The notes under the pieces were generated by a model. That model saw nothing but the letters and a program-made list of their open reading frames with translations, was not told the DNA's origin and did not search any database. A stretch of 64,000 nucleotides of DNA from NCBI GenBank assembly GCA_004102645.1, contig CP034928.1:868001-932000 (forward strand), given 5' to 3'. This stretch comes from Candidatus Bipolaricaulis sibiricus. Its GTDB lineage: Bacteria > Bipolaricaulota > Bipolaricaulia > Bipolaricaulales > Bipolaricaulaceae. Shown here one piece after another: positions 1 through 64,000 of this stretch (its first letter is position 1; each line of letters opens with the position of its first letter). The translations under genes were made by a program, and so were the position numbers.

Positions 1-1
1 G

Positions 2-1375
2 GAAGCCATGGAGCGCACCCTCGCCTACCTGGAGGACCATGACTACGGTCGGCGGACCGTTACGTACCGGTTGCGGGATTGGCTGATCTCGCGCCAGCGG
101 TACTGGGGGGCGCCGATCCCGATCGTCTACTGCGCGCGGTGCGGGGTTGTCCCGGTTCCCGAGGACGAGCTGCCGGTTCGCCTGCCCGAGGTCTCGTTCA
201 TCGGCAAGATGGGCCTGGCGGACATCCGAGGGTACGCGGACACCGTCTGCCCCCGGTGTGGGGATGCTGCAAGGCGGGACACGGACACCATGGACACGTT
301 CGTGGACTCGTCGTGGTACTTCCTGCGCTTCGTCTCCCCTCACGAACAGAACGCGCCCTTCGTTTCCGCTGACGTGAACCAGTGGCTCCCTGTAGACCAG
401 TACGTGGGTGGCGTGGAGCATGCCATTCTGCACCTTCTGTACTCGCGGTTCGTCACGATGGCCCTTCACGATATGGGGTATGTTGCCTTTGACGAGCCGT
501 TCCGGAGGCTATTCACTCAAGGGATGGTGTGCCACACCGCCTACAAGTGCCCTCAGCACGGCTGGCTCTACCCGAAGGAAGTGGACAACCTGCGGTGCAC
601 GAAGTGTGGAGGCCAGGTGACAACCTCCTACTTCTCGATGTCGAAGTCGAAGCGCAACGTTGTCGAACCCGCAGACATCATCGCCCGCTATGGGGCGGAC
701 ACCGAACGGTTGTACACCCTGTTCATGGGCCCGCCGGACCGGGACATCGAGTGGTCGGAGGACGGAATCCGTGGAGCATGGCGATTCCTGAACCGGGTCT
801 GGAACCTGGTGGTCGGAGAACTGCCCCGGCTCGCCGAAGTTCGCGGCGACCCCGATCCGTCGGGTTTCGGCTCAGCGGAGCGCGCCCTATGGCAGAAGCT
901 CCATGCGACAGTGAAGAAGGTGACTGAGGAGTTCGCGGAACGGCTCGGTCTGAACACAGCGATCGCGGCGATCATGGAACTCGTCAACGCTGTCTCGAGC
1001 TACATTGAAGGCCCGCAGCCCGACCTCCGACTGGTGCGACACACGCTGAGCCGGGTGGTACTCCTGCTCTCTCCGTTCACCCCCTTTCTCGCCGAGGAGC
1101 TGTGGCAGAGGTTGGGGGAGGGGATCCCTGTTCTCGAGGTACCGTGGCCGGACTACGACCCGGCTGCGGTTGCGGGGGACGAAGTGGAGATCCCGGTCCA
1201 GATCAACGGGAAGGTGCGGGCAAGACTTCGCCTGGCCGCGTCTGTCGCGGCGGACGCCGTCACGCTTCGAGCTGCCGCTCTCGCCACCGACGAGGTCCAG
1301 GAACGCATTCAGGGTCACGAGGTGGAACGGGTCGTCGCCGTTCCCGGCAAGCTCGTGTCGATCGTCGTACGATGA
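2..1375 (+). CDS. leuS: Leucyl-tRNA synthetase, C-terminal part (5' end outside window)
   Basis: Class I aminoacyl-tRNA synthetase charging tRNA-Leu. The reading frame is open to the window edge, so the first ATG (8) is internal: the sequence begins just before the [19 protein letters not shown] block. The catalytic loop signature is seen as MSKSKRN near base 640; the usual first Lys of KMSKS is Ser here. It is followed by [15 protein letters not shown] and the C-terminal anticodon-binding domain, ending in the usual [10 protein letters not shown]-like tail. CPxxG and CxxC pairs (near 250 and 600) look like zinc knuckles. The HIGH motif is upstream of the window. The stop overlaps the next start (ATGA), so the following genes are probably co-translated. 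Confidence 0.97.
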
Positions 1376-2142
1376 CGGACGGCCCGCACGAGGTGACGAA
1401 CCGACCGGCGTTCACGGTCGTGGTTCCGGTTCTGAACGAGGAGCAGCTTCTTGAGGCGACGCTGCGCTCGTTGCGTGCCCAGACCTTCACGGAGTTCGAG
1501 CTCATCGTGGTTGACAACGGGAGTACCGACTGCAGCCCCGAAATCGCGGCCCGGTTCGCCGATCAGGTGTTGGTTGAGCCGGAGCGCGGGGTGTTGCGGG
1601 CGATGCACCGCGGGTTCCTCGCCGCCCAGGGCGAGCTGATTGCAGCTGCCGATGCTGACACGATCTATCCCCGTCGCTGGTTGGCACGGATGGCGGCTGC
1701 CCTGCGGGGACCCGATGTCGTCGCGGCGTACGGTCCGATGGGGTTCCGTGAGAGTAGGCGGCCGCTGCAGATCCTTCAGGCCGGGGGGTACTGCGTGCTT
1801 GCGGGGTTGTCCCGGGTCGGCGGAGTCCGTCTCGCGGGGGCGGCCAACCTCGGAATGCGGAGAGCCGCGTATCTTGAGGTAGGCGGATACCTCCCGTTCA
1901 TGGACCGCGCGTCGCCCGACTTCCGGCTTGTTCTGGCACTCGCAAGGCTGGGGCGGGTCCGGTTCGTCCCGACGATGGCCTGTTACACGTCGAACCGCCG
2001 CTTCGTGCGGAGAAACCTCATCCACGGCTTCCTCGAGGCTGGTGGGTACTGGCTGGACGTGGCGACCCACCGGGACCGGATTCCCGGGGAGCGTTACTGG
2101 AGCAATCATGCGAGGGAGGACCGTGGCCCGAACAAAGCGTAG
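1372..2142 (+). CDS. Family 2 glycosyltransferase
   Basis: 256 residues. The GT-A fold signature VVPVLNEEQ (residues about 12-20), the VDNGSTD loop and the metal-binding DAD motif (about 93-95) mark a GT2 enzyme that transfers a nucleotide sugar to a lipid or polysaccharide acceptor. No clear membrane segments beyond one weakly hydrophobic stretch near residue 140. The ATG at 1372 overlaps the leuS stop and is preferred over the longer in-frame ORF, which would run back inside leuS. The neighbours (acyltransferase and MGDG-synthase-like enzyme) suggest a role in glycolipid synthesis; the acceptor is unknown. Confidence 0.88.
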
Positions 2143-2962
2143 CCGGCAGGGCGGCGTTCATGCGGCCCTCACGAGGTTGTGGGGGGCGTTCCTCACCGTC
2201 CCGCAGGAGCTGATACGGGGGCTGTACGTGACGGCGATCGGACTCCTCCCCCTCGTGGCTCGCTCGCGGGGCGTGGGCCAGCCTCCCCCGCGTCCCTGCC
2301 TTCTCGCGGTGACCCACGTGGGGGGCTTTGATGTGCTGTTCGTCGCGCGCGCGGCGCGGCAGTGGCGGATGCGTGCCGTGTTCAACTGCGACGATCGTCC
2401 CCTGGTGCTGCGGCTCCTGTTCAAGGCGGCGTGGCGGTACGCGGTGTCGGCCGACCCAGCGCGTAAGAAGCTACTGAACCGGGATACCGAAGCGGCCGTG
2501 GTTCGTCACCTCCGATCTGGCGGCAGCGTGATGGTGTTCCCCGAGGGGCATCGGTACTGGGAGCGTCGGCTCTACCCTGGGGTGGCGCGGATTGCCTACC
2601 GTGCCGCGGTCCCCATCGTGCCCGTGGGAGTGGCGAATGCCTACCTGTACCGGGCGGGGTCGGAGAACGAGCGCTGGGGGAAGGCCGCGCTCCGCCTGGT
2701 GCGTGAGACCCGGCGGAGAGGGTCTGTCGAAGTCCACTTCGGCGAGCCGTTGGTTCCTCGTGTGGGTTGGCCGGAGTCGGAGGAGGTGGACCGCCTGATG
2801 CGGGCGGTTGAGGAGTGGTTTGGGCGCTTCTACCAGCGGTTCTACGGGATCGAAGGTCCGACCTGGAGACGGACCTCGTCCGCTCATGACGGCGCAACGC
2901 GGGATGGGGGCGCGTCCGCGGTGGGCTGTCACCTCGCGCCGACTGCGGGGGGCCGGGCATGA
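2108..2962 (+). CDS. 1-acylglycerol-3-phosphate acyltransferase family (PlsC-like)
   Basis: 284 residues. It carries acyltransferase motif I, HX4D, as HVGGFD (about residue 69), and motif III, FPEG (about 143), in the spacing of the PlsC/LPLAT family, which acylates lysophosphatidate or other lipid acceptors at the inner membrane. The start chosen is ATG 2108, overlapping the glycosyltransferase by 35 bases; GTG 2123 in the same frame is an alternative. The C-terminal tail after residue 250 is low in conserved sequence. It overlaps the next gene by ATGA, so GT2, acyltransferase and the MGDG-synthase-like gene form one coupled lipid unit. Confidence 0.85.
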   Translation: MRGRTVARTKRSRQGGVHAALTRLWGAFLTVPQELIRGLYVTAIGLLPLVARSRGVGQPPPRPCLLAVTHVGGFDVLFVARAARQWRMRAVFNCDDRPLVLRLLFKAAWRYAVSADPARKKLLNRDTEAAVVRHLRSGGSVMVFPEGHRYWERRLYPGVARIAYRAAVPIVPVGVANAYLYRAGSENERWGKAALRLVRETRRRGSVEVHFGEPLVPRVGWPESEEVDRLMRAVEEWFGRFYQRFYGIEGPTWRRTSSAHDGATRDGGASAVGCHLAPTAGGRA

Positions 2963-4095
2963 TCCAGGTGGGCCTGTTCATGTCGGACACGGGCGGCGGC
3001 CACCGTTCCGCCGGCCGGGCCATTGAGGCCGCCCTCTCCCTGCGCTACCCCGACCGGTTTGTCTGCGACTACTTCGATGCGTTCCGAGCTTGCGGGTACT
3101 TTCCCTGGAACCGCGCACCGGAGATCTACCCTCTGTGGGTACGGTACCACGAGCCTTCCTGGAACCTGTTCGTGAGTGTCACGGACCGTCTCATTGCGAC
3201 CCGCGTCGGACGGCGGCAACTCCCGCGGCTTGCGGTTCCACGAACTCGACGAGCAGCCCGGCGGTCACGGGCGTGGGACATCGTGGTCGTTCTCCACCCA
3301 GCGTTCAACGAGCTTGCCGTGGCCCTCCGGCGAATGGCGTCCCGCGAGTTTCCGATCGTCACCGTGGTCACGGACCTCGCCAACCCGCACAGTGGGTGGT
3401 ACCACCCGGAGGTGGATCGGTGTCTGGTGCCCTGCGGGTCAGCGTATGCCCGCGGCATCCAGCTGGGAGTACGGGCGGAGCGCCTGCGGGTGGTGGGACA
3501 TCCTGCTCACCCCAAGTTCTCGCTCTATCGGAAGGACAAGGCCGAGGCGCGCAGAGACCTGGGATGGGCAGCGGATCGCCGGATTGCGCTTCTCGTGGGG
3601 GGAGGAGAGGGCATGGGCGGTATCGAGCGCGTCGCGCGGGCGATCGATGAGCGGGGGGTCCCCGTGGAACTCGTTGTGGTGGCAGGACGGAACCAGGCAC
3701 TCGCGGAGCGGTTGAGACGTTACCCGTGGCGGATTCCCGTTCAGGTTCACGGGTTTGTCACGAACATCGAGGCGATGATGCGGGCTGCCGACGTGTTCAT
3801 CGGGAAGCCCGGACCGGGCGTGATCGGAGAGGCCGCGATTTCCGGTCTGCCCATGATCCTCATTGGGGGGATGGCACAGGAGCGGCCGAACACCCCGTTC
3901 GTTGTTGAATCGGGCGCGGGTGAGGCTGCCTCGACCCCTGCTGAAGCCGCTGCGCTTCTTCACTCGTGGGTCTCCATGCCAGGGGAACTGGAGCGACGAT
4001 CAGAGCGGGCACGAGCGATCGCGTTCCCGAACGCGTCGTTTGACGTTGCAGACGAGATCGCTAGCCTGTGTGGCATCGCCCCGCCCGCGGCGTAG
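2959..4095 (+). CDS. MGDG-synthase-like glycosyltransferase (GT28 family)
   Basis: 378 residues with the N-terminal MGDG_synth domain signature SDTGGGHRSA (about residues 10-19) and a C-terminal GT28-type nucleotide-sugar domain including GKPGPGVIGEA (about 279-289). The family (plant MGD1, Bacillus UgtP) transfers Gal or Glc to diacylglycerol, making glycolipids at the cytoplasmic face of the membrane. It is translationally coupled (ATGA) to the acyltransferase upstream. Whether the sugar donor is UDP-Glc, UDP-Gal or UDP-GlcNAc cannot be read from the sequence. It ends convergently with the THEP1-like gene, 60 bases away. Confidence 0.87.
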   Translation: MIQVGLFMSDTGGGHRSAGRAIEAALSLRYPDRFVCDYFDAFRACGYFPWNRAPEIYPLWVRYHEPSWNLFVSVTDRLIATRVGRRQLPRLAVPRTRRAARRSRAWDIVVVLHPAFNELAVALRRMASREFPIVTVVTDLANPHSGWYHPEVDRCLVPCGSAYARGIQLGVRAERLRVVGHPAHPKFSLYRKDKAEARRDLGWAADRRIALLVGGGEGMGGIERVARAIDERGVPVELVVVAGRNQALAERLRRYPWRIPVQVHGFVTNIEAMMRAADVFIGKPGPGVIGEAAISGLPMILIGGMAQERPNTPFVVESGAGEAASTPAEAAALLHSWVSMPGELERRSERARAIAFPNASFDVADEIASLCGIAPPAA

Positions 4096-4155
4096 CGCGC
4101 CGCGAGGGCGGGCGGGCAGCGCTCGGGTTCTCCCGGGACGGACCGCCTGGACCTG

Positions 4156-4671
4156 CTACGCTTCGGTGAGATAGCGCTGGACTTCGGCCAGCACGTGGTC
4201 GCGGTTCTGTCGGGTCAGGCGGAACAGCTCATCGGCGGCGTGGCGAACCGCGTACGCAAGGGCGTGGTTGGAGCTCCGGTGGACCGTGATGAGGAAGTGA
4301 GGCGCTTCCTCGAGGACTCGCTCGACGGCACGGACGAACCTCGGGGAGGCGAGTTCCATCGGGCCCACCTCGTCCACGACGACGAGGTCCGCGTCCTCGA
4401 TCGCCCGTTCGATGGCGCCGGCTCCAATCGCGTCGAGATCAGGAAGGTTCAGCCGATATCGACCGAACGAGGGCCCGTCCGCGAGGTGAAGGTGCGCAAG
4501 CACCCCCACGTGACCCGTTGCCAGGTCCCGCACCGAGAACCCGACGCGGCGGCCACACTTGGTGATCTCTGCTGTAACCATGCCGCCGCAGGAGACCGGT
4601 GCCTGTTCGACCGCACGGAGCACGAGGGTGGACTTCCCGACCCGCGGATGACCGGTGATCGCGATCTTCAT
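4156..4671 (-). CDS. THEP1-family nucleoside-triphosphatase
   Basis: 171 residues. P-loop GHPRVGKST (residues 7-15) and the Walker B stretch VVVDEVGPMEL (about 93-103) are the marks of the THEP1/NTPase_1 family, which hydrolyses NTPs slowly in vitro and whose biological role is unsettled. The start MKIAITGHP at 4671 is set by homology; the longer frame adds 31 unconserved residues. It is divergent from the AEC transporter. A second THEP1 domain, fused to a methyltransferase, occurs at 32789-33949. Confidence 0.88.
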   Translation of the reverse strand: MKIAITGHPRVGKSTLVLRAVEQAPVSCGGMVTAEITKCGRRVGFSVRDLATGHVGVLAHLHLADGPSFGRYRLNLPDLDAIGAGAIERAIEDADLVVVDEVGPMELASPRFVRAVERVLEEAPHFLITVHRSSNHALAYAVRHAADELFRLTRQNRDHVLAEVQRYLTEA

Positions 4672-4714
4672 GCTGGCACGGGACGATTGTAGCCATGACG
4701 GGGAGGGTGACGGC

Positions 4715-5632
4715 GTGCCCGCGACCGCGTACCGTTCCCCCATGATCGCTGCCCTGTTCCCCACGTTCCTCGTCGTCGGGGCGGGGTGGCTCCTTGGCCG
4801 GTCGGGGCGCGTTGCTTCGCGCCCACTTGCTCAAGTGGCCTTCTGGGTCCTCTCCCCAGCGCTCATCTTCGAGTCGTTGCGCACGGCTGAGCTGCCCGCG
4901 GCAGGCGTGGTTGTGCTCTTTGCCGTCCTCCACATGGTGGGGATGTTCGTCCTGTCCTGGGGGGTGGGGAGGCGTTTCTTCCCCGGCGACCGAGACGTCC
5001 AGGCAGCGGTCTCACTGGTCCTCACCTTTGGGAACTGCGGAAACCTCGGGCTTCCGATCCTCCTGTTCGTCTACGGGCCGCCGGGTGTGGATGTGGGTGT
5101 GGTGTTCCTCGCTGCGAACACCGTGCTCCTGGCGACCCTGGGGAGCGCCGTGGCCTGTTGGGAGGGTGCGTTTCGCTGGCGGAGTGCGTTGACGGAGCTG
5201 GTCCGCATGCCCTGGCTGTATGCGGTGGGGGGGGCGTTGCTCGTGCGCGGGATGGGGTTTCCAGATGTTCTGTCGCGGGCGACAGGGCTTCTAGCCAACG
5301 GGGCGATCCCGCTGTTTCTCCTCCTGCTCGGTGTCGAGCTGGCCCAGATCCGGGTGGGTCGCGTGGTGAAGCCCGCGTTGGGGCTGTCGCTGGTCCGGCT
5401 GGTGGGTGGAGCTGGTCTGGGCTGGGTTCTGGCCGCTGTTCTCCCCGTGACCGGCGCCGTCCGCGGAAGCCTCGTTGTTGAGGGAAGCGTCCCCACCGCC
5501 GTGAACGCGTATCTGTTGGCGGCGCAGTACGACCGCAGACCAGACCTGGCAGCTGCAGTTCTCCTCCTGTCCACGCTCCTATCGCTGGGCACCCTGTCCC
5601 TGACCCTGTTTCTGCTCCGGATCGTGGGGTAG
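4715..5632 (+). CDS. Auxin-efflux-carrier (AEC) family transporter
   Basis: About 305 residues with roughly ten hydrophobic segments and the AEC-family midpoint signature FGNCGNLGLPI (near base 5035), matching the conserved N(T/C)GNxGxP helix break. AEC proteins (PF03547, e.g. MleP and MdcF) export or exchange small organic acids. GTG 4715 is preferred because GGAGG lies 8 bases upstream; ATG 4742 in the same frame lacks a Shine-Dalgarno but matches the usual family N-terminus. The 2-hydroxyacid dehydrogenase 17 bases downstream makes an organic-acid substrate plausible (inference). Confidence 0.85.
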   Translation: MPATAYRSPMIAALFPTFLVVGAGWLLGRSGRVASRPLAQVAFWVLSPALIFESLRTAELPAAGVVVLFAVLHMVGMFVLSWGVGRRFFPGDRDVQAAVSLVLTFGNCGNLGLPILLFVYGPPGVDVGVVFLAANTVLLATLGSAVACWEGAFRWRSALTELVRMPWLYAVGGALLVRGMGFPDVLSRATGLLANGAIPLFLLLLGVELAQIRVGRVVKPALGLSLVRLVGGAGLGWVLAAVLPVTGAVRGSLVVEGSVPTAVNAYLLAAQYDRRPDLAAAVLLLSTLLSLGTLSLTLFLLRIVG

Positions 5633-5649
5633 ACTGCGGCGATCTGACC

Positions 5650-6636
5650 ATGGCACGGGTCCTGATTGCAACAGCGATGTTCGCGGAGGTACTGGAGCGC
5701 CTTCGCCGAGCGGGGCACGACGTGGACGTGTGCGAGGGCCGCCCGTCGGCCGCGGAGCTGGCGCAGGCCGAGGCGCTGATCTGCCCGCTCTCCCTCCCTG
5801 TGCGTGCAGAGCTCTTGAACGCCGCGCCTCGGTTGCGGGTTGTGGCCAATCTCGGGGCAGGAGTGGACAACATCGACGTCGGGGCCGCCGCGCGACGGGG
5901 AGTAGCGGTGACCAACACGCCCGATGTGCTCACGGAGGCAACGGCCGACCTGGGGTGGGCCCTCCTTCTCGGCGTGGCCCGCCGCATCGTGGAGGCTGAC
6001 CAGGACCTTCGTAGTCACGGGTTCCCGGGTTGGGCGTTTCTCCCTCCGCATCTCGGGGCGGACGTCAGCGGGAGGACGCTCGGCGTGGTGGGGTTCGGTC
6101 GGATCGGGCAGGCAGTGGCGCGGCGGGGACGCGGGTTCGGGATGCAGGTTTTCTACACGTCCCGGTCGTCCAAACCCGCGGCCGAGGAGGAGACGGGGGC
6201 ACAGCCCCTCGCGCTGGATGAGCTTCTGTCGCGCAGTGACTTCGTCGTTCTCTGCGTCCCGCTGACCCGCGAGACGAGGCACATGATTGGGGAGCGGGAG
6301 CTGGGGTTGATGCGACAGGACGCGATCCTCGTGAACATTGCGCGCGGGCCGGTGGTAGACGAGGCTGCCCTGGTGGCCGCCCTCCGCGCGGGTACGATCC
6401 GAGGCGCCGGTCTTGACGTGTTCGAGGACGAGCCGCGGGTCCATCCAGACCTCCTTGGGATGCGCAACGTCATCCTCACCCCCCATGTCGGTTCTGCGAC
6501 GGTTACCACACGGAGGAGAATGGCTGATCTGGCCTGCGATGCTGTCCTCGCGGTGTTGGCGGGCAAGGTGCCCGCGAACCTGGTCTCGGCACCTTCCCCT
6601 GAAGACCTGGGAACCCGGGGCACGCCCACGGTGTAG
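5650..6636 (+). CDS. D-2-hydroxyacid dehydrogenase (glyoxylate/hydroxypyruvate reductase type)
   Basis: 328 residues, standard length for the NAD(P)-dependent D-isomer 2-hydroxyacid dehydrogenase family. The dinucleotide fold VGFGRIGQAVA (about 146-156) and the three catalytic positions are visible: Arg in NIARGPVVDE (about 228), Glu in FEDEP (about 259) and His in TPHVGS (about 277). It reduces a 2-oxoacid such as glyoxylate or hydroxypyruvate in the cytosol. The AEC transporter just upstream may move the acid. The exact substrate is not determined by these motifs. Confidence 0.92.
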   Translation: MARVLIATAMFAEVLERLRRAGHDVDVCEGRPSAAELAQAEALICPLSLPVRAELLNAAPRLRVVANLGAGVDNIDVGAAARRGVAVTNTPDVLTEATADLGWALLLGVARRIVEADQDLRSHGFPGWAFLPPHLGADVSGRTLGVVGFGRIGQAVARRGRGFGMQVFYTSRSSKPAAEEETGAQPLALDELLSRSDFVVLCVPLTRETRHMIGERELGLMRQDAILVNIARGPVVDEAALVAALRAGTIRGAGLDVFEDEPRVHPDLLGMRNVILTPHVGSATVTTRRRMADLACDAVLAVLAGKVPANLVSAPSPEDLGTRGTPTV

Positions 6637-6659
6637 AATGAGGTGGAGGTGGTTGAGAG

Positions 6660-7241
6660 ATGAGGCGGGCGAGGTTGTGGACACTGGTGTTGGTGGTCCT
6701 CGGCGGGGCGCTGGCATGGGGACAGACGTGGTGTGATCCCTGTGCACCCCCTCCCCCTCCGGAGCCCCCGTGTTACATCACGTTCTGGGCGGGAGAGCCG
6801 ATCCTCGTGGAGCTGGTCATCCCGTGGGGTCTGTTCTGCTGCAACCCGTGCCAGTCGGCGACGATGATCACGGGCTGGTCGGTAGAAGCGTTCGGCGGCG
6901 GGGTTGTCTTCCAGTATGCGTATCCGGTCCCGGTGAGTGCGGGGACGAAGATCGTGTGGGACCAGAAGGACCTTGCGGGAACGCAGGTTGCCCCGGGGTT
7001 CTACAAGATCGTTGTCACGACCACGGATAGGGCGGTCTCGATCCACGTCAAGATCGAGAACAAGAGGGCGGACTGCTGCTTCTTTGTCTGCGCGCCGTTC
7101 TCCAGACCGTGCGGGATTTCGTTCTGCGACCCGTACCTGAAGGTCTCACGGGCTCCGAGCTGCACGTCGTGTGGCGACCCATGCTGCGATCCGTGCTGCT
7201 TCCCGTGGTTGTTCCCGTTCCTGTTCATGTTCGGGAAGTAG
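6660..7241 (+). CDS. Secreted Cys/Pro-rich protein of unknown function
   Basis: 193 residues. A signal peptide (Arg-rich start, hydrophobic core, cleavage probably after AWG or AWGQ near residue 21) is followed by Cys-Pro clusters (CDPCAPPPPPEPPC, CCNPC) and a central stretch near residues 60-125. That stretch reads like a FlgD/CHU_C-type Ig fold: VPVSAGTKIVWDQKD, then VAPGFYKIVV. The C-terminus has repeated CxxC and CCDPCC motifs and ends in a hydrophobic PWLFPFLFMFGK. About 20 Cys in total. GGAGG sits upstream. The next gene begins immediately at its stop. I do not recognise a family for the Cys-rich parts. Confidence 0.7.
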   Translation: MRRARLWTLVLVVLGGALAWGQTWCDPCAPPPPPEPPCYITFWAGEPILVELVIPWGLFCCNPCQSATMITGWSVEAFGGGVVFQYAYPVPVSAGTKIVWDQKDLAGTQVAPGFYKIVVTTTDRAVSIHVKIENKRADCCFFVCAPFSRPCGISFCDPYLKVSRAPSCTSCGDPCCDPCCFPWLFPFLFMFGK

Positions 7242-8186
7242 GTGCCCGAGCTTCCTGAGCTCGAGGTCATCAAGGCGATCCTCGCTCCCCGGATCGTGGG
7301 TCACACGGTCCGGGGGGCCGAGGTCAGTCGCCCCTATCTTCCCCAGCCCGCCGAGCTGGGCGAGCACCTTGTGGGGTGGGAGCTTTCGGGGATTGCGCGC
7401 CGCGGGTTGTACCTGGTGTTGTCGTTCTCTTCCGCGGTCCATCTCCTGCTCCATCTGACGCCGCGGGTGTGGTTGTGGCACGAGCGCCGAGGGTCGCCCT
7501 CGACGTCCGCGACCGCCCTCCAGCTCATCTTCGACGACGGATCTGATCTGCGCCTGATCGAGGGCAGGTCGGCCAGACCGGCCGGGGTCTGGGTGGTCAC
7601 CAGCCTGTCCAGCGCTGCTCCCTTGCAGAAGCTGGGCCACGAGCCGTTGAGCGACGCGTTCACCGCTGCTGCGCTCCGGGGAGTGATCTCGGGTACCCGC
7701 CGCCCCCTCAAGGCGCTGCTTACCGACCAGACGCTCATTGCCGGGATCGGCGATGCCTATGCGGACGAGATTCTGTTCCGGGCCAAACTGTCTCCTGTTC
7801 GGTACACCCACACGTTGGCTGAGGAGGAGATCGACCGTCTGTGGGAGGCGATCGGGGAGACCCTCCGGTGGGCGGTGGGCGAAATCGCGGTGCGCGCGGG
7901 CGGGGCGCTGTTCGAGCGGGAGATCAGGGACTTCATGCGCGTCCACGGGAGGAAGGGGCTCCCTTGTCCCGAGTGCGGCGCTCCGATCGCCGAGATCCTG
8001 TACGACGCAGTGCGCACGGACTACTGCCCCTGCTGCCAGCGAGCGGGTTTGTCCCGGGCAACGGTGCCCTCCAAGGGAGGCCGACTCAGGAGAGCAAGCG
8101 CGCCAGGATCGCCTTCTGTGCATGGAGACGGTTCTCGGCCTGATCGAACAACACCGAGTTCGGAAGCCGAGACGCCTCGTAGGTGA
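7242..8186 (+). CDS. Divergent formamidopyrimidine-DNA glycosylase family protein (Fpg/Nei)
   Basis: 314 residues. The GTG start gives PELPELEV, so the catalytic N-terminal Pro and Glu of Fpg/Nei glycosylases are present after Met removal. The H2TH region includes LLTDQTLIAGIGDAYADEIL, and the C-terminal zinc finger CPECG...CPCC (about 244-266) is intact. Odd points: the conserved Fpg beta-hairpin Lys (RRGKY) is Leu here (RRGLY, near base 7400), and the HLGM loop is HLTP. After the zinc finger a tail of about 45 residues overlaps the 3' end of argF on the other strand by 101 bases. It is probably a base-excision repair enzyme with altered specificity, or a non-canonical paralogue. Confidence 0.85.
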   Translation: MPELPELEVIKAILAPRIVGHTVRGAEVSRPYLPQPAELGEHLVGWELSGIARRGLYLVLSFSSAVHLLLHLTPRVWLWHERRGSPSTSATALQLIFDDGSDLRLIEGRSARPAGVWVVTSLSSAAPLQKLGHEPLSDAFTAAALRGVISGTRRPLKALLTDQTLIAGIGDAYADEILFRAKLSPVRYTHTLAEEEIDRLWEAIGETLRWAVGEIAVRAGGALFEREIRDFMRVHGRKGLPCPECGAPIAEILYDAVRTDYCPCCQRAGLSRATVPSKGGRLRRASAPGSPSVHGDGSRPDRTTPSSEAETPRR

Positions 8187-9000
8187 TTTCCTCGCCGTAG
8201 TGGGCGGGCAGGCAGTGCATGACGAGGCATCCGGGGTTCGCTGCCTCGACGAGCTCGACGTCCACTGTGAACCCACGGAAGCGGGCCCTGCGGGCCGCGG
8301 CCTCCTCTTCTTGGCCCATGCTCGCCCAGACGTCGGTGTAGAGGACGTCTGCGCCGCGCGCGGCTGCCCTCGGGTCATGGGTGATCTCCACCATCGCCCC
8401 TCCCGCGCGAGCGGCACGAACGACTTCCGCATTGGGCTCGTGCCCCTCAGGGCAGGCGATCCGGAACCGCAGCCCCAAGCGGCCCGCAGCCTCGATCAAC
8501 GAGTGGGCAACGTTGTTCCCGTCACCGATGAACGACAGCGCAGTCCCCCGGAGCTCGCCCCGTCTCTCAAGAATCGTGAGCATGTCGCCGAGAGCCTGGC
8601 ACGGGTGATGGAGGTCGGAGAGGCCATTGATCACCGGAACGGTCGCGTAGCGGGCCAGCTCCTCCACGATCTCATGCCCAAACACGCGCGCCATGACCCC
8701 GTCTACGTAACGCGAGAGGTTGAGCGCGATGTCCTCGGTGGTTTCCCGCTTTCCCAGTTTGATGTCGTCTGGCCCAAGGTACAGGGCGTGGCCGCCCAGC
8801 TGGGTCATCCCCACCTCAAACGAAACGCGCGTCCGCAGCGACGGCTTCTGGAAAACCATGGCGAGGGTCTTCCCCCGGAGGATCTCCTCGTGGGAGATCC
8901 CCGCCCGGTGCTCCCGCTTCAGGTGAAGCGCGAGCTCCAGAAGCTCTCGGAGCTCGTCAGCCCGCCAATCCGCAATCGTCACGAAATCCCTCTTCGTCAT
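8086..9000 (-). CDS. argF: Ornithine carbamoyltransferase
   Basis: 304 residues, full length for anabolic OTCase, which makes citrulline from ornithine and carbamoyl phosphate in arginine synthesis. The carbamoyl-phosphate loop is FQKPSLRTR (about 47-55, the STRTR motif), followed by HPCQALGD (about 130) and the ornithine-binding HCLPAH (about 262-267). The start is at 9000 (MTKRDF), with GGAGG upstream; the longer frame reads into the neighbouring gene. It lies 10 bases downstream of the saccharopine-dehydrogenase-like gene, so the two are probably co-transcribed. Two further carbamoyltransferases occur at 38127 and 39254. Confidence 0.95.
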   Translation of the reverse strand: MTKRDFVTIADWRADELRELLELALHLKREHRAGISHEEILRGKTLAMVFQKPSLRTRVSFEVGMTQLGGHALYLGPDDIKLGKRETTEDIALNLSRYVDGVMARVFGHEIVEELARYATVPVINGLSDLHHPCQALGDMLTILERRGELRGTALSFIGDGNNVAHSLIEAAGRLGLRFRIACPEGHEPNAEVVRAARAGGAMVEITHDPRAAARGADVLYTDVWASMGQEEEAAARRARFRGFTVDVELVEAANPGCLVMHCLPAHYGEEITYEASRLPNSVLFDQAENRLHAQKAILARLLS

Positions 9001-9010
9001 TGCGACCTCC

Positions 9011-10237
9011 TCATGACTCCACCTCTCGCACGAGGATCTGTCGATCGGCCAGCGCAGAGATGAGCTGTGGGTAGAGATCCCCGTTGAACGCGTCTTCGGG
9101 AGCGACGATCCCCGGCGTGGCGATCTTCCTTTCTCCAACCAGCCGTGCGCCGATTGCCGCGGTGAATCCGGTCACACGAGCCATCGATGAGATGCCGTTG
9201 ACCCGGTCCGCTTCATCCCAGAGGTAGTAGTCATACCGCACCCCCCGCCCTCCCCTCTCTCCCTCGACCGTGTTCCACATCACGCACACGTCGCCGTCCC
9301 CGTCACGGGGAAGGAGTCGCGGGGCGAGAAGAGCGGCGAGAAGGGCCCGGGGAACGACCGGGCGCCCGTCCACCAAGACCGGCTCGAGGTCGAGCAAGCC
9401 GCAGTCCCTCAGGGTGTCGATCGCCGCGTAGTGACCCGGCCACCGGATCGTCTTCTCGGCAAACGCTTGGAGGGTGGGCCGGGTGTAGATGAACGACGGC
9501 ATCCCCGGAGTGATCGCGCATTCCAGTTCTTCGTCTACTCCGAACTGGCGGAACCGGAACGCCTCCCGCTCGGAGAGGGCGTCTACCTCCACTACCCGTC
9601 CGTCCCGAATCACTGGAACGCGGATCACGTACTCGCGGAGGACGTGGTCGAACGCCCAGGTAACCATGTACCGCAACGGGTGCCGGGCGGCGGCGGACCT
9701 CTCGGGGATCCCGCCAACCCGAGCGACGGCGCGCTCGGCGCGGTCGAGCTTGCGCATCCCCTCTCCGACGGTGACGTTGGACAGCCCCGGCGCGAATCCC
9801 ATGCCATCCAAGAACGTGACCTCGTTCCTGCAAGCTTCCTCGTGGAGCCACTCCCCGTACTCGGCCGGGGTCAGCTGCGACGGAAGCTCGAGTCCCTCGG
9901 TCTCGTGGGCATCCGGGCGGCGGTGGTACTCCTCGAGCATGTCCACGAGGTGGGTTCCCCGCCGGATGCCCTCCTCAGCGATGCGGTAGCTCGTGCGGCG
10001 GTCGGGAAGGGCGATCACCGCCACGTCGTACTGCTCCAGGATCGCTCCCACGTCATCCCGTGCCACGTCGGCGCTGTGGAGGTGGACCTTGGAGCTCCCC
10101 AACCAGCGCTGAACAGCGTGAAGGCGGCGAGTGTCCCGACCGACCAAACCGATGGCCTCGACCACCTCCTCACGGACGAGATCCCACGCCACAGCGGCAC
10201 CGATCTTCCCGGTTCCTCCCACAACGACGATCTTCAC
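9011..10237 (-). CDS. Saccharopine dehydrogenase-like NAD(P) oxidoreductase
   Basis: 408 residues. The N-terminal Rossmann motif is VVVGGTGKIGAAVA (about 4-17), and the C-terminal dimerisation domain has the pattern of saccharopine dehydrogenase / carboxynorspermidine dehydrogenase / lysine 6-dehydrogenase proteins (PF03435 and PF16653), including DGMGFAPGLSN. These enzymes act on amino-acid-derived secondary amines. Immediately upstream of argF and in the same direction, so an amino-acid role is likely, but the substrate is not assignable. The start at 10237 gives the natural Rossmann N-terminus. Confidence 0.8.
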   Translation of the reverse strand: MKIVVVGGTGKIGAAVAWDLVREEVVEAIGLVGRDTRRLHAVQRWLGSSKVHLHSADVARDDVGAILEQYDVAVIALPDRRTSYRIAEEGIRRGTHLVDMLEEYHRRPDAHETEGLELPSQLTPAEYGEWLHEEACRNEVTFLDGMGFAPGLSNVTVGEGMRKLDRAERAVARVGGIPERSAAARHPLRYMVTWAFDHVLREYVIRVPVIRDGRVVEVDALSEREAFRFRQFGVDEELECAITPGMPSFIYTRPTLQAFAEKTIRWPGHYAAIDTLRDCGLLDLEPVLVDGRPVVPRALLAALLAPRLLPRDGDGDVCVMWNTVEGERGGRGVRYDYYLWDEADRVNGISSMARVTGFTAAIGARLVGERKIATPGIVAPEDAFNGDLYPQLISALADRQILVREVES

Positions 10238-10279
10238 GGAGGGCTCCCTGAGGGTGTGCCGCGGTCCATCGCGCCGAGC

Positions 10280-10540
10280 CTACGGGTAGTTCTTCGTGAC
10301 GATGTGGGTGCTCGTGGACGACACACCCTCCACCTTCCGGATCTCCTCCGTCACGATGCCGTGGAGCTCCGCTACTGAGAAGCTGGACGGCAGTTCCTCG
10401 AACTCCAGGTAGGCGATGATGTCGTAGTCACCAAACACAGTGTCCACGCGCTTCACGTGTGGTTTGGTGCGGATTATCTCTGCGATCCTCCCTTCCGTCG
10501 CTCCACGACAGCGGACCAGAACGTAAGCTGCGACTGCCAT
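10280..10540 (-). CDS. Stand-alone Lrp/AsnC ligand-binding (RAM) domain protein
   Basis: 86 residues, the size of a single RAM/AsnC_trans_reg domain with no helix-turn-helix. The GDYDIIAYLEF core (about 37-47) and the VxxTSTHIV strand (about 74-80) match the effector-binding domain of Lrp-family regulators, which senses amino acids and oligomerises. Such stand-alone domains are thought to pair with other regulators or enzymes. AAGGGGGG lies upstream of the ATG. It is near argF and the SDH-like gene, suggesting amino-acid sensing (inference). Confidence 0.85.
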   Translation of the reverse strand: MAVAAYVLVRCRGATEGRIAEIIRTKPHVKRVDTVFGDYDIIAYLEFEELPSSFSVAELHGIVTEEIRKVEGVSSTSTHIVTKNYP

Positions 10541-10605
10541 GAGTACCCCCCTTTGCGATGCGTTCGAGGCATGGTAGCCGGCCGCGGTCCAGGAGGCAAA
10601 GGTCC

Positions 10606-10634
10606 TTGGGCCCTCCCCCCATGGGGGATAGAAT
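10606..10634 (+). promoter_or_regulatory. Promoter of gltX, probably leaderless
   Basis: TTGGGC (10606-10611), a 17-base spacer, then TAGAAT (10629-10634). The gltX ATG at 10642 begins 7 bases after the -10 box, about where transcription should start, so the mRNA is likely leaderless. This also decides between the possible ATGs at 10621, 10633 and 10642. Confidence 0.6.
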
Positions 10635-10641
10635 GGAGCCT

Positions 10642-11946
10642 ATGGCTTCGGTACGCACGCGATTCGCGCCCAGTCCCACCGGGTATCTCCACGTGGGGGG
10701 CGGCCGGACAGCCCTGTTCAACTGGCTCTATGCCCGCCATCACCACGGGACGTTCATCCTGCGCATCGAGGACACCGACCGCACCCGGTCAACGGATGAG
10801 GCCATCGCGCAGATCTTCGCCTCGCTTCGCTGGCTGGGATTGGACTGGGATGAGCTGTACCGACAGACGGACCGGTTCGACCGCCACCGCGAGGTTGCGG
10901 CCGAGCTACTAGAACGCGGAGCAGCATACGAGTCAGAGGGTGCTCTATGGTTCCGGGTTCCTCGGGAGGGGGCCACGGTCGTGCCCGATCTCCTTGCTGG
11001 CGAGGTCACCGTGCAGCACGCAGAGCTGAAGGACCTGGTCATCCTCCGGTCGGATGGAACTCCCACCTACAACTTTGCGTGCGTGGTCGATGACCACGAC
11101 ATGGAGATCACCCACGTCATCCGCGGTGCGGAACACCTCAACAACTCGCCCAAGCAGCTCCTGATCTACCAAGCGCTAGGATGGGCTCCCCCCCTGTTCG
11201 CCCACGTTCCCCTCATCCTTGGGCCGGACCGGGCGAAGCTCTCCAAACGCCATGGGGCAGGGTCGGTGCTCGACTACGATGAGCGAGGCGTTCTCCCGGA
11301 GGCGCTGGTCAACTTTCTGGCGCGGCTGGGGTGGTCCCATGGAGACCAGGAGGTGTTCTCGCGAGAGGAGCTCGTTGCCCTGTTCGACCTCCCCGGGGTC
11401 AACACCTCGCCGGCAGTCTTCGACGACGAGAAGCTTCTCTGGCTCAATCACGAGTGGCTGCGAAGGCTCGATCCACAACGGCTGGCCACGCTCCTTGCGG
11501 CGCGCATCGTGGCCCGGGGGGTGGCGGACCAGGCGGTGGTTGACGCTACGGGCTTGGACAAGCTCGCGCGGGCGGCCGTTCTCCTCCGCGAACGGGGACG
11601 GACCCTCGTTGAGATGGCCGATCGGGCGCGGCCCTACCTGCCGGGGCCGATCCCCCTCCCTGACGAGGCGCACGCCCTCCTCACCCCGGAGGTCAAGGCA
11701 GCGCTGCGCGAGGTGGCGGCACGGGTGGAGGCACTGGGGAATGCCACGGCACAAGCGTTCGAGGGGTTGCTGCGCCAGGTTGGCGACGAGCTGGGGGTTC
11801 CTCTGAAGACGCTCGCGCCAGCGGTCCGCATCGTGGTGACGGGATCGCGGGTCGGGCCAGGGCTGTACGATGTGCTGGCGGTTATGGGCCGGGAGATCGT
11901 CGCTGACCGGCTGCGCGCCGCGGCGGGGGATGGAAAGGAAGGATGA
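10642..11946 (+). CDS. gltX: Glutamyl-tRNA synthetase
   Basis: 434 residues. Class I synthetase with the HIGH-type motif PSPTGYLHVGGGRTA (about 9-23), the GluRS/GlnRS signature LRIEDTDR, and the KMSKS-type loop KLSKRHG (near base 11238). A C-terminal anticodon-binding domain follows. It charges tRNA-Glu (or is non-discriminating on tRNA-Gln; not resolvable here). Length is slightly short of the usual 470-490. ATG 10642 is chosen from the promoter spacing and the canonical MxSVRTRFAPSPTG start. The stop overlaps the start of the thioredoxin protein. Confidence 0.96.
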   Translation: MASVRTRFAPSPTGYLHVGGGRTALFNWLYARHHHGTFILRIEDTDRTRSTDEAIAQIFASLRWLGLDWDELYRQTDRFDRHREVAAELLERGAAYESEGALWFRVPREGATVVPDLLAGEVTVQHAELKDLVILRSDGTPTYNFACVVDDHDMEITHVIRGAEHLNNSPKQLLIYQALGWAPPLFAHVPLILGPDRAKLSKRHGAGSVLDYDERGVLPEALVNFLARLGWSHGDQEVFSREELVALFDLPGVNTSPAVFDDEKLLWLNHEWLRRLDPQRLATLLAARIVARGVADQAVVDATGLDKLARAAVLLRERGRTLVEMADRARPYLPGPIPLPDEAHALLTPEVKAALREVAARVEALGNATAQAFEGLLRQVGDELGVPLKTLAPAVRIVVTGSRVGPGLYDVLAVMGREIVADRLRAAAGDGKEG

Positions 11947-14033
11947 TGAACCGACTACTGACGATCCTCATCGCATGCGTGTCGATCGGAGCGTGGGCCC
12001 AGGAGATCCTCCTGACCGTGACCCCGGCGGACGCAGTCGGCGACTGGGCTCAAGCGCTGCTCCCCCTACGCCTGCGGGCCACGCCGGCGCAAGAGGTGGC
12101 GTTCGAGGGTCCCCCGGTGATCCTCTCCCAGTGGGGTGAGATCACACTCGGCACGGCGCGCTACACGTTCCTCGTCGGGGTGAGAGCCGATGGCCAGGCT
12201 GACCTGTGGGTGGACATCAACCGTGATCGGCGCATCACCCCGGACGAGATGGTGGTCCCCACACGCGCTCCAGGGTACGTGGAGTGGCAGGTCGAGCTGA
12301 TGGCGACCCCCGCCGGCGGGCAGCCGTTCCCGTACCCACTGACCGTGGTCTGGCCAGAGGGGCGGGGGTACGTGTACCTCGTTGGCGGCGCCCCGCGGTG
12401 GGGAGAAGTCGCCGTCGACGGTGTTCGGGCAACGATCGTTGTTGTGGACGGGGACCTCGATGGTGTCTACGGAACGAAGGGCGACTTCTACGCGGTGGAC
12501 GTCGATGGCGATGGGACGATCCATGGTGACCCCGACGGCCATGAGCGGTTCGCGCTGGGCGAACCGTTCACCCTGGGGGGAAAGAGCTACCGCTTGTCGC
12601 AGATCGACCCCGGCGGCGCCTGGGTGAGGCTGGCGCCTGCGGCGTACGTTGACCCCAAACCGCCGCTCCTCCCTGGATACCCAGCTCCCGACCTGCGTTT
12701 CGATGCGTTCCTCGACGGCCGGCCTGTGGCCCTGTCTGCGCTGCGGGGGAAGGTCGTGCTCGTGGACTTCTGGGCGACGTGGTGCGGCCCGTGCATGAAC
12801 GAGCTTCCTGCCCTTGTTGATCTGTACGCGGCCCGCCGGGGGGACGGCTTCGAGATCGTTGCTGTCAGCCTGGACACGAACGAGCGCGATCTGCGCACCG
12901 TGCTCGCGACGCGGGACATCCAGTGGCCGGTGGCGTTTGAGGGCAAGAGCTGGGACAACTCGCTTGCGCAGCTGTACCGGGTGTACCAGATCCCCACTTC
13001 GTACCTCCTCGACCGGAGCGGCACGATCCGCTACCGGGATGTGCACGGCGAAGAGCTCGCGCAACGGGTGGATGAGCTGTTGTCGTCTCCCCGTGTCGAC
13101 GAGCCGCGTCCCCCCACACCCGTCTTGGGGGCGACGGCCCCTCCCCGCCCGATCCTTGACGTCAAGGTCCCGGGCGAAATCGGGCTGGTTCCTGGAGTGG
13201 AGGACGTCATCGCGGTGCAGGTGATCAACTCGTCCCCCTACGAGGCCGAAGAGGTGACGTTCGCTGTGCTCGGTCTCCCGCCCCAGGCGACCTCTCCGAC
13301 GGTCGAGGTGCCGTCGATTCCTGGTTTCGCAGAACGTACGGTCCGGTTGACGATCGCGCTTGGTGAGAGCGGAGCGCCCGTCAGCGCCGGGTCGCTCGAG
13401 GTCCTCTACCACTACTGCATCGGGGATTCCTGCTTCCAGATCAAGGATACGGTGCCGCTGGCGTTCGCGTTCGGGGAGACGCGCGCCCGGGCAGGACTTC
13501 CCACGTGGTGGCTGTTGGTGGCGATCGGGGTTGGGCTCGTGGTGGCCATGTTTCTGCGGGGACGTGCGCTCACCGCGGTCGGAATCGTCCTCATCGGTCT
13601 AGCGGCCGGAGCCCTGACGGTGGGGCTGTTCCGCGGCCAAGCCACCCAGGCATGGCGAATCGGGAGCGTGCTCTGCACGGCTTGTGTGGGAATCGAGGAG
13701 GTCCGCGCCGAAGCGCCGATCCTGTCTCCTCAGGAGCTGGAAGCGGTCCGCCAGTTCGCAGGGTCGGCGCGTCTCGTGGTGTTCCACACGCCTTGGTGCA
13801 AGTCGTGCCCGTATGCCAAAGCCCTCGTTGCTGAACTGGCACGGCTCAACCCCGCGATTGCCTACGAGCTGGTCGACGCGGAGCGGGACAGAACGCGTGC
13901 CGAGGCCGCGGGGGTCATCCAGTCGGGACGGGTCATTGTGCCGGCGATCCTCGTCGAGGAGACCGGGCGTGTCCTGTTTGGGACGAGCAGTCTTCTGGCA
14001 CGGATCTTGGTCGCGCTCGCGGAGGTTCCGTGA
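11943..14033 (+). CDS. Exported/membrane protein with two thioredoxin-fold domains
   Basis: 696 residues. Signal peptide (about 1-20), then an N-terminal region of about 220 residues containing short acidic stretches (DLDGVYGTKGD, DVDGDGTIHGD) resembling calcium-binding loops. Next is a TlpA/ResA-like thioredoxin domain with WCGPC (about 279-284) and the cis-Pro loop IPTSYL. An Ig-like NEW3-type domain (about 400-500) follows, two hydrophobic helices (about 520-563), and a second thioredoxin-like domain with HTPWCKSCPY (near base 13790). The order suggests disulfide or electron exchange across the membrane. The NapH-like ferredoxin downstream may be the electron partner (inference). Start ATG 11943 or 11946, overlapping gltX. 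Confidence 0.8.
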   Translation: MMNRLLTILIACVSIGAWAQEILLTVTPADAVGDWAQALLPLRLRATPAQEVAFEGPPVILSQWGEITLGTARYTFLVGVRADGQADLWVDINRDRRITPDEMVVPTRAPGYVEWQVELMATPAGGQPFPYPLTVVWPEGRGYVYLVGGAPRWGEVAVDGVRATIVVVDGDLDGVYGTKGDFYAVDVDGDGTIHGDPDGHERFALGEPFTLGGKSYRLSQIDPGGAWVRLAPAAYVDPKPPLLPGYPAPDLRFDAFLDGRPVALSALRGKVVLVDFWATWCGPCMNELPALVDLYAARRGDGFEIVAVSLDTNERDLRTVLATRDIQWPVAFEGKSWDNSLAQLYRVYQIPTSYLLDRSGTIRYRDVHGEELAQRVDELLSSPRVDEPRPPTPVLGATAPPRPILDVKVPGEIGLVPGVEDVIAVQVINSSPYEAEEVTFAVLGLPPQATSPTVEVPSIPGFAERTVRLTIALGESGAPVSAGSLEVLYHYCIGDSCFQIKDTVPLAFAFGETRARAGLPTWWLLVAIGVGLVVAMFLRGRALTAVGIVLIGLAAGALTVGLFRGQATQAWRIGSVLCTACVGIEEVRAEAPILSPQELEAVRQFAGSARLVVFHTPWCKSCPYAKALVAELARLNPAIAYELVDAERDRTRAEAAGVIQSGRVIVPAILVEETGRVLFGTSSLLARILVALAEVP

Positions 14034-14034
14034 A

Positions 14035-14865
14035 ATGAAGCTGCGCACGGTTCGTCGGGGAACCCAATCGCTGGGGATCCTCCTCGGGGTGTTCGGAATC
14101 ACGGGCATCGGGATGACCCACCTCATCTTCCCGGGCCTCCACTGCTACGCCTGTCCGCTTGCCATCACCGTCTGTCCCATCGGGCTGATGCAGAACCTCA
14201 TCATCTCGGGAACGGTGCCGTTCTACTTCTTGGGGACAGTCGCCGCGTACGGGCTCCTGTTGGGCCGGGGGTGGTGCGGTTGGTTCTGTCCGTTCGGGAC
14301 GGTGAACGACCTTCTCTCGTTCCGCAAGTCGCGGTTCGTGCGCGCGTTGTCCCCGCTGAAGCTCGTCGTTCTCTTGGCGACGGGCGTTGCCGCGTGGCAG
14401 CTCGCCGACACCTGGTTCTGTAAGCTGTGTCCAGCCGCATCGTTGACGGCGTCTCTCCCGTACCTTGCCCTGGGGGTAGCGGAGGTGAACACCCCGTTTC
14501 TCATCCACATGGGGACCCTGGCAGCGGTCGGGGTGGGGATGATCCTCGTGGCTCGTTTCTGGTGCCGGTACCTGTGTCCGATGGGGGCGCTCCTGTCCCT
14601 CTTCAACCGGGCGAGCCTGTTTGGGCTCCGGATGCGCGCCGACCGATGCACGGAGTGCGGTCTGTGCGCCCGCGCTTGCCCGATGGGGATCACACCTCAT
14701 CACGAGATCAACTCAGGTGACTGCGTCAAGTGCGGAGCGTGTGTCTCCTCCTGCACAAGCAGCGCCCTGACCATCGGATTCTCCCTACCGGGGGCAAGGG
14801 GCCGTGATCCGCTACGCACTCCTCGGGCTGCTGCAGGGGCTGACCGAGTTCCTTCCCGTAAGTAG
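14035..14865 (+). CDS. NapH/MauN-type membrane ferredoxin
   Basis: 276 residues. Four to five hydrophobic helices, paired Cys-Pro motifs at the membrane (CYACPLAITVCPIG, WCGWFCPFG, CKLCP, WCRYLCPMG) and a C-terminal pair of 4Fe-4S motifs, CTECGLCARACPMG (about 204-217) and CVKCGACVSSC (about 232-242). This is the layout of NapH, MauN and CcoG-like proteins, which pass electrons from the quinone pool to periplasmic redox partners. It starts one base after the stop of the double-thioredoxin protein. The two plausibly act as a reductive pair. The last 20 residues overlap uppP. Confidence 0.85.
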   Translation: MKLRTVRRGTQSLGILLGVFGITGIGMTHLIFPGLHCYACPLAITVCPIGLMQNLIISGTVPFYFLGTVAAYGLLLGRGWCGWFCPFGTVNDLLSFRKSRFVRALSPLKLVVLLATGVAAWQLADTWFCKLCPAASLTASLPYLALGVAEVNTPFLIHMGTLAAVGVGMILVARFWCRYLCPMGALLSLFNRASLFGLRMRADRCTECGLCARACPMGITPHHEINSGDCVKCGACVSSCTSSALTIGFSLPGARGRDPLRTPRAAAGADRVPSRK

Positions 14866-15577
14866 TTCGGGCCACCTCGTGTTGGCCCGGACCGTACTCG
14901 GGGTGGAGTCACCCGGGGCCTCCCTCGAGGCCGTGGTGCATCTCGGGACGTTGTGCGCGCTTCTCGTCTACTTTCGCCGCGACCTGAGCCGCCTGGCGGT
15001 CGGGCTCTGGCGACGGGGCGAGGAGCGGCAGTCAGTGGGGCAGCTCGTGGTGGGAACAGTGCCGGTGGTGGCCGCAGGGCTGCTGGCTCGGGGAGCGATC
15101 ACGCGAGCGTTCGGTGCTCCCGTGTTCGTGGGGGCGATGCTTGTCGTGACCGCGCTCACGTTGGCGCTCGCGGATCGGCGCGTCCGGCACGTGGGGCGGG
15201 CGGGCAGGGAGGACGTGACAGCCTGCGACGCGGTAGCGGTTGGCGTGGCCCAGGCGGTGGCCCTCCTGCCCGGCATCTCACGGTCCGGAGCGACCGTGGC
15301 GATGGGAATCGGGCGGGGGCTTCACCCCTCTCGTGCAGCGCGTTTCTCCTTTCTGCTTGCCGTCCCCGCGATCGCCGGTGCATGCATCCTCGCCCTGCTC
15401 GACACTGCGGCCGCGCCTGGCTTCGACGTCGGCGGGTTGGCCCTCGCCGGCGGCTGCGCGCTGCTCAGCGGGCTGGTCGCGATCCGGCTCCTCCTGCGGG
15501 TCGTCCGCGCCGGGATACTGTGGCCGTTCGCCGTGTACTGCGCCGTCGTCGGACTGGCGGTGGTCGTGTGGGGATAG
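14804..15577 (+). CDS. uppP: Undecaprenyl-diphosphatase (BacA/UppP)
   Basis: 257 residues, polytopic. Contains the family motif QGLTEFLPVSSSGHL (about 11-25), with the catalytic Glu, Ser and His residues, and the second motif PGISRSGATVAMG (about 155-167). It dephosphorylates undecaprenyl diphosphate to recycle the lipid carrier of peptidoglycan and polysaccharide synthesis; overexpression gives bacitracin resistance in other bacteria. GTG start at 14804, inside the end of the ferredoxin gene. Confidence 0.95.
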   Translation: MIRYALLGLLQGLTEFLPVSSSGHLVLARTVLGVESPGASLEAVVHLGTLCALLVYFRRDLSRLAVGLWRRGEERQSVGQLVVGTVPVVAAGLLARGAITRAFGAPVFVGAMLVVTALTLALADRRVRHVGRAGREDVTACDAVAVGVAQAVALLPGISRSGATVAMGIGRGLHPSRAARFSFLLAVPAIAGACILALLDTAAAPGFDVGGLALAGGCALLSGLVAIRLLLRVVRAGILWPFAVYCAVVGLAVVVWG

Positions 15578-15710
15578 CTGACCGCGACGGGGCACACCGC
15601 TGACCTCCGTCGACGAGGACGACCTACCCCCGCTGCGGTAACCGGGCTCCACGTGTGGAGGCGCCCCGGGTGTTGGATGTCACCCTCTTTCCACGGAGAC
15701 TGGACAGGCC

Positions 15711-16658
15711 ATGGATGGGAACTGCAGGGTGGAGCGAGGCTGGCTGGCACTGGCGGGGGTGTGGATCGTGGCGTGGGGATGGATCGGATGTGGGGCCACC
15801 CTTGCCGCGGACGGCTTCTGGACTACGGGGCAGAGTTACGCTGATTGGTTCTGGCTTGATTCCCGGTGCCACGCGCAATGGGACTTCTTCACGCTCCCGT
15901 CGGGGGGGGAGCCGCACGTGGCGGTCGAGGCGTTCGTCTGCCTTGCCACCCCGAGCGGGGACGGGCCCTCACAGATCGAGGTGCGGTTCCAGATCGGAAC
16001 CGCGTCGGCGAAGCGGCTGTGGGTGGCACGGCTCAACCGCGTGCAGGCGAACCCGGGCTACGGGATGTACTTCGGCCAGCTCTTTCTGTCCCGGCGGGAG
16101 ATCGGCTTGGGGTCCCGGTTGACGGTCCGGCTGGACGGGGGCCAAGGTGCGATCGCCATGGGTGTGCACCCAGCCTCGGTGCGTGTCTCCGTTGGGCCAG
16201 GAAGCACGGCTCCCATGGTGGCAACCGTGTTCCCCGACGGACGGGGGGGGAGCTCCGATGAAGTGGCCGGGTGGGCGGCAGCGGCAGGGTCAGCCACGTC
16301 GTTCGTGCGCACGCTACCCGCTTCAGAGACGCCCGACGGGGCGCCGTTCCTCGCCCCGGGGACCTACCGGGGAACCCTGGGCTGGGCTGGTCCATACGCT
16401 GTTCCGCAGGGGAAGGGCCTGTACCGGGTCAACCTCCACGCGGGCGAGATCCTGGCAGTCCGGATTGAGACCGGCTCGCCCTGTGCGCTCTACCTCCTCG
16501 ACCCCAGTGGGCGCAAGGTGGGCGAGATCGAGGGGAGCTCCTGGTTAGGCCTCGAGTACCGAGCTCACGTCGCGGGGGCCTGGCAACTCATCATCGCCTG
16601 CCGAACCGCTGGGGTGCAGTTCCCGTACACGCTGTCGGTCGCGATCCGCCGGGAGTAG
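15711..16658 (+). CDS. Exported hypothetical protein
   Basis: 315 residues. The N-terminal hydrophobic stretch (about 10-33, GWLALAGVWIVAWGWIGCG) could be a signal peptide, possibly a lipoprotein signal because a Cys follows the hydrophobic core. The rest is beta-rich with two apparent domains. The C-terminal half (about 220-312; GLYRVNLHAGEILAVRIETG, ending in PYTLSVAI) resembles the pre-peptidase C-terminal / bacterial Ig-type fold. No catalytic motif seen. It has a 130-base gap upstream with no clear promoter and ends 16 bases from convergent mutL. Function unknown. Confidence 0.7.
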   Translation: MDGNCRVERGWLALAGVWIVAWGWIGCGATLAADGFWTTGQSYADWFWLDSRCHAQWDFFTLPSGGEPHVAVEAFVCLATPSGDGPSQIEVRFQIGTASAKRLWVARLNRVQANPGYGMYFGQLFLSRREIGLGSRLTVRLDGGQGAIAMGVHPASVRVSVGPGSTAPMVATVFPDGRGGSSDEVAGWAAAAGSATSFVRTLPASETPDGAPFLAPGTYRGTLGWAGPYAVPQGKGLYRVNLHAGEILAVRIETGSPCALYLLDPSGRKVGEIEGSSWLGLEYRAHVAGAWQLIIACRTAGVQFPYTLSVAIRRE

Positions 16659-16673
16659 CCGTCGGCCCGCTGC

Positions 16674-18335
16674 CTACCGCCCCAACCGGTGGGCGAGGTC
16701 GTCCCATGCCACGCGGACGACGACCGGACGGCCGTGGGGGCAGCGTGCCGGTTCGTCCGTTGCCTTCCAGGACTGGATCAACGCCTCCTGTTCCTCGGGT
16801 GTGAGCGGTTCGCCCGCGCGGATGGCCGCCGCGCATGCCACCTCGCGCCACAGCTCAACCAGGGGGGCCTCCCCCTCCAGAAGGCGCTCGCCCACAGCGG
16901 CGAGCGGTTCTTGGAACCCCAGGCGCGACTGACGGTCGGCGAGCGGCGCCGGCCATCCCCGCAGGAGAAACGCCTGTGCCCCGAACGGTTCCAGGTGAAC
17001 CCCGATCTGCGCGAGTTCGGGCAGTGCCCTGCGCAGCGCCTCGGCGCGATCGAACGGAACCTCGACCTGCACGGGGACGAGGAACTCCTGCGTCGGTAGT
17101 GCGGTCTGATGGACGTACTGCTCGAACAGGACCCGCTCGTGGGCGGCGTGCTGGTCGACGATCTCGAGACCGTCCACCTCCTCGACGAGGATGTAGCTCG
17201 CCTGGGCCTGCCCGACGACGCGCCACGAGCGGCGGGGGGAGACCACGGGCGATGGCTCACGAACCAGCGGGCGCTCCATATCGGCAGCAGCGGCTCGGGG
17301 GGGAGGGGCATAGGATCGGGGCGGCCCTGCGCTCCAGCCGCCGATGGCCACCCCCCCGCCGAGGGCCCGCACGGCAGCCCGGCGGACGAGGTCCATCACG
17401 GAACGGTCCGACCGGAACCGGACCTCCTCCTTGCGGGGATGGACGTTCACGTCGACGAGTTCTGGGTCGACATCGAGATAGAGGAAGAACGCGGCGTGCT
17501 GGCCCCGTGGGAGATACCGGTTGTAGACCTGCGCGATCCCCACCGAGAGCAACCCCGGCCGCACTGCGCGCCCTGACAGGAACAGATGCTGATCGACGCG
17601 TGTCGGACGGGCGAGTTCGGGGGGGGCGAACCAGGCCCGGAGTCGAACCCCCGGTTCGTCCAGCTCGACCGGGATCAGGCGGGCAGAGAAGGATGTACCG
17701 TAGATCTGTCCGATCCGCGCCTGGGGTCCAGGGGCGGCGGGAACGTCGAGGACCTCCCGCCCATCGGAGCAAGCCGCGAACGCCACCTCCGGCTGGGCGA
17801 GGACGATCCGCCGCAGGGCGGACAGGAGGTGACGCCCCTCCGCAGCGGGGGAGTCGAGGAATCCGCGGCGGGCAGGGACGTTCCAGAACAAGTCGCGCAC
17901 CTCAACGGTGGTTCCCACCGGGCGGGGAGCGGGTCGCTCTTCGGCCACGACCCCTTCCTCAATGCGGATCTCGTGACCCAGGTCCACCCCTGCGGGCCGC
18001 GAGAGGATCCGGACTCGCGCCACCGCGCAGATCGCAGCGAGCGCCTCCCCGCGAAACCCGAGGGTCCGAACGTGGCGGAGATCCTCCTCCGTGACGAGTT
18101 TGCTCGTGGTGTGCCGTTCGATCGCGAGCCGCATCTCATCGGGGCCCATCCCGACGCCGTTGTCGTCGACCCGAAGGAGGGCGACCCCCCCCGCCTCGAT
18201 GGCGAGTTCGATTCGACGAGATCCCGCGTCGAGCGCGTTCTCCACGAGTTCCTTGGCGACCGAGCTCGGGCGCTCGACCACTTCCCCGGCCGCGATCTTG
18301 CGGATCACCGTTTCATCCAACCGTCGGATCGGCAT
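16674..18335 (-). CDS. mutL: DNA mismatch repair protein MutL
   Basis: 553 residues. GHL-type ATPase motifs are present: ELVENALDAG (about 33-42), DDNGVGM (about 58-64) and TLGFRGEALAAI (about 90-101). The C-terminal endonuclease motif DQHAAHERVLFE (near base 17150) and the distal CPHGRP motif are intact, so this is a nicking MutL like those of bacteria lacking MutH. It couples MutS recognition to strand removal. The start is MPIRRLD at 18335; the longer frame has no conservation and crosses the promoter of the divergent HTH gene. No mutS in the window. Confidence 0.96.
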   Translation of the reverse strand: MPIRRLDETVIRKIAAGEVVERPSSVAKELVENALDAGSRRIELAIEAGGVALLRVDDNGVGMGPDEMRLAIERHTTSKLVTEEDLRHVRTLGFRGEALAAICAVARVRILSRPAGVDLGHEIRIEEGVVAEERPAPRPVGTTVEVRDLFWNVPARRGFLDSPAAEGRHLLSALRRIVLAQPEVAFAACSDGREVLDVPAAPGPQARIGQIYGTSFSARLIPVELDEPGVRLRAWFAPPELARPTRVDQHLFLSGRAVRPGLLSVGIAQVYNRYLPRGQHAAFFLYLDVDPELVDVNVHPRKEEVRFRSDRSVMDLVRRAAVRALGGGVAIGGWSAGPPRSYAPPPRAAAADMERPLVREPSPVVSPRRSWRVVGQAQASYILVEEVDGLEIVDQHAAHERVLFEQYVHQTALPTQEFLVPVQVEVPFDRAEALRRALPELAQIGVHLEPFGAQAFLLRGWPAPLADRQSRLGFQEPLAAVGERLLEGEAPLVELWREVACAAAIRAGEPLTPEEQEALIQSWKATDEPARCPHGRPVVVRVAWDDLAHRLGR

Positions 18336-18366
18336 GCGGGGCAAGGCTACTTCCCCGCCATCAAGG

Positions 18367-18395
18367 TTGCCACGCCCGTGGGGCTCGGCTAGGCT
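18367..18395 (+). promoter_or_regulatory. Promoter of the HTH gene
   Basis: TTGCCA (18367-18372), a 17-base spacer and TAGGCT (18390-18395). It lies 28 bases before the ATG at 18424, which also has an AAAGGAGG ribosome site. Confidence 0.55.
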
Positions 18396-18423
18396 CGCCC
18401 GAAGGGGACAAAGGAGGCCAGAC

Positions 18424-18861
18424 ATGTACACCGTACCCGAACTGACCGCCCTCCTCGGTCTGTCGACGGAAAACCAGGTTCGGAACCGCATCGAGGCCAT
18501 TCGGGGGCTCCTCGTGGGCTCGATCCGGCGGGGGCCCAACAACCAGCTCCTCGTCACCGAGGACGGGCTGCGCCTACTGCGGGACCTCCAGGCGCTGTGC
18601 GAAACCGGGCATACCTTGACGGAAGCGGCCAACATCATGCGATATAAATCAGAGGAGGAGGACAGAAGCCGAGGAGAACCTTCGCCCCGTATCGCCCCGT
18701 CACAGGCGAAACCCGCTCAATCGGCGGAAACCGGTGGCTGGCGGGCGCTGGTCGAACACTTGGCGGCCGAGGTACGGGACCTCGCGGCGCGGGTGGGGGC
18801 GCTCGAAGCGCGGGCCGGTCCGGAGCGGATGACGGGGGCCTGGTGGGAGCGCTGGCGGTAG
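18424..18861 (+). CDS. HTH DNA-binding protein with C-terminal coiled coil
   Basis: 145 residues. Residues 1-75 look like a winged helix or MerR-type DNA-binding module (MYTVPELTALLGLS, then a second element at HTLTEAANIMRY). A linker rich in Ser, Pro and Arg follows, then a short coiled coil (about 107-128: LVEHLAAEVRDLAARVGALEAR). The layout resembles small MerR-like or DUF3967-type regulators, but I cannot assign a family. A strong AAAGGAGG ribosome site sets the start. The HD-domain gene follows 13 bases later, so they are likely co-transcribed. Confidence 0.75.
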   Translation: MYTVPELTALLGLSTENQVRNRIEAIRGLLVGSIRRGPNNQLLVTEDGLRLLRDLQALCETGHTLTEAANIMRYKSEEEDRSRGEPSPRIAPSQAKPAQSAETGGWRALVEHLAAEVRDLAARVGALEARAGPERMTGAWWERWR

Positions 18862-18874
18862 GGACAATGGCGGC

Positions 18875-19627
18875 ATGACCGCACAGACGAAGCTCGCCCA
18901 GGTGAAGGACGCCATCGCCCGCTCGCCGCGGCTGCGCATGCTCTCCACCTGCTCGAACATCACGGCGATCGACCGGCTGAAGATCAACGACCACGGCCCG
19001 ACCCACGTTCGGATCGTGATCCGGATCGCGCTGCGGCTTTTGGAGCTGCTCCACGGGGCGGGGGTGAAGCTCGGGGTGACGGACCACGGCCTTGGCTACG
19101 AGGACGCCCAGGTGGTGGTCCTCCTCGGCGCAGCGCTCCACGACGTGGGTCACGCCATCCACCGCGCCGACCACGAGCTGTTCTCGGTGATCCTTGCCCC
19201 GACCCTCCTTGACGAGCTTCTGGAGGGGATTTACGAGGAGCCAGTCCGGACGGTGATCCTCGCTGAAACGATGCACGCGATCTGGGCGCACCGGGCGTCC
19301 GTTCGTCCGCTGACCGTGGAGGGGGGGATCCTCAAGGTGGCCGACGCCCTCGACATGGAGAAGGGCCGGGCGCGGATCCCGTTCCGGGTCGGGGAGCCGA
19401 CGATTCACAGCGTGTCCGCGCTCGCGATCGAGAAGGTGGAGATCAAGCCCGGGACGGATAAGCCCGTCCACATCCACGTGCGGATGACGAACTCCGCCGG
19501 CATCTTCCAGCTCGACACCCTGCTCAAGGAGAAGCTGCAGACCTCTGGGCTGCGGGAGTACATCGAGGTGTCGGCGGAGATCGAGGGCGAGGAGAAGAAG
19601 ATCGTCGGCCGCTATGCCCTCGACTGA
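18875..19627 (+). CDS. HD-domain phosphohydrolase
   Basis: 250 residues. Metal-binding HD motif in GAALHDVGHAIH (about 85-96), an upstream His (DHGPTHVRI, about 39-47) and downstream HxxxHR-type His residues (ETMHAIWAHR) give the HD superfamily fold, hydrolysing phosphoester bonds of nucleotides or similar. The C-terminal part (ADALDMEKGR...) is conserved in archaeal-type HD proteins. The substrate is unknown. No fused sensor domain. Followed by a 228-base intergenic region with a perfect palindrome and the integrase promoter. Confidence 0.85.
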   Translation: MTAQTKLAQVKDAIARSPRLRMLSTCSNITAIDRLKINDHGPTHVRIVIRIALRLLELLHGAGVKLGVTDHGLGYEDAQVVVLLGAALHDVGHAIHRADHELFSVILAPTLLDELLEGIYEEPVRTVILAETMHAIWAHRASVRPLTVEGGILKVADALDMEKGRARIPFRVGEPTIHSVSALAIEKVEIKPGTDKPVHIHVRMTNSAGIFQLDTLLKEKLQTSGLREYIEVSAEIEGEEKKIVGRYALD

Positions 19628-19717
19628 GGGGCCCCCGGTTGGCCTCCGCTGCCGGGGGGACGGATCGGAGGGGGACCGGGCGGCCGGAGGCGGTTTGCGG
19701 GGCGCTGGGGAGGGCAC

Positions 19718-19741
19718 TTGACAAAAGGGGCCTTTTGTCAA
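19718..19741. repeat. Perfect 11-base inverted repeat upstream of the recombinase gene
   Basis: Arms TTGACAAAAGG and CCTTTTGTCAA separated by two G bases. It lies 91 bases after the HD gene and 115 bases before the recombinase start. No T-run follows, so it is not a standard terminator. It may be an operator or a recombinase-binding site. Its TTGACA has no matching -10 box at 16-18 bases. Confidence 0.8.
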
Positions 19742-19777
19742 CTCGCCGGTCCCTGACAACGGCCATCGGATCACGAT

Positions 19778-19806
19778 TTGACAGCCGGTCCGCCCTTCTG
19801 TAAAGT
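19778..19806 (+). promoter_or_regulatory. Promoter of the recombinase and MoxR operon
   Basis: Consensus TTGACA (19778-19783), a 17-base spacer, then TAAAGT (19801-19806). The octamer TGTAAAGT recurs 20 bases later (19800 and 19820), which may be a binding-site repeat. The first gene starts at 19856; the downstream genes overlap in series, so this may drive the whole operon to 29612. Confidence 0.6.
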
Positions 19807-19855
19807 ATGGCGTGCCTAATGTAAAGTCCACGGCAGGGGTTGCCGGGTCCCGACG

Positions 19856-20473
19856 ATGCCCCTCGAGCTGACGCAGGAGGACTTCCTCGCCCCGGATCAG
19901 GTCCGCCGGTTGAAGGCGCATGCCCGGCGGGAGGCGGACGCCGCGCGGCGAAACGGGCACAAGACCGCGGTGCGGGACTGGGCGATCCTCCACGTGGCGC
20001 TTGACGCCGGGCTGCGGGTGTCCGAGATCACAGCTCTGCGCATCGGTGACCTCCTCCTCGAACCCGGGCACTCGGCGATCATCGTCCGGCGCGGGAAGGG
20101 GGGGAAGGAGCGGGGGGTGGACATCGGGCAGGCTCTGCGGGACCACCTCCGAGAGTACATCGACTGGAAGGCGACGGTTGGGGAAGGGGTCGGGCCAGAC
20201 GACCTCCTGTTCGTATCTCCGCGCGGGGGCGCCCTCACGCGGCAGGCGGTGTACCTCATGTTCAAGCGGCTGGCACGGGCCGCAGACCTCCCGTCCCGGT
20301 TCACGATCCACTCGTGCCGCCACACCTACGCCTCGATGCTCTACCGGGCGTCCAAGTTCAACCTGCGGCTCGTGCAGAAGCAACTCGGCCACGCCTCGAT
20401 CCGCACGACCCAGGTCTACGCCGACGTGCTGTCCGCCGATGCTCTGGAAGCGGTGAACGGGCTTCCGCAATGA
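19856..20473 (+). CDS. Minimal tyrosine recombinase (integrase family)
   Basis: 205 residues, catalytic domain only. The active-site set is visible: Arg in GLRVSE (about 54), the beta-hairpin Lys in RGKGGKER, HxxR in HSCRHTY (about 151-157), His in LGHASIRTT (about 177) and the Tyr nucleophile in TTQVYAD (about 187). The N-terminal SAM-like core-binding domain of XerC/D and phage integrases is missing or cut to about 40 residues. It could be a domesticated recombinase. Its stop overlaps the start of the next operon gene (ATGA), unusual for an integrase, so it appears to be expressed with the MoxR operon. Confidence 0.88.
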   Translation: MPLELTQEDFLAPDQVRRLKAHARREADAARRNGHKTAVRDWAILHVALDAGLRVSEITALRIGDLLLEPGHSAIIVRRGKGGKERGVDIGQALRDHLREYIDWKATVGEGVGPDDLLFVSPRGGALTRQAVYLMFKRLARAADLPSRFTIHSCRHTYASMLYRASKFNLRLVQKQLGHASIRTTQVYADVLSADALEAVNGLPQ

Positions 20474-21774
20474 GACGGGTCACCGGCGGGCGACTCGCGG
20501 CGAACCGGTGGGCGATCCTCGTCGTGGCCGCACTGGGTATGGGGCCCGTGTCGGGGGTTGGGTGGGGCCAGGTGCGGTTGGGGGGCGAGCTGGGGTGGCA
20601 GGGGGTGGCGGTGGTGGGAGTGGTCAACCCCCTCGTGGTCACGGTTGACAACGCAGCTTCCACGGTCCTGTCCGCAACGCTGCGCGTGGAACAGCGGGTT
20701 GGGTCGGGGTGGCGAGGCCACGTGGTGCAGCGGCTCGAAGTCCCGCTCCTGGTGGCGCCCGGGGCGCGAATGCGGGTGGTGTTCCCGTGGCCGGTGGAGG
20801 TGGGGTCGGAACCGGCTACGGTTGTCCTGGAGTCGGACGGCGGTCCGTTGGCACGGGTCGAGCTCCCGCTGCGTCCCATGCTCGAGAAGCCGGTCGCGGT
20901 GGTGGGAACCCTGACCCAGTCAACCCCAGGGCCGGTTGTTGCCCTCGCTGCGGACGATCTTCCGGACGAGCCGCTCCTCCTCAGTCCGTTCGCGGCGGTC
21001 GAGGTGGCCCCGGGCGTGGTCCTGTCGGCTGCCGCCCGGGACGCGCTCCGGGCGTGGGTCGCGTTCGGGGGGGGAACGGTGAGCGGGGTGCCCGTGCCCG
21101 CCGTCGCGGGAACGGTCCGCGACAGCGACCTGCGGGAGGCGCTCCGTGACCACAGACCGCGGCCAGCTCCCGTGGGGCTCCTCCTCGGCTGGACGGCCGT
21201 GTACCTCATCGCCGTGGGGTACGCTTTGGCTCCTCTCTCCCGGCGGTCAGCACCGTGGGGGATGGCGGTCGTCGTCGCCGTTTCAGTGGGCTTTGGTCTG
21301 GTTTACCCGGTGTGGGTGGGTTCCCCGCACACAACAACAATCGTACAGTACGCTTTATCAGCATCTAACGTTGTTCGGTTTAGTTATGATACGCTCACTA
21401 TTACGCAACACCGGGCCGGGACACTGGAGATCCCGGGGTGGTGGGTTGAACGGGTGAGCCCCGGATCCGAACGGGTCAGTCGGCAGATCCTCTGGGTGTG
21501 GGGGGGGGAGGGGCCGCGCACCGTGGTCCGCATCGATCCGGGCCAAACGCTCATCCTGGAGCGATACGGCTCTGCGTGGTTCGGCGAGGGGAAGGAGGTG
21601 GCCGTCGGCCCCGGTACCCCACGAGCGCGGGCCGAACGCGGGTTCGCCCCGCTTCTGACTGCGGTGGAGTCCGTTCTGCGGGAAGGAGACCGACTCATCG
21701 TGGACTCGGCGGCCGATCGGAGCGGAGGCGTGGCGTGGTCCGTCTACCGCCTGAGGTGGGTGCGCAGTGGGTAG
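20470..21774 (+). CDS. Membrane-anchored exported protein of the MoxR operon
   Basis: 434 residues. Signal peptide (about 10-33), an exported beta-rich domain (about 35-230), a hydrophobic pair (about 235-285: LLLGWTAVYLIAVGYAL and MAVVVAVSVGFGLVYPV) and a C-terminal domain of about 145 residues. No known family recognised. Proteins with a comparable two-helix anchor between extracytoplasmic domains accompany MoxR-VWA operons (DUF4350-like), but similarity is not certain. A patch of about 80 bases (21331-21410) is about 39 percent GC with codons unlike the rest of the gene. Coupled to the recombinase and to the next gene. Confidence 0.72.
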   Translation: MRRVTGGRLAANRWAILVVAALGMGPVSGVGWGQVRLGGELGWQGVAVVGVVNPLVVTVDNAASTVLSATLRVEQRVGSGWRGHVVQRLEVPLLVAPGARMRVVFPWPVEVGSEPATVVLESDGGPLARVELPLRPMLEKPVAVVGTLTQSTPGPVVALAADDLPDEPLLLSPFAAVEVAPGVVLSAAARDALRAWVAFGGGTVSGVPVPAVAGTVRDSDLREALRDHRPRPAPVGLLLGWTAVYLIAVGYALAPLSRRSAPWGMAVVVAVSVGFGLVYPVWVGSPHTTTIVQYALSASNVVRFSYDTLTITQHRAGTLEIPGWWVERVSPGSERVSRQILWVWGGEGPRTVVRIDPGQTLILERYGSAWFGEGKEVAVGPGTPRARAERGFAPLLTAVESVLREGDRLIVDSAADRSGGVAWSVYRLRWVRSG

Positions 21775-22387
21775 GCTGTCGGAGAACCTCGTCAACCCGT
21801 ACCACGGGTTTGCGATTCTCGTTGGAGCAGCGTTCATCGCCGCCGTCCTCTGGCCAGAGGGTGGCGCCGCGACGTTCGTTGCCCTCATGCGGGGGCCGTT
21901 CCTGTACCACGCAGTGGCAGTCCTCCTGGGGTTCCTCGGTCTCCAGATCGGAGAAGCGGAGCGTGGATACGGAGTTCAGGTCGGACTGCGGCGGGGCCTG
22001 CGGTTGGCAGGATTGGTGGGAATCGGCCTTTCGCTCGTGTTGCCGTTCCTCCTCATCCACCGGGTCGAGAGCGGCCTGCCGTGGCCGGGGTTCGCCGCCC
22101 TGCTGGGTTTTCTGGTTCTGTACGGCCTATTCTGGGCACTGGTTGGGTACGGGTTGGGAGCCGTTGTACCCTGGGAAGGGCTTCGGTTCGCACTCAAGTA
22201 CGGTAGCCTCCTCGTGGTCACGGTGGTGCCCGCCCTCGGTGGGCTCCCCCTCAGCCCGTTCCCGACGGTGGAGGGGATCTGGGTAGGATCGGTGGCTGGA
22301 TGGGGCGGGCTCATCCTGTACGGGGGGCTGGACCTGGGAGCCCTCGGAGTGTGGCGATGGGCGAGCAAGCGATCCTGGCGCGGGTGA
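21767..22387 (+). CDS. Integral membrane protein of the MoxR operon
   Basis: 206 residues, GTG start overlapping the previous gene by 8 bases. About five to six hydrophobic helices (e.g. FAILVGAAFIAAVLW, LAGLVGIGLSLVLPFLL, LLGFLVLYGLFWALVGY). No family recognised and no charged catalytic motif within the helices. Overlaps the next gene by 31 bases. By position it probably provides a membrane anchor or channel for the VWA proteins (inference). Confidence 0.7.
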   Translation: MGRLSENLVNPYHGFAILVGAAFIAAVLWPEGGAATFVALMRGPFLYHAVAVLLGFLGLQIGEAERGYGVQVGLRRGLRLAGLVGIGLSLVLPFLLIHRVESGLPWPGFAALLGFLVLYGLFWALVGYGLGAVVPWEGLRFALKYGSLLVVTVVPALGGLPLSPFPTVEGIWVGSVAGWGGLILYGGLDLGALGVWRWASKRSWRG

Positions 22388-23703
22388 GAACGTGGATCCG
22401 GGTCCGCAACGGGCTCCGAGCCGGTGGCGGAGCGGTGGTGGTCCTCCTGGCGGCGACGCTGGGGGGGCGCGTGGTTGGTGCACCGGTACCGGCCGTGGTC
22501 CTCGGGGCGGTCCCCGCGTCGGTCGTGGCGGGAGCGATCTGGCCCGTTGCGGGAGAGCGACGACTCCTTCGCGCGGGGCGGCGACTGGGGGTGGGCGAGC
22601 GGTTGGCGGCGCTCGACCTCGTCGTGCGCCGCGGTCTGGCCGCTCTCGTCACCCCGCTGGCCGCAGAGATCGTCGCAGCACGGCCGCGGGGGTGGCGGCT
22701 CGTCGCGGGCCCGCTCGAGTGCGCGATCTTGTGCGCTGCCCTGGGGCTAGGGATGGTCGTGCTGTTCACCCCGCTTCCGGGCGGCGCGTCGGCCCCCACC
22801 GGACCGGAGCTGACGGAGGACGCCCTCGTGGGGACGGTGCTCCCCCCTGCGCCAACTGCGGCAACGGCGTCGCCGCAGCCGGCGGAGGCCCTCTCCCTCT
22901 ATCCGTCGGCTGCCGAGATCCCGGCGTACTCGCCGTACCAGGATCTCCTCGCGGCGGTGCTGGGACTGGAGGAGCCCGAGCTGGGCGGGCTGTCGGGCGA
23001 CGAGGTGGCGGCCCGCTTGGCCGCGGAGGAGGGACTGCTGCGCCAGCTTGCTGAGCGAATCGCGGCCGCCGCGGCCGGGGGGATGTCGCCGGCCGAACGG
23101 GCCGAGCTGGCCCCCCTGGCACGGGAAGTGGCCCGGCCTGATCTCCGGGAGCGGCTGGAGACCCTCCTCGGTCAGGAAGGCGAGGGGCCAGCCCGCGAGG
23201 CTGCGCGGGCGGTCGAGGCCGTCCTGGAGGCGGTCGAGCGGGCGACGGACCGCGGTGACGCCGGTTCGGGGACCGCATCCGACGCGAGCCCGCAGCCGAC
23301 GCCAGGCCCAGGCACCACGACGACCGGCCCCGGCGACCTCGAGCCGGGCTTCGGCGAGCTCACGAACCCAAGCGACGTGGAGGGGCACGACCCGGTCATG
23401 GCAGGGGAGGATGACTTCCCGTTCCCCGGCCTGGCCCGCGGGGTTCCTCTCGAGCCGGGTCCGCTGGGAGACTGGAGACCGGCCCCAGGCGAGGAGGATC
23501 CGGACGTGGTTCGGGGGGGAGAAGGTCCGCTGCGGGCGTACATCGTCCCAGGGATTCCCGGTGAACCGCCGCCGCGCTCGCTGCCGGATAGTGGAGCGCT
23601 GTCGCCCCAGGAGGTGGAGGTGGTCCTGCGTACCCGGGGCCTACCCGGAGACCTGCGCGACCTCGTCCGGCGGTACTTCGAACTCATTGGAGGGAACCCG
23701 TGA
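22357..23703 (+). CDS. Membrane-anchored Pro/Glu-rich protein of the MoxR operon
   Basis: 448 residues. Two N-terminal hydrophobic segments (about 24-65), a third at about 115-132, then a long extracytoplasmic region. An Ala/Glu-rich helical part (about 200-305, likely coiled coil: LAAEEGLLRQLAERIAAAAA) leads to a low-complexity Pro/Gly/Thr segment and a C-terminal motif with acidic patches. The plan resembles DUF4175-type coiled-coil proteins of MoxR operons, but I cannot confirm homology. Start ATG 22357. Its stop overlaps the moxR GTG start. Confidence 0.7.
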   Translation: MGEQAILARVRTWIRVRNGLRAGGGAVVVLLAATLGGRVVGAPVPAVVLGAVPASVVAGAIWPVAGERRLLRAGRRLGVGERLAALDLVVRRGLAALVTPLAAEIVAARPRGWRLVAGPLECAILCAALGLGMVVLFTPLPGGASAPTGPELTEDALVGTVLPPAPTAATASPQPAEALSLYPSAAEIPAYSPYQDLLAAVLGLEEPELGGLSGDEVAARLAAEEGLLRQLAERIAAAAAGGMSPAERAELAPLAREVARPDLRERLETLLGQEGEGPAREAARAVEAVLEAVERATDRGDAGSGTASDASPQPTPGPGTTTTGPGDLEPGFGELTNPSDVEGHDPVMAGEDDFPFPGLARGVPLEPGPLGDWRPAPGEEDPDVVRGGEGPLRAYIVPGIPGEPPPRSLPDSGALSPQEVEVVLRTRGLPGDLRDLVRRYFELIGGNP

Positions 23704-24671
23704 TCACGGAGAGAGATCTGAGCGAAGCTCGGGACGCATTCGGAGCGCTGCGGGCAGGGATCGCGCGCGTCGTCGTGGGACAGGACGCGGTGGTGGAGGT
23801 TGTGCTGTGGGCCATCCTGTCCCGCGGGCACGTCCTTCTCGAGGGAGTGCCTGGCCTGGGCAAGACGCTCCTTGTCCGCGCTCTGGCGCGGGCACTCGGG
23901 CTCTCGTTCTCGCGCATCCAGTTCACCCCCGATCTGATGCCAGCGGACATCTCGGGGACGAACGTGTTCTCCGGCGATGGGTTCCGATTCCTGCGCGGGC
24001 CGGTGTTCGCACACGTTGTCCTTGCCGACGAGGTCAACCGGGCCACCCCGAAGACCCAGTCCGCCCTCCTCGAGGCGATGCAGGAGGGGCAGGTCACGAT
24101 CGGCACCGAGACTCACCCGCTGCCGGTTCCGTTCACGGTACTCGCCACCCAGAACCCGATCGAGATGGAGGGGACGTACCCCCTCCCCGAGGCCCAGGTG
24201 GATCGGTTCCTGTTCAAGGCCGAGGTCGGGTTCCCCAGGGAGGACGAGCTCGTGGAGATCGTGCGACGGAACACGGAGGGGCAGGGAATCACGCTTCCCG
24301 AGCCTGTGCTCTCGGAGGAATCCGTGCGCCGGGCCCAGGCGGTCGTGGCGGAGTATCCCGTCCCGAGGCCGCTCATGGAGTACGCAGCCCAGCTCGTGCT
24401 GTCCACTCACCCCAGCCACCCGGGGGCTCCGGAGATGGTGAAGCGGTACGTCCAGTACGGGGCGAGCCCGCGGGGCAGCCTGGCCTTGATCTTGGGGGCG
24501 AAGGCCCGCGCGTTCCTCGCTGGTCGGCACCACGTGGGCGTGGACGACATCCGCGCCGCACTGCGCCCGGCGCTCGTGCACCGGATCATCCCCAACTTCC
24601 GGGCGGATGCCGATGGGGTGTCCCCCGGCCAGCTCGTGGACGAGGCGGCGAAGGCAGTCCGCGCACCATGA
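23700..24671 (+). CDS. MoxR-family AAA+ ATPase
   Basis: 323 residues. Walker A GVPGLGKT (about 49-56), Walker B VLADEVNRA (about 106-114), the MoxR signature LLEAMQEGQVTIG, and the sensor 1 strand TQNPIEMEGTYPLPEAQ-type loop. MoxR ATPases act as chaperones that mature or remodel VWA-domain proteins and metal centres. GTG start. It sits directly before a DUF58 protein and two VWA proteins, the classical MoxR-DUF58-VWA order (Bat/aerotolerance-type operons). Confidence 0.95.
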   Translation: MITERDLSEARDAFGALRAGIARVVVGQDAVVEVVLWAILSRGHVLLEGVPGLGKTLLVRALARALGLSFSRIQFTPDLMPADISGTNVFSGDGFRFLRGPVFAHVVLADEVNRATPKTQSALLEAMQEGQVTIGTETHPLPVPFTVLATQNPIEMEGTYPLPEAQVDRFLFKAEVGFPREDELVEIVRRNTEGQGITLPEPVLSEESVRRAQAVVAEYPVPRPLMEYAAQLVLSTHPSHPGAPEMVKRYVQYGASPRGSLALILGAKARAFLAGRHHVGVDDIRAALRPALVHRIIPNFRADADGVSPGQLVDEAAKAVRAP

Positions 24672-25534
24672 ACGATGCTCTTCTGTCGCCGGCGGAGCTC
24701 CAGGCCCTGGCGCGGGCGCGGTTGACCCTGCGCCAACCTGGCGGGGCGCTGCCCGGCGGCCACCTTGCCCGGCGACGGGGTGCGTCGGTCGAGTTCGCGG
24801 ATCACCGACCCTACGAGCCGGGGGACGACTTCCGTCTCATCGATTGGGCCGTCTACGCCCGGCACCGGCGCCTGGCGACGAAGACGTTCACCCACGAGGT
24901 GGAGGCACCGCTCTACCTGTTCCTCGATGCGAGTCGTTCGATGGGCGAGGGGGGCAAGGCAGCGTTCGCGCGTCGGCTCGCCGCTGCCCTCGCGTTCGTG
25001 GCCTACCGCGGCCAGGACCGGTTCGTCCTCCATCCGTTCCGCGATCGCATTACCCAGGTGGCCGCGCCCCGTCGAGGAAGGGGCGCCCTGTCGGCCCTCT
25101 TCCAGTCCCTGCGCGACCTCCCGAGTCAGGGCGAGACGGATCTCCCGGGAGCCCTGGTCGCGTGGGCCGAGACAGGGCCTGAGCCTGGGCTGTGCGCGGT
25201 CATCTCCGACTTCTTGTCCCCGACCGGCTACCGAGACGGGCTGCTCGCCCTTCGCCGCGGCCGCCACTCTGTGGCTGCAATCCAAGTCCTATCGGCGATC
25301 GACCTTGACCCTCCCCGGCTGGGAGAGGTGAGGCTCCTCGACGTGGAGACCCGACGCGGCCGCTCGCTCGTCCTCGGTGCGGGCGCGGTGCGAGCCTATC
25401 GCGACGCGCTCCGGAGATGGAACGAAGGGCTGGCCGACCTCTGCCGGGAGCTGCGTTCGCCGTACTTCCTGTTCCGCAGCGACCTGTCGCCGGTTGAGGC
25501 GGCGTTGGCGGTCATCGCGGGGTGGAGGCGATGA
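24668..25534 (+). CDS. DUF58-domain VWA-like protein
   Basis: 288 residues. The conserved DUF58 block YEPGDDFRLIDWAVYAR (about 50-66) is followed by a VWA-type metal-site strand, LFLDASRSM (about 83-91), with the DxSxS pattern. DUF58 proteins are constant companions of MoxR and probably bridge it to the membrane VWA proteins. No signal peptide, so cytosolic. Overlaps moxR by ATGA upstream and the next gene by ATGA downstream. Confidence 0.9.
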   Translation: MNDALLSPAELQALARARLTLRQPGGALPGGHLARRRGASVEFADHRPYEPGDDFRLIDWAVYARHRRLATKTFTHEVEAPLYLFLDASRSMGEGGKAAFARRLAAALAFVAYRGQDRFVLHPFRDRITQVAAPRRGRGALSALFQSLRDLPSQGETDLPGALVAWAETGPEPGLCAVISDFLSPTGYRDGLLALRRGRHSVAAIQVLSAIDLDPPRLGEVRLLDVETRRGRSLVLGAGAVRAYRDALRRWNEGLADLCRELRSPYFLFRSDLSPVEAALAVIAGWRR

Positions 25535-27186
25535 GTTTCCTTCTCCCGTGGGCGTGGGCGTGGGCTGCGTCGGGCCTGGGGGTGCTTGTCCTGTACCTCC
25601 TCCGTCGGAGGGAGCGTGAACAGCCCGTGTCGGCCCTGTTCCTGTGGGAACGGGTCCCGCCCGACCGGGCGACCCGCCTGGAGCGAGTGCTTGCCCGGTT
25701 CGATCTCCTGCTCCTCCTCCAGCTCGTCGCGGTGGGTTTGTTCGCTTCTGCCCTTGCTCACCCCGTGATCCGTGTCCCGCGGTCCGCCGGGGCGACCGCG
25801 ATCGTTCTTGACGGCTCGGCATCGATGACGGCGGCGGGACGCGTCGAGGAGGCACTCGCCCACGTGCGGGAGCTGATCTCCGGCTCTGCCGGTCCGTGGG
25901 CAGTTGTGGTGTGGGCCGATCCGCCGCAGGTCCTCGTGCCGCCCACGGACCACCGTGACGAAGCCCTCGCCCTGCTGGGGGCGTTTCGTCCCACCCTCGG
26001 CGGTCGGCCGCCTCTGGGCCAGGTCCTTGCTCTCGTTCCGAGCGGGTTCGGGCGGACCGTGGTCGTCACTGACGACCCACCGGCCGATCCGGGGATTGAG
26101 ATCGTGCCTCTCGCCCCGCGGGACAACCTGGCAATCGTCGCCTTCGGCGCCCGCGCCACTCCTGATGGAACCGGGTACGAGGCCGTGGTGAGGGTGCGGA
26201 ACGACACAGAGCGCTACCACGACGTTCAGGTTGCCGTCCACACGGGCGCAGCAACCTACTTGGGGTCGCGGCTTCTTGCACCCGGTTCCGAGGACCTGTT
26301 CGTATTTCAGCTCGGCATCGTTCCGGCCACGCTCCGTGCTGAACTCCGCCCGCAGGACGACTTCCCGTGGGACAACGTCCGCTACCATGCCTTCGAGGGC
26401 GCGACCACGGTGCGGGTGCGGTGGCTCGGCGAGGACGACCGCTACTTGTGGGCTGCACTCCAGGCGGCGCTACCCGCGGAACGGGTGACCACGGGGCCAT
26501 GGGATCTGACCGTCGCGGTGCGTGCCGAGCTCCCCGTCTCTCCCTCAGGACCGACCCTCCTCGTCGCAGCGGGCTCGCCCGAGGCCAGCGTGGGCCCAGC
26601 GCAGGCGGCGGGACCACTCCGCGGTGAGGCGTCGCCCATTCTTCGCCATGTCGTCGCGGAGGACTTCCGCGCGACTGCTGTCCACACCGTGGAGCTCCCC
26701 GTCGACGCGGTGGTCGATCTGTGGGCCGGCGACCGGCCAGCACTCGCCCGGTGGGAGCACCCCGGCGGCCGGAGGGCGCTTCTCGCGCTCGATCTCACGC
26801 GGTCCAACCTACCCGTGGTGGTGGACTTCCCGATCCTCCTCGGGAACATCCTCCGCTGGCTCCTCCCGGTGCGCTCTCGACCGACGCTTGTCGTGGGCGA
26901 GGCCATCGAGCTGCCGCCGGGGGCCGAGGTTGTAACCCCGAGCGGCCCCGTGAGCGGGGTCTGGACCCCCGACCGGCCAGGGCTGTTCGAGGTCCGGGGC
27001 GCTCGGCGGGACACCGTCGCCGTTAACGTCCCGTACGAGGAGTCGCTGCCGGGGCGGGCGGTTCCGGCGAGGGACGCCCCCTGGTCCACCGTCGTTGCCG
27101 ACCTTGCTGCCTGGCCGTGGCTGGCCGTGGCCGCGTTTGTCGTTCTCGTCGCCGAGTGGGGGCTCGCCCTCCGGAGGGGGGCGTAG
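25531..27186 (+). CDS. BatA-like membrane VWA protein
   Basis: 551 residues. The N-terminus has the aerotolerance-regulator layout: two hydrophobic segments (about 3-21 and 53-75) with the LYLLRRRE turn between them, then a VWA domain with MIDAS DGSAS (about 93-97). A CARDB/Ig-like middle part and a C-terminal helix (about 520-545) follow. ATG 25531 overlaps the DUF58 stop; GTG 25522 is an alternative. The MIDAS Thr/Asp positions are less clear than in the next gene. Confidence 0.85.
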   Translation: MSFLLPWAWAWAASGLGVLVLYLLRRREREQPVSALFLWERVPPDRATRLERVLARFDLLLLLQLVAVGLFASALAHPVIRVPRSAGATAIVLDGSASMTAAGRVEEALAHVRELISGSAGPWAVVVWADPPQVLVPPTDHRDEALALLGAFRPTLGGRPPLGQVLALVPSGFGRTVVVTDDPPADPGIEIVPLAPRDNLAIVAFGARATPDGTGYEAVVRVRNDTERYHDVQVAVHTGAATYLGSRLLAPGSEDLFVFQLGIVPATLRAELRPQDDFPWDNVRYHAFEGATTVRVRWLGEDDRYLWAALQAALPAERVTTGPWDLTVAVRAELPVSPSGPTLLVAAGSPEASVGPAQAAGPLRGEASPILRHVVAEDFRATAVHTVELPVDAVVDLWAGDRPALARWEHPGGRRALLALDLTRSNLPVVVDFPILLGNILRWLLPVRSRPTLVVGEAIELPPGAEVVTPSGPVSGVWTPDRPGLFEVRGARRDTVAVNVPYEESLPGRAVPARDAPWSTVVADLAAWPWLAVAAFVVLVAEWGLALRRGA

Positions 27187-29612
27187 TGCGCTTCCTCAGC
27201 CCATGGGCGCTGGCGGGGCTCGCGCCTGCGTTCGTGGTGGTTGTGTTGTCCCTTCGGCGACGGGCGCTCCTCGGTCGAGCGGCGACCCTTCTTGTGCTTG
27301 CGGTGGCCCTGGCCGGACCCGAGGTTGCAGTTCAGCGGCGTCGGGAGACGGTGGTGTTCCTCGTCGATCGATCGGCGAGCGTAGGTGACGAGGCCGCCGC
27401 CGCCCTCGCCCAGTTCGTGGATCCCGTGACATCCCGGGGAGGCGAGGTCGGGATCATCACGTTCGCCGAAACACCCCAGGTCACGCGCTGGCCTGGGTTG
27501 GGCGAGATCCCCGGCGGAGCAGTTCCCATATCCGGGACGGACATCGGGGCAGCCGTGGACCTGGCGGTGGCCCTCGCCCCCACGGGGGCGACCCAGCTCG
27601 TGCTCCTCTCCGACGGCCGCGCTACCTCCGGTGACGTGCTCGCCGCTGCTGCCCGAGCTCGCGATCGCGGGGTGCCGGTCCACGTGTTCCCCGTCGGCCG
27701 GACCGACCTTGTGCGCGTCGCCGAGCTTCGCGGCCCGCGCGAGGTTCCGTTGGGCGTCGTCGCCCTGGACGTGATCGTCGAGGCGTCCAAGCCCACGCCC
27801 GCTACCGTCCACCTCTTCCGGGGGAGCGAGGAAGTCCAGAGCGTATCCGTCGACCTCCCGGCGGGGCGAACGCGGCTGTCCGTGGCAGATCGACCGCCCA
27901 GCTCCGGCTTCTGGACCTATCGCGTCGAGGTGCGAGCTGTCGGTGATCAGATCCCGGAGAACAACGTTCTTGCGTGGGGGGTGGTCGTGGGGGAGCCCGC
28001 GCCGGTCGTTGTCGTGGGGCACGCCCCCAGCGCCACCGACGGTCTCCTCGCCGCAGCAGGGGTCCCGTTCCGCCGGGCGGCGACCCTCGGTACGGAGGAC
28101 CTCGTGGGGGTGGGGCTGGTGATCCTCGACGACCACCCGCTGGGGTTCCTTGGTGCCCGCGCCGTCGACGCGCTGCGGTCGTACGTGTCCGCAGGCGGGG
28201 GGCTTCTCGTCATCCAGGGTCGCCGGGCCGTGGCGGGCTACCTCGGTCCCGTGGAGGACCTCCTTCCGGTCACCTACACGGTGCCCGAACGGGTTCAGGA
28301 GGCCACGGCGGCGGTGGTGTTCGTGCTGGATCGCTCCGGATCGATGTCAGGAACAGCCGGCGACGCGGTGAAGATCGACCTCCTCAAGGAGGCTGCCGCC
28401 GCAGCGGTGGAGGCGATGCCACGCGAGGACCTCGTGGCGGCCATCGCGTTCGACCGCTACCCATACTGGCTGGTCCGGCCGGGGCTTGTGTCGGAGGTGC
28501 GGGACGCGCTGTTCGAGGCCCTGCGGAGCCTGACCGCAGACGGTGGGACGGATGTCTTCCCCGCCCTCGAGCTGGCGGTGAGGGCACTCGCTCCGCTCGA
28601 CGCCCGGGTGCGCCATGTGATCGTGATCTCCGATGGGAAGAGCTTCCGTAACGAAGAGACCCTGGCCTGGCTACGGGAGGAGGTGGCACGGGTGGGAATC
28701 GGTGTGACCACGATCGCCATCGGCGCCGATGCCGACATGTCCATCCTGGACGAACTGAGCTCGATGGGAGAAGGGCGGTCGTACCTGCTCGCCTCGATGA
28801 CCGACCTCCGGCCCGTGCTCGTACAGGAGACCGAGCGCGTAGCCCGGCCGCGGTTCCTGGAGAAGGAGACCGCGGTCCTTCCCGGTCCTGGTGGCGGTGC
28901 CTTCCCCCTCTCCGGAGCGCTGCCCCCGTTGGCGGGATACACGCTGACCTTCCCGAAGCCCACCGCGGAGGTCGTCCTCCTGTCCCCGGCTGGAGACCCG
29001 ATTCTCGCTCGGTGGCGGGTCGGACTGGGGCAGGTTGCCGTGCTCAACACCGACCTGTCCGGGGTATGGACCGGGGAGTGGCTCGGGTCGCCCCAGCTGG
29101 GCGAGCTGTGGGGACACCTCCTCGGGCACCTGTGGGGGGAGAGGCAGACGGTGCGTGTGGACTGGGAGATCGCCGGCTCGACCCTGCGTGTGGCACTCGA
29201 GGCGACCCGAGGCGGGCGGTGGGCGAATGGGCTCCAGTTTGAGGGACAACTCGTTGGCGCTGGCAGCGCATGGCCACTCCTGTTCGATCAGACCGAGCCA
29301 GGTCGGTACGAGGCCACCCTTGCTGCGCCCGCGGCTGGCGCGTACTTGCTCACCGTGAGCGAGCCGGGCGGGGAGTACGGCGGAGCTTTTGCGATGATGG
29401 TGCCGTACCCCGTGGAGCTTGCGGCGTTCGGGCCGGACCACGACGCGCTGCGCCAGATCGCACGCATCACGGGCGGGGAGGTCGTGCGGGACGAGATCTT
29501 GCCCCCCCCGCCTGGGACGGGGCGTGACTGGCGTCCGATCGGCCGAGCCTTGCTGTGGGCTGCTGCCTGCGGCTTCCTCTTGGACCTCGGGTTGCGCAGG
29601 CTCATCCTATAG
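27186..29612 (+). CDS. Large membrane protein with two VWA domains
   Basis: 808 residues. N-terminal helices (about 4-42), a first VWA domain with MIDAS VDRSASVGD (about 59-67), an Ig-like segment, then a glutamine-amidotransferase-like fold (about 265-360; VILDDHPLGFLGARAVDALRS). A second VWA domain carries the full MIDAS LDRSGSMSG (about 379-387) and TADGGTDVFPAL. A beta-rich part and a C-terminal helix end it. GTG start sharing one base with the previous stop (TAGTG). The combination BatA-type N-terminus, GATase-like fold and second VWA matches proteins of MoxR operons that may form an extracytoplasmic scaffold. Confidence 0.88.
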   Translation: MRFLSPWALAGLAPAFVVVVLSLRRRALLGRAATLLVLAVALAGPEVAVQRRRETVVFLVDRSASVGDEAAAALAQFVDPVTSRGGEVGIITFAETPQVTRWPGLGEIPGGAVPISGTDIGAAVDLAVALAPTGATQLVLLSDGRATSGDVLAAAARARDRGVPVHVFPVGRTDLVRVAELRGPREVPLGVVALDVIVEASKPTPATVHLFRGSEEVQSVSVDLPAGRTRLSVADRPPSSGFWTYRVEVRAVGDQIPENNVLAWGVVVGEPAPVVVVGHAPSATDGLLAAAGVPFRRAATLGTEDLVGVGLVILDDHPLGFLGARAVDALRSYVSAGGGLLVIQGRRAVAGYLGPVEDLLPVTYTVPERVQEATAAVVFVLDRSGSMSGTAGDAVKIDLLKEAAAAAVEAMPREDLVAAIAFDRYPYWLVRPGLVSEVRDALFEALRSLTADGGTDVFPALELAVRALAPLDARVRHVIVISDGKSFRNEETLAWLREEVARVGIGVTTIAIGADADMSILDELSSMGEGRSYLLASMTDLRPVLVQETERVARPRFLEKETAVLPGPGGGAFPLSGALPPLAGYTLTFPKPTAEVVLLSPAGDPILARWRVGLGQVAVLNTDLSGVWTGEWLGSPQLGELWGHLLGHLWGERQTVRVDWEIAGSTLRVALEATRGGRWANGLQFEGQLVGAGSAWPLLFDQTEPGRYEATLAAPAAGAYLLTVSEPGGEYGGAFAMMVPYPVELAAFGPDHDALRQIARITGGEVVRDEILPPPPGTGRDWRPIGRALLWAAACGFLLDLGLRRLIL

Positions 29613-29931
29613 GGTCCCGGCCGGGCTTCCGAGTGCTCACACCCCGGACGCACACGACGGCGATCCGGGGTTGGCGACGGCAGGCCTCAAGGGACGGGTG
29701 ACGGGGGACACGATGGGTCCGACCGCCGGGCCCGCGGCCTCGACCGCGACAGGGGAAACCTGCGGTCGCTGTCCCGAAGGTCCCAAGCCGCCGGCCTCAG
29801 GCCAAGGGTCGACGGCCGGCCGTGCAGGCAGATGGGGTTCTGCTACCTGGCAGGAAGGGCCCCAGACGCGCCCCGATCCGCAGGAGTAGATGAACGGACG
29901 GCAGGCGGAGCAACCCGTGCGCGGGTGCCCG
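29613..29931. other. Convergent intergenic region, 319 bases, no gene identified
   Basis: Lies between the plus-strand VWA gene and the minus-strand flavodoxin. I see no convincing ORF. A clear hairpin occurs at 29741-29768: CGACCGC pairs with GCGGTCG around an inner AGG/CCT and a GGAAA loop. GC-rich complementary stretches on both sides could allow a longer fold. I compared it by eye with RNase P RNA, SRP RNA and tmRNA signatures and found none. Confidence 0.5.
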
Positions 29932-30414
29932 TCACGTGAAGAGCTTCTGGGCGATCCGTGCGACGCGGGCCCCCAGCTTCCGGGCGTGGCCAAGCGTCGC
30001 CTCGTCGGGCGCCCCAGCGCAAGCGACACCGTAGTGCCCACCAGCGTCGAGAGGGTCACCCATCACGATCATCCCGTAGATGAGCAGGGCCTGGTGGATG
30101 GCGAGGATCGTCGTCTCCTTTCCACCGCTGGGGTGGGCAGATGTGGCGAACGCCGCGCCGACCTTGCCCTCCATGTGTCGGCGGACCGTGAGGAAGTCGT
30201 CGAGCACCTTCTTCAGCTCGGCTGCCATCCCCCCGAAGTAGACGGGGGAGCCCACGACCACGCCGTGGCTCCCCCGAAACTCGTCGATCGTCACTGTATC
30301 GGGCGTGCGAACGATCGCCTCGCAGCCGGGGACCGTGCGCACTCCCTCCGCCACGGCCTCGGCGAGCTTCCTCGTGTTTCCGGTTCGCGTGTAGTAAAGC
30401 ACCAATACCTGCAT
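29932..30414 (-). CDS. Flavodoxin / WrbA-type flavoprotein
   Basis: 160 residues. FMN phosphate loop YYTRTGNTRKLAEAV (about 7-21) and a second isoalloxazine loop GSPVYFGGMAAELKKVLD (about 55-72), as in flavodoxin_2/WrbA NAD(P)H:quinone oxidoreductases. The HPSGGKETT stretch is typical of WrbA-like enzymes. Probably a small FMN electron carrier or quinone reductase in the cytosol. The start at 30414 (MQVLVLYYTRTG) is set by the loop position; the longer frame upstream is unconserved. Confidence 0.88.
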   Translation of the reverse strand: MQVLVLYYTRTGNTRKLAEAVAEGVRTVPGCEAIVRTPDTVTIDEFRGSHGVVVGSPVYFGGMAAELKKVLDDFLTVRRHMEGKVGAAFATSAHPSGGKETTILAIHQALLIYGMIVMGDPLDAGGHYGVACAGAPDEATLGHARKLGARVARIAQKLFT

Positions 30415-30606
30415 CGCGTTCCTCCTTCGGTGCGCGCTGTGCCGTGATCGTACCCCGACGGCGTCCCGCGGGACCGCGCCACGCGTGGGCGGTGGGCTTC
30501 TGGGTCCGGAAGGAGACGGACGTCCTGGCAGGGCGGTGCAGACCGTGTACACTCTCGGCATCGTCGGTTCGAGGAGTTCTCTATCGGCCCACGGTAAGGA
30601 GGCGAC

Positions 30607-30777
30607 ATGACGTTCGAGCGGCGCAAGATGTACAACGTGAGCCATTTGGGGCTCACCTGCGCGGACTGCGGCACCAAGATCGAGGAGCTGCCTTTTGAGC
30701 CCAAGACCGATCGGCCGGTGTACTGCCAGAAGTGTGCCCGCACACGACGGCGCGATAACCCGCGCGTCCTGCGGTAG
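30607..30777 (+). CDS. Small CxxC...CxxC zinc-ribbon protein
   Basis: 56 residues. Two zinc knuckles, CADC (18-21) and CQKC (40-43), flank LPFEPKTDRPVYC, the pattern of the small CxxC-x17-CxxC family seen in many bacteria; the spacing here is 18. The ends are Lys/Arg rich, so nucleic-acid binding is possible. TAAGGAGG lies 6 bases before the ATG, and a strong terminator follows the stop, so this is a real monocistronic gene. Confidence 0.85.
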   Translation: MTFERRKMYNVSHLGLTCADCGTKIEELPFEPKTDRPVYCQKCARTRRRDNPRVLR

Positions 30778-30788
30778 AGCGATACCGA

Positions 30789-30812
30789 GGGGGCGGCCAT
30801 CGAGCCGCCCCC
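30789..30812 (+). terminator. Intrinsic terminator after the zinc-ribbon gene
   Basis: A perfect 9-base stem (GGGGGCGGC / GCCGCCCCC) with a 6-base loop (30798-30803), followed by TTTCTCT. It begins 12 bases after the stop codon. Confidence 0.85.
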
Positions 30813-30837
30813 TTTCTCTGTCCGATCAGGTACCTCC

Positions 30838-31400
30838 ATCCACCCCCGCCCAGACCGGTCATCACCACCGCCCACGCTGGCCACCGGGCGAGGAGCACGA
30901 GGCCCCCACTCGTTGCTAGCAGCAGCGCCGTTCCGACGTCCCACGGAACGCCGAGGGCGAGGCGGACGGTGACGGCGAGGATCACCTCGACCACGGCCGC
31001 TGAGACGCCGTTCAGGAACTTGCGGACGCCCTGCCAGCTTTGGAGGCGGGGGAGAAGCGGGCCGAGGAAGGCGACGATCACGAACGCGGGGAGGAGCGCG
31101 GCGCCGGTGGTGAGGGCCACCCCGGCTGGCCCGGCGAGGGGCCCCCCGATGAACGTGGCCGATGACAGGACCGGTCCCGGCGTGACCGGGCCCGCGGCGC
31201 TGGCGTCCGGTGAGCCGGCCACCGCCCACCACCTCGCGCTCGATGAACGCGAAGAGCATCATCTCGCTCTCGAAGAGGAGCGCTCCTACCTTGGGGAAGA
31301 ACAGGCCCTCGGTGCCCAGGTTGAGGAAGAGCAGGGTCAGTTCGGCCAAGGCGCTCCTTCGGTTCAGGGCCTTCTGTATCTTGTCTGTACCGCTGGGCAT
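30838..31400 (-). pseudogene. Chromate transporter half-protein (ChrA family), frameshifted
   Basis: Frame 1 from 31400 encodes a ChrA-like N-terminus (LAELTLLFLNLG, FAFIEREVVGGG). Near base 31210 the homology moves to another frame, which encodes GPVTPGPVLSSATFIGG, the hallmark ChrA motif, and the following helices (LPAFVIVAFLGPLLPRL, FLNGVSAAVVEVILAV). About six codons between the two parts are also missing, so this is not simply a single-base change. The frame then runs on without a natural stop into the terminator of the zinc-ribbon gene. ChrA-type proteins export chromate with protons. The 3' limit is approximate. Confidence 0.75.
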
Positions 31401-31440
31401 CGGTGGGAGGTCCGAAGGCGGGGAGCAGTTCCGCCCGCCG

Positions 31441-31740
31441 TCAGACCGGTGAAGCTTGCTCCGACTGGTGGAGCCGGGTCAGCCTCTCCTGAGCGGCCTG
31501 CGCCTCGGCCTGGAGGTCGGCGAGGCAGGCTTCGAGCCTGGCGATCTTCTCCTCACGGCTCACAAACCGTCGGTGGAAGCGGATCTCGGTGCCTGTGTCG
31601 CAACACCCGCCTCCGCGGTGGGCGAACGGCCCGGGCTCGTTGCAGCCGCACCCCAGGTCGTGCGCGGGTGCGCCGCAGCAGCAGGTGGCGCTGAACGCAT
31701 ACGCCCTAGCGTGGTGGTGGTGTTCGTGCATCTCTCTCAC
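31441..31740 (-). CDS. Small His/Cys-rich protein with C-terminal coiled coil
   Basis: 99 residues. The N-terminus MHEHHHHARAYAF and several Cys pairs (CCCGAP, CGCN, CCDTG; about 20-48) look like a metal-binding segment. The second half (FVSREEKIARLEACLADLQ, about 60-78 and on) is a coiled coil typical of DUF5320-like small proteins that accompany PadR regulators. The frame is intact, unlike both neighbours. AAGGAGGTGA lies just upstream, a near-perfect ribosome site. Function unknown; metal sensing or delivery is possible (inference). Confidence 0.75.
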   Translation of the reverse strand: MREMHEHHHHARAYAFSATCCCGAPAHDLGCGCNEPGPFAHRGGGCCDTGTEIRFHRRFVSREEKIARLEACLADLQAEAQAAQERLTRLHQSEQASPV

Positions 31741-32141
31741 CTCCTTCCCTGCCCGTCAGGGTCTCGCGCTCGGCCAACCACTGATCCAGTCGATCGCGGG
31801 TGGCCCGGTGTGCATCGACCAGGTCTGGAGGTAGTCCCATCCCAGGTCGGTGATCGCCTACATCCGCCGGGCAGGGCCACCTCCCGCAGTGTCCCTCGAC
31901 GACTCGACCAACCCCTCTTCCTCCATCCCGCGCAGGGTGCGGTAGAGGGAGCCCGGACCGACACCCGCGCCGTACCCGGGTTCGCCGCTCCGCTCCAGAA
32001 GCTCGTAGCCGTGGCCGGGGCCCGCGCCGGTGGGAGGAGAAGCCAACAGTGGGTGAACCCGCGAACCCGTGCTCAGCCGGGGGGGCAGCAGTCGTACCCA
32101 TCGCGAGGGCGGTCGCAGCAACCTTGGGGATGTTCCGTCAC
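31706..32141 (-). pseudogene. PadR-family transcriptional regulator, inactivated
   Basis: Homology is spread over three frames. The probable start is GTG 32141 (VTEHPQGCCDRPR...GYDCCPP). A run of seven C on the coding strand (32079-32085) then shifts frame; eight would continue into the winged-helix part GPGHGYELLER and GSLYRTLRGMEEEGLVES. An in-frame TAG (31860-31858) stands where the family has Tyr: GPARRM-stop-AITDLGWDYLQTW. A further shift near 31820 leads to ATRDRLDQWLAERE. PadR proteins repress transport or stress genes. The tail overlaps the intact His/Cys gene. Confidence 0.8.
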
Positions 32142-32254
32142 ATCTACATATGCGTCATGTATCTGGACGCTACCACGCCGGGCATCGGCGTCAACAGGAC
32201 GAAGCGGCCGACGTAGGTCAGCCGCCTGAGGTGTACCCGGTCCGGCTACGGAGG

Positions 32255-32677
32255 TCAGTCCCCGAACTCGACCACCCACAGCTCGTCGTCGTCGAGGAGG
32301 TAGTACTCAGCGCGGGTTCCCCGCAGCGCGAGGAGGGCGTAGTCGGGATCGGTTGGCCCCTCCCAGTACTCGCCCCACTCCTCGTCCCACAGCTCCTTTT
32401 TGAGCTCTGGGTCGTCCACGATCTCGACCTCGCCGAACACCTGGGCGTGGGATCCCCCCTCCAGGTTGAGAAAGCACGCCGACGCGCGCGGGTTGCGCGC
32501 GACCTCCTCCACCTTGCGTGACGACTTGCTCGTGGCGAACCAGATGCTACCGTCTTCCTCGTAGGCGACGACCGTCATCGGCCGCATTCGCGGGTAACCC
32601 TCGCTTTCGGTGATGAGCAGCACGATCTCGCTCTCCTCGACGATCTCCCACAGCTTGCGCTCCGCTTCCTCTTCCAT
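32255..32677 (-). CDS. Pyridoxamine 5'-phosphate oxidase-fold (PPOX) flavin-binding protein
   Basis: 140 residues. The split-barrel pattern is visible in LLITESEGYPRMRPMTVVAYEED-type strands, IWFATSKSSRKVEEVARNPRASACF and VFGEVEIVDD, as in general-stress-protein-26-like PPOX proteins binding FMN or F420. It may reduce small substrates or bind flavin as a chaperone; the substrate is unknown. The C-terminus has an acidic extension (YYLLDDDELWVVEFGD). The start at 32677 has AAGGAGG upstream. Confidence 0.85.
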   Translation of the reverse strand: MEEEAERKLWEIVEESEIVLLITESEGYPRMRPMTVVAYEEDGSIWFATSKSSRKVEEVARNPRASACFLNLEGGSHAQVFGEVEIVDDPELKKELWDEEWGEYWEGPTDPDYALLALRGTRAEYYLLDDDELWVVEFGD

Positions 32678-32739
32678 GAGGCCTCCTTCGGACTTGGCGG
32701 GGAGGATACCCGCGCCCGCCTCCCCTGCCAGTCCTCGAT

Positions 32740-32800
32740 TCACGGATCACGGACTAAGGGCTGCGGAAGACGGCTGACGGATCACGGGTCACGGTCCGCG
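32740..32800. repeat. Intergenic repeat of the GGATCACGG / CCGTGGTCCG family (copy 1)
   Basis: Contains tandemly varied units ACGGATCACGG, ACGGCTGACGG and ATCACGGGTCACGG. Related units occur at 37964-38109, 39164-39243 and 50028-50085, always between genes. Confidence 0.6.
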
Positions 32801-33949
32801 GGGCTTCGTTCCGGTGATCGCCCAATGCAGCGCACCCACCCGATGCGCGGTGACGTCGCGCGCCCCGGCGCTCGTCGCGGCCTCCACAACCTCGGGGATG
32901 AGAGGGTAGATCTCCTCCTCATCCCACAGGTCACCCAGGCCGGCACGCGCGGCGTCGCGGTCCGCTTCTGAGGCGAACAGGATGTCGAGGAGGACGAACC
33001 GTCTGCCCGCCACAAGGACGCGCAGGATCTCCTCGAACGCCGGTGCGTACTCAGGAGGGGCCAGGTGGTGGAAGGCGAAGCTGGAGATGATGGCGTGGAA
33101 CGACCCGTCCGGGACGGGGAGGGAGAGAAAGTGGCCTTCGCACAGGTGGTAGTCGGGGTGGACCTCCCGGCACCGGGCAAGCATCTGCGGCGAGAGATCT
33201 ACGCCCCACACCTCAGCCCCCAACCGGGCGACGCGCTCCGCGAACGCGCCGGTGCCGACCCCGATGTCGAGCAGGCGCTCGCCCGCTTGAACCTGGACGA
33301 GGGCTGCGGATCGGGCGATGGACTCGGCGGAACCTGCCAGCGGACCGGCTTGTCCGTCCCCTCGATCGTATGTGGCGGCCATCGCGTCAAACAGGGCGCG
33401 CGTCCCGTCGCGGGTGCGCGGGGGCGGGTGTGAGATGTCGAGGTCCACGACCGCGGCTTCGGCCAGCCCGGCCTGGGTGCGGACCCTGTCGACGAGGGAG
33501 GGCCGCACGGTGAGGACGAGAAACGCACCCGAGGCGAGGGCCACCCGCAGGCCGGGAGTGAACCCCTCGCCCGCGAGCTCGAGCGGGCCCACCTCGTCCA
33601 CCACGACCACGTCAGCTTCCTGGGAAGCGCGTTCGAGCGCGGCGTTCGCGAACGCGAGGCCGTCCGGAGAGAAGAAGAACCGGCGGAACGGGATCCCCGG
33701 CGGATCGAGGGAGCACAGGGAACGCTCCTCCCCGGTGGCGAGGTTCCGCACCTGGTACCCCACGGTCTCACCGCCTCGGAGCACCCGCGGCGAGGCCACG
33801 CCGGCCACGCCGAGGCCCTGGCGCCGGAGCTCCCCCGCCAAGGAGAGGATCGCCGTGGTCTTCCCAGCGCCGATCGGCCCCGTGACGAGGAGGGCCCGCT
33901 CTTTCCTCTCGCGGGCGGCGAGGAGGGCCGCGAGGAGGTCGCTGCTCAG
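32789..33949 (-). CDS. THEP1-type NTPase fused to a class I SAM methyltransferase
   Basis: About 386 residues. Residues 1-180 form a THEP1-like domain: P-loop GPIGAGKTT (about 24-32) and Walker B VVVDEVGPLEL. Residues 190-386 form a methyltransferase with motif I LLDIGVGTGAF (about 225-235) and VWGVDLSPQML, closest in style to UbiE/Methyltransf_11 proteins. No ATG, GTG or TTG exists in frame between the XdhC gene and the P-loop. The best start is CTG 33949, which overlaps the xdhC stop as CTGA with a run of G upstream. The link with xdhC suggests a job in molybdenum-cofactor enzyme maturation (inference). Confidence 0.78.
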   Translation of the reverse strand: MSSDLLAALLAARERKERALLVTGPIGAGKTTAILSLAGELRRQGLGVAGVASPRVLRGGETVGYQVRNLATGEERSLCSLDPPGIPFRRFFFSPDGLAFANAALERASQEADVVVVDEVGPLELAGEGFTPGLRVALASGAFLVLTVRPSLVDRVRTQAGLAEAAVVDLDISHPPPRTRDGTRALFDAMAATYDRGDGQAGPLAGSAESIARSAALVQVQAGERLLDIGVGTGAFAERVARLGAEVWGVDLSPQMLARCREVHPDYHLCEGHFLSLPVPDGSFHAIISSFAFHHLAPPEYAPAFEEILRVLVAGRRFVLLDILFASEADRDAARAGLGDLWDEEEIYPLIPEVVEAATSAGARDVTAHRVGALHWAITGTKPRGP

Positions 33950-34737
33950 GGTGCGTTCCCCCCCAACCGGCCTCGGGCTTCGGCCAGCCGGCCATGGTGG
34001 AACGCCACCACCTCGGCGAGGATGGAGAGGGCCACGAGCCCCGGCGACCTTCCCCCGAGCGGGAGCCCCACCGGGCAGCGGAGGGCCCCCAGCCGCTGCG
34101 GGGGGATCCCGTCCTGTTCGAGCTGGGCTCGGATCTCGGCCGACTTCGCCCGTGACCCGAGCATCCCCACGTAGGCCGGGCCCGGGACCTGGCGGAGGAC
34201 GGCCCGCGCGACCTCGAGGTCGGTGGCGTGGGAGTCCGTGCAGATGACAACGTACGCGCTCTCGCCGAGCGGAGGGATCTCCCGGTAGCCAGGGATGGGG
34301 TTCACCTCCGGTTCGGGGTCTCCGCAGGGCGGTCGGCCGTCGTACACCTTGACCGGGAACGCCGCCACCTCGCCGGCGAGCCGAGCCAGCGCCCGGCCGA
34401 CGTGGCCTGCCCCGAGGACCACGAGCTCGGCCTCCGGGGCGAGGACCTCGTAGAACAGGGTCGCCTTCCCTCCCCCACACTTCAGGCCCCGGTCCGTGAA
34501 GTCGACCGTCTCCAGCGCGGTGCCGTCGCTCGCGAGGAGCCCCTGCGCGCGCCCAATCGCGTGCGCCTCCAGGGACCCACCCCCGACTGTCCCCTCGGTC
34601 TTCCCGTCGGGAAACACGAGCATCCGCGCCCCGGGAAGCCGCGGAGCGGGTCCGTCCACGGCGACAAGGGTTACGAGCACCGCCCGCCCGCCGCGCGCGA
34701 CGAGGTCCGCTGCCCGGGCGAGAAGCTGTCCCGCCAC
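33946..34737 (-). CDS. xdhC: XdhC-family molybdenum-hydroxylase maturation protein
   Basis: 263 residues. The N-terminal XdhC domain carries VGGGSLEAHAI (about 51-61) and GLKCGGG (about 88-94). The C-terminal Rossmann domain has LVVLGAGHVGRALARLA (about 105-121) and the conserved YVGMLGSRAK. XdhC binds molybdopterin, protects the sulfurated cofactor and inserts it into xanthine-dehydrogenase-type enzymes. A molybdenum hydroxylase large subunit lies at 44967-47291. The start is one base before the PLP-enzyme stop, so the three minus-strand genes form one operon. Confidence 0.92.
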   Translation of the reverse strand: MAGQLLARAADLVARGGRAVLVTLVAVDGPAPRLPGARMLVFPDGKTEGTVGGGSLEAHAIGRAQGLLASDGTALETVDFTDRGLKCGGGKATLFYEVLAPEAELVVLGAGHVGRALARLAGEVAAFPVKVYDGRPPCGDPEPEVNPIPGYREIPPLGESAYVVICTDSHATDLEVARAVLRQVPGPAYVGMLGSRAKSAEIRAQLEQDGIPPQRLGALRCPVGLPLGGRSPGLVALSILAEVVAFHHGRLAEARGRLGGNAP

Positions 34738-34738
34738 G

Positions 34739-36202
34739 CTACCCCTCCGTCACGAGGCGGTTGAACTCCCGGATCACCTCGTCGATCGCGTCCGCCTGGC
34801 CGTGGATCCGGTCCCAGTAGTCCGGCCAGTCGTACCATTGGGCGTCGAGCTCCTCCACCGCCTTCCCCATCTGTTCGACCCACGTGAAGTACTTCAGGTT
34901 GTGGACCCGCTTCCGCTCGGGGTGGGTGAGCTCGTGGATGTGGTCCGTCGTCGCCCCGAGGAGGTACCGCTCGTGATCCACCGCAGCCTGGGTCGCGCTG
35001 TACGGCCCCCGTTCCTGGCGAAGCTCCTCGATCCGGCTCCCGTAGAGCTCCATCGAGTCCGTGAGCACGGTCAGGACGACATCGCGCTCGGTGAGCTCGT
35101 AGTAGTGGGCGAACTTCACGGCCATGAGGATGTTCGCCGCGCCGGAGATCCCCACGAGGTCGAGCGAGTCCACGAGCGAGGCCGGCACGCCCTGCCCCAA
35201 GAGGTGGTTCCGCCCCTCAGGCTCGTTGAACAGGCGGATCAGCCGCATCGGGGCCTCGTCATCGATCGCGATCACGAGGTCGGTGTTGCGCACATTGTGG
35301 ATCCACGGGACGTGTTTGTCCCCGATTCCCTCGATGCGGTGGCTCCCGAACCCCGCCTGGAGGAGGGTCGGACACTGCAGGGACTCCCCCACCGCGATCT
35401 TGCTTTGAGGGTACCGGTCCTTGAGGTAATCCCCGCACCCGAGGGTGCCCGCCGAGCCCGAGGTGAGGCAGACCCCGGCGTAGCGGCTGCCCTCCCCGAG
35501 CTTGGAGGCGAGGACCTCCTCCATCGCTGGCCCGGTGACGGCGTAGTGCCAGAGGTGGTTTCCCGGTTCGTCGAACTGGTTGAAGATCACGACGTCGGGC
35601 CGGGTCGCCTGGAGCTCCTTGCACTTCTGGAAGATCTCCCACACGTTCGACTCGCTCCCCGGGGTGGCGATGACTTCCCCGGCGATCTTCCGCAGCCACT
35701 CGAACCGCTCCCGGCTCATCCCCTCGGGGAGGATCGCGATCGAGTCGCACCCGAGGAGGGCGGAGTTGTACGCCCCGCCCCGGCAGTAGTTCCCCGTGGA
35801 CGGCCACGCCGCCTTGTGTGCTGTGGGATCGAACTGCCCCGTCACGAGCCGTGGGACGAGGCACCCGAATGTGGCTCCCACCTTGTGAGCCCCGGTCGGG
35901 AACCACTTCCCGACGAGCGCGATCACCCGCGCCCGGACCCCGGTCAGCGCGGGCGGGAACTCAAGGTAGTTCACGCCCCCGAACCCGCCACCGTGCTTGG
36001 TTGGCTCGTTCTTCCACGTGATCCGGAACAGGTTGCGGGGGTGGACGTCCCACAGGCCAATCCTCCGCAGCTCGTCCCGGATCTCGGGCCGAATCGTGTT
36101 CGGATCGCGCATTTCGGCGAGTGTGGGGATCAGGATGTCGCGCTTGCGGGCCTGAGCAGCTGCCCGACGACGGCCCTTTTCATCTATGGTAAGGTCGATC
36201 AT
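34739..36202 (-). CDS. Fold-type II PLP enzyme (cysteine synthase / diaminopropionate ammonia-lyase relatives)
   Basis: 487 residues. The Schiff-base Lys is probably in FPTGAHKVGAT (about 101-111). The PLP-phosphate glycine loop is seen as LTSGSAGTLGCGDYL (near base 35460), and STGNYCRGGAYNSA matches the substrate loop of the TrpB/cysteine-synthase superfamily. It probably carries out beta-elimination or deamination of an amino acid. By position in a yge/yqe-like set it may replace YgeX (diaminopropionate ammonia-lyase), but it is about 90 residues longer and I do not see YgeX-specific identity. A GAGGAGG ribosome site fixes the start at 36202. Divergent from the GntR regulator. Confidence 0.78.
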   Translation of the reverse strand: MIDLTIDEKGRRRAAAQARKRDILIPTLAEMRDPNTIRPEIRDELRRIGLWDVHPRNLFRITWKNEPTKHGGGFGGVNYLEFPPALTGVRARVIALVGKWFPTGAHKVGATFGCLVPRLVTGQFDPTAHKAAWPSTGNYCRGGAYNSALLGCDSIAILPEGMSRERFEWLRKIAGEVIATPGSESNVWEIFQKCKELQATRPDVVIFNQFDEPGNHLWHYAVTGPAMEEVLASKLGEGSRYAGVCLTSGSAGTLGCGDYLKDRYPQSKIAVGESLQCPTLLQAGFGSHRIEGIGDKHVPWIHNVRNTDLVIAIDDEAPMRLIRLFNEPEGRNHLLGQGVPASLVDSLDLVGISGAANILMAVKFAHYYELTERDVVLTVLTDSMELYGSRIEELRQERGPYSATQAAVDHERYLLGATTDHIHELTHPERKRVHNLKYFTWVEQMGKAVEELDAQWYDWPDYWDRIHGQADAIDEVIREFNRLVTEG

Positions 36203-36215
36203 GGTCCTCCTCTGG

Positions 36216-36244
36216 TTGACCGGTCTCGGCGATAATGCTAGCAT
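36216..36244 (+). promoter_or_regulatory. Promoter of the FadR/GntR-type regulator
   Basis: TTGACC (36216-36221), a 17-base spacer, TAGCAT (36239-36244). The -10 box is part of the palindrome ATGCTAGCAT (36235-36244) shared with the divergent promoter. Confidence 0.6.
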
Positions 36245-36264
36245 ACTGTCTGACAGGTTGACAA
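36235..36264 (-). promoter_or_regulatory. Divergent promoter of the PLP-enzyme/xdhC operon
   Basis: On the minus strand, TTGTCA (36264-36259), an 18-base spacer and TAGCAT (36240-36235). The two opposing -10 boxes share the centre of one palindrome, so only one polymerase can bind at a time. Confidence 0.55.
36246..36256. promoter_or_regulatory. Candidate operator CTGTC-T-GACAG
   Basis: A perfect 5-base inverted repeat with a 1-base centre, just after the plus-strand -10 box and inside the minus-strand spacer. A regulator bound here could block both promoters. The FadR-like protein encoded 14 bases further on is the obvious candidate. Confidence 0.5.
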
Positions 36265-36269
36265 GCGCC

Positions 36270-36989
36270 ATGGAGTTCCGCAAGGTTCGACCCACGAAGG
36301 CCTCTACAGAGGTGGCCGAGCAGATCCTGGAGGCCATCCGCCGCGGTTCGTTTCCCCCTGAGACGAAGCTTCCCTCGGAGGCTGAGCTGGCCCAGATGAT
36401 GGGGGTGAGCCGGCCCACGGTCCGCGAGGCGTTGTCCGGGCTGGCCGCGGTGGGACTGATCGAACCGCGGGTGGGCATCGGGAACTTCGTTCGCCCGCCC
36501 ACAGACCCCCTCGTTCACCAAGCCCTCGTGCTTCTCGAAAGCGAGGAGAGCTGCCTGGAGATCATGGAGGCGCGAACGATCCTGGAGCCCCCGCTTGCCG
36601 AGCTGGCGGCGAGGAAGCGCACGGATGCGCACGCCAAGGCGCTGGAGGAGATCTGCGACGAGCTTCAGACGCTTGCTCACCCACGGTCGTTTGAGGCCTA
36701 TTTCTCCGCGGATAAGCGATTCCACCTCACCCTGATCGAGGCGGCGGGGAACGCGCTTCTCGCGCGGGTGCTCCTCCCGCTGGTGAACACGATGGACGAG
36801 CGGCTGTACCGGGAGTTCACCCGGGAGTACTACCTCAAGGACGCGGGAAGCATCGGCGAGGTCGCGGGTCTGCACGGGGCGGTGGCGGCGGCGGTGCGTG
36901 CGCGACGCCCGGCTCAGGCCCGCGCCGCGATGCGCGCCCACTGGGACCGGATGTGGAGACTCGTCCACGGTGACGAGGCGGCAGCCTAG
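36270..36989 (+). CDS. FadR/GntR-family transcriptional regulator
   Basis: 239 residues. N-terminal winged helix with the GntR signature [29 protein letters not shown]-type helix-turn-helix (about 36-64). The C-terminal FCD effector domain (about 90-235) carries Arg/Glu/His positions ([27 protein letters not shown]) used to bind a metal and an organic acid. It sits between the two divergent transcription units of the nitrogen/purine island and probably controls both. The start MEFRKV at 36270 is the natural FadR N-terminus. Confidence 0.92.
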
Positions 36990-37015
36990 ACAGAACACGC
37001 AAGGAGTGTGCTCAG

Positions 37016-37963
37016 GTGACGAAGAAGACGATTGTGGTGGCGCTGGGGGGGAACGCGATCCTCCAGCCGGGTCAGAAGGGAACGTTCGAGGAGCAGTACG
37101 GGAACGTCCATCGCACAGTCGAACAGCTGGCGGCGATGGTTCTGTCGGGGAAGTGGCGCCTCGTCATCACCCACGGGAACGGCCCCCAGGTGGGGAACAT
37201 CCTCCTCCAGCACGAGGCGGCGAAGGCGGTCGTGCCGCCGATGCCCATGGATGTATGTGGCGCTGAGTCTCAGGGGTTCATCGGGTACATGATCCAGCAG
37301 GCGTTCCACAACGTGCTCGCCCGCGAGGGGCGCGGAGACATCCCGGTGGCCACCGTGGTGACCCAGGTCTTGGTGGACAAGGCGGACCCCGCGTTCCAGC
37401 ACCCGACGAAGCCGGTGGGTGCGTTCTACTCGGCAGAAGAAGCGAAGCGACTCCAGGCCGAGAAGGGGTGGCACGTGGTCGAGGACGCCGGCCGCGGCTG
37501 GCGCCGCGTGGTGCCCTCGCCCGACCCCAAGGCGATCGTGGAGCGGGACGCGATCCGGTTCCTCGTCGAGAACCGGGCGATCGTGATCGCTTCTGGGGGC
37601 GGTGGGATTCCGGTGATCCAGGAAGACGGGACCTACAAGGGCGTCGAAGCGGTGATCGACAAGGATCTCGCGGGCGAGCGCCTTGCCCAGGACGTGGGGG
37701 CCGCGGTGCTGCTCATCCTGACGGACGTCGACAAAGTTCGGCTCAACTACAAGAAGCCAGGCGAGAAGACCCTCGACCGGATGACGTTGGCGGAGGCCAA
37801 GGGGTACGCTCAGGAGGGGCACTTCGCGAAGGGCTCGATGGAGCCCAAGGTCAGGGCCGCCGTGCGGTTCGTAGAGGCAGGCGGGGAGCGGGCGGTAATC
37901 GCATCCCTGTCCCAAGCACTGGAGGCGGCCGAGGGCGGGGCGGGAACCCAAGTTGTACGCTAG
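37016..37963 (+). CDS. arcC: Carbamate kinase
   Basis: 315 residues, full length. ALGGNAIL (about 9-16), THGNGPQVG (about 53-61) and the ASGGGGIPV nucleotide loop (near base 37590) identify carbamate kinase, which forms ATP and carbamate from carbamoyl phosphate (or the reverse). It precedes two carbamoyltransferase genes, the usual layout of fermentative pathways that gain ATP from a carbamoylated intermediate; in E. coli the homologue YqeA lies in the yge/yqe region. GTG start with AAGGAG 10 bases upstream. Confidence 0.95.
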
Positions 37964-38109
37964 GTCCGTGGTCCGCGATCGGAGAGCGGGGTGGGCCCGA
38001 ACCCAACAACACACTGGACCCCGGGAGACGGAGAGCGGCAAGCGGCGCCCGGATCGCCGACGACGGTTACCAGAAGACGGATCACGGACAACGCATGACG
38101 AATGACGGA
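37964..38109. repeat. Intergenic repeat of the GGATCACGG / CCGTGGTCCG family (copy 2)
   Basis: GTCCGTGGTCCGCGATCGG near the 5' end and GACGGATCACGGACAACG with ATGACGAATGACGG (38077-38109) at the 3' end, in opposite senses. They fill the arcC-ygeW gap, leaving only the GAAAGGAGG ribosome site of ygeW. Confidence 0.55.
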
Positions 38110-38126
38110 TTCGAAAGGAGGATCAC

Positions 38127-39158
38127 ATGGCAGCAACCGATCTAAGGGGGCGGGACTTCATCACCTTGATGGAGTTCGATCGCGAGGAAGTGGAAACGAT
38201 TCTGGACACGGCACACGACATCAAGCGGAAGTGGATCCGCGGGGAACCCCACCGGCTCCTCGAGGACAAAACCCTGTTCATGCTGTTCTACAACCGCTCG
38301 CTGCGGACGCGGAACTCGTTTGAGGCTGGGATGACGCAGCTCGGCGGGCACGCCCACTTCCTTGAGCCGGACGCGGTGTACACTCCGGCCCTGCCTGGCG
38401 AAGAGAAGGCCTACTCTACGGAACGGATCTCCGACGTGGCACGGGTGTTGGCCGAGATGGGCCACGGGATCGCCATCCGCATCTACGGCAAGCACACCGG
38501 ATGGAGGTACGGGAAGGGCAACCTCCTCATCCGCGAGTTTGCGCGTTGGTCGCGGGTCCCCGTGATCAACATGGAGGACGACATGTACCACCCGTGCCAG
38601 GCCCTCGCGGACGTCATGGTCATGCAAGAGAAGCTGGGCGACCTCCGGGGGAAGAAGTTTGTCATGAGCTGGGCGTACTCCGGGTCAGTGGAGAAGCCGC
38701 TCGCGGTTCCCCAGTCGGCCATCATCGGGGCCAGTTTCTTCGGAATGGACATCACCCTCGCCCATCCCAAGGGCCTCGAGCTCGACCCGAAGGTCCTCGA
38801 GTTCACGAAGAAGAACGTCAGGAAGAACGGCGGGGCGTTCAAGATCGTCCACGACATGGACGAGGCGTTCAAAGGCGCGGTGGCGGTGTACCCCAAGGCG
38901 TGGACGAGCCAGCCCACGGACGGAAAGACGCCCATGGACCCGGAGAAGGCGAAGGCGATCTTCGAGGCGAACAAGCACTGGATCACCACGAAGGAGAAGA
39001 TGGAGCTCACGAACGACGCCATCTACATGCACTGCCTTCCTGCCGACCGGGGGATGGAGGTCACGGACGAGGTCATGGACGGTCCGCACTCCGTGATCAT
39101 CGAACAGGCGGCGAACCGCCTCCACGCCCAGAAAGGCCTGATGGCGTTGATTCTGTAA
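38127..39158 (+). CDS. ygeW: Knotted carbamoyltransferase YgeW
   Basis: 343 residues. Carbamoyl-phosphate loop NRSLRTR (about 50-56), HPCQALAD (near base 38590) and HCLPADRG (near base 39030). The long insert with WAYSGSVEKPLAVPQS matches the YgeW / knotted-transcarbamylase branch, not OTCase or ATCase. In E. coli ygeW lies in the purine-catabolic yge cluster. The acceptor of the carbamoyl group has not been settled by what can be read here. GGAGG sits upstream. About 95 bases separate it from the paralogous next gene. Confidence 0.9.
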   Translation: MAATDLRGRDFITLMEFDREEVETILDTAHDIKRKWIRGEPHRLLEDKTLFMLFYNRSLRTRNSFEAGMTQLGGHAHFLEPDAVYTPALPGEEKAYSTERISDVARVLAEMGHGIAIRIYGKHTGWRYGKGNLLIREFARWSRVPVINMEDDMYHPCQALADVMVMQEKLGDLRGKKFVMSWAYSGSVEKPLAVPQSAIIGASFFGMDITLAHPKGLELDPKVLEFTKKNVRKNGGAFKIVHDMDEAFKGAVAVYPKAWTSQPTDGKTPMDPEKAKAIFEANKHWITTKEKMELTNDAIYMHCLPADRGMEVTDEVMDGPHSVIIEQAANRLHAQKGLMALIL

Positions 39159-39163
39159 GATCG

Positions 39164-39243
39164 TGAGCCGTGGAGCGTCTCCCGAGGTCCGTTGACGACG
39201 GGCTGACTGGTCGGTCGGATCTCGGACCACGGATGACGGAGTA
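39164..39243. repeat. Intergenic repeat of the GGATCACGG / CCGTGGTCCG family (copy 3)
   Basis: GTGAGCCGTGGAGCG and GAGGTCCGTTGACGACGG, followed by CGGACCACGGATGACGG; fills the gap between ygeW and the second carbamoyltransferase. Confidence 0.5.
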
Positions 39244-39253
39244 AGGAGGAGCG

Positions 39254-40279
39254 ATGAGTTGGTTTGATCTGGCAGGGAAGGACCTCATCAGCACCAAGGA
39301 CTGGACAAAGGAGGAGCTGGAGATCGTTCTCAAGGTGAGCGACCAGCTGAAGGGGATGTACTATGCCGGCCTCCCCCACCCCGCGCTCAAGGACAAGACG
39401 TTTCTCATGCTGTTCTTCAACACCTCCACCCGGACCCGGCTCTCGTTCGAGAGCGCAATGACCCAGCTCGGCGGGCACGCCCAGTTCGTGGCCGCCGCCG
39501 ACCTGCGGCTGTCCCTGGAGGACAAGCCGGGCGCAGGGGAGACGATTGGGGACACGGCGAAAGTGATGGCCCGCTACGCCCACGGAATCGGGATCCGGCT
39601 TCTGGAGGATAAGGTCTCTCGCTACGGGGAGGACACGGAGATCATGTACCGGTTCGCCCAGCACGCCGAGATTCCGGTCGTGAACATGGCCTCGAACATC
39701 TGGCACCCCTGCCAGGCCCTGACCGACCTCTACACGATGCGGGAGAAGCTGGGGACCGACCTCCGGGGGGTCAAGTACACCGTGATGTGGGCCTACTCGC
39801 CGTGGGCGCGGTCCCTGGGATCCGTTCAGGAGGACCTCGTCATCGCTACCCGGTTTGGGATGGACGTGACGGTCGCCCATCCCAAGGGCTACGAGCTCGA
39901 CCCGGACGTCGTTGCCCTGAGCAAGAGGTACGCCCAGGAGAGCGGGGGCAAGTTCGAGGTCACGGCCGACCTCGACGACGCGCTGAAGGGGGCGACGGTG
40001 GTCTTCCCCCGGGGGTGGATGAGCCTCCGCCGCTACGAGATCGGGAAGGAAGCCGAGATCAAGAACGCGGAGAAGTTCAGGGATTGGAAGTACACCCGAG
40101 GGCGGCAGAAGCTCGCCAAGCCGGGGTACCTCATGCACGTGATGCCCATCGACCGTGGGAACGAGGCGGACGTCGAGCTGTGTGACGACCCCGGGCTCTC
40201 CTGGATGTACGACCAGGCTGAGAACCGCCTTCACACTCAGAAGGCGATCCTCGCCCTCACGATGGGGGGGCGACTCTAG
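39254..40279 (+). CDS. Second carbamoyltransferase with an altered acceptor motif
   Basis: 341 residues. The carbamoyl-phosphate site is intact: NTSTRTR (about 56-62) and HPCQALTD (near base 39705). The acceptor-binding HCLP motif is replaced by HVMPIDRG (near base 40137), losing the Cys that OTCase uses for ornithine. Middle part WAYSPWARSLGSVQE resembles YgeW, so this is probably a duplicated YgeW-type enzyme with a different acceptor. AAGGAGGAG precedes the ATG. A shared bidirectional hairpin follows. Confidence 0.88.
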   Translation: MSWFDLAGKDLISTKDWTKEELEIVLKVSDQLKGMYYAGLPHPALKDKTFLMLFFNTSTRTRLSFESAMTQLGGHAQFVAAADLRLSLEDKPGAGETIGDTAKVMARYAHGIGIRLLEDKVSRYGEDTEIMYRFAQHAEIPVVNMASNIWHPCQALTDLYTMREKLGTDLRGVKYTVMWAYSPWARSLGSVQEDLVIATRFGMDVTVAHPKGYELDPDVVALSKRYAQESGGKFEVTADLDDALKGATVVFPRGWMSLRRYEIGKEAEIKNAEKFRDWKYTRGRQKLAKPGYLMHVMPIDRGNEADVELCDDPGLSWMYDQAENRLHTQKAILALTMGGRL

Positions 40280-40288
40280 GCACGGGAG

Positions 40289-40317
40289 GGGCCAGGGCGG
40301 GCACCCCGCCCTGGCCC
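40289..40317. terminator. Bidirectional terminator hairpin
   Basis: A perfect 13-base stem, GGGCCAGGGCGGG / CCCGCCCTGGCCC, with a 3-base loop (40302-40304), between the convergent carbamoyltransferase and YbjN-protein genes. Followed by TCTCT on the plus strand. Confidence 0.85.
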
Positions 40318-40320
40318 TCT

Positions 40321-41388
40321 CTACTCCTCAGCCAGGTAGTCTGCGAACACCCGGGCCAAGCGGGCAAACCGCTCTACGAACGCACGTGCGCTCGCCATGG
40401 TCACACCATCCCCGACGTACAGGTCTGTCTCCAGTGCCACGTCGCCCTCATTGTCGACAAAGGCTCGTGATCCCCGCGTGAGCCTGTTCCAAGCGTTCAC
40501 GGTCTCACAGGGCACGCGGCCTCCAGTGGTCCAGCCCGCGTAGAGGCCTAGGTACCTGAACCGACCTGGAGTCTCTTCCACTGCGTCGTCCACCGACAGA
40601 ACCGCGGCAAGACCATCCAGGTAGAGAACCCACACCGGGTCGCCGTAGGAGTCCGTCCGCCGGTCGAAGGTCAGTCGGAGATCGACCAGGATCTCCTCGA
40701 TCTCGGGCACCCCGAGGTCATGGACCACCTCGCTATCACCCGTCGGCCCGCTCAAAGACCCGGTCGCGAACCCGAGCGCGTTGCGCAGAAGCTGGGCCGT
40801 GTCCGGCGTGTACTCGAAGAGATCGAACCCGAGCATGTGAACCGCACCGCCGCCCGTCTTCCACGTGAACACGACGGGGGCCCTATCGAACGTGTCCCAC
40901 ACCAGGATCACGGAGTCGTCGGGGAGGCCAGAGAAGTCCGTGCTGCCGTCTGGCCCCTGGAACGCGAGGGACACGCCGGCGGTCAACGGATGCCCAGGCA
41001 CTGCCACTGCCAGGTCTGCCCCTGTGACATCGTAGCCGTCATTGACATCCCACAGCCCAGCCCCACGGAGGATGTCCTCCGCTCCCTTGCTGTAGCTCAT
41101 CCCAACGATACGACCTCCTCGCGCGAGGAAGGCCCGGATGACGCTGCTCATCTCGGCACCCAGTGCCACGAGGACGTCCTCGGTCGTCTCCTGTTGCTCG
41201 GGGATGAGGAGAACGCTGCGCCCTTGGAGCAGAGCCGCCAGTTCCGCGGGGTCTGTGGTCCGTGTCTCCTCCGGCCTTCCGCCAACGATCTCCACCACGT
41301 GGTCGTACTCCGGCGTGGTCCGTACGTAGGGAATCCAAGCGAGGATCGCTGTTAGCACTGCTACTGCCATCGCACTTGCCGTCTGCAT
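40321..41388 (-). CDS. Exported protein: GATase-like domain plus YbjN domain
   Basis: 355 residues. A signal peptide or anchor (about 1-20), then a region (about 30-205) resembling ThuA/BPL-N-type glutamine-amidotransferase-like folds (IPEQQETTEDVLVALG, GRIVGMSYSKGAEDIL). The C-terminal part (about 215-350) matches the YbjN family (LGLYAGWTTG, WNRLTRGSRAFVDNEGDVALETDLYVGDG). YbjN proteins have a chaperone-like secretion-tunnel fold with unclear function. The combination is unusual. A TATACT box (41438-41433, minus strand) and AAAGGAGGA lie upstream. Confidence 0.75.
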   Translation of the reverse strand: MQTASAMAVAVLTAILAWIPYVRTTPEYDHVVEIVGGRPEETRTTDPAELAALLQGRSVLLIPEQQETTEDVLVALGAEMSSVIRAFLARGGRIVGMSYSKGAEDILRGAGLWDVNDGYDVTGADLAVAVPGHPLTAGVSLAFQGPDGSTDFSGLPDDSVILVWDTFDRAPVVFTWKTGGGAVHMLGFDLFEYTPDTAQLLRNALGFATGSLSGPTGDSEVVHDLGVPEIEEILVDLRLTFDRRTDSYGDPVWVLYLDGLAAVLSVDDAVEETPGRFRYLGLYAGWTTGGRVPCETVNAWNRLTRGSRAFVDNEGDVALETDLYVGDGVTMASARAFVERFARLARVFADYLAEE

Positions 41389-41455
41389 GGGTCCTCCTTT
41401 GCCCTGTTCCGGGTTCCGGACCGGGACAGCCCAGTATATACCGCTCCCCCTTGCC

Positions 41456-41461
41456 TATAAT
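41456..41461 (+). promoter_or_regulatory. -10 box of pus10, probably leaderless
   Basis: TATAAT, 6 bases before the GTG start at 41468. No good -35 box at 16-18 bases; the divergent gene's TATACT box (41438-41433) occupies that region. Confidence 0.5.
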
Positions 41462-41467
41462 CGACAC

Positions 41468-42691
41468 GTGGATCCTATCGTGCTCGCCGCGGAACTGGTA
41501 CAAGCGGGGCCGATCTGCGATCGGTGCCTGGGGCGGCGGTTCGCCCAACTCGGGACCGGGATTCCGAATCTAGAACGGGGTCAGTCGCTCCGGGCGGCCG
41601 GAGGTGGGGGAACGTCCCGTCCGGAACAACGGTGCTGGGTTTGCGAAGGCATATGGGCTTCTCTGACCAATCATGCCCGACGAGCCGCGGAGCTTGGGGC
41701 AGAGTTCGAGTTCAGGACATTCCTGTTCGGGGTGCGCCTTTCGCCGCGCCAGGAGGCCGTGGAGGAGTTCCTCGATCAAGAGTTCCCCTCGCCATGGGCT
41801 GAGCCGTTCAAGCGCGACGCGAACCGGGAGCTCGGCAAAGCGTTCGAGCGCGTATTGGCTGCACAGGGGCGGACGGCGACGGTGGACTTCGCGCGTCCCG
41901 ACGTCCAGTTCACGGTGGACCTCGAGACGGGGGCAATCGCGCTCACCGTGGCGCCCGTGTTCTTCTACGGCCGGTACCGGAAACTCGCGCGGGGGATCCC
42001 CCAGACCCACTGGCCGTGCCGGAGCTGCCGGGGCCGGGGTTGCGCGAGCTGCGGGGGGACGGGGAAGCAGTACCCGACCTCGGTCGAGGAACTTGTGCTC
42101 CCCGCGTTTCTCGCCGCTACGGGAGGAACGGGGGGGCACCTCCACGGCGCGGGCCGGGAAGACATCGACGCGCGGATGCTCGGGCGAGGCCGACCGTTTG
42201 TGGTCGAGGTCAAGGAACCCCGGGTCCGCACAGTCGACCTGGACGCAGTGGCCCGCGCGGTGAACGCGGCAGCAGAGGGGCGCGTTGAGGTCGATGCTCT
42301 CCGGCCGGGTTCGCCCGATCTCGTGGCCCAGCTGAAGGAGGAGCACGCCGACAAGCGGTACCGGGCCCGGGTCGAGTTCGGAGAGCCGGTGGGCGAGGAG
42401 GCGTTCGCGCGAGCGCTGGGAGCGCTCGTGGGGGAGGTCGACCAGAGGACCCCGGTGCGTGTGCGCCACCGCCGCGCGGACCTCGTTCGTCGGCGACAGG
42501 TGCACGAGGCCTGCGGGCGGCTCGTGTCCCCGACCGAGGCCGAGCTGGAGATTCTCTGCGGGGGGGGGTTGTACGTGAAGGAGCTCGTCTCGGGCGACGA
42601 AGGCGCCACCCAGCCCAACCTCGCCGCCCTCCTCGGGGTCTCGGCACGGGTGGTCGAGCTCGACGTCCTGGACGTCCTCGACTCGCTCTGA
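41468..42691 (+). CDS. pus10: Archaeal/eukaryotic-type tRNA pseudouridine synthase Pus10
   Basis: 407 residues. N-terminal zinc-binding part with CDRC (near 17-20), RCWVC (near 57-61) and the CRSCRGRGCASCGGTGKQYPTSVEE block (Cys pairs near base 42020). The catalytic domain carries GREDIDARMLGRG (Asp within the pseudouridine-synthase core), RPFVVEVKEPR, and the C-terminal YVKELVSGDEG with PNLA. This is the Pus10 pattern. In archaea it makes pseudouridine 54 and 55 in tRNA; in bacteria TruB does position 55 and Pus10 is very rare. The GTG start follows a TATAAT box by 6 bases. Confidence 0.92.
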   Translation: MDPIVLAAELVQAGPICDRCLGRRFAQLGTGIPNLERGQSLRAAGGGGTSRPEQRCWVCEGIWASLTNHARRAAELGAEFEFRTFLFGVRLSPRQEAVEEFLDQEFPSPWAEPFKRDANRELGKAFERVLAAQGRTATVDFARPDVQFTVDLETGAIALTVAPVFFYGRYRKLARGIPQTHWPCRSCRGRGCASCGGTGKQYPTSVEELVLPAFLAATGGTGGHLHGAGREDIDARMLGRGRPFVVEVKEPRVRTVDLDAVARAVNAAAEGRVEVDALRPGSPDLVAQLKEEHADKRYRARVEFGEPVGEEAFARALGALVGEVDQRTPVRVRHRRADLVRRRQVHEACGRLVSPTEAELEILCGGGLYVKELVSGDEGATQPNLAALLGVSARVVELDVLDVLDSL

Positions 42692-42705
42692 ACCCGAGAA
42701 CGGCG

Positions 42706-42734
42706 TTGCTGTCCGAACCGGCGTCGAGTAGACT
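42706..42734 (+). promoter_or_regulatory. Promoter of the PD-(D/E)XK gene, probably leaderless
   Basis: TTGCTG (42706-42711), a 17-base spacer, TAGACT (42729-42734), then 8 bases to the ATG at 42743. Confidence 0.6.
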
Positions 42735-42742
42735 GAGCTGCG

Positions 42743-43486
42743 ATGCTTGTTGATCGACTTGATCAGTACTTCCAGCGCGAGGAGCGGACCCGACCCCGGG
42801 ACTACTTCTACGTGAGCGAGGTCGGCAAGTGCCCGCGCCAGATCTACTACTCGATCAAGGGCTTCCCCCGCCCACCGCTCGATGGCCTCACCGCACGCAA
42901 GCTCGCGGTGGGCGACGACGCTCACAAGCGCCTCGTCCAAGCCCTGTACGGGATGGGGATCGTCGTGGCTGCGGAGGCGCCAATCCCCCCGGGGAACCTG
43001 TTCCACGGCCGGTGTGACGTGATCGTGTCCCTCGACGGCAGGAACTACGTCGTCGAGATCAAGACCGCCCATCCGTACAGCTTCAATCAAATGGCCTCCG
43101 GGCCGCGCCGCGACCACTACCTCCAGCTTCAGCTCTACCTGCACTACTTCGGGATCCCTCAGGGGATCGTGCTCGCCGAGAACAAGGCGACCCAGGAGCT
43201 ACGGGAGTTCGTGGTGCCCCTCGACGGGGACGAGGTCGGACGCGTCCTCCGATCCTTCGAGCGCCTGCACGGCACGATCTTCGTCGCGGGGAAGCTCCCG
43301 CCCGTTCCGGGTTCCGAGGAGAAGCGGGACTGGGAGTTCGACCAGTGTCGCTACTGCCCGTACGTCGCGTTCTGCAGGGAGGACGTGGAGGAACTGCCAG
43401 GCGGGCTCCCTCCGGAGGAGCCGGAAACCGTCCCCGCGCCCGCCGCTGAAGACCGTCGCTTCACCCTGTTCGACGAGCTCACCTGA
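42743..43486 (+). CDS. Cas4-like PD-(D/E)XK nuclease with a probable Fe-S cluster
   Basis: 247 residues. RecB-type nuclease core: GRCDVIVSLDGRNYVVEIKT (Asp, Glu-x-Lys; near base 43008). One Cys near the N-terminus (GKCPRQIYYS, about 32) and three at the C-terminus (CRYCPYVAFC, near base 43350) match the four-Cys 4Fe-4S arrangement of Cas4 and AddB nucleases. It is not part of the CRISPR locus 11 kb away, which has its own cas4. Such solo Cas4-like proteins may act in repair or be remnants of mobile elements. A C-terminal Pro/Glu-rich tail is unconserved. Confidence 0.85.
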   Translation: MLVDRLDQYFQREERTRPRDYFYVSEVGKCPRQIYYSIKGFPRPPLDGLTARKLAVGDDAHKRLVQALYGMGIVVAAEAPIPPGNLFHGRCDVIVSLDGRNYVVEIKTAHPYSFNQMASGPRRDHYLQLQLYLHYFGIPQGIVLAENKATQELREFVVPLDGDEVGRVLRSFERLHGTIFVAGKLPPVPGSEEKRDWEFDQCRYCPYVAFCREDVEELPGGLPPEEPETVPAPAAEDRRFTLFDELT

Positions 43487-43561
43487 CAGCTCCTGTGAGG
43501 ATACGACGGGGATAGGTTCCGCGGGTCCCCGTGCCGCCGGAGGAAACACTTCGCTGACCCG

Positions 43562-44749
43562 TCACCCGTCGCCCGCTACGCCCTTTCCCTCTCGCTCCGG
43601 TTCCCTCAAGCCCGCCGCGAGGAGCGTGGCCGGGACGAGCAGAACGGTGAGCAGCCCCAGGGCAACCTCGAGGCCCAGCTGATCTCCCAGGTAGCCCACA
43701 AGCCCAATGAGGAGCGAGCCCACACCCCACGCGAGGCCCAGCAAGACGCCCGACACGAGGCCCCGTTGCTCGGGCACGAGCTCCTGCCCGAACACGACGG
43801 ACACCGGGATCGAGGCGATGAGCACCGCCCCAGCCAAGGCGAGGAACAGGAACGACAGCCACCCGTCGGTGAGCAGGAACAGGTAGAACAGCGGCAGCGC
43901 CGAGGCGACCGAGCCCACGATGATCGTCTTCCGTCCGAACCGGTCGGAAAGCCGCCCGCCCACGAGGTCACCCACGACCCCGGACAACGAGTACACGGTG
44001 AGGGCGAGGCTGGCCACGGTCAGCGACGCCCCCCGTCGGGTCCACAGGACGGCGAGGAACGTGTAGTAGGACATGCTCACGAACTCCCGCAGGACCCCGA
44101 TGCTCCACAGCCGCACGACCTGGCCCGCGTGGGGGTGGCTGCGGAGGCGAGGGCGGTCGCGCTTCTCTCGTCGTGCCTCCCGTGGCACGACGCGGACCAG
44201 CAGGAGCACGAACGCCCATGCCGGGAGGAGGAGCACCGGGGTGAACGAGAGCCCGAGGTTCCCCGCTACGCCGGCGATCAGGAGCGGCCCGAGCGCTGCT
44301 CCCAACGTCCCTCCGGCCGAGAAGAGGGCCATCGACATCCCCCGGCGGCCGTCGCCCCCCGCGACGAGAGAGGCGCCAGCCGGATGAAACGCGGCCGTGC
44401 CCAGGCCCGCCGCGACAAGGGCCACCGCCACGGCCCAGTACGTGGGGAGAACCCCAAGGAGGCTCATCGCGGTGCAGGTGACGGCCGGGCCCAAGACGAC
44501 GAGCCACCGCGCCCCGGCGCGGTCGGCGAGCGCCCCCAGGGGGAGCTGGCCGAACGAGGCCACCGCCGATCGGAACGAGGAGAGGAGCCCCGCGGCCGCG
44601 AGGGACATCCCGAACCGCGAGATGAGAAGAGGAAGAAGGGCCGAGAGGAACGCCCCGTACCCGTCGTTCAGCCCGTGGCCCAGCGAGAGCGGCCACACGG
44701 CCGGCCGCCGCGCTGTGGGCCGCCCGCGGTGTGCGGCGTTCATCCCCAT
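43562..44749 (-). CDS. MFS transporter, Fsr (fosmidomycin-resistance)-like
   Basis: 395 residues with about twelve hydrophobic helices. HGLNDGYGAFLSALLPLL near the N-terminus (residues 24-41) is the typical start of the FsrA/YnfM-type MFS branch, and GALADRAGAR and GGRLSDRFGRK are the cytoplasmic loop 2-3 and 8-9 motifs. It is a proton-coupled efflux system for small organic compounds; the substrate is unknown. Met 1 at 44749, or Met 3 at 44743. It sits between the nuclease and the molybdenum hydroxylase and may or may not belong to the catabolic island. Confidence 0.88.
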   Translation of the reverse strand: MGMNAAHRGRPTARRPAVWPLSLGHGLNDGYGAFLSALLPLLISRFGMSLAAAGLLSSFRSAVASFGQLPLGALADRAGARWLVVLGPAVTCTAMSLLGVLPTYWAVAVALVAAGLGTAAFHPAGASLVAGGDGRRGMSMALFSAGGTLGAALGPLLIAGVAGNLGLSFTPVLLLPAWAFVLLLVRVVPREARREKRDRPRLRSHPHAGQVVRLWSIGVLREFVSMSYYTFLAVLWTRRGASLTVASLALTVYSLSGVVGDLVGGRLSDRFGRKTIIVGSVASALPLFYLFLLTDGWLSFLFLALAGAVLIASIPVSVVFGQELVPEQRGLVSGVLLGLAWGVGSLLIGLVGYLGDQLGLEVALGLLTVLLVPATLLAAGLREPEREGKGVAGDG

Positions 44750-44966
44750 CGTGCCGCGTCACCGCCGCGGGCGCCGCGGTCGCAGCGCAGACCCTGGGGA
44801 GGGAAACAGCGCGTTCCTGAAGGGATCGAGGTTGTCAGGGCTGGACCCACCGAGAAGAGAGCGCTGCCTCCGCGGGGGCGCGGCGTGCTCGGCAAGCTCT
44901 CCAGCAACACGAGGCTGCCCGAACGGTCGACGCCTGGAAGCACTGCAGGAACTGCAGCCTGAGGGG

Positions 44967-47291
44967 TCAAGCGTTCTTCGCCACCAAGTTGAGCACGCGT
45001 TCGGGGATCGCCGGGTAGGCGCGCAGGCGGTTCCCCGTCGCAGCGGAGACGGCGTTCGCCACCGCGGCGTGGGACGCCATGAGCGGGACCTCGCCCAGAC
45101 CCTTGGCCCCGAACGGCCCGCCCGAGTAGGGGGCCTCGACGAACTCCACCGCCACCTCGGCCGGCATGTCGAGCGACGTCGGGATGTGGTAGGCGGTGAA
45201 CGACGGGGAGAGGATCCGGCCGTCGCGCGCGGCGAGCTCCTCGGTGAGGGCGTACCCGATCCCCTGGGCGATCCCGCCCACCACCTGCCCCCGGGCAGTG
45301 GCGGGGTTGACGATCTTTCCCGAGTCGTGCACGGCCCAGAACCGCTCCACGTGGGCCTCCCCGGTGAGGAGGTCGACCTCCACGAGGGCGACGTGGCAGG
45401 CGAACGCGTACACAAAGTACGCGTTCCCGAGCCCGGTGGCGGGGTCCCAGTCCACGGGGCGTCCCTCGGCCCACCCTGTGGCTCCCATGTCCCAGTTGTG
45501 GACCCACATCCACCGCGCGACCTCGGCGATGTCCACCTCCCGGGGGGGATCCCCCGGGATGCAGAACAGGCGGCCCTCAAGCGTAAACGAGGGGCACCGG
45601 AACATCTCCCGCACCGCGTCCTCGATCCGCGCCCGCAGCTTCGTCGCCGCGTCGAGGACCGCCATCCCCTGGACGGTCGTCGTGCGCGAGGCCACGGTGG
45701 GCCCAGAGTCGGGCACCCGCGACGAGTCCACGGGGGCCACCTGGACGAGGCCGACGGGGAGACCGAGGCCGTCGGCAGCGATCTGGGAGAGGACGGCGAT
45801 TGCTCCCTGGCCCATCTCGGTCGTCCCCACAGCGAGGCTCACCGACCCGTCGGCCTCGATCTTCAGGTACGCTCCCGCCTTGTCGAGGAGCGGCGCCTTG
45901 GCCCCCATCCCCACCCCGTACATCACGGTCGAGACCCCGAGGCCCCGGCGCCGGAACCGCTCCCGCGCGTTGAACGCCGTCACCTCGGCCTGCGCCTCCT
46001 CCCACCGGGCGAGCTCCCATGCCTTCGCGATGCACGCCCCGAGCCCCACCGACTCGGTCAGGACCTGGTCCGTGCACGTGCGGTCGCCCTCCCGGAGGGC
46101 GTTCTTCTCCCGGAGCGCGAGGGGATCCATCCCCAGCTTCCGAGCGAGCTCGTCCATCTGCGACTCGTGGGCGAAGATGACCTGGGGGGACCCGAACCCA
46201 CGGAACGCTCCGCAGGGGACGGTATTCGTGGCCACGGAGTAGGCGTCCACCTTCACGTGGGGGATCCGGTACGGCCCCGCGGCGTGCACGAGCCCCCGCC
46301 AGAGGACGGCACTCGACAGGGTCTGGTACGCGCCGGCGTTGTAGTAGAACTCGATCTCGACCGCGGTCAGCGTCCCGTCCCGCTTGGCGCCCGTCCGGTA
46401 CCGGATGATTCCGGGGTGGCGTTTGGAGGTGGTGGCGATGTCCTCGGCTCGGTCGAGAACGAGCTTGGCCGGCCGGCGAAGCTTGCAGGCGACCACCGCG
46501 GCCAGGGCCGCGAGGTGGCTCGGCACGTCCTCCTTCCCCCCGAACCCGCCGCCGGTGGCGGTCTGGACGATTCGGACCCGGGCCAGGGGTAGGCCCAAGG
46601 CGCACGCCACCGCGTTCTGAACGTAGAACGGGCACTGGAGGGTCCCGTACACGGTCATCCCCCTGTCCTCGGGGACGGCGATCACCCCCTGCGGCTCCAG
46701 GTACGCGTGCTCCTGGTACCCGACCTCGTACTCCCCCTCCACGACCACGTCCGCCACCGCAAAGCCCTTCCTGACGTCGCCTTTGCGGACCACCATGCGG
46801 TCGAACACGTTGCCCGCAGCGGCAGCGGTGGGGCGGGCGACCTGGGGCGCGCCCGGGCCGAGCGCCCCCCGGGGGTCGAACACGGCGGGGAGGTCCTCGT
46901 AGTCAACTCGTGCTCGGGCTGCCGCGGCCTCCGCCTCCTCCCGCGTCTCCGCCGCCACGAGGGCGACCGGTTCTCCCACGTAGCGGACGATCCCATCGGA
47001 GAGGACCGGCATGTCGCGGTGGATGACCGGGACGACGTTCTCTCCGGGGACGTCCCGCGCGGTGACGGCCCCCACCACGCCCGGGGCGGCTTCCGCCTTC
47101 GAGAGGTCGAGGCCCCGGATCCGGGCATGGGGACGCTCGGAGCGGATCGCCTTCACGTGGACCATCCCCGCGAACGCGAGGTCGTCCGCGTACCGCGCCT
47201 CGCCCCGCACCTTGGCCTCGGCATCGGGCCGGACGATGGGGGTTCCCACGGCTCCTCCGGCGCGGTCGACCCCGGTGACTGGTCGGTTCAT
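44967..47291 (-). CDS. Xanthine-dehydrogenase-type molybdenum hydroxylase, large subunit
   Basis: 774 residues. N-terminal Ald_Xan_dh_C domain (GEARYADDLAFAGMVHVKAIRSE), then the molybdopterin-binding domain with TGGGFGGKED (near base 46545), GAFRGFGSPQ, TTEMGQGA and the C-terminal GAKGLGEVPLM with the catalytic Glu. It hydroxylates purines or other N-heterocycles using water. The FAD and 2Fe-2S subunits normally paired with it are not in the window. GGGAGG lies before the ATG, and TACAAT (47316-47311, minus strand) is a plausible -10 box. XdhC at 33946 is its likely maturation factor. Confidence 0.93.
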   Translation of the reverse strand: MNRPVTGVDRAGGAVGTPIVRPDAEAKVRGEARYADDLAFAGMVHVKAIRSERPHARIRGLDLSKAEAAPGVVGAVTARDVPGENVVPVIHRDMPVLSDGIVRYVGEPVALVAAETREEAEAAAARARVDYEDLPAVFDPRGALGPGAPQVARPTAAAAGNVFDRMVVRKGDVRKGFAVADVVVEGEYEVGYQEHAYLEPQGVIAVPEDRGMTVYGTLQCPFYVQNAVACALGLPLARVRIVQTATGGGFGGKEDVPSHLAALAAVVACKLRRPAKLVLDRAEDIATTSKRHPGIIRYRTGAKRDGTLTAVEIEFYYNAGAYQTLSSAVLWRGLVHAAGPYRIPHVKVDAYSVATNTVPCGAFRGFGSPQVIFAHESQMDELARKLGMDPLALREKNALREGDRTCTDQVLTESVGLGACIAKAWELARWEEAQAEVTAFNARERFRRRGLGVSTVMYGVGMGAKAPLLDKAGAYLKIEADGSVSLAVGTTEMGQGAIAVLSQIAADGLGLPVGLVQVAPVDSSRVPDSGPTVASRTTTVQGMAVLDAATKLRARIEDAVREMFRCPSFTLEGRLFCIPGDPPREVDIAEVARWMWVHNWDMGATGWAEGRPVDWDPATGLGNAYFVYAFACHVALVEVDLLTGEAHVERFWAVHDSGKIVNPATARGQVVGGIAQGIGYALTEELAARDGRILSPSFTAYHIPTSLDMPAEVAVEFVEAPYSGGPFGAKGLGEVPLMASHAAVANAVSAATGNRLRAYPAIPERVLNLVAKNA

Positions 47292-47342
47292 TGGGCCTCC
47301 CTTGGCGGGGATTGTAGCCGCCCCTCCGGCCGGCGCAGGGGG

Positions 47343-47371
47343 TTGACAGCCCGCCGTCGTGGGGGGACGCT
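47343..47371 (+). promoter_or_regulatory. Possible promoter of the GH31 gene
   Basis: Consensus TTGACA (47343-47348), a 17-base spacer, but a weak -10 (GACGCT, 47366-47371). The ATG follows 8 bases later, the same geometry as the other leaderless candidates. Confidence 0.35.
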
Positions 47372-47379
47372 GGGGGGCG

Positions 47380-49506
47380 ATGCGGGTCGCGGGGTGGTTC
47401 GGATGGGGGCTGGTGGTGTTGGCCTTCCTGGGAGGGGAAGCGGTCGGGCGACCGCTCAGTGTCGCCGTCCGGCCCACCCCGCTCCGAATCGACTTCGCCC
47501 ACGGAGAGAGCGCGGTCGTCGCGCTCGCGGACAGTTCACGCTCAGCCCTCTACCTCAACGGGTGGGCGGGCCGGGTGTACCTCGTGGGCGTCCCCCACGT
47601 GGTCGAAGACGAAGACGGGACCCGACTCATCTATCGCACCTCTGACGGCCGCACGGCGCGCGTGGAGCTGAGGTCGGTCGAACAGGGCGCGATCCAGGTC
47701 CGGTTCGTCGTCGACGACAAGGCGCGTTGGGAGCGGCTGGGGGTCGCCCTGGAGGTCACCGCGGACGAGGGGTTCTACGGGCTCACCGAGCGCCCGGCCC
47801 CGGGGATCCTCCATGAGTTCTTCCCGCCCCGCATGGCGGGGTTCAACCTCCGCGGTCAACAGGTTTGGCTGTACGTCCTCCCCACCCACGCCCTCTACAG
47901 CCCGTTCTTCGTCTCCTCCCGCGGGTGGGGGCTCTATGTGGAGAGCTCGTGGCCGGGGACCTACCGGTTCGGCCGGGACGGGCGGGGACGCGCCATGCCC
48001 AGCCAGGTCACGATCGAGTACGAGGGCCCGGAACTCGTGTTCCGGGTCTTCGCTGGGGAGACGCCCCTCGAGGTGGTGGAGCGGTACAGCCGGACGGTGG
48101 GGACAACCGTCCTCCCCCCGGAGTGGGCGTTCGGGCCGTGGCGGTGGCGGGACGAGGTGTGGAACCACCCGACGTTCTTCGATGGGACGCCGAACACGAG
48201 CCCGTTCAACGCGATGGTTGTCGAGGACATCCTGATGATGGACGCCCTGGGGATCCCGTGCTCGGTGTACGTCCTCGACCGGCCGTGGGCAGGTGGCACG
48301 ATGGGCTATGGAGATCTCTCCTTCGATCCCGAGCGGTTCCCGAACGCCCCGGCGATGATCGCTTGGTTCAGGGAGCGGGGGGTTCAGCCGATCCTGTGGC
48401 TTGGGCCGTGGGTGCTCGACGACCTCCGCCGGGAGGCGATCGCCCTGGGGCACCACGTGCGGAAGCGGGTTCCCTACCCGCCCCGGGCGGCGCTCGTTGA
48501 CTTCACCTCGCCAGCGGCCACGGCGTGGTGGCAGAGGCTCCTCGTTCCCCTCCTCGACCTCGGGGTCGCCGGGTTCAAGCTCGACCGAGGGGACGAGGAC
48601 ACCCCGGACGGGATCCTGCTCGCGGGCGCCTTCGCCGATGGGACGAGCTACCGCGCGGGGCACAACGCCTACCCCCTGTGGTTCGCGCAGGCCGCGTACG
48701 GGGCGCTTCCGGACCCGGCGAACGCCCTCCTCTTCGTGCGCGCAGGGTGGGTCGGCACGTCGTCCTACGCCGTGGCGTGGGGCGGGGACCCGGCACCGAG
48801 CGCGTGGGGGTTGCGGAACTCGGTGATCGCCCTCCAGCGGGCGGCGGCGACCAACTTCCCGATCTGGGGCTCGGACACGGGCGGGTATACGGGCCGGCCG
48901 TTGCGGGAGGTCTTGGCCCGGTGGCTGGGGTTCTCCGCGTTCTGTCCCCTGATGGAGGTCGGGCCGACGGCGAACCTCGCCCCGTGGAGCTGGGCCCCGG
49001 ACGGCGTCCGCGCCCGGGTGGACGCTCGTGGGTACGGGTTCGCGCCCCTCTACGATGAGGAACTCGTGGCGATCTGGATCCTCTACGCGCGGCTCCACGA
49101 CGACCTCCGACCCTACACCTACGCCCAGGCGGTGGCGGCCCACGCGCGGGGTACGCCGATCGCCCGCCCGCTTGTGTTCGTCTATCCCGAGCGGCCGGAG
49201 TACGTGGACGTGTGGGAGACGTACCTGTTCGGGCCCGACCTCCTCGTGCGCCCGGTGTGGGAGCCGGGGGCGGGGTCGGTGGCGGTCCACGTCCCGCCCG
49301 GGGCGTGGGTCGATCTGTGGACAGGGGAGGAGGTCGTTGGTCCCGCGGTGGTGGAGGTGCCCGTTCCCCTCCACGTCGTCCCCGCCCTCGCCCGCGTGGG
49401 AAGCGAGGTCGCTGCCCTGAACCTGTCCGCCCGCTGGGCCACGGCCTGCGCGCTTGCCCAGTCTGAGCCCGACCTTGCGTCCCTGGTCCGAGAAGGACGG
49501 TGGTGA
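47380..49506 (+). CDS. Exported glycoside hydrolase family 31 (alpha-glucosidase/xylosidase type)
   Basis: 708 residues. Signal peptide (about 1-25), N-terminal beta-sandwich with GFYGLTERP (about 131-139), and a TIM barrel with the nucleophile Asp in GVAGFKLDRGDED (near base 48580). The acid/base Asp is in AVAWGGD (near base 48790), and WGSDTGGYTG follows. C-terminal beta domains begin near LVFVYPERPEY. GH31 enzymes cleave alpha-linked gluco- or xylo-oligosaccharides with retention. It is likely periplasmic or surface bound. The linked sugar is not readable from the motifs. The next gene begins 4 bases after its stop. Confidence 0.92.
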   Translation: MRVAGWFGWGLVVLAFLGGEAVGRPLSVAVRPTPLRIDFAHGESAVVALADSSRSALYLNGWAGRVYLVGVPHVVEDEDGTRLIYRTSDGRTARVELRSVEQGAIQVRFVVDDKARWERLGVALEVTADEGFYGLTERPAPGILHEFFPPRMAGFNLRGQQVWLYVLPTHALYSPFFVSSRGWGLYVESSWPGTYRFGRDGRGRAMPSQVTIEYEGPELVFRVFAGETPLEVVERYSRTVGTTVLPPEWAFGPWRWRDEVWNHPTFFDGTPNTSPFNAMVVEDILMMDALGIPCSVYVLDRPWAGGTMGYGDLSFDPERFPNAPAMIAWFRERGVQPILWLGPWVLDDLRREAIALGHHVRKRVPYPPRAALVDFTSPAATAWWQRLLVPLLDLGVAGFKLDRGDEDTPDGILLAGAFADGTSYRAGHNAYPLWFAQAAYGALPDPANALLFVRAGWVGTSSYAVAWGGDPAPSAWGLRNSVIALQRAAATNFPIWGSDTGGYTGRPLREVLARWLGFSAFCPLMEVGPTANLAPWSWAPDGVRARVDARGYGFAPLYDEELVAIWILYARLHDDLRPYTYAQAVAAHARGTPIARPLVFVYPERPEYVDVWETYLFGPDLLVRPVWEPGAGSVAVHVPPGAWVDLWTGEEVVGPAVVEVPVPLHVVPALARVGSEVAALNLSARWATACALAQSEPDLASLVREGRW

Positions 49507-49510
49507 CCCG

Positions 49511-50029
49511 ATGCCGGATCGGTCCGCGCTTGAGGATCTCCCGCCCGAGGCGCTGGTCGGCCTCGTCGAGGATGGGGCCAAGAACTGGCTCGCCATGGAT
49601 GGCCTCTGGTTCCTGGCGGTCGAGGAGCGGTTCGGCCTCGACACGGCGATCGAGCTCGACCGCGCGGTGTGGGAGAAGTTCTCCCCGCTCGAGGCCCGCC
49701 GGATCATGAAGCGCCGGGGGATCGCCCCCGGCGGGGGGCTGCCCGCGTTGGCCGAGGCGCTCCGCTTCCGGCTCTACGCGCGGCTGAACGATCAGGAGAT
49801 CCGCTGGACGGAGCGGGGCACGCTCGTCCTGGAGATGAAGGCGTGCCGGGTCCACGAGGCGCGGAACCGCGATCGCCGGCCCCCCTTCCCGTGCCGCGCG
49901 GTGGGCCTGGTCGAGTACGGCGCGTTCGCCCGGGCAGTCGACGAGCGGATCGCAGTCCAGTGCCGCGGCTGCCCTCCCGAGCGGCCCGCGGGCGCGTGGT
50001 GCGCGTGGGAGTTCTCCATACGCCCGTGA
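49511..50029 (+). CDS. DUF6125-like protein of unknown function
   Basis: 172 residues. Conserved-looking features: NWLAMDGLWFLAVEERFGLDTAIELD near the N-terminus, MKACRVHEARNR in the middle, and a C-terminal Cys cluster (FPCRAVG, QCRGCPPE, WCAWEF) that could bind zinc or iron. This layout resembles DUF6125 / amino-thiazoline-carboxylate-hydrolase-like proteins found in anaerobes. Cytosolic, no signal. It starts 4 bases after the GH31 stop, so it is probably in the same transcript, though no functional link is obvious. Confidence 0.7.
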   Translation: MPDRSALEDLPPEALVGLVEDGAKNWLAMDGLWFLAVEERFGLDTAIELDRAVWEKFSPLEARRIMKRRGIAPGGGLPALAEALRFRLYARLNDQEIRWTERGTLVLEMKACRVHEARNRDRRPPFPCRAVGLVEYGAFARAVDERIAVQCRGCPPERPAGAWCAWEFSIRP

Positions 50030-50085
50030 TCCGTGGTCCGTGGTCCGTTGTCCGCAGACCGGTGTCCGGAGTTCGTAAGCCGTCA
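50028..50085. repeat. Intergenic repeat of the GGATCACGG / CCGTGGTCCG family (copy 4)
   Basis: GATCCGTGGTCCGTGGTCCG, then TTGTCCGCAGACCGGTGTCCGG and GCCGTCATCCGCGAG; fills the gap between the convergent DUF6125-like gene and clpP. The clearest tandem copy (GTCCGTG repeats). Confidence 0.65.
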
Positions 50086-50110
50086 TCCGCGAGCTGGGAC
50101 CGGCTCTTGA

Positions 50111-50740
50111 CTACCGGCGGGGCTGGATGATCTCGTCGACGATCCCGTACGCCTTCGCTTCCTCGGCGCTCATCCAGAAGTCCCGGTCCGTGTCCTTCTC
50201 GATCTTTTCCTTGGGCTGGCCGGTGTGTTTGGCGAGGATCTCGTTCACCCGGTCGCGGGTTTTCATGATCTCGTCGGCGTAGATCTTCAGGTCGACGGCC
50301 TGCCCGCCGACGCCCGACACCCACGGCTGGTGAATGAGAATCTTCGAGTTGGGGAGGGAGAACCGCTTGCCCTTCGCCCCTCCGGCGAGGATGAGGGCCG
50401 CCGCGGACGCGGCCACGCCCACGCAGATCGTGCGCACAGCGCACTTCGTGGTCTGCATCGTGTCGTAGATCGCCAGCGCTGCCGACACGTCGCCGCCGGG
50501 GCTGTTGATGTAGAGCTGGATGTCCTTGTCCGGGTCCTCCGCCTCAAGGCTCAGCAGTTGGGACACGATCCATTCGGCGCCGACGTACTGCATGACCCGG
50601 CCCGGAGCGCCGGTGATGATGGTTCCGGACAGAAAGATGATCCGGTCGGCGAACAGACGAGCCAGCACCTGATCGTAGTACGACATCAGGCGTTCCTGCT
50701 CGGTGAACCGCTGCAGTTTCATCCCGTCTTCGGTGGTCAT
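50111..50740 (-). CDS. clpP: ATP-dependent Clp protease proteolytic subunit
   Basis: 209 residues. The catalytic triad is visible: Ser in [14 protein letters not shown] (about 112), His in LIHQPW (about 137) and Asp in [10 protein letters not shown] (about 187). INSPGGDV (about 78-85) forms the oxyanion loop. ClpP degrades proteins delivered by ClpX or ClpA. The usual GMAASMG reads GVAASAA here; the Met next to the Ser is lost, which is uncommon but tolerated. Coupled by ATGA to the trigger-factor gene, the same tig-clpP order as in E. coli; no clpX in the window. Confidence 0.96.
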
Positions 50741-51840
50741 CCGTTCCTCCTCGCGTGGGCAATGATCCAGTCAGCGGCCTGCTCCAGGAGGAGCGAAGCT
50801 CGCACGGCAGCTTCATCGCGGTCGCGTCCCTCGGTGCGTCTCCGTACCTCATCTTCATCGGGGCGGAGGCCCTTTGCCTCGGCCAGGCGCTGGGCGACGA
50901 TCTCCCGGCGCAGCTTGCGGCGAACTGCCCCCTCCAGTTGCGGTTTCTGACCAGGACCAAGCCGCAGCTCCCTCATCTCGTCCGCCACGGATTCTGCGAG
51001 GAGCGAAGGCGGCACCTCCACCTGGAGGGCATCGGCTGCGGCGTCGAGCGCTGCCAGTCTCCACGCGGTCTTCCGGCGTGCTTCCGCCACGCGGTGGAGC
51101 TCCTCGCGGACCGCAGCGGCGAATGCATCCCACGAGCTGTGTCCGTAGTGCCTGGCTGTCTCGTCAGGCGTGGGCAGGACAACCCGGTAGACCCCGGTGA
51201 CGGCGAACGCCTCCGACTGCCCGCTCTCATCGGTGAGCACAACTCGCGCTCCCGCTGTAGCTCCCAGGAGCTGCTTCCCGATCGGCCGCGTCGCAGTTGC
51301 TTCTCCCTCCCAGTCCCGCCCTGCGCGCTCCAGACGGACCACGTCGCCTTCCTGGGCAGGGCCGCCGCGGGGTTCGAGTACGGCAACGTCGCGCCTCAAC
51401 CCAGCGAGCACGCCCTCGACTTCCTCATCGGTGATCGACGCGGCAGGGGGCTCAGGAACGTCCACGGCCAGCTCATCCGGAATCGTCACCTCGGGGAGGA
51501 CCGCGAACCTCGCCCGGAATGCGAGGCGTCTTCCGCTGTCGAATGCCGTCGTCTCGACGGTGGGGGTCGACACGGGATGGAGTCCCAACTCGCTCAGCGC
51601 GCGGGTCAACCATTCCTGGATCAGGTCGTCCTTCAGATCGTGGATGAACTCGTCCTCCCCGTACTGGCGACGGACGAGGTGCTCAGGAGCCCGCCCAGGA
51701 CGGAATCCCGGGACGTTCAGGCGCGCACGGGCAAGCGCGAGCAGATCCTGTTCTTTCTTCCGAATCGCCTCGGCCGGAACCTCGACCGAGAGCACGACTT
51801 CGCTCCCCGCGCGTTCAACATGGAATCCCTGTTCTGTCAC
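50737..51840 (-). CDS. tig: Trigger factor
   Basis: 367 residues. The ribosome-binding signature [14 protein letters not shown] (about 42-55) is followed by a PPIase (FKBP-like) domain (about 150-235) and a helical C-terminal chaperone domain. It is somewhat shorter than the usual 430 residues, mainly in the C-terminal arms. It binds nascent chains at the ribosome exit. The start is GTG 51840: TATAAT (51855-51850, minus strand) lies 9 bases upstream, another near-leaderless arrangement. Followed by clpP with overlap. Confidence 0.93.
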
Positions 51841-51849
51841 GGCGCCGCG

Positions 51850-51855
51850 ATTATA
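51850..51855 (-). promoter_or_regulatory. -10 box of tig-clpP
   Basis: TATAAT on the minus strand, 9 bases before the GTG start. No good -35 box at the normal distance. Confidence 0.45.
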
Positions 51856-51860
51856 GCCGG

Positions 51861-52526
51861 CTAGCCCCACAGCCGGGACAGCAGGGCCCAACGAATGCCT
51901 ACCAGCCGGAACGTGATCGCCTCAGCACCCATGAAGACGCCCTGAAGAACCCCAAGCAGCAGAAGGGCAACCACGATCACGAATCCGAACTGCTCCCAGC
52001 GCAACAGCGCGATCCGCCACCGCACAGGGAGGAAATAGGCAAGGATCTTCGATCCGTCCAGGGGAGGCACGGGGACGAGATTGAACAGAGCGAGGACGAA
52101 CGAGAGAAGGACGACCAGCGCAAAGAACGCTAGCACATAGGCGTTCGTCACCCCAAGCGCCACCAGTGCGCGGCCGATCCCTGCAGCAAGCAGGCCCATT
52201 GCCACGTTGGTTCCCGGGCCGGCGAGGCTGACGTACAACATCCCGCCCCACGTGTCGCGGAAGTAGTACGGGTTGATCGGAACGGGCTTCGCCCACCCAA
52301 ACACGATCGGGAACCCCGCGTACCGTCGCAGAAGGAGGAGCCCAAGAGGCAAGATGAGTGAGCCGATGGGATCGAGGTGCTGGATCGGGTTGAGCGTGAG
52401 GCGTCCCGCCGCCTTGGCGGTGGGGTCCCCCAGTTTCCACGCCACGTAGCCATGGGCCACCTCGTGGGGAATCACACACGCCAGGAGAGCCCCCACGGCC
52501 AGTAGACCGTAGATAAGGTCCGTCAC
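51861..52526 (-). CDS. Site-2 protease family (M50) membrane metalloprotease
   Basis: 221 residues, about six helices. Zinc ligands in IPHEVAHGYVAW (HExxH, about 20-31) and the distal NLVPVPPLDGSK motif (about 148-159) define a short Rip/YwhC-type M50 protease that cleaves within or near the membrane. GWAKPVPINP is also typical. It overlaps rqcH by ATGA, so it is translated from the same mRNA. The substrate is unknown. Confidence 0.92.
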   Translation of the reverse strand: MTDLIYGLLAVGALLACVIPHEVAHGYVAWKLGDPTAKAAGRLTLNPIQHLDPIGSLILPLGLLLLRRYAGFPIVFGWAKPVPINPYYFRDTWGGMLYVSLAGPGTNVAMGLLAAGIGRALVALGVTNAYVLAFFALVVLLSFVLALFNLVPVPPLDGSKILAYFLPVRWRIALLRWEQFGFVIVVALLLLGVLQGVFMGAEAITFRLVGIRWALLSRLWG

Positions 52527-53980
52527 GGTCCCTTGTCGCCCGGAACGACGATGACCTGCTCCTGCTGCAGGGTCACCATGCCTGGAGCCGCTCCTCTCGG
52601 TCTGCGCACATAGCGGGCTTCAGTGTAGCTGATCGGAACCTTCCGCTCACCCCGCGCCCGGGAGTGCCACGCGGCCAGCTCAGCTGCCCGTTGGAGAACC
52701 TCCCGCGGCACCGGCCGACCGCCGGTGTGGATGACAACGTGGGCCCCGGGAACACCGCGGGCGTGGAGCCAGAGGTCGCAAGCTCGGGCAGACCGCACGA
52801 GGCGATCGTTCTCCCGTGCCGAGCGCCCGATCTCGACTGAGAAGCCGCCCATCGTCAGCACCCTTGAACGCGGGACTGTCGTGGCGCGTCCGGGGCTAGA
52901 TGCGGTGAGGGTCTGGGCCTCGTCCTCTACGTAGCCCGCCAAATCCGGCTGGCGCGTGAGCAGTCCCTGCAGATCGCGCAGGCGCCGAAGCTCGGTCTCC
53001 AACGCCCGCCGGCGGACCGGGATCTCCTCCAAGCGCCGTCGCAGCTTCTTGGCCTTGGCGTACAACGCGGTTGCCTGGGCGGCAACAGACAACGCGGGGT
53101 TCAGAGAGAGCGTCACGGGCTGGCCGTCGAACCCTTCCACAGTTGCCGCGGAGGCACCCCGCGGGATGTCCGCGATTCGGGTCAGCAGGAGGTCTGCCAT
53201 CCCCTGGACCTCCGGCCAGCCCTGGGCCTCAGCCTCGGCCGCAGCCAGCGCGGCGAGCGCGCGTTCCCGGCGCCCGATCGCTCGTTCTACCTGAGCGAGT
53301 TGGCTGTGGGCCAGGTCCGCCCCGATCCGACGGTCGAGCAGATGGTCCAGCGCCTGCCAGAACGCGGGAAACGTGAGGCGGGGCTCTCCCAGATCGGGCC
53401 GGGGGAAGAAGCTCGCCACCGGCCGGTCGTTCTCGTCGTACACAAAGCCCGTCGGGGTTCGGTCGAGAAGGTTCGCCGCAAACGATGCTGATTCCTCCTC
53501 CCGCGGCGCTCGCCCGAGGTGAGCCGCGGCTGCGCGGCGGAGTGCGGGGCCAAGCCCCACGGAGGGGTCCGAGCTTGCCGCGAAGTCCGCGGCATGAAGG
53601 TGGCCCCCGCGAAGCGAAACGGTCTCCCCGTCGCGGGGGACGAAGAACAGGTCACCCTGGCGAGGGCGAAGGTCGAGGATGAGATCCGCCTGCGGGAACC
53701 TCAGCCGTACCACACGATCGAACCCGGCCTGATCGAGGGAAAGCAGGGGCTGCCCGGCCAGCGAACGGAGACGCATGCAGAACGGCGGGGGTGAGGGAGG
53801 AACAAGCGGGCGGAGGGCCGTTCGGTGGAAGGCCTTGCCCCTTGGGTCGAGAACGAGGGCCCCGCTGGGCCCGTAGAACCGCAGGAAGAACACCTCGCCT
53901 ACCTGATGGACCTTCGACAGCCGCGCTCCCACGAACAATCGTGACTCCTCGAGCGCCTTGCGGAGTTCGATTCCTTCCAT
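52523..53980 (-). CDS. rqcH: NFACT-family ribosome quality control protein RqcH
   Basis: 485 residues. NFACT-N domain at the start (MEGIELRKALEE, FYGPSGALVLDPRG), a helix-hairpin-helix and coiled-coil middle (ERAIGRRERALAALAAAEAEA; LYAKAKKLRRRLEEI), and an NFACT-R domain with ARGVPGAHVVIHTGG near the C-terminus. RqcH binds stalled 50S subunits and recruits tRNA-Ala to add Ala tails, marking stalled chains for ClpP and other proteases; clpP lies 1.8 kb away. It is shorter than typical (about 560-570), mostly in the middle. Start at 53980, 9 bases after a TACAGT box. Confidence 0.9.
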   Translation of the reverse strand: MEGIELRKALEESRLFVGARLSKVHQVGEVFFLRFYGPSGALVLDPRGKAFHRTALRPLVPPSPPPFCMRLRSLAGQPLLSLDQAGFDRVVRLRFPQADLILDLRPRQGDLFFVPRDGETVSLRGGHLHAADFAASSDPSVGLGPALRRAAAAHLGRAPREEESASFAANLLDRTPTGFVYDENDRPVASFFPRPDLGEPRLTFPAFWQALDHLLDRRIGADLAHSQLAQVERAIGRRERALAALAAAEAEAQGWPEVQGMADLLLTRIADIPRGASAATVEGFDGQPVTLSLNPALSVAAQATALYAKAKKLRRRLEEIPVRRRALETELRRLRDLQGLLTRQPDLAGYVEDEAQTLTASSPGRATTVPRSRVLTMGGFSVEIGRSARENDRLVRSARACDLWLHARGVPGAHVVIHTGGRPVPREVLQRAAELAAWHSRARGERKVPISYTEARYVRRPRGAAPGMVTLQQEQVIVVPGDKGP

Positions 53981-53989
53981 GCCTTGGTA

Positions 53990-54018
53990 ACTGTAGCGGA
54001 ACGTGAGGTCTCTCTCAC
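53990..54018 (-). promoter_or_regulatory. Promoter of rqcH, probably leaderless
   Basis: Minus strand: GTGAGA (54018-54013, four of six to TTGACA), a 17-base spacer, TACAGT (53995-53990), then 9 bases to the ATG. Confidence 0.5.
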
Positions 54019-54040
54019 CGCGCCACCCAGCTCGCTCCGT

Positions 54041-54070
54041 TTGCCCGGACAACGAGACGCGCCATATACT
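54041..54070 (+). promoter_or_regulatory. Promoter of the cas operon
   Basis: TTGCCC (54041-54046), an 18-base spacer and TATACT (54065-54070); cas3 begins at 54112 with GAAGGAAG upstream. It lies back to back with the rqcH promoter. Confidence 0.6.
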
Positions 54071-54111
54071 GTGGCAGACCCGACTCAGAGGTTGATACGC
54101 AGAAGGAAGCA

Positions 54112-56409
54112 ATGACTTGCTCTGCAGGAACTGCCGGAAGCACGGGACAGGGACCGTTCATTGCTCACTCTCGGAACCACGCTGGGAGGACGGACCCGCT
54201 GCGGGCGCACCTTTCTGCTGTCGCAGAGCGAGCAGCGGAGTTCGCCAGAGAATTCGGGGCAGAAGAAGAGGCCGCCCTGGCGGGACTCCTACACGATCTT
54301 GGGAAGTACGGAGATCTCTTCCAGAAGCGACTGCGCGGCGAGGTGCAGGGCATTGACCACTGGTCTCCGGGTGCTTGGGCCGCTCTGGAGAAGTACAAGG
54401 AACTCGGGATAGCTTCAGCACTCGCGATTCAGGGCCACCACGTTGGCCTCCAGCGGGCTGACAGGGACAACCTCGCGAGCATGAACCCTGATAAGTGGGA
54501 CCCAGCCTTACATGCGCAGCGGCAACTGTCCGAGACTAGAACGGATCTCCTGATCGAGCGGTTCCGTGCGGAGGGCCTCACTCTACCTCCTCTTAGAACC
54601 TCTCTTTACGACCACAGCGAGAAGGCTGTCTCCGCGATGCTCGACGTTCGAATGCTCTTCTCTGCTCTTGTGGACGCTGACTTCTTGGTGACTGAAGCTC
54701 ACTTCAACGAGGGAGAGGACACTCGTCGCAGACCTGGCCCGCCACTGGACCCCGCACGGGCACTCGAACTCCTGCTCACACATACCACCCAGCTGGCGGC
54801 GGGGTCCGACGCAGCCGCGGCTGTCAGCAAACTCCGTTCTGATCTCCTCAGCGCTTGCCTTGCTGCGGGCGAGAAGCCGGTGGGCCAGTTCACGCTCACG
54901 GCACCGACGGGTTCGGGCAAGACACTGGCCATGCTCGCTTTCGCATTGAAGCATGCAGCGGTCCACAATCTGCGTCGGATTGTGATGGTCATCCCCTACT
55001 TGAGCATCATTGACCAGACTGCAGCCGTGTTTCGCTCTATCTTGGAGCGTGACCTCGGCCCAGGTTACGTCCTCGAGCATCACAGCCTCGCTGGCACCCG
55101 TGGCCACGACCAAGGAGAGGGCACTGGTGAGGATCGCGAGCGGGAGCTGAGCGAGGACTGGGACGCACCGATTGTGCTAACCACCAGCGTTCAGATGTTG
55201 GAATCCCTGTTCGCAAACCGCCCTTCGGCCTGCCGCAAGCTGCACCGCCTCGCCAGGAGTGTCATCCTGTTCGACGAGGTCCAGACCCTGCCTACAAACC
55301 TCGCTATTCCTACACTTGCGGCGCTGTCGCGACTCAGTGGGCGATACGGAGCTTCGGTCGTATTCGCGACAGCAACCCAGCCTGCGTTCAGCCACCTTGA
55401 CGCGCACGTGAGGAAGTGGTGTTCCCAGGGTTGGCAGCCGACCGAAATCGTGCCAACCAACCTCAGGCTATTCGCCCGCCTTCGTCGGACGAAGGTCGAG
55501 TGGCCCGACCCGGACACGCCCGTCTCGTGGGATAAGCTTGCAGATAGTCTGGCCGACGACGAGTGCCGCCAGGCGTTGTGCGTGGTCAATCTGAAGCGGC
55601 ACGCTCTCCTGCTCTTCGAGAAGCTCTGTCATTGCCTTGGCGATGACGCCGACCTGTTCCACCTCTCGACGAACATGTGCCCAGCCCATCGCTGGGCCGT
55701 GCTCAATGAAGTCCGGCGCCGCCTGGAAGCTGGATCCTCTTGTCGCTTGATCTCCACTCAGTGCGTTGAGGCTGGGGTGGATGTGGACTTCCCGATTGCG
55801 TTCCGTGCATGGGGACCACTGGATGCCATTGTGCAGGTTGCGGGCCGGTGTAACCGAAACGGACGCCATCCCATCGGGAGGATGCGCGTGTTTGTTCCTG
55901 AGGACGATAGATACCCCGAAGGCGGATACCGTCAGGCAGCGAGCGTCGCCCGACTCGTTGCCGCAAGTCGCACGCTGGACATCGACGACCCGGACTTGTA
56001 CGCCGAGTACTACCGCGAGCTCTATGCCTTTGCCCGACTCCAGGACCGGAACGAGGAACTCCTGGACGCCATAACCCGACGGGACTTCGCCCAAGTAGCC
56101 GAACACTACCACGTCATACCCGACGGCACCGTCAACGTTCTCGTGCCCTACGACCTACGCACCTACGACGAGCTTGCCTCCGCTGCGCGACGCGAGGGCA
56201 TCAGCCGCAGGTGGATCCGGCAAGCTCGGCCGCACACCGTTGGCCTGTACCGAGCCAAGAGCAAGGAAGCCACCTGGGACTGGCTGGAGCCCGTGCGGTC
56301 CGGCCGGGATCGTGAAGTGGACGACTGGTATGTATACCTGCGCCCTGAGCACTACAACGGAAAGACAGGCCTGTGCCCGCCCCAGTCAATGGACTTCTTG
56401 AATGGCTAG
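54112..56409 (+). CDS. cas3: CRISPR-associated helicase-nuclease Cas3 (type I-C)
   Basis: 765 residues. HD nuclease domain at the N-terminus (HSRNHAGRTDPLRAHL, GLLHDLGKYGDLFQ, about 59-72, and GHHVG). The SF2 helicase has Walker A TAPTGSGKT (near base 54905), DEVQ box LFDEVQTLP (near base 55275), motif III FATATQP and motif VI VAGRCNRNG (near base 55840). It is recruited by Cascade to degrade target DNA. First gene of the operon. Confidence 0.97.
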   Translation: MTCSAGTAGSTGQGPFIAHSRNHAGRTDPLRAHLSAVAERAAEFAREFGAEEEAALAGLLHDLGKYGDLFQKRLRGEVQGIDHWSPGAWAALEKYKELGIASALAIQGHHVGLQRADRDNLASMNPDKWDPALHAQRQLSETRTDLLIERFRAEGLTLPPLRTSLYDHSEKAVSAMLDVRMLFSALVDADFLVTEAHFNEGEDTRRRPGPPLDPARALELLLTHTTQLAAGSDAAAAVSKLRSDLLSACLAAGEKPVGQFTLTAPTGSGKTLAMLAFALKHAAVHNLRRIVMVIPYLSIIDQTAAVFRSILERDLGPGYVLEHHSLAGTRGHDQGEGTGEDRERELSEDWDAPIVLTTSVQMLESLFANRPSACRKLHRLARSVILFDEVQTLPTNLAIPTLAALSRLSGRYGASVVFATATQPAFSHLDAHVRKWCSQGWQPTEIVPTNLRLFARLRRTKVEWPDPDTPVSWDKLADSLADDECRQALCVVNLKRHALLLFEKLCHCLGDDADLFHLSTNMCPAHRWAVLNEVRRRLEAGSSCRLISTQCVEAGVDVDFPIAFRAWGPLDAIVQVAGRCNRNGRHPIGRMRVFVPEDDRYPEGGYRQAASVARLVAASRTLDIDDPDLYAEYYRELYAFARLQDRNEELLDAITRRDFAQVAEHYHVIPDGTVNVLVPYDLRTYDELASAARREGISRRWIRQARPHTVGLYRAKSKEATWDWLEPVRSGRDREVDDWYVYLRPEHYNGKTGLCPPQSMDFLNG

Positions 56410-56433
56410 GGGACGGGAATCAAGAAAGGAGGG

Positions 56434-57201
56434 ATGATGAGACCCAAGGATCAGGCGCTGGATGTGTGGGGCGAGTTCGCCTGTTTCACTCGCCCCGAGC
56501 TCAAGGTCGAGCGCTTCAGTTATCCCGTGCCGACTCCATCCGCCGTGCGCGGCATCTACGACGCCATCTACTGCAAACGCACTGAGTTCCGCTGGCAGGT
56601 CACAGCGATCGAGGTGCTCGCCCCGGTGCGGTACATCTCCTTGCGCCGGAACGAGGTCAAGGACAAGGTCAGCACAACAAACGTCCAACAGTGGATGACC
56701 GGCAGGTCTCCACCCGAGCCGATCTGGGCCGACGGCACGGATGTGGAGCTCGGCACTGACATGAAGGGCCGAACGCAAAGGCAGACGATGGCGCTTTGCA
56801 ACGTGCACTACCGGCTGCACGCCGAGATCCGGCCCTGGCCGGGCTTCGAGGACCGTCTCCAGGCGATGGAGGAGCAGTTCAGGCGGCGGGCTGCAGGTGG
56901 GAAGTGCATCCATCAACCGTACTTCGGATGTCGGGAATTCCCCGCTTACTTTGATCTGGTGGACATTGATGCCCAGCCGCCGCAACGCCAGCCCCTTGAC
57001 CTGGACATCGGACTGATGCTCTACGACGTGTTCGACCTGTCCCGGCCCCACGGGTCGCTCGATACATCTCGCCGGGAGGACCCGGACGGTGTACGGAGCA
57101 TCAGTTTGTTCCGCGCCAGTGTCCGCGACGGTCTGCTGAGCATCCCGCCCTATGAGAGTGACGCAGTGATCAAGGCACAGCAAGGAGATACCGATGCTTG
57201 A
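56434..57201 (+). CDS. cas5: Cas5c (Cas5d): crRNA-processing endonuclease of type I-C
   Basis: 255 residues. N-terminal RAMP-like fold (VWGEFACFTRPELKVERFSYPVPTPSAVRGIYDAI) is characteristic of Cas5c, which in type I-C replaces Cas6 and cuts the repeat hairpin; indeed no cas6 is present. The start at 56434 (or 56437) follows AAAGGAGGG. Its end overlaps cas8c by 8 bases. Confidence 0.95.
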   Translation: MMRPKDQALDVWGEFACFTRPELKVERFSYPVPTPSAVRGIYDAIYCKRTEFRWQVTAIEVLAPVRYISLRRNEVKDKVSTTNVQQWMTGRSPPEPIWADGTDVELGTDMKGRTQRQTMALCNVHYRLHAEIRPWPGFEDRLQAMEEQFRRRAAGGKCIHQPYFGCREFPAYFDLVDIDAQPPQRQPLDLDIGLMLYDVFDLSRPHGSLDTSRREDPDGVRSISLFRASVRDGLLSIPPYESDAVIKAQQGDTDA

Positions 57202-58900
57202 GGTTCTGGCCAAACGCGCAGGTGCGGTGGAGCCCGGATTTGGCCCCAAAGATGTTCGCTGGGCTATTGTCTGCGACGAGCGTGGAACGTTTCGCGAAGT
57301 GCTCGAGCTGGGCGACACGGATGCCAAGCGGAACTGCGGGCAGGCCTTCCCCGTATGCCCAGTCATGGACCGCAGCGTCAAGCAGTCGGGCGGGAAGAGC
57401 GAGTTTCTCATCGACACCGCCGCGAACGTTGTTCTGTTGGGCGTTGCCCCCGAAGACGCCAAGGGCCGTGCGAAGCACGACTACTTCGTGCAGCTGCTAC
57501 GGGAGGCGGGCCAAGCCATGCCCGAGCTGGCTGGGCTGGTTCGTTTGCTGGAGAGTCAAGCCGAGCTAGAGCGCGTGCGGGAACGGTTCATCGCGCTGGG
57601 AGCGCGGCCAACGGAGAGCGTGACGTTCAAGCTTGGGAACGCTTTCCCGATCGAGTCCGACCGTTGGCACGATTGGTGGCGCGGCAAGTTGGCGGAGCTG
57701 ACCGCCGACCGGCGCGCCCAAGGGGCTGCCGCCGGCCACATGGTCTGCTTCGCCACGGGAGACCGTGTCGTCCCTCTCCCGACGCATCCGAAGATCAAAG
57801 GGCTGGCCCGGCTCGGGGGGCAGCGGTCAGGCGATGTTCTGGTTGGGTTCGACAAGCCAGCGTTCCAGTCTTACGGCCTCGATCAGTCAACCAACGCAGC
57901 AGTCTCCAAAGAAGCGGCGACGGCGTACTCAACTGCCCTCAACGCCCTCATCTGCAAGAGCAGTTATGAGCTGGCCGGCGCACTGGTCGTGCATTGGTTC
58001 CATTATAGGGTTAAACCCGAAGAAGATCTCTTCTCATGGCTGCAGGACCCGCCCGAGGGAGAAGAACGCCATGCCCGGCAACGCGCCCGCGACCTGCTCG
58101 ACAGCATCGCGTCCGGACAGCGCGCGGATCTAGCTGGGAACCGATACTACGCGCTGACCCTGTCCGGGGCGCGCGGCAGGGTGATGGTGCGCGACTGGAT
58201 GGAAGGCGAGTTCAAAGAACTGGCCGAGAACATACGGCGTTGGTTCGAGGACGTTAGCATCATCAGCTGCGACGGAAGAATCGCCCGGGACCCGAGGTTC
58301 CTGGACGTCATTGGCGCTACTGCCCGAGACCTGAACGACGTGGCGCCGCCTTTCATGGCCAAGATGTGGCGGGTGGCGGTGCGCTGCGAGCCCATACCAC
58401 TAGCTGCGTTGGCCCACGCCCTTGCCCGGGTCAAGGAGGCCGTTATTGGGAATAAGCCGTTCAACCACGCCCGGATGGGCCTGATGAAAGCATACCACAT
58501 CAGGAGTTCACGAGAAGACGGAGGCAAGATGAAGCCCAACCTGAATGAAGAGCATCCGGCTCCAGCTTACCACTGCGGTCGGATGATGGCTGTGCTGGCG
58601 AAGCTTCAGCAGGCCGCGCTCGGAGACGTTGGCGCAGGGATCGTCCAGCGCTACTACGCCGCCGCGTCCGCTACACCGGCGCTCGTGCTCGGGCGGCTTG
58701 TCCGCGGTGGCCAATTCCACCTGAACAAGCTCGAGCCGGGCCTTGCGCACTGGTATGAAGAGAAGCTCGCGAGCATCTCGGCGCGCCTGGGCGACGGAGT
58801 GCCCCAGACGTTGAGTCTCGAAGAGCAGAGCTTGTTCGCGCTCGGCTACTACCAGCAGTGGGTGGACTTGCGGACCAAGAGGTCCGACGGAAGCAACTAG
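57194..58900 (+). CDS. cas8c: Cas8c large Cascade subunit (Csd1)
   Basis: 568 residues, typical for Csd1 (about 570-610). The N-terminal signature is FGPKDVRWAIVCDERGTF, with an FPVCPVMDRS-type region after it, then VCFATGDRVVPLPTHPKIKGL and FDKPAFQSYGLDQSTNAAVS. In the centre, a region near base 58440 (VIGNKPFNHARMGLMKAY) leads into the helical C-terminus, which is also translated separately as Cas11c. It recognises the PAM. Overlaps cas5 by 8 bases and precedes cas7 by 12. Confidence 0.95.
   Translation: MLEVLAKRAGAVEPGFGPKDVRWAIVCDERGTFREVLELGDTDAKRNCGQAFPVCPVMDRSVKQSGGKSEFLIDTAANVVLLGVAPEDAKGRAKHDYFVQLLREAGQAMPELAGLVRLLESQAELERVRERFIALGARPTESVTFKLGNAFPIESDRWHDWWRGKLAELTADRRAQGAAAGHMVCFATGDRVVPLPTHPKIKGLARLGGQRSGDVLVGFDKPAFQSYGLDQSTNAAVSKEAATAYSTALNALICKSSYELAGALVVHWFHYRVKPEEDLFSWLQDPPEGEERHARQRARDLLDSIASGQRADLAGNRYYALTLSGARGRVMVRDWMEGEFKELAENIRRWFEDVSIISCDGRIARDPRFLDVIGATARDLNDVAPPFMAKMWRVAVRCEPIPLAALAHALARVKEAVIGNKPFNHARMGLMKAYHIRSSREDGGKMKPNLNEEHPAPAYHCGRMMAVLAKLQQAALGDVGAGIVQRYYAAASATPALVLGRLVRGGQFHLNKLEPGLAHWYEEKLASISARLGDGVPQTLSLEEQSLFALGYYQQWVDLRTKRSDGSN
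58529..58900 (+). CDS. cas11c: Cas11c small subunit, internal translation start within cas8c
   Basis: 123 residues, same frame as cas8c. The ATG at 58529 (MKPNLNEEHPAPAYHCGRM) is preceded by GGAGG (58520-58524) at a 4-base gap, inside the cas8c coding sequence. Type I-C systems are known to make Cas11c of about 120 residues from the cas8c 3' end by internal initiation. The size and position fit that model exactly. Cascade would carry two copies along the crRNA belly. Confidence 0.8.
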   Translation: MKPNLNEEHPAPAYHCGRMMAVLAKLQQAALGDVGAGIVQRYYAAASATPALVLGRLVRGGQFHLNKLEPGLAHWYEEKLASISARLGDGVPQTLSLEEQSLFALGYYQQWVDLRTKRSDGSN

Positions 58901-58912
58901 AGGAGGACTGCG

Positions 58913-59887
58913 ATGAAAGAGCCGATCAAGAACCGCTACGAGTTCCTGTTCCTGTTCGACTGCGAGAACGGCAACCCTAACGGCGACCCGGATATGGGCA
59001 ACGCCCCCCGTGTGGACCCGCAGGACATGCACGGCCTCGTATCCGACGTCGCGCTCAAGCGCCGCGTTCGCAACTATGTGCAAATCAAACGAGGGCAGGA
59101 CGCCATCTTTGTGCAGCAGGCCACTGCTCTCAACCGTTTGATTGCAGAGGCGCATGAGGAAACAGGCGGATTGCCAGGTAAGAAGGGTGCTAATAAGGAG
59201 AAGGTTGGGAAGGCTCGCGCTTGGCTGTGCAGCAGATACTACGACGTCCGCACCTTCGGTGCGGTCCTCAGCACTGGCCCGAACGCTGGGCAAGTTCGCG
59301 GACCAGTCCAGTTCTCATTTGCTCGGTCGGTCGACCCGATCCTACCTCTGGACGTATCCGTCACACGGGTTGCCACGACCGATGACAAACTACCCAAGAC
59401 CTCTGGTACCGAGGACTACGCAAAGTGGGAGGCCGAGCGGCCCGAAGACGGGCTGCGCACGATGGGACGGAAAGCGCTCATTCCCTACGGCCTGTACGTT
59501 GGCAAAGGGTTCATCAGCGCTCACCTGGCCGAGGGCACAGGTTTCTCCGATGACGACCTCGCGCTATTTTGGGAGGCACTCCTGAACATGTACGAGCACG
59601 ACCGATCGGCCAGCAAGGGTCTGATGTCGACGCGCGAGGTGTTCGTGTTCAAGCATGTCGGAACGGACACAGATCTCGAGCAGCGCAGGCGCCAGGCGAA
59701 GCTCGGCTGTGCCCCTGCCCACCGCCTGTTCGACCTGGTAGAGATTAGCAGGAAGCCAGGCGTCAAGACTCCGCGCAGGTTCGAGGACTACGACGTGCGC
59801 TTCGACAGCGAAAACCTGCCCAAAGGGGTCGAGGTAAGCTTTCTTGTGGCCGGGGCCAAGGGCTACCCCCCACCCGAGGGGAAATAG
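58913..59887 (+). CDS. cas7: Cas7c backbone subunit (Csd2)
   Basis: 324 residues. The Csd2 signature [20 protein letters not shown] (about 15-34) and [10 protein letters not shown] are clear. Six or more copies coat the crRNA spacer in Cascade. A strong GAGGAGG lies before the ATG. Followed after a 50-base gap by cas4. Confidence 0.97.
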
Positions 59888-59937
59888 TCGGGGTTGGGCT
59901 ACGTCTTCCGATGGGGACCAGCACCCAAGGAGGGCTG

Positions 59938-60651
59938 GTGTACAACGAAGAGGACCTGCTTCCGCTGTCGGCGCTACAGCACTTCGTATTCTGTGTGCGC
60001 CGGGCTGCGTTGATTCACCTTGAGGGGATGTGGGACGAGAACGTCGCCACTGTTGAAGGGCAGAACCTGCATGCCCGAACGCACGATGGGCGCACGGAGT
60101 CGCGCGGTGACACAAGGATCACCCGCGGGCTTCTGCTGCGTTCGTCGCGTCTCGGTCTTTCGGGCAAGGCCGACGTGGTCGAGTTCCATCGTCTGCAACC
60201 CGGCAAATCCGATGGCGTCCAGCTCGACGGGTTGGAAGAATGCTGGCAACCGTACCCAGTGGAGTACAAACGTGGTCGGCTTAGGCCGGAACGGAGCTAC
60301 GAGATTCAACTCTGCGCGCAGGCGCTCTGCCTAGAGGAGATGCTCGGCGTGGGGGTCCCTGCAGGCGCACTCTTCTACGGAAAGACGGCGAGGCGTCAGG
60401 AAGTCGTCTTCGACGAGGGGCTGCGTCGGCAGACCGAGGAAGCGGCCGCGCGGCTGCACGAGCTGTTCAAGCAAGGCGAAACGCCCGAAGCAGTGTATGT
60501 GAAGAACAAGTGTCAGCAGTGTTCGCTCCTCGATTTGTGCCTGCCCAGGCAGGCCGCCTCTTCCCGAAGCGTGGGCGCCTACCTCGCGCGCATGACGTCG
60601 CCCGATCTCCTAGCTCCCCGTGTGGAAGACGGAGAGGGCGAGGGGAAATGA
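59938..60651 (+). CDS. cas4: Cas4 nuclease of spacer adaptation
   Basis: 237 residues from GTG 59938, which has AAGGAGG just upstream and gives the usual Cas4 N-terminus VYNEEDLLPLSALQHFVFC; ATG 59911 in the same frame would add nine residues. RecB-type core: GKADVVEFHR and YPVEYKRGR (Asp, Glu-x-Lys). Fe-S Cys in FCVRRA and CQQCSLLDLC. Cas4 trims prespacers and helps choose PAM-adjacent ones. Its stop overlaps cas1 (ATGA). Confidence 0.93.
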   Translation: MYNEEDLLPLSALQHFVFCVRRAALIHLEGMWDENVATVEGQNLHARTHDGRTESRGDTRITRGLLLRSSRLGLSGKADVVEFHRLQPGKSDGVQLDGLEECWQPYPVEYKRGRLRPERSYEIQLCAQALCLEEMLGVGVPAGALFYGKTARRQEVVFDEGLRRQTEEAAARLHELFKQGETPEAVYVKNKCQQCSLLDLCLPRQAASSRSVGAYLARMTSPDLLAPRVEDGEGEGK

Positions 60652-61679
60652 AGCGTCTTCTGAACACCTTGTTCGTGACTACCCAGGGCGCCTACCTGTG
60701 TCGCGAGGGTGAGACCGTGTGCGTTCGCGTCGAGAAGGAGACGAAGCTGCGTGTTCCCATACACACCCTCTCCGGTATCGTCTGTTTCGGGCAGGTCTCG
60801 TGCAGTCCCCCTCTAATCGGACTCTGTGGGGAGCGGAACGTGCTTATCTCATTCCACAGCGAGCACGGCCGGTTCTTGGGCCGCGTCCAGGGGCCTATCT
60901 CGGGCAACGTGCTGCTCAGGCGAGAGCAATACCGACGAGCTGACGACCTTCAAGCAGCAGCCGCAATCGCCCGCAACATTGTTACTGCCAAGGTTGCCAA
61001 CTGCCGCACGGTTGTCCTTCGTGCCGTACGAGACCACGCGACCACAACCGATACTCAAGCGTTGACCAAAGCAGCCGCCGAACTGGGCCGAATTGCGGGC
61101 GCCCTTCAGCAAGCAGGGTCGCTAGCCAGCGTGCGGGGCCAAGAGGGTGACGCTGCTCAGACCTACTTCAGCGTGTTCAATCACCTAATCGTCGCCCAGA
61201 AGAGTGACTTCCAGTTTCGAGAACGCAGTCGGCGTCCCCCGTTGAGCAGCATGAACGCACTGCTGTCGTTCCTGTACGCCTTGTTGGCTCACGACGTGAC
61301 TGCGGCGCTGGAGTCCGTTGGGCTTGACCCGGCGGTTGGGTTTCTGCATCGCGATCGGCCGGGAAGGCCAAGCCTTGCGCTCGACCTGATGGAGGAGCTG
61401 CGGCCGATCTTGGCCGACCGCCTGGCGCTGACGCTGGTGAACCTTCGAAAGGTAAGGGCGTCCGGATTCACAAAGACCGAGACTGGCGCGGTGGTGATGG
61501 ATGACAAGACACGAAAGCAGGTGCTGGTTTCGTGGCAGAAACGGAAGACCGAAGAGATCACGCATCCGTTCCTAGGCGAAAGAGTTGCGGTCGGGCTGCT
61601 GCCGTACGCACAGGCGCTGTTGTTGGCGCGCCATCTGCGCGGGGATCTCGACGGTTACCCGCCGTACATCTGGAGGTGA
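60648..61679 (+). CDS. cas1: Cas1 integrase
   Basis: 343 residues. Metal-site Glu in RGQEGDAAQTYF (near base 61140), His in GFLHRDRPGRPSLALD and Glu/Asp in LDLMEELRP. LFVTTQGAYLCREGETVCV is the typical I-C N-terminus. It inserts new spacers at the leader end together with Cas2. Six bases separate it from cas2. Confidence 0.97.
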   Translation: MKRLLNTLFVTTQGAYLCREGETVCVRVEKETKLRVPIHTLSGIVCFGQVSCSPPLIGLCGERNVLISFHSEHGRFLGRVQGPISGNVLLRREQYRRADDLQAAAAIARNIVTAKVANCRTVVLRAVRDHATTTDTQALTKAAAELGRIAGALQQAGSLASVRGQEGDAAQTYFSVFNHLIVAQKSDFQFRERSRRPPLSSMNALLSFLYALLAHDVTAALESVGLDPAVGFLHRDRPGRPSLALDLMEELRPILADRLALTLVNLRKVRASGFTKTETGAVVMDDKTRKQVLVSWQKRKTEEITHPFLGERVAVGLLPYAQALLLARHLRGDLDGYPPYIWR

Positions 61680-61685
61680 TCGCAG

Positions 61686-61976
61686 GTGCTTGTGGTAGTG
61701 GCGTATGATGTGAACACGCAAACGCCCCAAGGTCGCCGACGGCTCAGACGCGTCGCCAAGGCATGCCAGAACTACGGTCAGCGCGTGCAGTTCTCAGTCT
61801 TTGAGTGCCTGGTGGAACCCGCCCAATGGGCAAACCTGAAGCAAACGCTCACTGAAGAGATCTGTGGAGACGAGGATAGCCTTCGGTTCTACTTCCTGGG
61901 AAAGAACTGGAAGAGAAGAGTCGAGCATGTTGGCGCCACGGCTGCATACGATCCAGAAGGTAGTCTGATCGCTTAG
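61686..61976 (+). CDS. cas2: Cas2
   Basis: 96 residues, GTG start. Ferredoxin-like fold with VVVAYDVNTQTPQGRRRLRRVAK (Asp 8 after the first strand) and YGQRVQFSVFECLV. It forms the adaptation complex with Cas1. Last gene before the leader and array; the array runs in the same direction. Confidence 0.97.
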   Translation: MLVVVAYDVNTQTPQGRRRLRRVAKACQNYGQRVQFSVFECLVEPAQWANLKQTLTEEICGDEDSLRFYFLGKNWKRRVEHVGATAAYDPEGSLIA

Positions 61977-62162
61977 TGGCATGTGCGCGAACCAGAAGCT
62001 CACACGGTGCAACGGGGAGGATCGCGGAGCGCGGAAGTTCTTTCCTTGAATGGATTGCATGATCTTTGACAAGTGAAGAGCGAACTGGAGGGGGCGCGTG
62101 GCAAGGGGCTTCGCGCAGCGCGCTCATCCAGCGCTGGCCAAGTCTGTGTTGTGGGAGAAGCA
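61977..62162 (+). promoter_or_regulatory. CRISPR leader
   Basis: 186 bases between the cas2 stop and the first repeat. A segment at 62030-62075 is clearly AT-richer than its surroundings (CTTTCCTTGAATGGATTG, GATCTTTGACAAGTG), and an inverted GCGCG / CGCGC stretch occurs at 62112-62122. No full sigma-70 match was found by eye. Transcription should read into the array; integration occurs at its 3' end. Confidence 0.75.
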
Positions 62163-63988
<1,826 letters not shown>

Positions 63989-64000
63989 CATCCTAAGTGG

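Follow-up and report, generated by a model that had tools for sequence, protein, structure and literature searches.

Archaeal-type Pus10 and TrmY genes in place of TruB and TrmA/TrmFO in the bacterial phylum Candidatus Bipolaricaulota

In the little-studied bacterial phylum Candidatus Bipolaricaulota, TruB has been replaced by the archaeal-type pseudouridine synthase Pus10; at the gene level, this replacement is close to certain. The gene under study lies in a 64,000-nucleotide stretch of the genome of Candidatus Bipolaricaulis sibiricus (contig CP034928.1, positions 868,001 to 932,000 of the forward strand), referred to below as the window. According to our explanation, Pus10 would act in place of TruB as the tRNA Ψ55 synthase throughout the phylum and, in most of it, would also convert U54 to Ψ54, which TrmY would then methylate to m1Ψ54. 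By the joint action of the two enzymes, these bacteria would have a T-loop with m1Ψ54-Ψ55 instead of T54-Ψ55. Archaea are the most likely source of both genes, which would have entered the phylum ahead of the split of its sampled lineages, with truB and trmA/trmFO presumably lost. A single genus, designated g6, appears to have lost TrmY and gained TrmFO; its Pus10 has probably become restricted to U55, which would leave U54 free for conversion to m5U. Taken as a whole (Pus10 and TrmY in place of TruB and TrmA/TrmFO, an archaeal-like m1Ψ54-Ψ55 T-loop, and the switch in g6), we consider this explanation highly probable.

Pus10 has been stated to be absent from bacteria (PMC7912444, PMC9957541, PMC5682645), and no report of a bacterial Pus10, or of Bipolaricaulota in connection with Pus10 or tRNA modification, was found in the openly licensed literature. 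Priority is not certain, since this search covered openly licensed literature only and the genes would already carry these names through automatic annotation. The novelty, as judged from the genomes, is one of setting, namely the apparent replacement of TruB and TrmA/TrmFO by an archaeal-type Pus10-TrmY pair in a bacterial phylum.

The pus10 gene and its product

The gene and its main features are as follows (window positions):

41468..42691, plus strand: pus10, archaeal-type tRNA pseudouridine(54/55) synthase; 407 aa, GTG start, intact ORF
41516..41644, plus strand: N-terminal Cys pairs C17-x2-C20 and C56-x2-C59, likely a zinc site; conserved without change in 138-139 of the 141 Pus10 sequences aligned from bacteria and archaea
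41675..41920, plus strand: THUMP domain, residues 70-151 (PF22023, E 1.8e-16)
41960..42676, plus strand: Pus10 catalytic domain, residues 165-403 (PF21238, E 1.7e-59)
42017..42052, plus strand: second Cys4 cluster, C184, C187, C192, C195; invariant in 140 of 141 sequences
42071..42073, plus strand: Tyr202; Tyr in 134/134 sequences outside genus g6, Ala or Ser in 7/7 of g6
42161..42163, plus strand: Asp232, predicted catalytic Asp in GREDIDARMLG; invariant in 141/141 and aligned with the Asp of GREDVDVR in human PUS10
42206..42208, plus strand: Glu247; Glu in 133/134 sequences outside genus g6, 0/7 in g6 (Ser, Thr, or Lys there)

The GTG start is supported by homologues, which start at the same VDP- position; a longer ORF with an ATG start at 41387 found no such support. 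The 407-aa product scored 460 bits against the Pus10 equivalog TIGR01213 (cut-off 200, E 5e-138). Both Pfam domains, the archaeal Pus10 THUMP and Pus10_C, were found in one chain, with the N-terminal THUMP part fused to the catalytic domain. The sequence-only reading of this DNA had recognized Pus10 by three motifs and the N-terminal Cys pairs, and all of these are present, the motifs being located at residues 229-239 (GREDIDARMLG), 242-252 (RPFVVEVKEPR), and 369-379 (YVKELVSGDEG). Alignment of the 141 sequences from bacteria and archaea showed little or no variation in the GREDxD motif, the N-terminal Cys pairs, the second Cys4 cluster, and the C-terminal motif. Asp232 is presumably equivalent to Asp344 of human PUS10. 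The second Cys4 cluster had gone unmentioned in the sequence-only reading.

The top sequence match in the PDB was human PUS10. An AlphaFold2 model of the protein (pLDDT 93.9, pTM 0.85) also had human PUS10 as its best Foldseek match (2v9k, E 2.3e-33, TM 0.78), followed by TruA, PUS3, and Cbf5/TruB enzymes. The nearest named relatives were from Candidatus Bipolaricaulota/Acetothermia (85 to ~50% identity), with archaea next at ~49% or less. By every sequence test applied, the protein appears as an ordinary member of its family, and its novelty lies in its setting. The gene probably encodes a functional Pus10, in keeping with the high probability given to the explanation as a whole.

Host genome and gene neighbourhood

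The host contig is a single 1.70-Mb sequence, 99.83% complete with 0.08% contamination, and its 16S rRNA gene scored 1436.6 bits with the bacterial model RF00177 vs. 1005 with the archaeal model. For Candidatus Bipolaricaulis, from anaerobic digesters, the first closed genome in the phylum has been described (PMC6092417). Mis-binning from an archaeon, which would have undone the earlier reading of pus10 as a gene in a bacterial genome, can be set aside because this genome is a complete, single-contig, bacterial one.

No conserved operon partner of pus10 was found across the phylum. A Cas4-like PD-(D/E)XK nuclease (window 42743-43486) comes next after pus10 in near relatives, genus g6 among them, and was not found adjoining it elsewhere in the phylum. 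Upstream, tandem carbamoyltransferase paralogues (window 38127-39158 and 39254-40279) adjoin an amino-acid kinase; the former passes the N-acetylornithine carbamoyltransferase cut-off, and the latter passes none of the curated cut-offs listed. Transfer of pus10 on a plasmid was considered and rejected, the sole match being one haloarchaeal record with 28.8% identity.

Distribution of T-loop enzymes in Bipolaricaulota

The survey covered 100 Bipolaricaulota genomes, 38 of them of high quality, and 14 controls (ten bacteria and four archaea). Several genomes of the window's class are the same as named Bipolaricaulota/Acetothermia records, as seen from identical Pus10 sequences. Pus10 was detected in 85 of the 100 genomes, including 35 of the 38 high-quality ones; the ten bacterial controls had none. 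The three high-quality genomes lacking it (G006, G054, and G083) are fragmented and have TrmY, so the gap is probably due to missing sequence. TrmY was found in 79/100 genomes (35/38 high-quality), including that of the window; among the controls, only three archaea were positive.

The TruB family was absent from all 100 genomes, the window genome included, while the same search found TruB or Cbf5 in 14/14 controls. A locus-based search, which covered 16 bacterial Pus10 carriers (some of them probably the same genomes) and four archaeal genomes, likewise found no TruB in the former and Cbf5 in the latter. In bacteria with the infB-DUF503-rbfA gene order, truB normally follows rbfA; the window genome has infB, DUF503, and rbfA in this order and no truB after rbfA. 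No genome of the 100 had a TrmA/RumA protein over the cut-off. Full-length TrmFO was present in seven of them, all belonging to genus g6, and passed the equivalog cut-offs (TIGR00137, 608 vs. 428.65; NF003739, 616.5 vs. 262). RluA/RsuA enzymes occurred in 96/100 Bipolaricaulota (38/38 high-quality) and in all ten bacterial controls, which indicates that the searches work in these genomes; the window genome has one synthase of this type. TruA is normally near-universal in bacteria. It was found over the cut-off in 0/100 Bipolaricaulota, a result slightly weaker than the others since the TruA model missed C. glutamicum among the controls; searching the window genome by motif gave no TruA either.

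The sequence-only reading had suggested that the rest of the genome be checked for truB and trmFO/trmA and had raised the possibility of a switch from TruB. With TruB and TrmA absent and TrmFO limited to one genus, that possibility gains gene-level support (TruB 0/100, Pus10 85/100), and the effect is larger than proposed, extending to the entire phylum.

TrmY of Bipolaricaulota

The trmY gene of the window genome lies at contig positions ~503,572-504,159 on the minus strand. Its product passes the equivalog NF002560 by a narrow margin (188.7 vs. a cut-off of 183); in the PDB, its best match was archaeal MJ1640 (112 bits), and Vibrio VC_A1059 scored 60 bits. The family COG1901 includes a bacterial branch of unknown function (PMC5041015), which is why the archaeal signature residues matter. 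The bacterial TrmY clade retains residues that are invariant in the archaeal enzyme, among them G27, R28, D30, R34, S43, H44, and P74-D-E-R77, and the Vibrio protein differs at all of them except the Glu of PDER. In the TrmY tree, the Vibrio protein was set off by a branch of 5.7 changes per column; TrmY of the window genome sides with archaeal TrmY rather than with the Vibrio type of COG1901, of which one sequence was compared.

For TrmY to act, the tRNA must first have been pseudouridylated by Pus10 (PMC9508554). Across Bipolaricaulota, TrmY and Pus10 co-occur, and their Pus10 would supply the Ψ54. Four archaea with no real Pus10 match also had no TrmY. Among the sampled archaea, at least 22 genomes have pus10 and trmY no more than ~170 bp apart. 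In the window genome, the distance is 406 kb, so an operon link does not exist there.

Phylogeny and origin of the two genes

In the maximum-likelihood tree of 96 Pus10 sequences, which is unrooted and in which archaea are represented by one phylum-level group, all 54 bacterial sequences fell on one side of a single branch with a support of 100/98 and in 100% of bootstraps. The TrmY tree also contained one bacterial clade (support 89/88). Pus10 loci labelled Thermotoga, Caldisericota, and Atribacteria (L007, L016, and L052; public MAG records) nested inside Bipolaricaulota, so these labels are probably wrong, and among the best 80 loci no convincing case of Pus10 in another bacterial phylum remained. 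A tree of this kind had been proposed in the sequence-only reading as a way to refute transfer from archaea, should the protein fall within another bacterial family. No such placement was found among the best 80 loci; the bacterial sequences formed one clade, and transfer from archaea holds at the gene level for Pus10 and TrmY alike, both phylum-wide and each a single clade.

The simplest reading of these trees is one ancient acquisition each of Pus10 and TrmY before the sampled lineages diverged, and the direction of transfer was most likely from archaea to bacteria. Since the tree is unrooted and one archaeal group was sampled, the direction follows from the distribution: almost every archaeon sampled has Pus10, and all ten bacterial controls lack it. 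The same tree, with bacterial and archaeal Pus10 on opposite sides of one branch, would also suit vertical inheritance from the common ancestor of bacteria and archaea followed by loss in other bacteria, with no transfer at all. This is unlikely, as it would require parallel losses over the bacterial phyla, now represented by ten Pus10-free controls, and again for TrmY. That pus10 is archaeal contamination of metagenome bins is hardly credible. Many of the relatives are indeed MAGs, some with wrong phylum labels, but the window lies within a complete single contig with a bacterial 16S rRNA gene, the genes beside pus10 are common to close relatives, and the 54 bacterial Pus10 sequences form a separate, well-supported clade.

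tRNA substrates and the predicted T-loop

ARAGORN detected 46 candidate tRNA genes in the window genome, 45 of them with a normal seven-base T-loop. In these 45, U54 was present in 44 and U55 in all. The exception is tRNA-Gly(GCC) (contig C1:687545-687620), which has A at position 54 and therefore cannot carry Ψ54 or m1Ψ54. The sole convincing tRNA-Asn(GUU) gene found (C1:1015090-1015423, L175:3090-3423, outside the window) has its anticodon loop split by a 258-bp intron, which belongs to group I according to Rfam (RF00028, 62.9 bits).

In an E. coli strain lacking truB and trmA, M. jannaschii Pus10 gives Ψ54 as well as Ψ55; P. furiosus Pus10 gives Ψ55 only, beside m5U54, and human PUS10 forms mainly Ψ54 beside TRUB1 (PMC7912444). 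Because of the P. furiosus enzyme, Pus10 alone is no proof of Ψ54. From the genes present, formation of Ψ55 by Pus10 in Bipolaricaulota is very likely, and m1Ψ54 in their tRNA is likely. The archaeal-like T-arm suggested in the sequence-only reading is borne out in gene content (TrmY 79/100, Pus10 85/100).

Two other assignments of the sites were weighed against this one. Following the P. furiosus precedent (PMC7912444), Pus10 could form Ψ55 only and leave U54 unmodified, and TrmY could act on another pseudouridine or be a COG1901 enzyme with some other target; a bacterial COG1901 methylase of unknown function does exist (PMC5041015), and pus10 and trmY are not adjacent in the window genome. 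We find this improbable: the TrmY in question is of the archaeal type, with the invariant archaeal residues and 5.7 changes per column from the Vibrio protein, it requires Ψ54 made by Pus10 (PMC9508554), and it co-occurs with Pus10 phylum-wide but is lacking from the genus that gained an m5U54 enzyme. Conversely, Pus10 could be limited to Ψ54, as human PUS10 mainly is in the presence of TRUB1 (PMC7912444), and another enzyme, e.g., a repurposed RluA-type synthase such as the one in the window genome, could make Ψ55. This is very improbable, given that Ψ55 is a product of those archaeal Pus10 enzymes for which reviews describe in vitro assays (PMC7912444), that all ten bacterial controls have RluA/RsuA enzymes, for which no new role is required, and that Pus10 is retained in genus g6, where, with m5U54 predicted, it would be left with no substrate. 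Formation of both Ψ55 and Ψ54 by Pus10, followed by TrmY, remains our preferred reading.

Genus g6 and family f2

Genus g6 is the only Bipolaricaulota genus with TrmFO, and TrmY was found in 0/8 of its genomes. Its Pus10 uniquely replaces P178, Y202, V245, and E247, positions which are 93-100% conserved in all other sequences. Thirteen other clades were tested for such replacements: f2/g14, also TrmY-less, had three, and the rest had none or one. At the position of Tyr202, human PUS10 has Leu. The g6 replacements would fit an enzyme that, like Pus10 of P. furiosus, no longer competes for U54, and a switch of specificity to Ψ55 is plausible from the residue pattern. Loss of TrmY alone as the cause of the residue changes was not supported: TrmY-less archaea keep P178, Y202, M237, and, with one exception, E247, so the change in g6 tracks the gain of TrmFO at best. 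The pattern counts as one event since it comes from a single lineage.

Family f2 (G040-G045; Pus10 loci L300-L304) has Pus10 and neither TrmY nor TrmFO. The nearly invariant Met237 is replaced by Cys or Thr in its Pus10.

We lean towards a history in which the whole phylum had m1Ψ54-Ψ55 by means of Pus10 and TrmY and one genus would have gone back to m5U54, its Pus10 narrowed through changes at Y202, E247, and P178, in parallel to Pyrococcus.

Significance and comparison with known systems

The T54-Ψ55 pair is among the most conserved features of bacterial tRNA. A phylum-wide swap of its enzymes for an unrelated archaeal pair would mean that the chemistry of the tRNA elbow is exchangeable across domains and, if our explanation is true, would place N1-methylpseudouridine in bacterial tRNA. 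The TrmY-bearing, TrmY-less, and TrmFO-bearing lineages offer natural comparisons for the Pus10 residues deciding between U54 and U55. That TruA, too, seems to have been lost from the phylum bears on how little tRNA pseudouridylation a bacterium needs.

Compared to the bacterial TruB plus TrmA/TrmFO system, the target positions 55 and 54 are the same, but the enzymes are unrelated, and TruB and TrmA are missing in all 100 genomes. Compared to archaeal Pus10 (TIGR01213, COG1258), the window protein is full-length, has the same domains, Cys sites, and active site, and scores above the curated cut-off; the differences are a bacterial host devoid of TruB/Cbf5, whereas the tested archaea keep Cbf5, and a separate, well-supported clade. 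TrmY of the window genome, like the archaeal one (NF002560, PF04013; MJ1640), passes the equivalog cut-off, and its bacterial clade keeps the signature residues; it differs in having a bacterial host and, in the window genome, in not being located beside pus10, unlike in many archaea. Vibrio VC_A1059 (bacterial COG1901) shares the SPOUT superfamily and the Pfam family with TrmY of the bacterial clade but is very distant from it and lacks most of the archaeal signature residues. Finally, genus g6 resembles P. furiosus, in which Pus10 makes Ψ55 and TrmA makes m5U54: it likewise combines Pus10 with a U54 methylase and has no TrmY, but its methylase is the folate-dependent TrmFO, and its host is bacterial.
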